Shown one piece after another: positions 1-33,245 of a DNA stretch of 33,245 bases. The DNA comes from a virus. The position numbers and the translations under genes are program-made. Numbering within the stretch: the first letter of the stretch is position 1; every line of letters starts with the position of its first letter. Below the pieces are notes generated by a model that was not told the DNA's origin, did no database searches, and saw only the letters and a program-made list of their open reading frames with translations. The stretch spans positions 1-33,245 of the IMG/VR virus record IMGVR_UViG_3300033153_004268; one strand, 5' to 3'.

Positions 1-200
1 GGTCTGACATCAATCACAACAGATGTTAAGTTTGAGAATCAGGGTTATGTTGATTTAGACAGTCTGACATCAATCACAACAGATGTTAAGTTTGAGAATC
101 AGGGTTATGTTTATTTAGACAGTCTGACATCAATCACAACAGATGTTAAGTTTGAGAATCAGGGTAATGTCTATTTAAGAGGTCTGACATCAATCACATA
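1..200 (+). repeat. 60-bp in-frame tandem repeats
   Basis: Three full 60-bp units (1-60, 61-120, 121-180) and the first part of a fourth (181-200). Copies 1 and 2 differ at two positions; copy 3 has a few more changes near its end. The array is cut by the window edge, so the copy number is unknown. Because 60 is a multiple of 3, gain or loss of units keeps the frame. Confidence 0.95.
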
Positions 201-642
201 TCAAGGCAAAAACTTAAATCTGAAACATGTCGATGGTTATACAATGATTATAACTTCAGCAAAAACAAAAGATAGTTTTAAAATACATAAAGCTAAATAT
301 TTTAAAGGTGGAAACTTGGAAGATTTACCATCTTGCATTGTTGCTGAAAAAGATAATTATTTTGCGCATGGTGAAACAATCAAAAAAGCTATTACAGATG
401 TTCAATTTAAATTTATGCAAAATAATTTAAACATAAACGACTTAGTTGCGGAAATAAAAATAAAACAAACGGTAACTGTAAATGAATACAGATTGTTAAC
501 TGGTGCTTGTTCATTTGGTGTAAATGAGTTCTTAAAAGATAAAAATATATCTCAAGATGAACTCCCATTAAATCAAGTTATTGAAATAACAAAAGGACAC
601 TATGGGAGTGGTCAAATGATGAAGTTGTTTAAAGAAGATTAA
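1..642 (+). CDS. LRR-like repeat protein with conserved phage C-terminal domain, 5' end cut by window edge
   Basis: The frame is open from base 1 to the TAA at 640-642, so the gene starts outside the window; the ATG at 244 is internal. Bases 1-180 encode three near-identical 20-residue repeats beginning LTSITTDVKFENQG, and a fourth, partial copy follows at 181-200. The pattern resembles the LRR-like repeats (LTSI..gv.F...g.v.L) found in many phage proteins. The C-terminal part, from about base 240, contains FAHGETIKKAI and YRLLTGACSFG, which I recognise as a recurring C-terminal domain of such proteins; its function is unknown. The repeat part probably forms an elongated solenoid for binding, which is inference. 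The next gene follows after one base, so the two are probably coupled. Confidence 0.75.
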   Translation, partial: GLTSITTDVKFENQGYVDLDSLTSITTDVKFENQGYVYLDSLTSITTDVKFENQGNVYLRGLTSITYQGKNLNLKHVDGYTMIITSAKTKDSFKIHKAKYFKGGNLEDLPSCIVAEKDNYFAHGETIKKAITDVQFKFMQNNLNINDLVAEIKIKQTVTVNEYRLLTGACSFGVNEFLKDKNISQDELPLNQVIEITKGHYGSGQMMKLFKED

Positions 643-643
643 A

Positions 644-817
644 ATGAAAGAGCTTCAAATAATACATGACTATAAGACTTTAGCTCTTCCATTGGATATG
701 ATAGCTAGAAAAAATGGTGCGACTTTAGCGTACATTATAAATGTAGTATATAGGGCAACGGTGGTTATACCTGAGAGTATAAAAGAAAGTAAAAAAATAT
801 TAAAGGAATTAAAATGA
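644..817 (+). CDS. 57-aa hypothetical protein, possibly HTH
   Basis: ATG at 644, TGA at 815-817, 57 residues. It starts one base after the stop of the repeat protein and its stop overlaps the next ATG (ATGA), so translational coupling is likely. The segment LDMIARKNGATLAYIINVVYR could form a helix-turn-helix of the kind seen in small regulators, but the match is too weak to name a family. No signal peptide or membrane segment is seen. It lies in a run of small genes that look like an accessory or early phage region. Confidence 0.55.
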   Translation: MKELQIIHDYKTLALPLDMIARKNGATLAYIINVVYRATVVIPESIKESKKILKELK

Positions 818-903
818 ATATTTATATATTAGGAGTTATTAACTCTATATTAATATTAGGTGTTGTATTCCAACTGATTAAAATATGGAGATATGATGGG
901 TAA
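814..903 (+). CDS. 29-aa single-pass membrane peptide
   Basis: A 29-residue frame starting with the ATG that overlaps the previous TGA (ATGA) and ending TAA at 901-903. It is almost entirely one hydrophobic helix (IYILGVINSILILGVVFQL) followed by a short positive tail (KIWRY), which suggests one inner-membrane span with the C-terminus in the cytoplasm. The next gene overlaps its end. Support comes from the overlap pattern on both sides and the coherent membrane helix; its role is unknown. Small phage membrane peptides may act in superinfection exclusion or lysis control, but nothing here decides that. Confidence 0.45.
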   Translation: MNIYILGVINSILILGVVFQLIKIWRYDG

Positions 904-1123
904 GATAACTATAATGAGTACAAGTGCAACGATGAACTATTTAATACATGTAGAGAAGTTAACTATTAAAGAGGTTCGCATTATTTTAGGTGAGTCTCTT
1001 AAGGACGCAAGATTGTTGGTTAATGGTAAGAAAGATTTTACTAAACAAAACTATTTAGATTTAATTTTCAATTTCCCTCATTTAATGGGTCATATTGAAA
1101 ATTTTGAAAACGTAAAAGGATAA
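893..1123 (+). CDS. 76-aa hypothetical protein
   Basis: It overlaps the end of the membrane peptide. Two adjacent ATGs (893 and 896) are possible; GGAG at 887-890 is better spaced for 896. Helix-rich, with a segment around LTIKEVRIILGESLKDARLLVNG that could be a Cro/XRE-like helix-turn-helix followed by FTKQNYLDLIFNFP, but I do not recognise a defined family. The downstream gene starts 3 bases after the stop, with AAAGGATAA as ribosome-binding site embedded in this gene's end. Confidence 0.6.
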   Translation: MMGKITIMSTSATMNYLIHVEKLTIKEVRIILGESLKDARLLVNGKKDFTKQNYLDLIFNFPHLMGHIENFENVKG

Positions 1124-1126
1124 AAG

Positions 1127-1756
1127 ATGAAAGATATAATTATAGATGAAAACTACGAGGGTGTTGTAAATAAAGGTTATTGGTTTGAGTTCAACGGAAA
1201 TTTAATAATTAATGGTAATGCAATAATCAAAATTAATCTAAGAGTTAAGGGCTACCAAAGAGTTAAGGGCTACCAAAGAGTTGAGGGCGACCAAATAGTT
1301 GAGGGCTACCAAATAGTTGAGGGCGACCAAATAGTTGAGGGCGACCAAATAGTTAAGGGCTACCAAAGAGTTAAGGGCTACCAAAGAGTTAAGGGCTACC
1401 AAAGAGTTAAGGGCTACCAAATAGTTGAGGGCGACCAAATAGTTGAGGGCTACCAAATAGTTAAGGGCTACCAAATAGTTAAGGGCGACCAAATAGTTAA
1501 GGGCGAAATTGAAATATTAGGTTTCAAAACTAACTTCTCTTTATCATTCATCCAAGACAGATACCAACTTTATTTTATGAGCGACTTAATAAAAATTGGT
1601 TGTCAAAAGCACTCTCCTGAGAAATGGGCTAGTTTTACAGATGAACAAATTAGAAACATGGATGACGGTAGTTTAGAGTGGTGGAATAGATGGAAAAAAT
1701 TTGTGTTATCCACACATTCCAATTTAGTTGAAGCTTATAATGAAAAGGATAAGTAA
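1127..1756 (+). CDS. Hexapeptide-repeat protein with conserved C-terminal domain
   Basis: 209 residues. A short N-terminal beta-rich part (about residues 1-38) is followed by 14 full copies of a 6-residue unit, [R/I]-V-[K/E]-G-[Y/D]-Q, at residues 39-122 and a partial fifteenth. The C-terminal part (about residues 130-209) contains KIGCQKHSPEKWASF and EWWNRWKKF, which resembles a C-terminal domain seen after repeat regions in other phage proteins; its function is unknown. A regular 6-residue period with V and G at fixed places suggests a beta-solenoid, but the standard left-handed hexapeptide consensus is not an exact match. No catalytic motif is seen. Start chosen from AAAGGATAAAAGATG. The stop overlaps the next start (TAATG). 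Confidence 0.8.
   Translation: MKDIIIDENYEGVVNKGYWFEFNGNLIINGNAIIKINLRVKGYQRVKGYQRVEGDQIVEGYQIVEGDQIVEGDQIVKGYQRVKGYQRVKGYQRVKGYQIVEGDQIVEGYQIVKGYQIVKGDQIVKGEIEILGFKTNFSLSFIQDRYQLYFMSDLIKIGCQKHSPEKWASFTDEQIRNMDDGSLEWWNRWKKFVLSTHSNLVEAYNEKDK
1241..1504 (+). repeat. 18-bp in-frame tandem repeat array (14 full units plus a partial one)
   Basis: Uninterrupted 18-bp units from 1241 to 1492, then 12 bases of a fifteenth. All units match A[G/T]AGTT[A/G]AGGGC[T/G]ACCAA. Only three positions vary, each between two states, and all three change the amino acid. There are no spacers, so it is not a CRISPR array. Confidence 0.97.
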
Positions 1757-2031
1757 TGGGTTTATATGTAGAAGTACCTAATAAATTAGGTTGGTTACAA
1801 GACAATGGTGTTATGACAACTAAAAGAGGTATAGCTAAAGACGATGAGTTTTTAGTATGTTGTGTTAATAATGTACATTTTCATGCTGTTGGTGTAGCCT
1901 ATGATGAAAGAGAGTTAAAAGTTTTTAGTGATTCATCTGATGGTAGACAAAAATTTTGGTTTAGAGTTAAAAAAGATGTGTTAAAACCAGTTTGTCCTGA
2001 ATGGGATAGCTATATTGGAAAGGATAAGTAA
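1756..2031 (+). CDS. 91-aa hypothetical protein
   Basis: ATG at 1756 overlaps the preceding stop (TAATG) and is preceded by AAAAGGATAAG, a strong ribosome-binding site. The protein is soluble, with alternating beta-like segments (EFLVCCVNNVHFHAV, ELKVFSDSSD) and a basic stretch WFRVKKDVLKPVC. It has several cysteines but no clear metal site. No family is recognised. It ends in GKDK because the next gene's ribosome-binding site is encoded there, and its TAA overlaps the next ATG. Confidence 0.65.
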   Translation: MGLYVEVPNKLGWLQDNGVMTTKRGIAKDDEFLVCCVNNVHFHAVGVAYDERELKVFSDSSDGRQKFWFRVKKDVLKPVCPEWDSYIGKDK

Positions 2032-2345
2032 TGACAATTCAATATGGTGGTAATGATATTTACACATTAATGTTCGGTACTAGGACATTAATTTTACCTA
2101 AAAGTGAAATTGATGAGATAGTTGATGAGTTTATTGACAAACATGAAAAGTTTGAAGAAGTAGAAGATAAACTAGAAGATAAACTAGAAGATGTTAGGGA
2201 TGAAGTTAAAACTTTAGCCTTAACTATTGAGAAATCATTTGAAGAGTTGAATCTATTTATAGACGATGACGTTTTTGATGAAGAGTCTTTTAACGCTCGA
2301 AGGGATGAAATTTATAGACTTCTCACTAAATTACAAAAGATTTAA
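2031..2345 (+). CDS. 104-aa acidic coiled-coil protein
   Basis: Starts in a TAATG overlap with the preceding gene, behind GGAAAGGATAAG. The N-terminal 35 residues are beta-like (MTIQYGGNDIYTLMFGTR). From about residue 38 it is strongly acidic and helical, with heptad-like spacing and an internal duplication KLED-KLED, ending in a second predicted helix. This indicates a coiled coil and probably an oligomer. No family recognised. It is the last gene before the 530-base non-coding region. Confidence 0.65.
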   Translation: MTIQYGGNDIYTLMFGTRTLILPKSEIDEIVDEFIDKHEKFEEVEDKLEDKLEDVRDEVKTLALTIEKSFEELNLFIDDDVFDEESFNARRDEIYRLLTKLQKI

Positions 2346-2352
2346 CCCAAAA

Positions 2353-2686
2353 GGTAGTAATGACCCCCAAAATCTTACTACTTTTTACTACCTCGCTACT
2401 ACCGCTCTACTTCCACGCACAAGGGTGCTACAGAGAAAGGTAGTAAGGTAGTAACCTTATATGTCACAAGAGAGTATTTAAAATATAGGGATAAAAAATA
2501 AAATAATATGTATTTTATAAATAGGGGGAAATTCAACTATTTTTACTACCATTGCTTCAAACACCCACTACAACGAGGTTTGAAAGGGTAGTAATGTGGT
2601 AAAACGGTAGTAAGTGTAAAAACACCTATTTTCTACTAACGCCCACCACAACGAAGTTTAAAGCGGTAGTAACACCCATTACTACC
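2353..2686. repeat. Iteron-like 8-mer array GGTAGTAA / TTACTACC
   Basis: Exact GGTAGTAA at 2353, 2439, 2447, 2587, 2606 and 2665. Exact TTACTACC at 2385, 2543 and 2679. Near copies are TTACTACT at 2375 and CTACTACC at 2396. Two copies at 2439-2454 are directly abutting. Elsewhere I noticed only an isolated copy at 8634, inside the polymerase gene. Confidence 0.9.
2564..2672 (+). repeat. Pair of 31-bp imperfect direct repeats ending in GGTAGTAA
   Basis: Bases 2564-2594 and 2642-2672 match at 26 of 31 positions by hand alignment. Both begin CCCAC and end in the 8-mer GGTAGTAA. The first copy is also part of a small inverted repeat (TTCAAAC ... GTTTGAA). Confidence 0.8.
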
Positions 2687-2701
2687 TTTATTTACAAAAA
2701 T

Positions 2702-2711
2702 TATGATATAC
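2702..2711 (+). promoter_or_regulatory. Possible -10 element for the primase-helicase operon
   Basis: TATGATATAC lies between the last iteron copy and the structured leader, where a promoter for the replication operon would be expected. No good -35 hexamer is seen at the usual distance, and a nearby TTGACA (2714) has no -10 behind it. If real, transcription would start at about 2715-2720, just before the first hairpin arm. Confidence 0.25.
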
Positions 2712-2729
2712 TTTTGACATCAGAACGGT

Positions 2730-2841
2730 TAACATTGTGCCTCCCATGGCACACAACTCCTCCATCTTTGGGTGGAGGCACAATGTTAGTCGTAACTGTT
2801 AATTCAGTCCAAAAGGATGTGTTGTGGGAGGCACTCTTTTT
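2730..2841 (+). promoter_or_regulatory. Leader with mutually exclusive hairpins
   Basis: The arm TAACATTGTGCCTCC (2730-2744) pairs perfectly with 2774-2788. Part of the same left arm, GTGCCTCCCA (2737-2746), can instead pair with TGGGAGGCAC at 2825-2834, which is followed by TCTTTTT. The first right arm can also be taken by an inner hairpin, CCTCCA (2759-2764) with TGGAGG (2773-2778). These pairings cannot all form together. This is the arrangement expected of an attenuator or other RNA switch ahead of the primase-helicase gene; a duplex DNA role such as an origin palindrome is possible. Confidence 0.5.
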
Positions 2842-2876
2842 GTAGACTATGAAAATATACCCCAAAAGGAGAACTA

Positions 2877-5261
2877 ATGAATAATACTCTCAAAGATGCT
2901 TATGAGCAATATCGTTCACAAGGATTTGTACTACAAAAATCCGCACGATATAAAAAACATGCGTTCAGAGAGGGTGCTTATGCTGACCGTGAAAATGAAA
3001 GTTGGATTGATAGTGCTACGGGTTATGTTGGTATTATTCCACCTAATTTAATCATTGTTGATAATGACAAGTATGAATCAGATAATGAGTTTGATAAATT
3101 GCTTGAAGACCTCAACCTAGATTATATACCCGAACCTTTTGCACTCACACCTAGTGGTGGAGAACACTACGCTTTTGAAAATCCAAATCTTGAAATGGTG
3201 ATTGGTAATCACGGTTATAAAGCTGTTGATATTTACGCTGGTTATCAATCAGTAATTCCAATCGTTGGTACGACTGTTAAAAACAAACAAGATATTCTAG
3301 CTTCGTACAAATGGGCTGATGATATTACTGAAAGTTTTATTGTCAATAAATTTGATGAATCAATGTTGGAAGTTCTTAAAATGAGAGTCCGAGCTGAAGC
3401 TACAAATAATCCATACGATGATGACATGGGTTTAAGTGTTGCAATCAAAGCTGAGAATATGCCCGACGAAGAAATCAAATCTTTACTTGAAGCACTACCT
3501 GAGAATTTAGATTATGATACTTGGATAGCTGTTGGTATGTGTATCTATGACAGATACGAAGCTAGTGAGGAAGGATTAGTTCTCTTCAAAGAATTTTCTG
3601 AGAGGTCTTCAGAAAAATACGATGAAGATTTAACTCTCAAAAAATGGAACTCAGGAGCACTAAAACCTACTCAAACAACTTACAAGCGACTACGAAGTAT
3701 ATCAAATGAGTCATCGTTAGGTGGTCTTGAAGATGAGATAGCTAATGCTGATGAGAAAATATTGAAGAAAGTTATTAAAACTATTGCTTCAAAACCTTGT
3801 TTGAATACCCGTGGAAAACTTGATGACGCTGTTCGTGATGAATTAGCTGTTAAGATTAACACTCGTATGAAAGACCTCAAGAAAGATGACCCAACTGTTA
3901 AAGTTATTCAAGCTCGTACGCTTGTGAAAGACTTACAACATGAGGTTAGTGAGGAAGAGATAGAGGTTGGTGGTGTTGACGCTAAAGCCTATCTCAAAGG
4001 TGTTAAGTACGTTGTGCGTATTGGTAAGAAGAAAGTTGAAGACCTCGGTAGTGGTGCAGCAATCACAACACTTACTAATCTTGGTGTACCAAATGCAATG
4101 GCTAAAACCATCGTTGCTAAGGCTACAGTGATTAGTGCTACTGAAATGACAACTGACTATATGTTGGGTAAAGATATTTCCTATAACATCGAACAAGCTG
4201 AGGGTGTTGAGAAACTTCCATTGCTTGTTGGTAGAAAAGACCCATTCCATGATGTTAAAGATTATATCCGTAACGATGAGATTACTAATGACTTCATGCA
4301 AAAGATTTGGAACGGTAAGGCTCAAGACATTGTTGAGTTAATCGCTCTAAGTATTCGTTATGGGGAACAAAAGCTAAATCGACTGATGACAGTTGCACCA
4401 TCTAACACGGGTAAGACTGAAATCTACACAATGCTTGGTTTTCAAAAGATAACCATGCCTCGCTTATTGAACGGGCTTAGAGGTGACAAGGGTATTGGTA
4501 CACAAGTTGTTAACGGTGTTAAAGACAGTGGGTTATTACTAATCGATGAAGCCAATAAAGCTTTAGAAGCTGAGATTAAACACCTTGACAAAGACGTGTA
4601 CGTTGATGAGTTCGGTGCTGGTGGTGGTACGCAGAAGATTAAGTTGCATTTTACAGCTTTAACTTCAACACACAAAACAGCAACACGTAACAATTCAGAT
4701 GAGCTATATAATCGCTTCTTACAAGTGGAATTATTAGAAAATGAGTCCGCATACCATGTTACCCATAGTCCAGTATTTCAAGAAGACAGCGTTTTATACA
4801 CAGAAGTAATTAGTTCATATCTTCGTTATCACTTCAAAAAATGTTTGACTGAAGATGAGTACGATAAGCAATATTTTAATGATTTACAGTCAAGATACAG
4901 ATTACCTCTCAACAACGATTTAGATGAGTTCCTTTACGGTGTCTCCGAACAAGTCATATCGAATCTCAAGCACCTTGCTTCAGATGAGGGTGATATTCTT
5001 CTTAGACAAGGTGAGTATTACGCTAAACGAAAAGGTGATGTAACAGCTATGATTGAGGACTTACTCAAAGAAGTCTCATCAATAGACCACGGTAAATACG
5101 GGGAGAAAATGATGGGTCACTTCGTTGGTAGTCAGGGTAAAACAATCAAAGTTAACGGTAAACCAATCAAGTATTACCCGTTAAATCTAAAGACATACAC
5201 TCAAGATAAAGACCAGCAAATTGTTGATGGGTTTGATGATTTAGAATTAGAAGAGTTTTAG
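2877..5261 (+). CDS. PrimPol-helicase (AEP primase, PriCT-2, SF3-like helicase)
   Basis: 794 residues. The N-terminal bifunctional primase/polymerase domain (about 1-150) has the metal-binding pair VDND (61-64), the SGGEH motif (93-97) and a third acidic residue in VDIY (118). A PriCT-2-like segment follows at about 203-265 (ALPENLDYDTWIAVGM). The C-terminal helicase carries Walker A APSNTGKTE (about 507-515), Walker B LLLIDEAN (about 552-559) and a downstream NRF that may supply an arginine finger. It would unwind DNA and make primers for the phage polymerase. Start from AAAAGGAGAACTAATG. It is first in the replication block, behind the iteron region and structured leader. A perfect hairpin follows its stop. 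Confidence 0.9.
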   Translation: MNNTLKDAYEQYRSQGFVLQKSARYKKHAFREGAYADRENESWIDSATGYVGIIPPNLIIVDNDKYESDNEFDKLLEDLNLDYIPEPFALTPSGGEHYAFENPNLEMVIGNHGYKAVDIYAGYQSVIPIVGTTVKNKQDILASYKWADDITESFIVNKFDESMLEVLKMRVRAEATNNPYDDDMGLSVAIKAENMPDEEIKSLLEALPENLDYDTWIAVGMCIYDRYEASEEGLVLFKEFSERSSEKYDEDLTLKKWNSGALKPTQTTYKRLRSISNESSLGGLEDEIANADEKILKKVIKTIASKPCLNTRGKLDDAVRDELAVKINTRMKDLKKDDPTVKVIQARTLVKDLQHEVSEEEIEVGGVDAKAYLKGVKYVVRIGKKKVEDLGSGAAITTLTNLGVPNAMAKTIVAKATVISATEMTTDYMLGKDISYNIEQAEGVEKLPLLVGRKDPFHDVKDYIRNDEITNDFMQKIWNGKAQDIVELIALSIRYGEQKLNRLMTVAPSNTGKTEIYTMLGFQKITMPRLLNGLRGDKGIGTQVVNGVKDSGLLLIDEANKALEAEIKHLDKDVYVDEFGAGGGTQKIKLHFTALTSTHKTATRNNSDELYNRFLQVELLENESAYHVTHSPVFQEDSVLYTEVISSYLRYHFKKCLTEDEYDKQYFNDLQSRYRLPLNNDLDEFLYGVSEQVISNLKHLASDEGDILLRQGEYYAKRKGDVTAMIEDLLKEVSSIDHGKYGEKMMGHFVGSQGKTIKVNGKPIKYYPLNLKTYTQDKDQQIVDGFDDLELEEF

Positions 5262-5262
5262 A

Positions 5263-5286
5263 GTACCTTAAGTTTTCTTAAGGTAC
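5263..5286 (+). other. Perfect hairpin after the primase-helicase stop
   Basis: GTACCTTAAG, loop TTTT, CTTAAGGTAC: a 10-bp perfect stem beginning one base after the TAG. It is followed by AATTTC, not a run of T, so it is not a textbook intrinsic terminator. It may be an RNA processing or stability element, or a weak terminator. Confidence 0.6.
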
Positions 5287-5322
5287 AATTTCAATACACA
5301 ATAAAAACATAAGGATAAAAAG

Positions 5323-5709
5323 ATGAAAATCACATTTGACACATTAAACGAAAAAGAAGTTGCTGAGGTTGTATCACTGTTGGAACTTTTTGGTATGGTT
5401 AGAGGTAGTACGCCACAAAAGGGTGTTACGTCAACGGAAACAGTAGTAGAAGACAAAAAAACTAAAAAGACGACTCCTACTATTACTGAAGAGAAAAAAG
5501 ACGCTGTAGAGCCTGAAAAGACTCCCGTTAAAAAGACTGAATCTAAAATCGGTTTAGCTGATTTAAAAGAATCTGCTAAAAAAGCTGTTGGTCGTTCTTC
5601 AAGAGAAGAGGTTAAGACAACTATTGGTGAATTTGCTGAGAAATTAGCTGAAGTTGATGAGGCTGATTACGGGAAACTTTACAAAAAGTTACAAGCGTTA
5701 GGGGTGTAG
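5323..5709 (+). CDS. 128-aa hypothetical protein with charged linker
   Basis: Start from AAGGATAAAAAGATG. The N-terminus (about 1-25) is one amphipathic helix. A lysine/threonine/proline-rich linker covers about 35-85. A helical C-terminal part (FAEKLAEVDEADYGKLYKKL) resembles the C-termini of short phage proteins encoded beside replication genes. No catalytic motif is visible and I cannot name the family. It lies between the primase-helicase and the homing endonuclease, in the same direction. A small DNA-binding or adaptor protein is plausible but unproven. Confidence 0.65.
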   Translation: MKITFDTLNEKEVAEVVSLLELFGMVRGSTPQKGVTSTETVVEDKKTKKTTPTITEEKKDAVEPEKTPVKKTESKIGLADLKESAKKAVGRSSREEVKTTIGEFAEKLAEVDEADYGKLYKKLQALGV

Positions 5710-5713
5710 TTAT

Positions 5714-6214
5714 ATGTTAACCCAAAAAGAATTGAAAGGGAATTTTAAATATTTCCCTGACAGCGGGTTGTTTTTACGACTATCTAAAGACAGTCGTAAA
5801 AGAGTAAAACCTAAATATGTTGGTACGCAAACTGAGTCAGGTTATCTAAGGATTGTTTTTAATGGTAAGTCTTATCAAGCACATAGGTTGGCACACTTAT
5901 ACATGAATGGTAAAATGCCTGAAAATGAAATTGACCACATCAACCATCATCGTTCAGACAATCGTTGGAGTAACTTACGAGAAGTTACTAAGGGTGAAAA
6001 CGCTAAAAATATGACTTTACCTTTGGATAATACGAGTGGGGTTATTGGTGTCCATTGGGCTAAAGATAGAAATAAGTGGAGAGCTGAAATAAAAGTTGAT
6101 GGTGTTAAAATTAACTTGGGTTCATTCACAAAATTCAGTGAAGCGGTTGATATTAGGAAATTAGCCGAAGTTTCTTATGGATTTCACGAAAATCATGGAA
6201 AGGATAAATCATGA
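5714..6214 (+). CDS. HNH homing endonuclease with AP2 domain
   Basis: 166 residues. The HNH part has AHRLAHLYMNG (56-66), the metal-binding IDHINHHRSDNR (73-84) and NLREVT. A C-terminal AP2-type DNA-binding domain follows (about 106-158, SGVIGVHWAKDRNKWRA then LGSFTKFSEAV). This is the standard layout of free-standing phage homing endonucleases, which cut DNA lacking the element and spread by repair. It sits between a hypothetical gene and the DUF2800 nuclease without visibly splitting either. Its end encodes AAAGGATAA, which serves the next gene, and its TGA overlaps that gene's ATG. A decayed relative of its AP2 part lies inside the DNA polymerase gene at 9600-9819. Confidence 0.9.
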   Translation: MLTQKELKGNFKYFPDSGLFLRLSKDSRKRVKPKYVGTQTESGYLRIVFNGKSYQAHRLAHLYMNGKMPENEIDHINHHRSDNRWSNLREVTKGENAKNMTLPLDNTSGVIGVHWAKDRNKWRAEIKVDGVKINLGSFTKFSEAVDIRKLAEVSYGFHENHGKDKS

Positions 6215-7332
6215 ATCATGCCCGTTTATCACCGAGTTCTTCGGCAAGATGGTTAAGTTGTACAGCAAGTGTTGCTGAGTCAGAAAAATACGAAAACAAA
6301 GGTAACTCAGCTTCAATACTGGGTACAAACATTCATTACTTAGGTGAGCAATTACTTAAAGATGAAGTTATTGAAATTGGTCAAACGCACACTGAACAAG
6401 GTGTTGAGTTTATAGTTGACGCTGAAATGTTGAAATGTGCTGAAGAGTATTGTGATTACGTTAAGTCGTTCATTGATAAAGACAGTGTTGTTTTAATTGA
6501 AGAACAATTTGATCTAGGTTTTATATCTCCTAATCAATTTGGAACATCTGACGCAACAGTGCTTAACGATACACATCTTCATGTTATGGATTTAAAAACT
6601 GGTCATGGTATAGTTATGGCTGAACAAAATACTCAACTAATGTTATACGCTCTTGGTGCATTACATGAGCTTGAAGATATTTATGACATTGAGACTGTAA
6701 CTTTACATATTGTTCAAACTCGTGCTGGTCATGTTGACACTTGGGAACTGGATGTTAAGACTCTTAAGTTATTTGAAATGATTGCTCAGACACAAGCCAA
6801 AGCCATTATTGACGGTGACGTTGAGTTTAGCCCATCTGAAAAAGCTTGTAAATGGTGTGCGCACCAAACTAATTGTGAGTCACTTAAAACTCATGTTGAA
6901 GATACTGTAAAAGGCGCATTTGATAATATTGAAGATATTGATGGTCAAGCTGACTTAATCGATGTGGATCATATTAAAAAAATTCTTGACAACAAAGATT
7001 TAATAGTTAGTTTTATTAAGGCTGTTGAAGCTAGAAGTCTTGAGTTGATGGAAGCTGGTACTGAGATAGACGGTTACAAATTAGTTGAGTCTAAAACTAA
7101 TCGCAAATGGGCTGATGAAGAGGCTGTTGCTAAATACCTAAATCGTAAAATCCCAGCAGATACGTTATGGGTTAAGAAACTTATACCTATGACTAAGATT
7201 TTAAAGCTTAGACCTAATGATAAAAAGTTGGAGGCGATGTTGATTAAACCTGATGGTAAACCAGTTATTGCACCTATGAGTGATAAGCGTCCACCGATAA
7301 GCGGTGTTGCTGATGGATTTGAGGAGTGTTAA
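6211..7332 (+). CDS. DUF2800 family Cas4/RecB-like nuclease
   Basis: 373 residues. PD-(D/E)XK core: a helix with H42 (GTNIHYLGE), an acidic residue in GTSDAT (D114), DLK (127-129) and QLMLY (142-146). C17 plus the C-terminal C213-x2-C216-x5-C222 match the four cysteines that hold a 4Fe-4S cluster in Cas4/AddB-type nucleases. In this family such proteins probably act as an exonuclease in recombination or end processing; the partner here is likely the DUF2815 protein just downstream. The start overlaps the endonuclease stop (ATGA) behind AAAGGATAAATC. The stop lies inside a perfect 9-bp hairpin. Confidence 0.85.
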   Translation: MNHARLSPSSSARWLSCTASVAESEKYENKGNSASILGTNIHYLGEQLLKDEVIEIGQTHTEQGVEFIVDAEMLKCAEEYCDYVKSFIDKDSVVLIEEQFDLGFISPNQFGTSDATVLNDTHLHVMDLKTGHGIVMAEQNTQLMLYALGALHELEDIYDIETVTLHIVQTRAGHVDTWELDVKTLKLFEMIAQTQAKAIIDGDVEFSPSEKACKWCAHQTNCESLKTHVEDTVKGAFDNIEDIDGQADLIDVDHIKKILDNKDLIVSFIKAVEARSLELMEAGTEIDGYKLVESKTNRKWADEEAVAKYLNRKIPADTLWVKKLIPMTKILKLRPNDKKLEAMLIKPDGKPVIAPMSDKRPPISGVADGFEEC

Positions 7333-7343
7333 GATAACACTCC
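7323..7343 (+). other. Perfect hairpin enclosing the DUF2800 stop codon
   Basis: GGAGTGTTA, loop AGA, TAACACTCC: a 9-bp perfect stem that includes the TAA stop of the DUF2800 gene. There is no T run behind it. It resembles the other gene-end hairpins at 5263, 8280, 23805 and 32023. Confidence 0.6.
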
Positions 7344-7404
7344 AACATGCGTTGGCTGAAATGTCTTCTAAAAACTAAAAATAAAATGCTACAAGGATAA
7401 AATC

Positions 7405-7917
7405 ATGGCAAACATTAAAATTCCAAACGCTCGTCTGAGCTTCCCAAGTCTATTCAAAAAATCTGAGTTCAACGGTGTTGAAGGTAAATACGAGGGTACA
7501 TTATTATTCCCTAAGTCTGACACAAAAACTTATGACGCTATTATGGCGGCTATTGAGAAATGTAAAAAAGATAACAAACTTAAAGTTGGTGCTGATAAAA
7601 CATTTATTAAAGATGGTGATGATATTGAGTATGATGGTTATGCTGGTATGTGGGCTGTTAAAGCTTCTAACGGTAAACGTCCAACTGTGATCAATCGTGA
7701 TAAAACTCCTCTTGTAGAAGAAGATGAAGTTGTATATGCTGGTTGTTATGTTAATGCAATTATTGAACCATGGGGTCAAAACAACACATATGGTAAACGT
7801 ATCAATGCTAATCTGCTTGGTGTTCAGTTCGTTAAAGATGGTGAGCCATTCGGTGATGGTGGTAAAGTTGCTGACGCTGATGAGTTCGATGAAGTTGAAG
7901 AAGATGAGGAATATTAA
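7405..7917 (+). CDS. DUF2815 family ssDNA-binding protein
   Basis: 170 residues. It begins with the family-typical run of a short beta strand and SFPSLFKKSEFNGVEGKYEGT, has a beta-rich OB-fold-like middle (VVYAGCYVNAIIEPWG) and ends in a strongly acidic tail (DEFDEVEEDEEY). The acidic tail is the usual partner-binding tip of phage single-strand binding proteins. The role, coating ssDNA in replication or recombination, is inferred from the family and from its place after the DUF2800 nuclease. Start from ACAAGGATAAAATCATG. The MazG-like gene follows two bases after the stop. Confidence 0.85.
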   Translation: MANIKIPNARLSFPSLFKKSEFNGVEGKYEGTLLFPKSDTKTYDAIMAAIEKCKKDNKLKVGADKTFIKDGDDIEYDGYAGMWAVKASNGKRPTVINRDKTPLVEEDEVVYAGCYVNAIIEPWGQNNTYGKRINANLLGVQFVKDGEPFGDGGKVADADEFDEVEEDEEY

Positions 7918-7919
7918 TT

Positions 7920-8273
7920 ATGAAGATAATACATAGTGAAATGGTGACCGCTTTAGCTAAAAGCGGTCAAGTGATTGCCGATGAGATAACTGGTGTCGAC
8001 ATGCACTTGTTGCATATGGCTGTTGGTGTTTCGGGAGAAGCCGGTGAACTTATAGACGCTATTAAAAAAGCTGTGATTTATCGTAAACCACTTGACCGTG
8101 AAAATGTTATTGAGGAACTCGGAGATTTAGAGTTTTACATGGAGGGTTTAAGACAAGGGTTGGATATAACTCGTGAAGAAACTCTCGACGCAAATATTGC
8201 TAAACTTGGTAAACGTTACCAAGATGGTTATAGTGATAAAGCGGCTCACGATAGAGCCGATAAAAATAGCTAG
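7920..8273 (+). CDS. mazG: MazG-like nucleotide pyrophosphohydrolase
   Basis: 117 residues with the MazG/all-alpha NTP pyrophosphohydrolase signature: GEAGELID (E40 and E43) and EELGDLEFY (E66, D69), which bind the magnesium ions needed to release pyrophosphate from nucleotides. The length fits a single-domain phage MazG. In phages it is thought to clean or rebalance the nucleotide pool or alter host alarmone signalling; the substrate cannot be read here. It follows the DUF2815 gene by two bases in one operon. A 10-bp perfect hairpin lies a few bases after its stop. Confidence 0.85.
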   Translation: MKIIHSEMVTALAKSGQVIADEITGVDMHLLHMAVGVSGEAGELIDAIKKAVIYRKPLDRENVIEELGDLEFYMEGLRQGLDITREETLDANIAKLGKRYQDGYSDKAAHDRADKNS

Positions 8274-8279
8274 TTGCTA

Positions 8280-8305
8280 GATACGCTGATTATTTTCAGC
8301 GTATC
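8280..8305 (+). other. Perfect hairpin after the MazG gene
   Basis: GATACGCTGA, loop TTATTT, TCAGCGTATC: a 10-bp perfect stem beginning 6 bases after the TAG. There is no T run behind it (AATGGAGC). It is one of a set of gene-end hairpins in this genome. Confidence 0.6.
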
Positions 8306-8358
8306 AATGGAGCTAACTCCTAAAATAAAGAAAAATCGCATAGCGTAAAGGATATAAA

Positions 8359-8526
8359 ATGGATGAAGTTATTTTAACCCATGAAAATTTAAGAATGTTA
8401 CTTGAATTGGTGGAAGATAAACGAAAATTACTTGGTCAAGGTGTTTATCCACCAGCTAAAGTTGACGATAAACTAGAAGACTTATATGAAAAGTTAATGG
8501 ACATAGCTTTTATGGGAGATAAATAA
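8359..8526 (+). CDS. 55-aa hypothetical protein
   Basis: ATG at 8359 behind TAAAGGATATAAA, TAA at 8524-8526 overlapping the polymerase start (TAATG). The product is a small helical, charged protein (LRMLLELVEDKRKLLGQG, DKLEDLYEKLMDIAF). The overlap with the polymerase gene and the good ribosome-binding site argue that it is real. No family is recognised. Confidence 0.65.
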   Translation: MDEVILTHENLRMLLELVEDKRKLLGQGVYPPAKVDDKLEDLYEKLMDIAFMGDK

Positions 8527-9623
8527 TGAAAAAGTTAATCTGCCTAGATATAGAAGTCTTACCCAATTACTTTCTCATAGTCATTAAAGGTTTACAGTCA
8601 GGTAAATATCTTAAGATGGATATGTACGGGGCTGGTAGTAAACTTACTAAGGAACAAAGAAGTAAATTAAATCATATGCTCTCAAGATACACATCGTTTG
8701 GTTTCAACTCTATTAAGTATGACATGCCACAAATTAATTACGCTTTGAGTGGTGCAACATGTCAAGAGCTTTATGAGAACTCTGTAAAGATTATAGAGAA
8801 AAACCAACCTGATTGGATGACTTATCGCAACTTGAATATTGAGCCAAGACATTACGACCATTTTGATGTTAGTGAACCCGCACCAGCTGTAATGATCTCA
8901 TTAAAAAATTATGGTACTCGTGTTGGTTCTAAGAAGCTGCAAGAGTTTTATCTTGATCCACATCTTGCAATATCTGAAGAGCAAAAAGAAGGTCTTATAA
9001 AATATTGTGAGAATGATGTTGATGTTACAGTTGATTTATACAACGCTATTAAAGACCGCATTGAACTACGTGTTGAAATGGGTAAACAATATGGACTTGA
9101 CCTACGTTCTAAATCTGACGCACAAATAGCTGAAGTGGTTATTGCTTCTGAATTAAAGAAGAAAGGTGTAGTTGCTAAAAAACCTGAACTACATTCATCT
9201 TTTAAAGCTCACTACCAAGCACCTGACTATGTGCAGTTCAAAGATAAAAAACTTAATGAGCTAGTTGAGATGTTAGAAGATATTAAATTTGAAATAGCTT
9301 CTAATGGTGCTGTAACTATGCCAAAAATTTTAGCTAATCATAAAATTGTTATTGGTAATACAACATACAAGATGGGTATAGGTGGGCTACACTCACAAGA
9401 GAAGTCTATCAGTGTTGTGAGTGATGAAAATAATGTTATGCGTAACGCTGACTTTGACGCGTATTACCCATTTATCATTTTGAATCAAGGTTTATATCCT
9501 AAACACTTGGGTAAAAAGTTTTTAGATATTTATCGTACAATAGTTGAAACAAGAATATTTGCTAAGAAAGAAAGCCAAAGATTAGGTAAAGAGATTAAGA
9601 TGTTAACATTACTTTTAGATTAA
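8526..9623 (+). CDS. Family A DNA polymerase, N-terminal half (exonuclease and start of palm)
   Basis: 365 residues. The 3'-5' exonuclease domain shows motif I (CLDIEVLPN, D8 and E10), motif II (SFGFNSIKYDMP) and motif III (YCENDVDVT, about 160-168). The polymerase part begins before motif A (ADFDAYYPF, about 308-316) and runs through RTIVETRIFAKKESQRLGKEIK. It then stops after seven residues (MLTLLLD) that align with the HNH-AP2 endonuclease rather than with polymerases. Motif B and motif C are missing here and lie in the next frame (9779-10591). The gene is therefore split by an inserted, decayed endonuclease element. Whether the two chains assemble into an active enzyme is unknown. Start overlaps the preceding stop (TAATG). 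Confidence 0.88.
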   Translation: MKKLICLDIEVLPNYFLIVIKGLQSGKYLKMDMYGAGSKLTKEQRSKLNHMLSRYTSFGFNSIKYDMPQINYALSGATCQELYENSVKIIEKNQPDWMTYRNLNIEPRHYDHFDVSEPAPAVMISLKNYGTRVGSKKLQEFYLDPHLAISEEQKEGLIKYCENDVDVTVDLYNAIKDRIELRVEMGKQYGLDLRSKSDAQIAEVVIASELKKKGVVAKKPELHSSFKAHYQAPDYVQFKDKKLNELVEMLEDIKFEIASNGAVTMPKILANHKIVIGNTTYKMGIGGLHSQEKSISVVSDENNVMRNADFDAYYPFIILNQGLYPKHLGKKFLDIYRTIVETRIFAKKESQRLGKEIKMLTLLLD

Positions 9624-9819
9624 CACTACTGGTCATAAAGGTATAACTAAGCAGAGTGCTAAATTTTTAGTTAGAAAAACCATTGATGGTAAGCGTGTTT
9701 ATTTAGGTAATACAAAAACCTTAGAGGACGCCATAACTTTATATGACAGTGGTATTAAAAAGAAAAAGGATATGAACAATGAAAGAGATGAATCAGGAAG
9801 ATATACTTCAAAAAATTAA
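9600..9819 (+). pseudogene. Decayed HNH/AP2 endonuclease remnant splitting the polymerase gene
   Basis: The frame after polymerase residue K358 reads MLTLLLD, matching NMTLPLD of the intact endonuclease at 5714-6214. After one extra base at 9620/9621 the frame continues NTTGHKGITKQSAKFLVRK, then GKRVYLGNTKTLEDAI, which matches the AP2 domain (NTSGVIGV ... INLGSFTKFSEAV), and ends at TAA 9817-9819. The HNH catalytic part is absent, so only the AP2 tail remains. Removing 9600-9820 (221 bases) would rejoin the polymerase in frame as GKEIK-ELEIKK. It is too short and lacks structure for a group I intron. Confidence 0.8.
9763..9770 (+). promoter_or_regulatory. Ribosome-binding site for the polymerase C-terminal half, within the remnant
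   Basis: AAAAAGGA lies 8 bases before the ATG at 9779 and is part of the endonuclease remnant. It matches the usual ribosome-binding site of this genome and explains how the second polymerase half can be made as a separate chain. A second ATG at 9772 would only give a 15-residue peptide in the remnant frame. Confidence 0.6.
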
Positions 9820-10591
9820 AGAGCTTGAAATAAAGAAAGCCGCTTACGATGTTGAAAATGCTGGTAAGAAAATCCAGATTAATGGGTCATTCGGTAAGTT
9901 TGGTTCAAAATATTCTAAACTCTACTCACCTAATATGTTATTGGCTACAACGATTACGGGTCAACTCACACTGCTTATGTTGATAGAACAAATGGAGTTG
10001 CACAATATTCCCGTTGTATCTGCCAACACGGATGGTCTTGAATATTTTTGTCCTCGTGATAAAATTGATTTAGCTGAGACAATTATATTTGACTTAGAAC
10101 TTATAACTGGTTTCAATATGGAACACGGTGAGTATAAAGCTTTACATGCAAAAGATGTAAATAACTACGTTGCTGTTTATGACGGGTATGTTAAGTCAAA
10201 AGGTATCTATGCTGAGACAACCTTGAGTAAGGGTCGCTCAACCCCTATAGTTTATGAAGCTATTAGAAAGTATTTGCTTGATGGTGCTCGTATTGATTAT
10301 ACGATAGGTGCGTGTATGGATATTAACCAATTTGTATCTGCTAGAACTGTTAAGAGTGGTGGTGTTTACAAGGGTGAGTATCTTGGTAAGATGGTCAGAT
10401 GGTACTACGCTAAAGATGGTGACAAAATTACGTATAGTAATAATGGAAACCTTGTACCAAAAACTGCTGAAGGAAATGGTGTTAGACCAATGATGGATTT
10501 AACTGATGATATACCAAAAGATTTAGATTACGAGTGGTATATAAATGAAGCTGTGTCAAAATTAAAAGACTTGGGAGTTGATTATGAATAA
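9779..10591 (+). CDS. Family A DNA polymerase, C-terminal half (motifs B and C)
   Basis: 270 residues. After a short new N-terminus (MKEMNQEDILQKIK) it carries the region around motif B (KIQINGSFGKFGSKYSKLY, 31-49, then the conserved GQLTLL) and motif C (SANTDGLEYF, 81-90, catalytic D85), followed by the C-terminal palm/thumb region of phage PolA-type enzymes. Together with the frame at 8526-9623 it makes up one ordinary phage family A polymerase of about 620 residues. It is in the +2 frame relative to the first half and has its own ribosome-binding site. The stop overlaps the methyltransferase start. Confidence 0.88.
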   Translation: MKEMNQEDILQKIKELEIKKAAYDVENAGKKIQINGSFGKFGSKYSKLYSPNMLLATTITGQLTLLMLIEQMELHNIPVVSANTDGLEYFCPRDKIDLAETIIFDLELITGFNMEHGEYKALHAKDVNNYVAVYDGYVKSKGIYAETTLSKGRSTPIVYEAIRKYLLDGARIDYTIGACMDINQFVSARTVKSGGVYKGEYLGKMVRWYYAKDGDKITYSNNGNLVPKTAEGNGVRPMMDLTDDIPKDLDYEWYINEAVSKLKDLGVDYE

Positions 10592-11096
10592 CGTTCACTT
10601 TAGTAGTAAAAACCAAGCGTGGTCAACACCTCAAGATTTTTTTGATAAGTTGGATAAAGAATTTAACTTTACGCTAGATCCTTGTTGTTCAGTTGAAACA
10701 GCCAAATGCTCAAAGTTTTATACTGAAAGTGATGATGGTCTGTCTAAAGACTGGTCATCTGAGGTGGTATTTATGAATCCTCCATATGGTAGAGAAATAG
10801 CTAAATGGATGGAAAAAGCTTATTTAGAATATTTAAAAGGGGCAACTGTTGTATGCCTTATACCTTCACGTACCGATACTAAGTATTGGCATGAACACAT
10901 ATTCCCACATTACTATAAAGGTGATGTAGAAGTTAGGTTTTTAAAGGGTCGCTTAACTTTTGGAACAGAGGACTACTGGACAGATATATGGGAATCTAAA
11001 TTTTTAAATGATAAGCCGAATACGCTATATAAAAAATATGGTAAAAAAAATACCGCACCATTTCCAAGTGCTGTAATCGTATATGGAGGTTTCTAA
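10584..11096 (+). CDS. Phage DNA N-6-adenine methyltransferase (Dam family)
   Basis: About 170 residues. It has the typical opening of phage Dam-type methyltransferases (WSTPQDFFDKLDKEFNFTLD, then CC and an acidic pair) and the catalytic NPPY (about 65-68), then a conserved LIPSRTDTKYWHEHI. It transfers a methyl group from S-adenosylmethionine to adenine; the target site is not readable from sequence. Such genes protect phage DNA from restriction or mark it. I chose the ATG at 10584, with GGGAG at 10573-10577 and an 8-base overlap with the polymerase stop. A TTG at 10578 in the same frame is a less likely start. The SNF2 gene begins right after its stop. Confidence 0.88.
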   Translation: MNNVHFSSKNQAWSTPQDFFDKLDKEFNFTLDPCCSVETAKCSKFYTESDDGLSKDWSSEVVFMNPPYGREIAKWMEKAYLEYLKGATVVCLIPSRTDTKYWHEHIFPHYYKGDVEVRFLKGRLTFGTEDYWTDIWESKFLNDKPNTLYKKYGKKNTAPFPSAVIVYGGF

Positions 11097-12443
11097 ATGG
11101 CAATAACAGATAAGCTTAAATATTCAGACTTACATGGGTATCAAAAAAGAGCTATACAATTTGTATTAGATGTTCCAAAATGTGCTTTATTCCTCGATAT
11201 GGGGCTCGGAAAATCAATTAGTGCTTTAACAGCTATAGAAGACTTGATGTATGATAGCTTCCAAGTCAATAAAGTTCTTATTATTGCACCCCTACGTGTT
11301 TGCAACACGGTTTTTGCACAAGAAGCTAAGAAGTGGGAACATACAAAAAACTTAACGTTCTCAAACTTAGCTGGTGGTAAACAAAACATAATGGTTGGCT
11401 TACAACGTAAAGCTGACATCTATATTATCAATAGAGAAAATGTTAAAGCCCTTGTTGAACATCTTGGTAAGAAGTGGGATTTTGATATGGTGGTTGTTGA
11501 TGAGAGTTCTTCATTCAAATCACCATCATCACAACGCTTCAAGGCTCTAAAGAAAATGTTACCTTTTATCAGTCGTATGGTTTTACTTACAGGTACACCA
11601 GCAAGTAATGGTTATGGTGATTTATACTCACAATTCTTTTTACTTGATGGTGGGTTTAGACTTGGTAGAACGCAAACAATGTTTAGAACTAGATACTTTG
11701 ATAAAGACTTCATGGGTTGGACGTATACGCTACGTGATGGTGCTGTTAAGCTCATACAAGACCAAATACAAGACTTAGTGTTATCAATGTCTGCTGATGA
11801 CTATCTTGAGCTTCCTGACTTTGTACCATCTGTATTAGGTAATGAGCTTGAAGGTGAGTTGCTAAGAAAATATCTAAAGTTTAAAAATGATATGATATTG
11901 GCTGTTAAGGGTGATAAAAAGATTACAGCTTTATCTGCTGCAACTTTGAGCAACAAGCTTTTACAGTTTTGTAGTGGGAACATGTATGGTGAAGATGGGA
12001 GCGTTCACCATATACACAATTTAAAGGTGGATACACTTAAGGAGATTATAGATGAAAATCCCAATGACAACATCCTCGTTGCATACAACTACAAGCATGA
12101 GCTTAATGCACTTACAAGCAACTTCCCTAGTGCGGTCGTACTTGACAAGAAGGGTGAAGCGGTCACGGCTTGGAATAAAGGCGAGATTAAGCTTCTTCTC
12201 GCACACCCAGCTAGTGCTGGTCACGGGCTCAACTTACAAGATGGCGGAAGTCTTATTGTATGGTATGGGTTTACATGGTCACTTGAGCTATATCAACAAT
12301 TCAATGCCCGTTTACACCGTCAAGGGCAAACCAAAAAAGTCCGTGCTATGCACATCACTGTGGGAGACATTGAACATGACCTAATGACAGCGTTAGCTAA
12401 GAAGGATATTGTTCAATCTGAATTATTGGAGGTATTAAAATGA
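11097..12443 (+). CDS. SNF2-type DEAD/DEAH helicase
   Basis: 448 residues, full-length for phage SNF2-like proteins. Helicase motifs in order: Walker A (DMGLGKSI, 34-41), motif Ia (LIIAPLRV), Walker B (VVVDESSS, DESS 135-138), motif III (LTGTP, 164-168), motif V (SAGHGLNLQDGG) and motif VI (QQFNARLHRQGQ, about 400-411). It is an ATP-driven dsDNA translocase or remodeller. In phages, proteins of this type appear beside DUF2800, DUF2815, PolA and VRR-NUC genes and probably act in replication or recombination. It starts directly after the methyltransferase stop and ends in an ATGA overlap with the next small gene. Confidence 0.9.
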   Translation: MAITDKLKYSDLHGYQKRAIQFVLDVPKCALFLDMGLGKSISALTAIEDLMYDSFQVNKVLIIAPLRVCNTVFAQEAKKWEHTKNLTFSNLAGGKQNIMVGLQRKADIYIINRENVKALVEHLGKKWDFDMVVVDESSSFKSPSSQRFKALKKMLPFISRMVLLTGTPASNGYGDLYSQFFLLDGGFRLGRTQTMFRTRYFDKDFMGWTYTLRDGAVKLIQDQIQDLVLSMSADDYLELPDFVPSVLGNELEGELLRKYLKFKNDMILAVKGDKKITALSAATLSNKLLQFCSGNMYGEDGSVHHIHNLKVDTLKEIIDENPNDNILVAYNYKHELNALTSNFPSAVVLDKKGEAVTAWNKGEIKLLLAHPASAGHGLNLQDGGSLIVWYGFTWSLELYQQFNARLHRQGQTKKVRAMHITVGDIEHDLMTALAKKDIVQSELLEVLK

Positions 12444-12556
12444 AATATTTTGCATGTATTTTTACTGATGGTAGAAATAAAGTTTTTAAAACAGATAGTC
12501 TGACAGAACTTATGGAATGGTATGCTGATAACAGATTAGACGAAAGACTAACTTAA
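12440..12556 (+). CDS. 38-aa hypothetical protein
   Basis: Starts in an ATGA overlap with the SNF2 stop, with GGAGG just upstream (12428-12432), and ends TAA at 12554-12556. A short beta hairpin-like start (KYFACIFTDGRNKVFKTDS) is followed by a helix (LTELMEWYADNRLDERL). No family is recognised. The overlap and the ribosome-binding site make it likely to be translated. Confidence 0.5.
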   Translation: MKYFACIFTDGRNKVFKTDSLTELMEWYADNRLDERLT

Positions 12557-12579
12557 GTAAACTAAAGGTATAATTTATT

Positions 12580-12855
12580 ATGAAGAAAATCGCAGAGAAA
12601 GTTATACAAAAAGAGATATTGGATTACCTCAAAGCTGAAGGTTACTATGTTATTAAAGTTATAGTAGGTAATGTTGCTGGTATACCTGATATTTTATTTT
12701 GTAAAGATGGAAAGTTTTGTGCCGTAGAAGTAAAAGCTACTGGTAAAAAGAAACAAGTAACTGAGTTGCAGAAATTGCATATAGAAATGATACATGCAAG
12801 TGGTGGTAAAGCTATTGTCGCTGATTGCTTGTATGACGTAATGGAGGAGTTTTAG
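12580..12855 (+). CDS. VRR-NUC domain nuclease
   Basis: 91 residues, a stand-alone phage VRR-NUC domain. PD-(D/E)XK residues: an N-terminal helix with E13, then GIPDILF (P36, D37), AVEVKA (E50, K52) and the following ELQKLHIEMI helix, then GGKAIVAD. Stand-alone VRR-NUC proteins of phages are metal-dependent endonucleases thought to cut branched or forked DNA in replication and recombination. It lies downstream of the SNF2 gene, an association common in phage replication modules. Start behind AAAGGTATAATTT. The next gene begins after one base. Confidence 0.9.
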   Translation: MKKIAEKVIQKEILDYLKAEGYYVIKVIVGNVAGIPDILFCKDGKFCAVEVKATGKKKQVTELQKLHIEMIHASGGKAIVADCLYDVMEEF

Positions 12856-12856
12856 G

Positions 12857-13123
12857 ATGGCAAAGACTAACATAGCTACAGAGAGTTTAGAAGCCATAAT
12901 GAAAGATGCGTTGATGGTGGAAGTTAAATCACATTTGCTGAAGATGATTGATAATGATTTAGAGAAAATAGCGAGAGATGCAGTTCAAAGATTTTTAGAA
13001 TTTGAAATACACCAACAGCTGAATGCCGCGTCTATGATGGATGAAATTTATTTTAGTTTTGTAAACAATATTACTAAAACAGTAATTGAAACTAAAGTGA
13101 TTAAGGAGAAAGACAATGGGTGA
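12857..13123 (+). CDS. 88-aa helical hypothetical protein
   Basis: Starts one base after the VRR-NUC stop, with GGAGG (12842-12846) as ribosome-binding site inside the preceding gene. The protein is helical throughout and charged (LLKMIDNDLEKIARDAVQRFLEFEI) and probably oligomeric. No family recognised. Its end overlaps the next gene. Confidence 0.6.
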   Translation: MAKTNIATESLEAIMKDALMVEVKSHLLKMIDNDLEKIARDAVQRFLEFEIHQQLNAASMMDEIYFSFVNNITKTVIETKVIKEKDNG

Positions 13124-13268
13124 AAAAAAGATAGTTGAGAAACATATAACAGTTGATGAGCCAATCTTTGATAAGCTCAATTTAATATGTAAAAAAGAAA
13201 ACCGTAGTAAACGTGCCGTAGTTACACGGTTAATTAATAAAGCTTTTGAGGAGATGAAAAATGGTTAA
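13116..13268 (+). CDS. 50-aa candidate ribbon-helix-helix protein
   Basis: ATG at 13116 behind AAGGAGAAAG, overlapping the previous gene by 8 bases; TAA at 13266-13268 overlaps the next. A short beta strand (EKHITVDEPIF) is followed by two helices (DKLNLICKKENR and SKRAVVTRLINKAFEEM). This is the layout of CopG/Arc-type ribbon-helix-helix DNA-binding proteins. That makes it a candidate transcriptional regulator; its operator is unknown. Low certainty on the family, higher on the gene being real. Confidence 0.6.
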   Translation: MGEKKIVEKHITVDEPIFDKLNLICKKENRSKRAVVTRLINKAFEEMKNG

Positions 13269-13677
13269 TACTATATGTACTAATTGTAAAAAAGAACTAG
13301 TTTATGGTTCACGATTAAATATTGACAATAAGACAAAAACTTGGGAGTGTCCTGAATGTGACCATTGGTCTCCAAACATGATAGAACCAACAGCTGAAGA
13401 TAAAGCTTTTGAGGTTATTGAGCTTAAGCAAATGGCTAACCAAAAACACCCATTGCTTAATCCTGATTCAAAACATTATTCAATGGTCGATGGTGTTGAA
13501 GCTATTTCCCGTATGGAAGATATGTATCCAAAACATGAGTTAATGGTTTGGGCTAAGATTACAGCTATGAAATATCGTCTTCGTATTGGTAATAAAGATG
13601 ATGTTGCTAAAGAAGCTAAAAAGATTGAAACCTATGAGGCTTACTATGCGTATCTAAAAGAGTCTTTAAATGATTAA
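13261..13677 (+). CDS. Zinc-ribbon plus DUF3310-like protein
   Basis: 138 residues. The N-terminus is a zinc ribbon with CTNC (C6, C9) and CPEC (C30, C33). The C-terminal part (about 70-135) has DGVEAISRMEDMYPK, AKITAMKYRLRIG and DDVAKEAKKIETYEAYYAYL. This follows the DUF3310 pattern, found in phage proteins sometimes labelled nucleotide kinase without clear evidence. The fusion suggests nucleic-acid binding. It overlaps both neighbours (ATG inside the preceding gene's end; next ATG at 13670 before its stop). Confidence 0.75.
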   Translation: MVNTICTNCKKELVYGSRLNIDNKTKTWECPECDHWSPNMIEPTAEDKAFEVIELKQMANQKHPLLNPDSKHYSMVDGVEAISRMEDMYPKHELMVWAKITAMKYRLRIGNKDDVAKEAKKIETYEAYYAYLKESLND

Positions 13678-13861
13678 TGAAAATAATCCAGTATTCGAGG
13701 ATTTGAAAAAGAGATACGGTAAGATTGTTGTCAAGTCCAAGAGACCCAGCTACATAATAGAGTTTATATTTATAGGTTTAGTTGTGGGTATGTTGGCTTT
13801 TTATGCTGGACTAGATGTTGCCCACGCACAATGTGAGAAGACTTACGGGGCTAAAGAGTGA
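13670..13861 (+). CDS. 63-aa single-pass membrane protein
   Basis: A positively charged N-terminal half is followed by one membrane helix (YIIEFIFIGLVVGMLAFYAG, about 28-47) and a short tail with one cysteine. The charge distribution predicts an N-terminus in the cytoplasm. It overlaps both neighbours. Its function is unknown; holin, superinfection exclusion and membrane anchor roles are all possible, and the better holin candidate is in the late operon. Confidence 0.6.
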   Translation: MINENNPVFEDLKKRYGKIVVKSKRPSYIIEFIFIGLVVGMLAFYAGLDVAHAQCEKTYGAKE

Positions 13862-14292
13862 AGTCTGAGTTTGTATCCCCTGATGCATTAGCTTATAGAT
13901 ATGGCTTAAATGTTAAATCTGTTTATACATTCATATTCAACAATAAGGATAAAAAGTATATATCAGGAGATGGATATAATAAATATATAGATGTTGGATA
14001 TTTGGAAGATAGAAAAAACGATATTAAAAGACTATGGTTATGTTCACATGACTATTACTACCATTTAATGGATAGACTGAATATATCAGAAGCCCATCTA
14101 GGACGAGTTATATCTGAAGATTATCCTGAAATAGCATGGGGGCAATTTCTTAATAGTGCTATGTGGAACAACATTAATGATAGAAGTATATTGGCAGTTA
14201 ATATACGCAATGAAGTATTGGTCACATTTATTACTTGGTGTGAGGAAGTAATACCACAAATAGAATATAGATTAAAAGGAAAAGTAAGATGA
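13858..14292 (+). CDS. 144-aa hypothetical protein with GTG start
   Basis: The GTG at 13858 overlaps the previous TGA (GTGA), behind GGGGC. The N-terminal segment (SPDALAYRYGLNVKSVYTFI) looks like a helix-turn-helix that would fit a DNA-binding role. The rest is rich in aromatic residues and helical (YYYHLMDRLNISEAHLGRVI; FITWCEEVIPQIEYRLKG). I recognise no family. Its stop overlaps the next ATG. Confidence 0.6.
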   Translation: MKSEFVSPDALAYRYGLNVKSVYTFIFNNKDKKYISGDGYNKYIDVGYLEDRKNDIKRLWLCSHDYYYHLMDRLNISEAHLGRVISEDYPEIAWGQFLNSAMWNNINDRSILAVNIRNEVLVTFITWCEEVIPQIEYRLKGKVR

Positions 14293-14429
14293 AAATAGAA
14301 ATTGGTAAAAGTGCTGAAGACGCTAAATGGTTTGGTCGTGTAGACGATAAAGAAATTACTAAAGGTCAGAGATGGTTATGGCAATGTCTTTTTAAAATGT
14401 ATAAGTATGCTAAGAGTCAAGACATATGA
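14289..14429 (+). CDS. 46-aa hypothetical protein
   Basis: ATG overlaps the preceding TGA (ATGA); its own TGA overlaps the next ATG. AAGTAAG upstream is a weak ribosome-binding site, so coupling is likely. Contains WFGRVDDKEITKGQRWLWQC and a basic C-terminus. No family recognised. Confidence 0.5.
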   Translation: MKIEIGKSAEDAKWFGRVDDKEITKGQRWLWQCLFKMYKYAKSQDI

Positions 14430-14653
14430 AACAGTTTACACTTGATGATGGGACTGTTTTATCACAAGACGAATATCTGTACGGTGTAGACTCAGAATTA
14501 GAACCAATACCAGCAGAAATAATTTGTCGTAGGGTTGAACTCTTAGATGAAGTTATTGAAGTGTTGCATGAGCAACACTACTTAATTAGAGATAGTGCTA
14601 GATTAAACGCGTGTTTGAAAGCCAAGACGTTTTGGCAATCATTAGGTAAATAA
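14426..14653 (+). CDS. 75-aa hypothetical protein
   Basis: Starts in an ATGA overlap. The first 20 residues look like a beta hairpin (FTLDDGTVLSQDEYLYG); the rest is helical (RRVELLDEVIEVLHEQHYLIRDSARLNACL). No family recognised. It is followed after 16 bases by the next gene, which has its own AAAAGGAAA site. Confidence 0.6.
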   Translation: MKQFTLDDGTVLSQDEYLYGVDSELEPIPAEIICRRVELLDEVIEVLHEQHYLIRDSARLNACLKAKTFWQSLGK

Positions 14654-14669
14654 ATTAAAAGGAAATACA

Positions 14670-14873
14670 ATGGGTAAAATAGCAATAGAGTTCAATGAAC
14701 AAGGTCAAGCAGAGTTTGAGATAAAGACTGATAACGATGGTCAAATCTTCACAGCGTTATTAGGTATAGAGGCTTTTATAGCTGCTCAAAGTGAGTTACC
14801 GGTATCTGAGATACGTAGTATTATGGATGAGATGAAGCTCGATATGAAAGTGAAGGGTGTTGAAGATGACTAA
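14670..14873 (+). CDS. 67-aa hypothetical protein
   Basis: Start behind AAAAGGAAATACAATG. A beta strand start (KIAIEFNEQGQAEFEIKTDN) is followed by two helices. The sequence is acidic and soluble. No family recognised. Its last 8 bases overlap the next gene. Confidence 0.6.
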   Translation: MGKIAIEFNEQGQAEFEIKTDNDGQIFTALLGIEAFIAAQSELPVSEIRSIMDEMKLDMKVKGVEDD

Positions 14874-15285
14874 ATTAATCCAAACAGAAAATTATCCAAC
14901 TGGCGATTGTATGAGAACAGTTTTTGCATGTATGTTAAATAAAGCAAATCCCGATGAAGTCCCAAATTTTATGCGGGATGGAGAGAAAACATTTTACCCG
15001 TATATGGAGTCTTGGCTCACTGAGAACGATTTGGAGTGGATAGAGCTTGATTATGAAGATTGGAAAAAGACACCCAGTGTTCCATTAGGTATTTGTGGTA
15101 TTACTGGAAAAAGCCCAAGAGGAGATTATGACCATATTGTAGTGGGTGATATAAGGCATAGAAGTGAGGATGAAAAAAACTTTAGAGATATTTACTTCAC
15201 GCATGATACCTCACCAGCTCATGATGGAGCTTTTATTGAAGGCGATATAAAATTGATTGGTTTTCTACTAAGAAAATTGAACTAA
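14866..15285 (+). CDS. Cys-His protein of a recurrent phage family, protease-fold candidate
   Basis: About 139 residues from the ATG at 14866 (AAGGGTG upstream); in-frame GTG and TTG at 14857 and 14860 are less likely. It has GDCMRTVFACMLN (C15), a block ending KSPRGDYDHIVVGDI (H90) and FTHDTSP (H113, D114). This order (GNC/GDC ... SPRG..H.VV ... HDP-like) recurs in small phage proteins of unknown function and looks like a papain-like Cys-His-Asp layout. Whether it has protease or amidase activity is inference. It is the last plus-strand gene, and its stop overlaps the terminase stop on the other strand. Confidence 0.65.
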   Translation: MTKLIQTENYPTGDCMRTVFACMLNKANPDEVPNFMRDGEKTFYPYMESWLTENDLEWIELDYEDWKKTPSVPLGICGITGKSPRGDYDHIVVGDIRHRSEDEKNFRDIYFTHDTSPAHDGAFIEGDIKLIGFLLRKLN

Positions 15286-17015
15286 TAAACATCACCATAA
15301 TTATCAGTACCAGCTTGATACTGTCCAAAAGTATTGAGGGTAAATTCTAAATTGTCTTTACCCTCATCCTCCTTATACTGCTCCATACCAAATTCCTCAT
15401 CGTCACTCATCTTATCAATCATATAAATAACACCATTAGCCGTACTATCCAACCTATCATCTGCCCTAAGACTATCTCTTTCTTTGGTAATTTTACTCAG
15501 CTGATATGTCCAACTGTTTATTGCTGGCGCACTTCTATCTTTATCCAATGTATCTTTATCGACAATCAATTTATGTTGATTCATTAATGGCTCAAGAGCT
15601 TCGATGATACGAACTTCTTTTTGACCCTTAACATTAACCTCATCTATTTCAGTTTTAGGACTAATCATTCTAAGGTGTGGTTCTAACATCTTAGTAAACA
15701 TTCCCCCACCCCAGTTTTCCTCAATAAGTAAGGTATCAATACCGTAATCTTTACACATTGTTGCAATAGTAATCATATTTTCATCTTCATAACCACCTTG
15801 AAGACCAGTAACTTTTTTCAAGAATAGTCTTGTATTTAATGAGAATAATAAAGTTATACCTATTTCATCTTTACCTTTACCCGATGGGTCAAGCGATAAT
15901 AGTTTCATCTCATATGGGGATACTTCTTTAGAAGTATACGATGGTGAGTAAAGTTTATCTGCTTTAAAACCATTATGCTTCATACGTAAGTCGTTCTCAG
16001 GCATAGAAGAGTGTGACACTTTTAATGGCGCAACATCTTCATCAACATCCATAACTATAAGGTCATTAAGCTTGAGTGGGAATCTTAAATCATCCGCGTC
16101 TGATACATCAAGCATATATTGTAATTTATATTTAGATTTACCAATACGCATTTTCTTTGACATCAAGAACTCTTTATCAAGTCTCTCATCAACAGCCATT
16201 CCAACAAGACCTTCAGCCATCATCTCTACGATATGTGGAGCTAATGCACCAAAGTAAGAACTATCGTCTTCAGGTACTTCTGCTGGCAATGCAAGTAGTT
16301 TATATCCAGCGTCTAGCCAACCTATATACATTGATGACATTGAGTGAGGTGTTGATAAACATATAGACTCATCTTTACCTGACATAAGTAAATTCTGCGC
16401 CTCTTTGGCGAATGTGTCTATCTTATCCATCATCGTCATTGACTCTACAGTTTGAGCTGTCTCAATATCATCGTAAATAACAAGACTTGCTCTCATACCT
16501 GTAACTTGATTTCCAGCACCAACAGCGTACATACTTGGACTATCTGAAGCTGTAGCACCCGCAACATCAAACGACTGTCCTGACGTTCTCTCGATATTAT
16601 GTCTAGGTGTCATGTCTTTAGTTATTGGTAACATCTTAATTAGTTTTTGTACGAATTGGGTATAGTTTATTGCACGAGCAGCACCCGCTGACATAACAAG
16701 TATCTTCTCATCGGGGTCGTTTAAATATCGCCATACCGCATAAATCTGTGAGGCTAGTGATTTACCTAAACCACGAGAAGCCCAAACCATACGGTGAGGA
16801 TTGCTTGAATCTTGAAGCCATAAAGCAATAGCATATTGACCTTTAGTTGGTCGAGGTAAATTTAACCATGCAAAAACATATGTGAAGAATACAATGAAGT
16901 TATCCATAAGTTCAGCTTCATCAAAATACTTATCGTCCTCGTAATGCTTACCCCATTTATCTTGGGTGAAGTATTTGACAGTTTCTTGAGGAGATAGTTT
17001 ACAAAAATCTATCAA
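15282..17015 (-). CDS. terL: Terminase large subunit
   Basis: 577 residues. ATPase domain: Walker A ASRGLGKS (79-86) and Walker B LVIYDDIE (178-185), with STPHS as a likely coupling motif (221-225). Nuclease domain: LLSLDPSGKG (D376), LLIEENWG (about 436-443) and a late acidic pair in DDRLDSTANGV. The length and the order TerS-TerL at the end of the late operon fit T7-like DNA packaging motors, which translocate and cut DNA at the portal. The start overlaps the small terminase stop (ATGA). It is the last gene of the minus-strand operon; the end overlaps the converging plus-strand gene by 4 bases. Confidence 0.93.
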   Translation of the reverse strand: MIDFCKLSPQETVKYFTQDKWGKHYEDDKYFDEAELMDNFIVFFTYVFAWLNLPRPTKGQYAIALWLQDSSNPHRMVWASRGLGKSLASQIYAVWRYLNDPDEKILVMSAGAARAINYTQFVQKLIKMLPITKDMTPRHNIERTSGQSFDVAGATASDSPSMYAVGAGNQVTGMRASLVIYDDIETAQTVESMTMMDKIDTFAKEAQNLLMSGKDESICLSTPHSMSSMYIGWLDAGYKLLALPAEVPEDDSSYFGALAPHIVEMMAEGLVGMAVDERLDKEFLMSKKMRIGKSKYKLQYMLDVSDADDLRFPLKLNDLIVMDVDEDVAPLKVSHSSMPENDLRMKHNGFKADKLYSPSYTSKEVSPYEMKLLSLDPSGKGKDEIGITLLFSLNTRLFLKKVTGLQGGYEDENMITIATMCKDYGIDTLLIEENWGGGMFTKMLEPHLRMISPKTEIDEVNVKGQKEVRIIEALEPLMNQHKLIVDKDTLDKDRSAPAINSWTYQLSKITKERDSLRADDRLDSTANGVIYMIDKMSDDEEFGMEQYKEDEGKDNLEFTLNTFGQYQAGTDNYGDVY

Positions 17016-17257
17016 AACTCACCCTCATCTTCATCGACAAGTTGTCCACCGCGTCTCTTTTTAGCGTCTTCTAACTTCTTCTTAGTATTATCTTCTACAG
17101 AACTTTTGCCTTTTTCAGACACTTCATTGTTCTTAGACAAATACGAAACAACTGGGTTTAGTTCAGGAAGTAGATCTGTTTTATTATTCTCTAAACAATC
17201 TATCATCTTTTTTCTAACGAGTCTATCTAAAGTCTCTAAGTCTTCTTTCTTAGCCAT
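17012..17257 (-). CDS. terS: Terminase small subunit (T7 gp18-like)
   Basis: 81 residues, the size of the small T7-like maturases. The segment DRLVRKKMIDCLENNKTDLL followed by LNPVVSYLSKNNEVSE matches the pattern of small terminases of podoviruses (a helix, then a (L/F)LKDN-like turn). The C-terminus is charged and probably disordered. It would recognise phage DNA and hand it to TerL. Placement directly before terL with an ATGA overlap supports the call. Start behind AGGAGGACTTATG. Confidence 0.65.
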   Translation of the reverse strand: MAKKEDLETLDRLVRKKMIDCLENNKTDLLPELNPVVSYLSKNNEVSEKGKSSVEDNTKKKLEDAKKRRGGQLVDEDEGEF

Positions 17258-17280
17258 AAGTCCTCCTACCTACTTAAAAT

Positions 17281-20200
17281 TTATTTATAATTATAAATAT
17301 TCACTGCTTCTTGCGCGTCTGCTAGTGCTTTAGTTGGTGCTGGATTCATTAACCCTATAGCTGTACCATATGCACCAGCAAACGGATGAGATAGTAATGC
17401 TGCCATCATTATATCATTTTCATCATAGTCTCTACCATAAAGCTCATTTCTAGCCATAGTACCCATAGCCGCACCACCAAACCACAATGATGTTTGTATC
17501 ATTGCATTAGCGTCACCAGCCATCATACCTCTACCTAAAAATGATCCAATATTTGAATACGCACTCATTGGGAATTTAATCAATACTGACGCAACGACAC
17601 CTAAAGCCGTTTGACGACTATATGAAGCTGTTGTACCCATAGTTGATTGCTGTATTCTTTTTTGTAACATAGCGTCAATAGTTGTATATAGATCTATTCT
17701 ATCACTTCTACTCCATTTTGAAACATCAAAATATTTTATATGACCCTTCTCATTTAGCTCAAGTCTTTTAAGTAATTCTTCTACCCTAGGTGTTATAGCA
17801 AATGATGTTTTCTCATAGTCTTTAAATACGTTAGTACCTCTACTGTGATTATATAAAGCTTGAAGACTATCTTGCATATTCACTTTAGTCAAGAAATCCG
17901 ATGTTCTAACAAATGGTAAAGTATGAAGAGTGAAATCTCTTACAACTTCAGATACTTTAGAAAATACATCTAAACCAACCTCTCCACCCGATACGTTACC
18001 AACCTCATCGATTGATTTGTATGCTCCATAAGACGCTCCATATTGATGAGTACCAAGCCCTAACCCTTTTTCCTCTGTTAAAGACTTCATCATAAAACTA
18101 TCGTCACCATATTCAGCCATAAGATTTTTATTTAGATTTTGAAAAACACCTCTCCACCCTGACTTATTCAATTTAAATGCTGTAGCCAATACTTCAGGTG
18201 CTAGAGATATTGTTGATGTAATCATCTTCGTACCCATAACTAAATTACCAACATCACGCATTACTTTATTAATAGTTGAACTATAATCAATTACCGATGA
18301 TCCACTTAAAGCTTGAATATCATTCATAACTTCAGTTATTACTTTAGGTTTAGCTCCACTACCAGCAACAATTTCAATAGCCTCATCTACAGATTTGTAA
18401 CCCATGTCAGCGAACGCAACTTGACCACTAGCTTTATTCAAATAATCAGTCATTATATTCATTATATCTTGCTCAAAAATATCATCAAGAGCTACAGTAT
18501 ATGGTGCTGTTCCATCAACGTATTCAATAGTAACACCTTTGAATTGTCTCTTATCCATTGGTATTCTATTTTTTAATCTACCAAACTTATCTCCACCAAC
18601 ACCTAATGCGTCAGCAATTTCATTTACCACGTCATCACCAAAACCATGTGTCTCAGCAACTTTTCTAATCTCTTCTATAGATGATATACCTTTTTTTCCA
18701 GCACCATTAGTAGCGTTGGCAATAGCGTCAATATAAACTTCAGCCACGTTCTCAGGATTAGTAGATTTAGTTAACATCTTAGAGAACTCTTTGATAAACG
18801 CTGTTCGAGAACTCGGTGTTGCGTTAGCTAGTACAGAGGATATGTTTCCAGTTCTTGTATTTCTAGGTACATAGTTTTTAAGTATTGTTGTTTTATCAAC
18901 ATCCTTAACACCAGCACCTCTCATCTCAGCCATCATACTGTCAAGTATTCTATTAACATTTTTTGCACCATCTACAATAGATGGAACATCAGCATGATAA
19001 CCATACTCAATGTGTTCAGTAACCATTTTATCATATTCATAACGCTTACTTTGTGAAGTGAATAAACTTAACGCCCCTTCAATTCTACCTGTACCCGTAT
19101 CTTTTAACCATTGGATATAACTTTCTTTTACTAACTTTTGAAGCGTATTCCAATGAGCATGATATTGTTGATTTTTAATACGTTCAACAGTTCGTTGTGT
19201 ATCAATAGGATTATAATACATATCATCAATAAGTTTTCTCATCTTACCTGTAGTATCTTGTAACAATGGTTCAAGAGTCTCTGTAAGTCTTGTTCTAGTC
19301 TTATTTAGATTATCAGCTATCTTAGCTCTAACACCCATAGTTTGTTCCATAGCGTCAGCAACTTTAACGCTACTACCAACACCAGCAATATATTTAGCTA
19401 TTGTTTTAGCGTTCGTAATTGCAGCTAATCCCAATACACCCGCAAGAAGAATTATTCCAGCGTCTTCAGCTAAGTCTTCTCCCTCGTAACCAAATGCGCC
19501 TGTAGCAGCTAAAGAAGCACCTAAAGCAAAAGCAACTTTACTAACTTTTTTACCATTAATCTTAATGTCCATATTTTTATTAATACCATTTGATACCACT
19601 TCTATTTTTGGTCTATTAAAACCTTTACCATCAGCCTTTTGAAAACTACTATTAATTTGTTCAAACGCTGACTTGCTTATATAACCTTCCGTATGAAGTT
19701 TTTCATATACAGATAAAATCTCAGACCCAAGCTTAACATCACTTTTAGCTAGAGCCTCTAAGTCCTTTTTAATATACGAAACATTCATTTCAATATCATC
19801 CGCAATCTCAAGTATATCTCTTTTTGTTTGATGAATTAGTCCAAGTTCTTTAGTTGAAAGTTTTGTACCAGTTTTTTTAATATGGTCATCAAGTTGTTTA
19901 AAACCAGCAGATTTATTCATTTTTAATCTTTTAATTATCTCAGCTTTTAATACTTCAACTCTTTTCAACTCATCTAATGATGTTTTAGTTTTTGGCTTCT
20001 TAACACCAATCGCGTCTAACTCATCAATCTCTTTTTGTAATCTAGCAACTTTACTTTGATTTGGTTTTGCACTATCCATCTCATCTATCATCTCAGACAT
20101 TTTTTGATTACGCGCATTTGGAGATTTTCTTTCTGTAGCAAGTGTTAGATCAATAGCCTCTCTCCTAGAGCCTACAGACATCACAGCATTATCATTTGGA

Positions 20201-20988
20201 GCATTAACTACAGATGAGCCTATTGTCATGTTATCAACGCTGTTCATCTTTCTAATGATTGAATAATCTATAGCACCAATAAAAGTTGAAAGCAACATAG
20301 CTTCAGTCATAGATGTATCATCATCTATTGCACCAATAAATGCACCATAACCAACCTCAGACCCAGCAGTTATCTTAGCTATCGTACTTGAAGTTTTAGC
20401 TGTTGCAGCCATTGTTTTAGCTACCGTTGCTCCAAGCCCACCAATTATAATATCAACATCAGCTATACTTGTAACAAGAGATGAAACTAATTGTTGCGTG
20501 TCTGTAAGTGAATTTTGAATTTGCTCAGTTCTCTCATTATCAATTTTAATTAAGTCTGATAAATCTACAGCATGTTCATAACTAACCGCGTCACTTATCT
20601 CATTAAAATTATCAAGACTTAAGCCGTTATCTGTTAGAAATTTAAACTTAGCGTCATTATCCCAAGAATTTAAAAACTCTTCATCGGTATCTCTAAATAA
20701 AGCTCTATCGTGTTTAAAATAGTCATAACCTTTAGCAACCCATGTTTCATCAAATGTGTGTGAAAAACCTCTCCATTTCTCTCCAACATCAGGTAAAACT
20801 TCTCCCTCATTCCAATCAAGAACTGAGGCTTGAGCAATATTAGTTAATCGCCGTTGCTCTTGTACTATAAATTGATTTTGACTTTTAGCCACATCAGTCG
20901 CATTTTCAATAGTCTCATCAAATGCAACAACTTGTGCAGGCTCATGTGGTTTTATTTCTGTTTCAACACTTCCTAAATCAGCCATCAT
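17281..20988 (-). CDS. Internal virion protein, T7 gp16-like
   Basis: 1235 residues, the largest protein of the window. It comes third in the run of ejection-protein genes, where T7 gp16 lies. Hydrophobic stretches occur at about 485-520 (ALGASLAATGAFG, IILLAGVLGLAAI) and near the N-terminus (IIIGGLGATVAKTMAA), which fits a protein that crosses the envelope to form the DNA ejection channel. I see no lytic transglycosylase motif at the N-terminus, unlike T7 gp16. The middle is helical and charged. Identification rests on size, position and composition, not on a motif. Starts in an ATGA overlap with the gp15-like gene; a second ATG follows immediately. Confidence 0.7.
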   Translation of the reverse strand: MMADLGSVETEIKPHEPAQVVAFDETIENATDVAKSQNQFIVQEQRRLTNIAQASVLDWNEGEVLPDVGEKWRGFSHTFDETWVAKGYDYFKHDRALFRDTDEEFLNSWDNDAKFKFLTDNGLSLDNFNEISDAVSYEHAVDLSDLIKIDNERTEQIQNSLTDTQQLVSSLVTSIADVDIIIGGLGATVAKTMAATAKTSSTIAKITAGSEVGYGAFIGAIDDDTSMTEAMLLSTFIGAIDYSIIRKMNSVDNMTIGSSVVNAPNDNAVMSVGSRREAIDLTLATERKSPNARNQKMSEMIDEMDSAKPNQSKVARLQKEIDELDAIGVKKPKTKTSLDELKRVEVLKAEIIKRLKMNKSAGFKQLDDHIKKTGTKLSTKELGLIHQTKRDILEIADDIEMNVSYIKKDLEALAKSDVKLGSEILSVYEKLHTEGYISKSAFEQINSSFQKADGKGFNRPKIEVVSNGINKNMDIKINGKKVSKVAFALGASLAATGAFGYEGEDLAEDAGIILLAGVLGLAAITNAKTIAKYIAGVGSSVKVADAMEQTMGVRAKIADNLNKTRTRLTETLEPLLQDTTGKMRKLIDDMYYNPIDTQRTVERIKNQQYHAHWNTLQKLVKESYIQWLKDTGTGRIEGALSLFTSQSKRYEYDKMVTEHIEYGYHADVPSIVDGAKNVNRILDSMMAEMRGAGVKDVDKTTILKNYVPRNTRTGNISSVLANATPSSRTAFIKEFSKMLTKSTNPENVAEVYIDAIANATNGAGKKGISSIEEIRKVAETHGFGDDVVNEIADALGVGGDKFGRLKNRIPMDKRQFKGVTIEYVDGTAPYTVALDDIFEQDIMNIMTDYLNKASGQVAFADMGYKSVDEAIEIVAGSGAKPKVITEVMNDIQALSGSSVIDYSSTINKVMRDVGNLVMGTKMITSTISLAPEVLATAFKLNKSGWRGVFQNLNKNLMAEYGDDSFMMKSLTEEKGLGLGTHQYGASYGAYKSIDEVGNVSGGEVGLDVFSKVSEVVRDFTLHTLPFVRTSDFLTKVNMQDSLQALYNHSRGTNVFKDYEKTSFAITPRVEELLKRLELNEKGHIKYFDVSKWSRSDRIDLYTTIDAMLQKRIQQSTMGTTASYSRQTALGVVASVLIKFPMSAYSNIGSFLGRGMMAGDANAMIQTSLWFGGAAMGTMARNELYGRDYDENDIMMAALLSHPFAGAYGTAIGLMNPAPTKALADAQEAVNIYNYK

Positions 20989-23153
20989 CTGTTCCCCACT
21001 GGTATCTTATATTCTCTAACCCCTGTTCTAAATTCATTAGGAGTATATATATTTGTCATAAGGAGCTTACGACCCTTATACATATTTACAACTGTTTGTA
21101 TCTCACCATTCAATCCTATAAATTGATATGTTGTGAAATTATCTTCATCGACCAAATCATCAATGCTTACTTCTTTACCTGAGAAAGTTTTTAAGTCCTC
21201 ATTGACCAAAGATTGGAAGTTACTTCTAACTTTATTTTGTGCAGCTGAAGTATTACTCTTTAATGGGTTTACAAAACTCGTTGATGTTCCGAATATTGGC
21301 ACAATACTTGGATCAATCTCCATCATCTTTTCTTTAGAATACTCAACCAAATCATCTTTGCTTAATATTGGTTTACCCTCTGTTTCAGCAAGAGCCAACA
21401 TTGTGTCAAATGAACCATGGGATAAAGTTGTTTCCCCAAATATAGCACCCGCAACTAAATCGTCTTCAGTTATATCTGTTGTTTGAAGTAATTTAACTTT
21501 ACGAGAACCTTCGTTTCTACTTTTATATTCTTCACTTAAAGAAAAAGTTTTTTGTTTTAACTTTAATAGAATTACATCTTCTGTTAAAGTTGGATCTGTT
21601 TCAGCTTTTTGTAATAAGTTGGTTCTATATGTTTCAACATCTTGAACCGTCCTATTTGAAATCCAAGAAGCATTGTTTCCTGAATAGGTGTTGATAAATG
21701 ATGAGTTTAAATGCAAAGAAGCAACTAATTCATTGCTTGTCCTAGCTGTACGGAATCCATTGTTATTAAATGACGCTATGTTGTTGTCTACAGTCTTTAA
21801 TGCTGAACCGCCACTATAACCATCGGTACTCATTAGTCCAATATTGACACCAAGTGTTGCTGAGGCGTCCATATCTCCTGATGCTGTTGTTGCTCGTATA
21901 TCTGTTGTTAATTTATTGTCCACATATTTTTTTAGATCATCTTTTGATAGTGTCGTTCCACCAACAGTGATTGTCAAATTGTCAGCAACTTGTCTCTGTT
22001 TAGTAGTGATAATATAATCTTGCTCCATTATCTCACTATAAGATTTATCCCCATTCATTAAGTTGATATAAGCACTATTAAATGTCACAATAGTTTCAGC
22101 TTTTGTATTCAATTTAACAAGATTATCAATATCTGAAGACCAATCTTCGTTTGGTTGACGTACCATAGCTCCTGATAATTGTTCACCTGAAGTAGCAACC
22201 GCGGTTAATGCTTGAGCTGGTGTGGAGTTCATAATATTAATATTTGAATTAGTATTAGCAATAGTTAGTTTGGTTTTTTTACCTTTACCTATAACTTCTT
22301 TATTATATCCATCAACCCAATTATTAAAACTCTTTTTCATTGAGTCATATGCTGTATCAGTTATTGATGTATCAACTTTGCTGTACTTACCATTAGTTCT
22401 TTTTGCAAAACCACCGTAAGTATCATTAAATAAATTATCTACAGCACTTTGACTCATTAGACCTTCATCTAAATATTTTGTTAACTCAACACTATCGACA
22501 CCGTCTTTAAACTTATTTGTAAATGAAGAATTTAAACCTTGAGCAACACCTGTCCAAATAGCTTGAGGATCTTGACCAACATCTCTAAGTCTGTCTTGCC
22601 ATACTTTCACATTCTCATCTGTAAATGTACCATTAGTTAAAGTCATTTCTAAACCAATAGCTTGTATCTCTTCATTGGTAAACAACTTTGTTTTTAATGC
22701 AAGATTTGATTCTTTATTTTTAAGCAAGTCATTTGTAGCTGGAACAGCGTACGTATCTTTGAAACCCTGATTAGCAAGTGGATTATCTCCAAATGCGCCT
22801 TTTTGCATAAACGCTTCATATATGCCTTGTTCAAGACGAGTTTTTTCAGCCATATCAGCTGATGTAACTCTTGGTTTATCGGTATATAATTGAGCTATGC
22901 CGCTCATTTGTTTTTTATATTCAACCAAGTTATCTGTACCAACTCTTTTACCAGCGTACTCTGAAGCTTGTTGATGAGTTTGTAAAGTGGTCGAAAACAT
23001 TTTACCAATATCTTTAACTAAGTCTGCTGACTTATCTATTTGTTGTGTAGGTTGAATCGTAGCACTAGTTGGCGCGCCAACAGCTCCGCTTGGAGCTTGA
23101 CCAACAGTAGTTGATTGTTGTGTTTTTGCTAATTCGCTAAGTGTCTTTGCCAT
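20985..23153 (-). CDS. Internal virion protein, T7 gp15-like
   Basis: 722 residues, close to T7 gp15 in size. N-terminal part rich in Ala, Gln, Thr and Ser (STTVGQAPSGAVGAP), then a long soluble helical body without membrane segments or catalytic motifs. It lies between the gp14-like and gp16-like genes, the same order as in T7, and probably forms part of the periplasmic ejection tube. Start in a TAATG overlap with the preceding gene, behind GGAGAACAA. Its stop overlaps the gp16-like start. Confidence 0.7.
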   Translation of the reverse strand: MAKTLSELAKTQQSTTVGQAPSGAVGAPTSATIQPTQQIDKSADLVKDIGKMFSTTLQTHQQASEYAGKRVGTDNLVEYKKQMSGIAQLYTDKPRVTSADMAEKTRLEQGIYEAFMQKGAFGDNPLANQGFKDTYAVPATNDLLKNKESNLALKTKLFTNEEIQAIGLEMTLTNGTFTDENVKVWQDRLRDVGQDPQAIWTGVAQGLNSSFTNKFKDGVDSVELTKYLDEGLMSQSAVDNLFNDTYGGFAKRTNGKYSKVDTSITDTAYDSMKKSFNNWVDGYNKEVIGKGKKTKLTIANTNSNINIMNSTPAQALTAVATSGEQLSGAMVRQPNEDWSSDIDNLVKLNTKAETIVTFNSAYINLMNGDKSYSEIMEQDYIITTKQRQVADNLTITVGGTTLSKDDLKKYVDNKLTTDIRATTASGDMDASATLGVNIGLMSTDGYSGGSALKTVDNNIASFNNNGFRTARTSNELVASLHLNSSFINTYSGNNASWISNRTVQDVETYRTNLLQKAETDPTLTEDVILLKLKQKTFSLSEEYKSRNEGSRKVKLLQTTDITEDDLVAGAIFGETTLSHGSFDTMLALAETEGKPILSKDDLVEYSKEKMMEIDPSIVPIFGTSTSFVNPLKSNTSAAQNKVRSNFQSLVNEDLKTFSGKEVSIDDLVDEDNFTTYQFIGLNGEIQTVVNMYKGRKLLMTNIYTPNEFRTGVREYKIPVGNR

Positions 23154-23776
23154 TATTGTTCTCCATTAGGTGTAATTCCAAAAGCTTCTACTCTTTCTGA
23201 TACCGGTATCGCACCTAAAATATCACTAACTCCACCTAAACCAGCAGCGATACCAGTAACCAACGGATCTGTACCAATATTTACTCCACCACCAATTAAG
23301 ATTGAATCTATTTGATTTTGGATACCAACTTCCGCAATATCCATACCAATCAATAAGTTTCTTGTTTGTTGTCTAGCTGAAGCAACTATGTTCGCTTTAT
23401 CCATGTTTTCATTAATAAAAGCTTCTTTGATAGCTAGTGATGTTGTTCCACCAGTTGTACCTGTTTCAGCAGCAGCAGTTTTCAGCAATGAGGCTTCTTT
23501 CATTGCATTTAAACCACGTTCAGATAATTTATCTCCAAGTACGCTATTAATATTATCAATTTGTTCTTTGTTCTTAACTTGTTGTAACTCAAAACTTGTA
23601 ACAGCATTTCCAACATTTTGAATAGCTGCGTCTGTTGAAGCGTCTAACTGAGCTTTAAAATTTTCTGTAGCTAGTTGGTTACTAATAATATTAGTAACGC
23701 TAGTTGCAGCCGCCGCATATCCAGCATAGTTATTTGCTCCACCGGTTTTAGAAATTGATTGTTGAGCATCAGCCAT
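23153..23776 (-). CDS. Internal virion protein, T7 gp14-like
   Basis: 207 residues, close to T7 gp14. Ala/Gln/Asn-rich, with an AGYAAAATSVTNIISNQLA start, a central helix and the segment ETGTTGGTTSLAIKEAF that resembles the GTSG-type motif of gp14-like proteins. A glycine-rich hydrophobic C-terminal segment (GIAAGLGGVSDILGA) could insert into the outer membrane. Start behind AAAGGATAGGATATG. It begins the three-gene ejection protein set. Confidence 0.7.
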   Translation of the reverse strand: MADAQQSISKTGGANNYAGYAAAATSVTNIISNQLATENFKAQLDASTDAAIQNVGNAVTSFELQQVKNKEQIDNINSVLGDKLSERGLNAMKEASLLKTAAAETGTTGGTTSLAIKEAFINENMDKANIVASARQQTRNLLIGMDIAEVGIQNQIDSILIGGGVNIGTDPLVTGIAAGLGGVSDILGAIPVSERVEAFGITPNGEQ

Positions 23777-23804
23777 ATCCTATCCTTTAATGTAATTTTA
23801 TCAT

Positions 23805-23826
23805 AATTCGCTCCAAAGAGCGAATT
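23805..23826 (-). other. Perfect hairpin between the jelly-roll protein gene and the gp14-like gene
   Basis: AATTCGCTC, loop CAAA (TTTG in the transcript), GAGCGAATT: a 9-bp perfect stem a few bases after the stop of the upstream gene. It is not followed by a T run on the transcribed strand, so it is a weak terminator candidate or a processing site. Confidence 0.55.
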
Positions 23827-23835
23827 AGCTAAAAT

Positions 23836-24936
23836 TTATCCTAGAAACGTTGAAGTCATCATAAATGCTGCGTTATCAAATGTCAAATCCATTGTAACAT
23901 CAGCTCTTACTCTTATGATATATGAATGTCCAGCAATAGCACTAAAAGGAGCAGTGAATGAAATCCCCTCTTCAGTTGCACTCTTTGGAATACTCCTTGG
24001 ATATGCACCTTCTATTGTAGCTGTCGTTTCATTGTACAGTTCAAAATAAACAGTTCTTGTAACAGTAGAGGATATAAATGATGATACTGCTGTAAAAGTT
24101 ATTTGGTATAGACCGTTAAGTGGTACTGTGATTGTACCCGCTAGAGCATCTACAGTTAGTATTCTGTCTACTTCTTGTATATAATCAACTACATTTTGAG
24201 GTGTTGTAGTAAGCGAATATAATGGAGTATTTTGACCTCTTATATAACCAGTAGCTTGTGGGTAAGTTATAAGATTATCTATCTTTACAAATATCTCACC
24301 AACAGTATTGTTAGAAATAAGAACTGTACCAAGTGCTGAAGCTACATCAGGTATTGTTTGTATTAATCCTCCAGTATCTACATCGCTTAAGAATAATGTA
24401 CCACCAACTGATAGCAATGATGTATCTACATTGTGTATTTTACCATTAGCTACAATCCAACCCTCTTCATCAACACCAATAGCTTTAGGGGTAATACCTA
24501 TAACAAATGATGTTGTAAGTATATTTGCTTGTGCTGCCACAGCTTTTAACTCATTTGATGTCTCATCTATACCCCCATTACGTATGGCTGTTAATGGTGG
24601 TATAATTGAGCCTGTTCTATTAATCACTCTAATTACTATATCTGTCCCTAGATGCACATGTACATCAGCAACATCAGTCTGCATGGCTAGTATTTTCTCT
24701 TCATCACTAAAGTAAAATTGCCCCTCAAGATGTGAAGGGATTGTTTCTTGGGGTGTCATCTTTACTGTAGTATGTGTTTCACCAGCTCTAATACTAACAA
24801 TATCCACTGTATTTACATCTACTTGGTCTATCGCGTCATCAAGATTACTAAATGCAACGTCTAAATTATCCGATACGTTTTGACCAGTTGATACTAAATC
24901 GACTATTGATGTCCATAATGTTTTTGCTAAACCCAT
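23836..24936 (-). CDS. Structural protein with coiled-coil start and jelly-roll end
   Basis: 366 residues. A short helical, coiled-coil-like N-terminus (about 15-50, NLDVAFSNLDDAIDQVDVNT) is followed by a beta-rich middle part (RVINRTGSIIPPLTAIRNGG) that resembles decoration domains of structural proteins. The C-terminal 135 residues look like a TNF/C1q-type jelly roll (LAGTITVPLNGLYQITFTAV, then TRTVYFELYN and HSYIIRVRA). Such C-termini often trimerise and bind receptors, so this may be a second fibre or a head fibre. It lies between the lysis genes and the ejection proteins. Start behind AAAAGGATAAATTATG. Confidence 0.6.
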   Translation of the reverse strand: MGLAKTLWTSIVDLVSTGQNVSDNLDVAFSNLDDAIDQVDVNTVDIVSIRAGETHTTVKMTPQETIPSHLEGQFYFSDEEKILAMQTDVADVHVHLGTDIVIRVINRTGSIIPPLTAIRNGGIDETSNELKAVAAQANILTTSFVIGITPKAIGVDEEGWIVANGKIHNVDTSLLSVGGTLFLSDVDTGGLIQTIPDVASALGTVLISNNTVGEIFVKIDNLITYPQATGYIRGQNTPLYSLTTTPQNVVDYIQEVDRILTVDALAGTITVPLNGLYQITFTAVSSFISSTVTRTVYFELYNETTATIEGAYPRSIPKSATEEGISFTAPFSAIAGHSYIIRVRADVTMDLTFDNAAFMMTSTFLG

Positions 24937-24964
24937 AATTTATCCTTTTGTTTTCATATTATAG

Positions 24965-25372
24965 CTAAACTATTTCTATAGTTATTCTATCTGCGGTTTC
25001 TAGCTTAGTCATAAGTCTATCAAATGCGAGTCTTGACTCACCTATGAAGTCATCATTACCTTCTACAGATTTATTACCTACAAGTATGCAACCTTCTGTA
25101 TCTTCACTGGTATTACCAGCATGTATTCGTATGCCTCCAAACTGTGGTACGTTAAGCAATAGCGGTAATACTTTTTTAAATCTAGTTGACATAGTAAGTA
25201 TTACTTCATAAATACCTCTTGGTATGGCAGTTTCACCATACACTTTTTCACCACCATTCTCTAACTTTCTATCTTTATCTTCTAGTGTAAAACATTCTTC
25301 AGTACCGTTAAGAAATAGTTTACCTTCAGTAGCCGTATCGCCAATATTTTCTCTAACTAATTGTAAATACAT
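24965..25372 (-). CDS. DUF5675 family protein, candidate lysis enzyme
   Basis: 135 residues covering the whole DUF5675 domain: LFLNGTEECFTLEDKDR, then GETAIPRGIYEV and IRIHAGNTSEDTEGCILVG with H84, N87, D91, G94 and C95. The H ... GC order recalls the His and Cys of L,D-transpeptidase-type cell-wall enzymes, so a role on peptidoglycan is possible, but no activity is established for the family as far as I know. It follows a 3TM holin and a coiled-coil membrane protein in an unbroken run, and no other endolysin is seen in the window. Starts in a TAATG overlap. Confidence 0.75.
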   Translation of the reverse strand: MYLQLVRENIGDTATEGKLFLNGTEECFTLEDKDRKLENGGEKVYGETAIPRGIYEVILTMSTRFKKVLPLLLNVPQFGGIRIHAGNTSEDTEGCILVGNKSVEGNDDFIGESRLAFDRLMTKLETADRITIEIV

Positions 25373-25764
25373 TATTCAACTCCCAGCACTCTGGTGGTTG
25401 CATATAAATCAAGTAATAATTTACCTATACCTATAATTACAACTAATGCAACACTCGATAAAATCTTATCTCTAAACCGCTCTTTTTTATCTTTAGCATT
25501 GTCCCTATCTTTTTTATCGGTAATTAAAGCATTAACCGCTTTAGCTAATTCACCTAAAGTTTCATTAGTATTAGTATGGTGCGTACCCTCATCTTCCATA
25601 TGTTTTTTTAAATACGTGGACTGTTCTTCATCCCTATTAGCCATTGTTTCCAATCGACCTAGTATCGCTTCGTGCCCAGCTTCAAGCTTTGATATTCTAC
25701 CTTCATCTTGATGTCTTCTATCAAAGTGTGGACACTCTGTATAACTGTCGCCAAACATTCCCAT
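25372..25764 (-). CDS. Coiled-coil protein with C-terminal membrane helix, lysis-cassette candidate
   Basis: 130 residues. An N-terminal CPHFDRRHQDEGR segment is followed by long charged helices (about 22-98) likely to form a coiled coil, then one membrane helix (ILSSVALVVIIGIGKLLLDL, 101-120). This layout recurs in small phage proteins encoded next to holins. It overlaps both neighbours (TAATG). Two starts are possible (25764 and 25758). It may be a second holin or a holin regulator. Confidence 0.6.
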   Translation of the reverse strand: MGMFGDSYTECPHFDRRHQDEGRISKLEAGHEAILGRLETMANRDEEQSTYLKKHMEDEGTHHTNTNETLGELAKAVNALITDKKDRDNAKDKKERFRDKILSSVALVVIIGIGKLLLDLYATTRVLGVE

Positions 25765-26222
25765 TATTTTTCCCTAGCTACTGAATTTTGTTTTTCATAG
25801 GTTCTTAATGTAGCCATACCTAACATAGCTAATACCAACTGATACAATGTATCGACATTTAATTTAGGAGTTTCTATAGATACATCTATAGTTCCTCCAG
25901 CACCATCGGGAATCTCTCTAGTTATATCAGCAATAGCAATCCCCCATTCAATAAGAGGTTGAAGTACAAAAGCATATGCTAATGCAATTCCACATACCCA
26001 ACCAATAAAAGGTCTCCATCCAGCTACGAATAAAGACTTATGAGCAGCCTCAATCTTGTTTATTGATATTTGACCTTGATTAGCCATATTTTCAAGCTGA
26101 GAGAGTTGTAAACTTATCTTAGCCATCTCTGCTGGATCTTTGATCTTTTCACCAGTTATCGCTTCTCTGATAGAGGTGAATACCCCACCTATATCGCCTA
26201 AATTAAAATCCATTAATGCCAT
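25764..26222 (-). CDS. Holin of the 3TM family
   Basis: 152 residues. An N-terminal helical part is followed by the family-typical AAHKSLFVAGWRPFIGWVCG and a membrane region (about 72-100), then a polar loop and a further hydrophobic segment with the conserved MLGMATLRTYEK (133-144). This matches Holin_3TMs proteins, which open the inner membrane at the end of infection. Start behind AAAGGATGAAAAATG. It comes right after the tailspike gene. Confidence 0.85.
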   Translation of the reverse strand: MALMDFNLGDIGGVFTSIREAITGEKIKDPAEMAKISLQLSQLENMANQGQISINKIEAAHKSLFVAGWRPFIGWVCGIALAYAFVLQPLIEWGIAIADITREIPDGAGGTIDVSIETPKLNVDTLYQLVLAMLGMATLRTYEKQNSVAREK

Positions 26223-26232
26223 TTTTCATCCT

Positions 26233-28545
26233 TTATTTCCATCTTCCACGAGCTTTAATTACAATATCTCTATTTCCAGTAGACACACTTTCACCACTAG
26301 ATAACCAGTATTCCCATGTTGTTGGTAAACCAACTGTACCATCTTTGATTGCAATTAAAGATTGTGTTCTAGAATTTGATTGTGCTTGATAATCATCATA
26401 AACTATACCAACGAATGGAACTGGATATAAACCAGTAACCCTATCATTATAAAATAAAACCCCTGAACCAGCCCATGCACCCAATGTTTGTGTTTTTAAG
26501 TGTTCAAATGTCATTTCCCCACTTGGAAATCTTATATATGAACCAATATCAGTAACCACTTCAATTTTCCCATCAGGATATATTAAAGAAGAACTAGGCG
26601 TACCATTAACAAGAAGAGCGTCAGTATACGCTCTAGGTATATATTCATCGTAATTAATAGCATCATCAATATGGTCTACATTTGTTATGTCAGTTGTCAT
26701 TCCAATATACTTATTATTTCTAAATATTAAGTTAGTTGCTACACCAGCAGTTTCTATTTGAATCCCTCTAGTTTGTAATGAAGTATCTCTATTACTGAAT
26801 ATGTTTGATTCTATCATAACGTTATCAGTAGTTGTTGTAGCAGTGCTAACATATATACCAGCATTTCTATTATCTGCATGACCACCATTATCATTTAAAT
26901 TATTTCCACTAAATTTAATGTTTCTAACATAACTTGTATATATACCTGAACGTCTATTGTGATGTATAATATTATCAGATATTATAGCATTATCAACACT
27001 GGATAATCGTATCCCATCTTTTCTATGTCCATAAATGTTATTATTAGATACAGTTATTTCAGAACATGGGTAATCAGAAGCATTACCAAATACTATAACA
27101 CCAAAAGATTCTTCATTGTTGTCTTCATCGTTAAATATTATATTGTTATCAATTACAATATTAGTAGGTTCTTCACCTGAAGAATTACTTACTATCGCTA
27201 TTGACGCATTTCTTTTTTGTAGACCGTTAGCACCGTTATAAATTATATTATCTGATATAACTATATTGATACCACCATGAGTATCAATACCTTCCCATTT
27301 TGTATCTTCCACATAATTACCAAGTATTTGTATATTACTACAATAGTTAGTATTTTGAGTTCTACTACATGAAACACCATAGGAATTTCCTCCAGTACCG
27401 TGGTCATTCATATTTCTGAATGTATTGTTTTTAATTATAGCTCTATCAACACTCCACAGTGTAACCCCTGACCAGTCATTATTACCTGAGAAACTATTGG
27501 AAACTATAATATTAGTACATGTCTCAAATGAGATACCGTATCTAGTAGATTGTTCAGCTCTTACATCATCAACAACAACAGTTAAACAAGCATTAGTATT
27601 CACGTCGTCTAAACCACCACCTGAATTTTCTGTACCACCACCAAATCTAAGCAGATGGCAACTTGTTTCAGAATTTAATCCATCCCAAGCTGGGTTATTT
27701 TGTCCATACCCAACAATATTAATCCCTTTTACTGTGATATTTGAACAATCTACAAATTGAATAGGAGTGATATAATCATCAACAATTATTTTCACATTTC
27801 CCTCTATAGTTATATTATTTTTACCTCTAACAAAAAAACAAGTAGTAGAAATTCCAACATTGTAACCTAGACTTTGAGGGTCTTTACTAGCAATTAAAAA
27901 CTCACCATCATTAAGGATGAGACCACTATTATCAGGCATAGCATTAAAGCATTTTTGAATAGCTAATGTGTCATCTATTATACCATCCCCAACTGCTCCA
28001 CCCCATTTCACATTAATAGGTTGATTATCTTGTCTTACCCAACCATCAAAAATTGTAACACCATTATTTACTGCTGATAATATGGGATCATAAGTAAATT
28101 CACCACCTCTATTAATATCACTTACAGTAACTTGGGTTTGGATGTTTATATCTATTAAAGCTAAATCTTCTATTGTATCAACTACCCATTTTGTATAGTT
28201 TCCAGTTGCAACTTCAACAACCTCATCTGATATACCAGCAACAACTTCAACCTCAGTTGCTATACCCGCAACTATAGCAATATCACTTGGACTTGTTGCT
28301 AATTCATCAGATTCATCAGCAACACGCACTTCTAATTGTTTATATAACGTTTGACTTAATAATTGATTTAATACACATGAATTATTAATAAGTTGATAAT
28401 CTGAAATATTCATTTGTACCCAAACGTCATCAGATACTTGTTGTCTCCAAACAGCCATATGCTGTTTAGTTGCTATATGTTTGGTTGATGGAAAAGTCCT
28501 ACTATTTAAAGCTGTTTCCGAATAAAAACTTGATTGAATTGCCAT
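26233..28545 (-). CDS. Tailspike with pectate-lyase/right-handed beta-helix domain
   Basis: 770 residues. The N-terminal about 85 residues form a separate domain, probably the virion anchor. After a linker rich in Val, Ala and Glu comes the entry motif of pectate-lyase-type spikes (WGGAVGDGIIDDTLAIQKCF, 181-200). About residues 215-620 repeat short units with NxI and xxSxN, the pattern of NosD/parallel beta-helix domains. The C-terminal about 130 residues are a distinct domain, probably for trimerisation or receptor contact. It would bind and cleave surface polysaccharide of the host. Catalytic residues cannot be assigned. Start behind AAGGAGATAAAATG. Confidence 0.88.
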   Translation of the reverse strand: MAIQSSFYSETALNSRTFPSTKHIATKQHMAVWRQQVSDDVWVQMNISDYQLINNSCVLNQLLSQTLYKQLEVRVADESDELATSPSDIAIVAGIATEVEVVAGISDEVVEVATGNYTKWVVDTIEDLALIDINIQTQVTVSDINRGGEFTYDPILSAVNNGVTIFDGWVRQDNQPINVKWGGAVGDGIIDDTLAIQKCFNAMPDNSGLILNDGEFLIASKDPQSLGYNVGISTTCFFVRGKNNITIEGNVKIIVDDYITPIQFVDCSNITVKGINIVGYGQNNPAWDGLNSETSCHLLRFGGGTENSGGGLDDVNTNACLTVVVDDVRAEQSTRYGISFETCTNIIVSNSFSGNNDWSGVTLWSVDRAIIKNNTFRNMNDHGTGGNSYGVSCSRTQNTNYCSNIQILGNYVEDTKWEGIDTHGGINIVISDNIIYNGANGLQKRNASIAIVSNSSGEEPTNIVIDNNIIFNDEDNNEESFGVIVFGNASDYPCSEITVSNNNIYGHRKDGIRLSSVDNAIISDNIIHHNRRSGIYTSYVRNIKFSGNNLNDNGGHADNRNAGIYVSTATTTTDNVMIESNIFSNRDTSLQTRGIQIETAGVATNLIFRNNKYIGMTTDITNVDHIDDAINYDEYIPRAYTDALLVNGTPSSSLIYPDGKIEVVTDIGSYIRFPSGEMTFEHLKTQTLGAWAGSGVLFYNDRVTGLYPVPFVGIVYDDYQAQSNSRTQSLIAIKDGTVGLPTTWEYWLSSGESVSTGNRDIVIKARGRWK

Positions 28546-28546
28546 T

Positions 28547-31363
28547 TTATCTCCTTGAGTCTCGTTTAGTTAATGAACCTTCATAACTAACTGTGTTTAT
28601 TCTAAATCCTATTGAATCGCTATTTGAAATACTTAGTCTAATATTTTTTGCGTCTCCGTATACCATAGGTTTACGATTAACTGTATATTTAGATTTAATT
28701 TGTCTTGTAGTGTTTCTAGCTATATCTTCTACAATTAAATCAAACTGACTTCCTTCTTCACTAGATATTTGAACTGTCTTAAATTTTAAATGACCTCTAA
28801 TATCTTTAGAACCACCACTACTAGCAACCCATTCACCAATCTTAACTATAGTTGGTATTATAGTCTCATTATCAACTGTTGTAAAGTCATCTAAAAATTG
28901 ATTCTGATAATTTTGTGGAAATATAGGCATTATTTCAAATTGATTTTGTGAAGATAAACTATCAGGACTCATAACCCATTCTAATGAATTATCCCATAAC
29001 TTAGAATTATCCCAAACACCATCACCAACTATCCAGTTTGTAGAAGCAACTGAATTGAGTCTACCTATAAGTATATTTAAATTTTTCCCAAGACTGAACG
29101 AGCTATACACATTACCATTAAAAGTCCATTTAAACCATGCTGATTGTATCCTATCTGTACCGTCATCAAAATACTTATAAACAAATATAGTATTAGATAG
29201 ATCACCGCTGTTTAAAAACAATGTATTGTTAATAGGACTACCACTGAGTCTAGTAACATTTTTTGGTATATAAGATTGAATATGCGCACTAATATCAGTT
29301 GCTTCACTTATCTTCCCATCACCAGTGACAAAGTATTGCATAACTGCTGTATATTCTCCACGTTTAGCACAAAAGAAAACCTTATTACTCATAAATATAG
29401 GTCTTATATTTTTATTTATTTCATATGCTGAAGTTTGACTAATTTGTATAGACTTAGGACTTAGAACATTTCCACCTTCTAATTTGAATTGAGCCTTATC
29501 AGAGAATAACATTAAACTATCTTCCAAGTATGTAGCATACTCCAATTGTATAGCTTTAGTCGTATCTACTGTTGTATCTATTCTATCTGAATCTAATAAT
29601 GCAGCTACAGATGTTCTCCAAAAATTACCATATCCACCAACTTCACTAAATACAACTGTTCTATCTGTAATAAATCCTAATCTATTTTTAAAAAAGAATA
29701 TATCTTTAATTACAGCCCCACCTTGAGTAAATGAAGGTGGTTCGTTTGTATCATCATCTCCTACAAGTTTATCAGACCAAAGACTATAACTAGAAAATGT
29801 AAATGTATCATCAGCATTTCTAGTTAATATATGTGGCATTGATTGAGCCAATAGTTTTGGTTGTGTGTTGTAACCTAAAGCTTCTCTCCATTGTCCGTCT
29901 GTAAATTTTAACCAATATGATACGTCCGTACTGCCTGAACCAATGACTTTAACCAATGCTCCCGAATAAGGCATATTCTTAGGTAAATCTGTACTATATA
30001 TAACCTCTCCCGTCCACGCATAGGAAGCTTGGTCACCAAAGGTATCACCCATATAAATATTAATCATATCCGCACTATCAACAGTTTTAATCCTAAGAAC
30101 ACTACCACCAATAGATTCAGCTAGAAAGAAAGCTGACGCATTTGTATTAATATCGGTAACTATATCTGTTACTGCACCCTCAGTAGTTGTGTTTGTAACA
30201 GAACTTGAATATGTGGTTGTATCTGATTGGATACTAAAAGAATAAGTATATGCTGATACTGGATTACTGCTTTTAATCCAAATATAACCTTCTTGTATAC
30301 ACGTTGATTGAGGAAGAATTATATCTTCACTATACGATGAACTAGCAGTTGAATCATAGTAATCAGCTTCTACAGCTGTCCATAATTGTGTAAGAGAAAC
30401 TGGATTTATTGTTATTCCTGTAGTTGTAACTAAACTCGCTGACCCATCTACTTTTTTAACCCTAATACCTTTTCTAGTTGCGTCTGTTATTATATCAACA
30501 ACATAAATAGTTGGATCTAAACTTTCAACAACTTTATTTTTTACATTTTCTATATACTCATTGTAAGAAATAGCTTCACTTGGGTTAAAAATAGAAATAA
30601 ATGGAACTTGAGACGCTGGTGGAGCTGGAAATGATTTTACTATATGTTCTCGTGGTTTAACATATATAGCCGTATACGTTCCATCTATTGTAATTGATGT
30701 TGTTGATGATGATAAATACGCTTCAGTTGTTACTTCACCAACGATAGTTCCTTCAAGATGTGATGGTGAATAAGCTTTTTGAAGAACAGTAATATCTTCT
30801 ATTGATCCATATTCATGAAGAAGTTTTATATCTGCTGATTTAGAAGGTTCTTTATTAAACCATATAATATCCTCATGCACAGTAACGGTAGACGCGCTAC
30901 CGTCTCCAGCAACATGTGGGTCAAGTATGGGATTAATATTTTTATTAGCTATAAATGTTGTATCTTTAATAGTAACAGCTGCATAACCTCTACCATTAAC
31001 AAATGGTTGAAGATAATCTTCGTCTTCAGTAGTTGGAAATATTAATTTACTATTTCCTTTATTATATACTTCTCCACTAAGAACATTTACAATATTCATT
31101 CCATCATCAGTTATAGATATAGAATATTTCTCTTCACTATCTCCGGCTAAACCTCTATCATATTCATATACCCACATTTCTTTACTATAGTCTATAGGGT
31201 GTGTTAAATCAAGTTTTTGTGTTGGATTTCTTTTTAATAGACCTCTATCAAGAGTAGGATAAGCATTAACCATCTCTTCAACTTGAGTATTTAATCTTTG
31301 TTCAGCAGACTGTTGATTTACACCACCGTATAAACCATCTATTTGATTTGATATTAAAGACAT
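28547..31363 (-). CDS. Tail tubular protein B (T7 gp12-like nozzle)
   Basis: 938 residues. The N-terminus NQIDGLYGGVNQQSAEQRL is diagnostic of the T7 gp12 family, which begins with a GLYGGVSQQSP-like stretch. The rest is beta-rich, as expected for the beta-propeller nozzle of short-tailed phages. T7 gp12 is about 800 residues, so this one is longer, with a Ser/Thr-rich insertion around residues 280-420. It follows the gp11-like gene by one base, as in T7. Confidence 0.9.
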   Translation of the reverse strand: MSLISNQIDGLYGGVNQQSAEQRLNTQVEEMVNAYPTLDRGLLKRNPTQKLDLTHPIDYSKEMWVYEYDRGLAGDSEEKYSISITDDGMNIVNVLSGEVYNKGNSKLIFPTTEDEDYLQPFVNGRGYAAVTIKDTTFIANKNINPILDPHVAGDGSASTVTVHEDIIWFNKEPSKSADIKLLHEYGSIEDITVLQKAYSPSHLEGTIVGEVTTEAYLSSSTTSITIDGTYTAIYVKPREHIVKSFPAPPASQVPFISIFNPSEAISYNEYIENVKNKVVESLDPTIYVVDIITDATRKGIRVKKVDGSASLVTTTGITINPVSLTQLWTAVEADYYDSTASSSYSEDIILPQSTCIQEGYIWIKSSNPVSAYTYSFSIQSDTTTYSSSVTNTTTEGAVTDIVTDINTNASAFFLAESIGGSVLRIKTVDSADMINIYMGDTFGDQASYAWTGEVIYSTDLPKNMPYSGALVKVIGSGSTDVSYWLKFTDGQWREALGYNTQPKLLAQSMPHILTRNADDTFTFSSYSLWSDKLVGDDDTNEPPSFTQGGAVIKDIFFFKNRLGFITDRTVVFSEVGGYGNFWRTSVAALLDSDRIDTTVDTTKAIQLEYATYLEDSLMLFSDKAQFKLEGGNVLSPKSIQISQTSAYEINKNIRPIFMSNKVFFCAKRGEYTAVMQYFVTGDGKISEATDISAHIQSYIPKNVTRLSGSPINNTLFLNSGDLSNTIFVYKYFDDGTDRIQSAWFKWTFNGNVYSSFSLGKNLNILIGRLNSVASTNWIVGDGVWDNSKLWDNSLEWVMSPDSLSSQNQFEIMPIFPQNYQNQFLDDFTTVDNETIIPTIVKIGEWVASSGGSKDIRGHLKFKTVQISSEEGSQFDLIVEDIARNTTRQIKSKYTVNRKPMVYGDAKNIRLSISNSDSIGFRINTVSYEGSLTKRDSRR

Positions 31364-31364
31364 G

Positions 31365-31955
31365 TTAACTCATTACCAAGTTATCTTGACCATATTCAGA
31401 AGTCAACATATTATAATTGCCGGTATAACCTTCACTTCTACGAGCAATAATGTGGGCGTCTTCCTCATCAGCTTCACTATACCCGTAAACATTTGTATCC
31501 ATAACAGTACGAGCCTGAAACTTTCTAGCTGCTCTAATAGTAATGAAATTCCTAATTGGATGAGTTAGAGTATTAAAATCTAAATCCCATATAACTTTCA
31601 TTTTTTGTGGTTCATCAAATTTAGCTGTTTGATCTGATTTACTATATAGTTGCCAATTTCTCATTATAATATCTCCATCAGAAGAAGATATATCAAGCAC
31701 ATTAGCTGGTATATTTATAAAACCATTAACATCTTGTGGAAATTCATAATCTGAATCAGAATTAACATCCCAACCTTCAGCTAAAATTTCTTTTTTTGTT
31801 TCAATAAGTACACTTGCTGCCAATTGAGCTTCTAATATTTCAGCTAATTCAACATCATCAGCTATTGGTAACTCATTAATCATTTGTAACATTACATTGA
31901 CTGACGCTAAAAAGAATTTACTTGAGTCGTACTGTGGATTTAATATGTCTGCCAT
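31365..31955 (-). CDS. Tail tubular protein A (T7 gp11-like gatekeeper)
   Basis: 196 residues, the normal size for gp11. Family-like features: a VNVMLQMINELPIAD start, LIETKKEILAEGWDVNSD, FINIPANVLDI and IRNFITIRAARKFQ near the C-terminus. It forms a dodecameric ring between portal and nozzle. It lies directly upstream of the gp12-like gene. Start behind TAAGGAGTCAGTTATG. Confidence 0.88.
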   Translation of the reverse strand: MADILNPQYDSSKFFLASVNVMLQMINELPIADDVELAEILEAQLAASVLIETKKEILAEGWDVNSDSDYEFPQDVNGFINIPANVLDISSSDGDIIMRNWQLYSKSDQTAKFDEPQKMKVIWDLDFNTLTHPIRNFITIRAARKFQARTVMDTNVYGYSEADEEDAHIIARRSEGYTGNYNMLTSEYGQDNLVMS

Positions 31956-31981
31956 AACTGACTCCTTAAATAGATTTTGGC

Positions 31982-32011
31982 GTCCCCACCGAGAGGAGGC
32001 TGGATGAGGAC
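31982..32011 (-). other. GC-rich structured element between head and tail genes
   Basis: On the plus strand GTCC (31982-31985) pairs with GGAC (32008-32011) and CCACC with GGAGG around a GAGA loop (31986-31999), leaving an 8-base bulge. It stands out from the AT-rich surroundings. It lies in the 85-base gap after the 314-aa gene and before the gp11-like gene, the place of the late terminator in T7, but there is no T run. Function unknown. Confidence 0.4.
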
Positions 32012-32022
32012 TGAAAACCTAC

Positions 32023-32049
32023 TTATCATAGATTAAAACTCTATGATAA
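32023..32049 (-). other. Perfect hairpin enclosing the stop codon of the 314-aa gene
   Basis: TTATCATAGA, loop of 7, TCTATGATAA: a 10-bp perfect stem that includes the TAG stop. It is followed by GTAGG, not a T run. It resembles the hairpin around the DUF2800 stop. Confidence 0.6.
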
Positions 32050-32985
32050 TATAACTTTTTTTAAAGCTTCAGAAGTAACACTGTCACATCCTCCACCAAT
32101 TTGTAAAACTTCACCCACTAACATTGGTACTACTTTTGTAACAGCATCTTCAGCCCAAAGATAGTCGGCAGTTACAGCAAGTGTATCACCAACCTTCTCT
32201 AAGCTAATATAATCAGCAGTCACATCTAGTCCATTAGCTACAGCTGCGTCATTACTAGTATAAGTAGCAGTGATCGCAAGTGTATCAAGCGGAGCTACAC
32301 CAAATGTAATAACACCAGTTGCTAGTACAACAGTGTATTCAGATGGGTCAGCTACAACACCATCAACAAAAACAGTTAAACCTGAATTACCAACCGGATA
32401 CCCTGTCTGACTTGCTCCACTAAGTAATGGTATATTATTACAAGTAAAGTCAACAAGAATACCGTTACCAGTACCTATTGCGTCATCTGTATGAGTAGTT
32501 TCAACTGGGTCAAAAGTAACCACACCTGTTGCTAGTACAACCGAATAACCAGTTTTAGGATATTCCACAGCGTCAACATAAACAGTTAAATCTCCATCAC
32601 TAAGTAATGGAGTATTGTTACAAGTAAAGTCAACTTCTGTACCATCACCAGTACCTATTGCGTCACCAGTATTAGTGGTTGGCACTGTAAGTACCGTAAT
32701 AACACCAGTTGCTAATACAACACTATAATACGATGGGTCGATTTCCACAGCGTCTACATATAAAGTTAACTCATCAGCATTAACTAATGGAGTATTAGTA
32801 CAAGTAAATTCAGTAAGTGTGTCGTTACCAGTACCTATTGCGTCAGCTACATCTCTAGTTTTTACAGTAGAATAGTTAAAAGTCTGATTACCAGCGTCTA
32901 TAGCTCGGATTAGTTTCTTAGGTCTAAGAGGAGTAGCCGAAGCCACTCCTATGAAACTACCAGCATTAATTTCAAACAGTTCCAT
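32041..32985 (-). CDS. Repeat-containing structural protein, head-decoration candidate
   Basis: 314 residues. About residues 45-240 hold three copies of a roughly 60-residue beta-rich unit, each starting DAIGTG and containing (L/T)xVYVDAVE-like and YSVVLATGVIT-like segments. The unit resembles an Ig-like or head-fibre beta-sandwich. A short N-terminal domain (MELFEINAGSFIGVASATP) and a C-terminal GGGCDSVTSEALKK tail flank it. Position between the capsid and the gp11-like gene suggests a virion surface or connector protein. A role in DNA packaging is not indicated. Start behind TAAGGGATAAGTTATG. Confidence 0.65.
   Translation of the reverse strand: MELFEINAGSFIGVASATPLRPKKLIRAIDAGNQTFNYSTVKTRDVADAIGTGNDTLTEFTCTNTPLVNADELTLYVDAVEIDPSYYSVVLATGVITVLTVPTTNTGDAIGTGDGTEVDFTCNNTPLLSDGDLTVYVDAVEYPKTGYSVVLATGVVTFDPVETTHTDDAIGTGNGILVDFTCNNIPLLSGASQTGYPVGNSGLTVFVDGVVADPSEYTVVLATGVITFGVAPLDTLAITATYTSNDAAVANGLDVTADYISLEKVGDTLAVTADYLWAEDAVTKVVPMLVGEVLQIGGGCDSVTSEALKKVILS
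32468..32845 (-). repeat. 180-bp spaced direct repeats in the structural gene
   Basis: The identical 18-mer CCAGTACCTATTGCGTCA (plus strand) occurs at 32468, 32648 and 32828, exactly 180 bp apart, and encodes DAIGTG on the minus strand. Flanking bases are also similar, which shows duplication of a 60-residue unit. Confidence 0.9.
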
Positions 32986-32995
32986 AACTTATCCC

Positions 32996-33245
32996 TTAAA
33001 CGTTTTTGATAGAAACAGCAGCTTGTGGACGAAGCGCACCCATACCATTTGAAAAGTAAGCATTGATAAGCTTCGCGTCTAAGAACTCAGGTTGAGGATT
33101 AATGTCAACATTGATATCCCATAGTTTAACTATTGCCGCAGCTTCTTCAGTAAATGCAAGAGCGATTAGACCCGCAGTTGTTGGTAAGTTGTTTGATTTG
33201 AATACCGTAGCACCACCAACCATTTTAACATCACCAATATCAAGA
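32996..33245 (-). CDS. Major capsid protein, C-terminal part (cut by window edge)
   Basis: The frame is open to the right edge; the ATG at 33223 is internal, since LDIGDVK precedes it in frame. About 82 codons are visible. The end contains VGGATVFKSNNLP and AYFSNGMGALRPQAAVSI, which match the conserved C-terminus of T7-like capsids (GLRPEAA-like). It would form the icosahedral head. The 314-aa gene follows after 10 bases. Confidence 0.85.
   Translation of the reverse strand, partial: LDIGDVKMVGGATVFKSNNLPTTAGLIALAFTEEAAAIVKLWDINVDINPQPEFLDAKLINAYFSNGMGALRPQAAVSIKNV

Follow-up and report, generated by a model that had tools for sequence, protein, structure and literature searches.

The DNA polymerase gene of an uncultivated phage is interrupted, and its two pieces are most likely translated as separate chains that then assemble, as judged from the sequence. 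The window, by which we mean the whole stretch of DNA analysed, is the whole of a virus record of 33,245 bases (IMGVR_UViG_3300033153_004268; an uncultivated fragment of ∼33 kb). Its two polymerase ORFs lie in different reading frames, the first with the exonuclease motifs and motif A, the second with motifs B and C, as an earlier sequence-only reading had described them. In profile searches against PHROG 1252 (DNA polymerase, 663 positions), half 1 matches positions 52–405 (E = 1.8e-89) and half 2 matches positions 383–654 (E = 2e-80). These matches are far beyond chance, so the halves are pieces of one phage DNA polymerase, and the interruption is confirmed as real. The features are collected in Table 1.

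Table 1. Features of the split polymerase gene in the window
Feature	Position	Strand	Description	Basis
Polymerase half 1	8526–9623	+	3'–5' exonuclease domain, palm motif A, first fingers helix; 365 aa	ORF and PHROG 1252 match
Motif A	9450–9470	+	DFDAYYP (extended, DFDAYYPFII); chain 1	Alignment; Asp nearly invariant in 47 rows
Arm 1	9555–9620	+	Tail of the fingers helix at the C-terminus of half 1, beyond conserved Arg343, IFAKKESQRLGKEIKMLTLLLD	Alignment
Endonuclease remnant	9622–9819	+	Decapitated C-terminus of an HNH homing endonuclease, third frame; 65 codons and stop (9817–9819)	PHROG 99, L014 likeness
Shine-Dalgarno signal of half 2	9766–9770	+	AAGGA, within the endonuclease remnant	Same letters in L014
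Overlap	9779–9819	+	41 nt; 3' end of the remnant doubles as first codons of half 2 in another frame	Same overprinting in L014, L015
Polymerase half 2	9779–10591	+	Second fingers helix, motifs B and C, C-terminal palm, thumb; 270 aa	ORF and PHROG 1252 match
Arm 2	9779–9880	+	Extension of the fingers helix at the N-terminus of half 2; 34 aa, preceding NGSFGK	Alignment, predicted helix
Motif B	9869–9898	+	KIQINGSFGK; chain 2	Alignment
Motif C	10025–10036	+	NTDG; chain 2	L118 N432, T433, D434, G435 nearly invariant

The explanation that we favour, and regard as very probable when taken as a whole, is that a cassette entered this gene, spread between phages and left a two-chain polymerase behind when its endonuclease decayed. 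A free-standing HNH homing endonuclease gene would have inserted at the tip of the fingers of a phage family-B DNA polymerase gene, ending chain 1 with a helical tail, whilst the 3' end of the endonuclease gene would supply the ribosome-binding site, the start codon and the first codons of chain 2. Homing would then have moved the cassette between phage lineages, replacing the short fingertip of each recipient. In the window the body of the endonuclease would have been deleted later, the C-terminal tail being kept because the start of half 2 lies there. Two polypeptides would be made and would then assemble, with one helix of the nucleotide-binding fingers contributed by each chain. The sequences themselves show the split, its insertion site at the fingertip, relatives that are intact or still have the endonuclease, start signals in common and purifying selection on both halves; homing activity, separate translation, assembly and enzyme activity are what we infer.

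The split polymerase is of family B (PHROG 1252 type). It had been labelled family A, for which the sole signal is a sub-threshold match to DNA_pol_A_exo1 over 23 exonuclease residues (E = 0.042); a family-A profile match accompanied by polymerase motifs was not found for the window polymerase. The motifs present are those of family B, namely DxxxYYP (A), K...NG.FGK (B) and TDG (C). The Pfam profile DNA_pol_B (PF00136) matches an intact relative, L118, only weakly (E = 6.9e-4, 19 bits, under the curated cut-off of 23), and an AlphaFold model of the same protein (pLDDT 94.8) fold-matches the KOD, Tgo and 9N polymerases with a probability of 1.00 and a TM-score of about 0.5.

The claim that one polymerase is cut between motifs A and B by a decayed endonuclease holds up against its relatives, some of which lack the interruption (L002–L004) and some of which carry it complete (L014 and L015). 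There are six intact close relatives (L002, L003, L004, L008, L010 and L011). In L002, L003 and L004 the polymerase is a single ORF of 599 residues, 83–85% identical to half 1 over residues 1–353 (L004, 85%) and ∼80–86% identical to half 2. At the point where the window polymerase is interrupted, L003 has a short turn, IVETRLKAKAEGNKLVADSLKITINGSFGK. A short fingertip is common to most of the relatives examined and is for that reason likely to be the ancestral state. We also looked for the endonuclease segment as part of an intact polymerase, and it occurs in none of the intact relatives.

A search with the endonuclease remnant gave full-length matches in two contigs, L014 and L015, both inside the same polymerase gene. 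In L014, half 1 (369 aa) is followed by an HNH endonuclease of 211 aa, starting at the ATG at 4566, and by half 2 (270 aa), whose ATG at 5158 falls within the last 44 nt of the endonuclease gene. The order is the same in L015, where a complete HNH endonuclease lies between the halves and half 2 starts with GTG after AGGAGG. The complete endonucleases of the two contigs are 211–224 residues long, and that of L014 matches PHROG 374 with E = 1.5e-52. In all, three split members were found (the window, L014 and L015), one of them with a decayed endonuclease, in collections that were scanned by pattern and in which more distant copies of the cassette can have been missed. A narrow DNA pattern for the junction recovered the L015 contig only, and a pattern scan of bacterial genomes recovered no relative of half 2. 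In cultured phages, the endonuclease matches listed reach <80% coverage of the query and lie chiefly in its N-terminal part, with identities of 38–51%. From 940 phage records that have the polymerase, 60 rows were sampled; every one of these except one matches as a single piece, so that no endonuclease-sized insert is seen in the sampled polymerases.

The interruption had also been described as AP2-like. Since it gives no Pfam AP2 match, this label rests on likeness to the tails of such endonucleases, and it is the likeness to an HNH endonuclease tail that stands: the remnant codons (9622–9816) match PHROG 99, 'HNH endonuclease', with E = 2.7e-9 in a profile search, and are 78% and 61% identical to the tails of the complete endonucleases of L014 and L015, respectively. 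In-frame stops at 9604 and 9616 leave the remnant without a usable upstream start, its first in-frame ATG being ∼15 codons before the end, so it is a decapitated C-terminus. Elsewhere in the window, between two replication-module genes, there is a complete free-standing HNH_3 endonuclease (5714–6214; Pfam HNH_3, E = 1.9e-15) with a weakly AP2-like tail. Its best PHROG is 99, and that of the polymerase endonuclease of L014 is 374.

The start of half 2 lies in the 3' end of the endonuclease gene, which would explain why this tail has survived in the window after loss of the body. The N-terminal peptide predicted from the Met codon at 9779 is MKEMNQEDILQK. Over ∼40 nt, beginning at the Shine-Dalgarno signal and running into the first codons of half 2, the window and L014 are identical. 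The adjoining genes in the window have signals of this same AAGGA type. A signal as good or better precedes 15% of all ATGs in the region, so the signal by itself is weak evidence and its conservation the stronger: half 2 has kept a start and a Shine-Dalgarno signal of its own in all three split members. By prediction, both halves are separately translatable, each with a start codon and a Shine-Dalgarno signal.

The sequence-only reading noted that removal of 9600–9820 would rejoin the halves in frame, and took the bypass in the T4 topoisomerase as the closest parallel. The arithmetic is correct but of little meaning, because some deletion always joins two frames. We consider it very unlikely that ribosomes bypass or shift frame over this segment to give one chain, as in T4 gene 60. 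Such a frame-restoring deletion can be drawn, and the adjoining helicase gene of L002, L014 and L118 contains a candidate short recoding site (see below); however, in L014 and L015 the ribosome would have to cross the whole endonuclease gene, >600 nt, and in place of take-off and landing sites of the gene 60 type around a short skipped segment, these relatives have that full gene and an independent start. A rejoined product is also unnecessary, since both the start codon and the Shine-Dalgarno signal that half 2 needs are present and conserved.

Removal of the interruption from the transcript is likewise very unlikely. Phage polymerase genes often have group I introns, and a self-splicing intron holding the endonuclease remnant would allow a single chain to be made from the spliced transcript; indeed, in L155, which is distantly related, this gene does carry a group I intron, together with a GIY-YIG endonuclease. 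The window gave no Rfam match to such an intron, even at E up to 5, and none was found in L109 and L116, contigs holding copies of the complete cassette. The search is able to detect one, since it found the intron of L155. In L014 there is no room for an intron core, because the endonuclease ORF fills the gap, with 18 nt to spare on the 5' side and a 44-nt overlap into half 2 on the 3' side.

L155 and L159 were considered as further cases of the split and rejected as distant relatives with other interruptions. In L155 (783–3783), motif B is interrupted by the group I intron (Rfam, 121 bits) and its GIY-YIG-type endonuclease, and in L159 a GIY-YIG-like ORF follows motif A. Mobile elements of different kinds hit this polymerase gene.

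The split was previously thought to lie in the palm. Alignment with unsplit relatives had been suggested as the way to locate the junction. Mapped onto the L118 model, in which helices 331–359 and 363–390 make up the fingers and a turn at 360–362 connects them, the split falls at this turn. The first fingers helix closes half 1 and the second opens half 2, which puts the break in the fingers rather than the palm. Chain 1 therefore has motif A and the first fingers helix with the conserved Arg343 and Lys347, whilst chain 2 has motifs B and C together with Lys380 and Asn384 (L118 numbering). In RB69 polymerase, the corresponding fingers residues bind the incoming nucleotide. By analogy, the nucleotide site would be formed jointly by both chains.

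Two arms flank the split. Arm 1 replaces the short fingertip of the intact relatives, and arm 2 is absent from the intact short-finger relatives; both are unlike the short fingertips of the recipients. A model of half 2 of the window on its own starts with a helix at residues 6–30, where the pLDDT is about 60–80. Arm 1 of the window is only weakly like the arms of the others, and its likeness to that of L014 is no more than suggestive (16 of 500 shuffles). Arm 2 resembles that of L015 with a z of about 9, but its first 14 residues share their DNA with conserved endonuclease sequence. When this overprinted part is left out, the likeness is smaller but is still reached in just 2 of 2000 shuffles. 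The L014 arm, likewise trimmed, resembles L118 to a degree reached in none of 2000 shuffles. The amphipathicity of arms 1 and 2 does not exceed that of shuffled sequences, and the pairing of the arms thus rests on homology with the L118 hairpin only. The uninterrupted polymerase of L118 (1954–3813) has a long fingertip of two helices, to which the L014 and L015 arms are homologous; this fingertip may be either the pre-insertion form or a fused leftover. Lengthened fingertips also occur in L135, L121 and L154.

The tails also bear on the idea that a split intein joins the halves after translation, making this a 'fractured gene' like that of polymerase B in phage MIJ3. There, an HNH endonuclease ORF likewise lies between two polymerase-B pieces, accompanied by reported split-intein blocks (PMC6892783); such blocks are absent from the window polymerase. 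Tails of 22–35 and 34 residues are together too short for an intein, and the alignments show no His-Asn followed by Cys, Ser or Thr at the C-terminal junction. We find this explanation scarcely credible.

Both polymerase halves are under purifying selection, with dN/dS values against L002–L004 of 0.09–0.13 for half 1 and 0.11–0.16 for half 2. This matters for the possibility that the polymerase is simply broken, through a defective phage, a recent damaging split in one contig or an assembly artefact such as a false deletion of the endonuclease body. The endonuclease is decayed, and the 33-kb contig is uncultivated and has no read support. Against this, both halves are fully open as well as being under purifying selection, all catalytic motifs are present, the same architecture is found in two other contigs, and the start of half 2 has been kept though the endonuclease was lost. 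A broken polymerase is therefore unlikely, and a working polymerase in two chains remains the reading that we prefer. For the remnant, dN/dS against L014 is 0.14; at non-synonymous sites it differs from L015 by 0.26, a value near the 0.24 obtained for the complete L014 endonuclease gene. Either the body was lost recently or the remnant is constrained, 52 codons being too few to distinguish the two.

Two trees were built, one from the part of half 1 that runs to the conserved Arg343 and the other from the part of half 2 that begins at NGSFGK. The window groups with the intact L002, L003, L004 and L010 (100/100 in the half-1 tree, 93/93 in the half-2 tree), L015 groups with the intact L117 (98/98 and 100/97, respectively), and L014 is placed near L115 and L118. 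The half-1 tree requires three changes of split state, and the half-2 tree no fewer than two. Such scattering of split copies among intact polymerases on both trees implies that the cassette moved or was lost several times. Movement is favoured over repeated loss, because the short fingertip is found in distant relatives as well. This suggests that the split is a cassette which has spread horizontally between phages.

We also put forward, tentatively and at a little under even chances, a stronger form of this idea, in which the mobile unit is a 'splitting cassette'. Endonuclease, fingertip arms and built-in start would together make each homed polymerase a working two-chain enzyme, jointed at the fingers turn, and the split would outlast the endonuclease. 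One gene shows a series of uninterrupted short fingers, uninterrupted long fingers, a split with a complete endonuclease and a split with a dead one. Such a series would allow a direct test of whether a permanent boundary between subunits can be the legacy of a selfish gene.

Split replicative polymerases are already known, and the window case differs in its polymerase family, its HNH endonuclease, the overlapping start, and the occurrence of complete, decayed and empty states in one gene. Nearer parallels than the T4 bypass are the 43A/43B polymerases of Aeromonas phages 44RR and 25 and the nrdA/mobE genes of phage Aeh1. In 44RR and 25, as in the window, a family-B replicative polymerase is in two chains, cut in the fingers. 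The 44RR chains are 498 aa (43A) and 391 aa (43B); in alignments with the RB69 enzyme, 43A extends as far as residue 511 and 43B starts from 519. We take the RB69 fingers to be residues ∼470–570, which places the 44RR split within them. In the annotation of phage 25 an endonuclease gene lies between 43A and 43B, but, unlike in the window, the downstream half starts outside it. These polymerases are T4-like gp43, not PHROG 1252, and the 44RR halves are parted by an untranslated spacer. The phage 25 halves are reported to co-purify with polymerase activity; its endonuclease is of the Seg type (seg43), with an uncertain role in making the split (PMC2988022). The Aeromonas split is apparently independent of that in the window, although it occurs at the same structural place. 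If our explanation is correct, the window polymerase would be a second, apparently independent two-chain family-B replicative polymerase associated with a homing endonuclease and cut between the fingers helices, and the coincidence would point to a permissive cut site in family-B polymerases.

In Aeh1, an HNH homing endonuclease gene (mobE) splits the essential gene nrdA and the two chains form an active enzyme (PMC2988022), but this is a ribonucleotide reductase of a T4-like phage and the endonuclease is complete. In T4 itself, the topoisomerase gene 39/60 is split by the HNH endonuclease gene mobA, now apparently defective (PMC3014915); there the 50-nt bypassed segment is within gene 60, apart from mobA. 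The DNA polymerase of the marine OM43 phages MEP401 and MEP402 is likewise in two genes with a small ORF between them, but this ORF has no known homologues (PMC10580990).

The gene that follows the polymerase, a SNF2-type helicase gene, has a second HNH endonuclease (162 aa) at its 5' end in three contigs (L002:3521–4300, L014:6037–6800 and L118:3869–4640); its intact counterpart in the window is at 11097–12443. The copies of L002 and L118 are 81% and 73% identical to that of L014. After the HNH gene the helicase N-terminus is supplied again, but in a frame that is closed by a stop within the codons of Walker A (ATGGG[A/G]CTT TGAC CT[T/A] GG), at the candidate recoding site ATGGGRCTTTGACCTTGG. 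A 7-nt insert creates CTT TGA C, a sequence similar to the site of the bacterial RF2 +1 frameshift (CUU UGA C). A hop from CTT to CTT/CTA would restore DMGLGKT, and a +1 shift would give DMGLDLGKT. Beyond this point the helicase frame stays open for 353–414 codons. The insert is present in all three members with the helicase HNH endonuclease and in none of the seven checked without it; amongst the viral contigs the exact pattern occurs only in L002, L014 and L118, and it was found in no bacterial genome. The site is a candidate for a recoding site that travels with a homing endonuclease, and T4 gene 60/mobA is a comparable case. Lastly, proteins with short internal repeats are encoded in the window at 1127–1756 and 1–642, with KGYQIVEGDQ and LTSITTDVKFENQGYV units.
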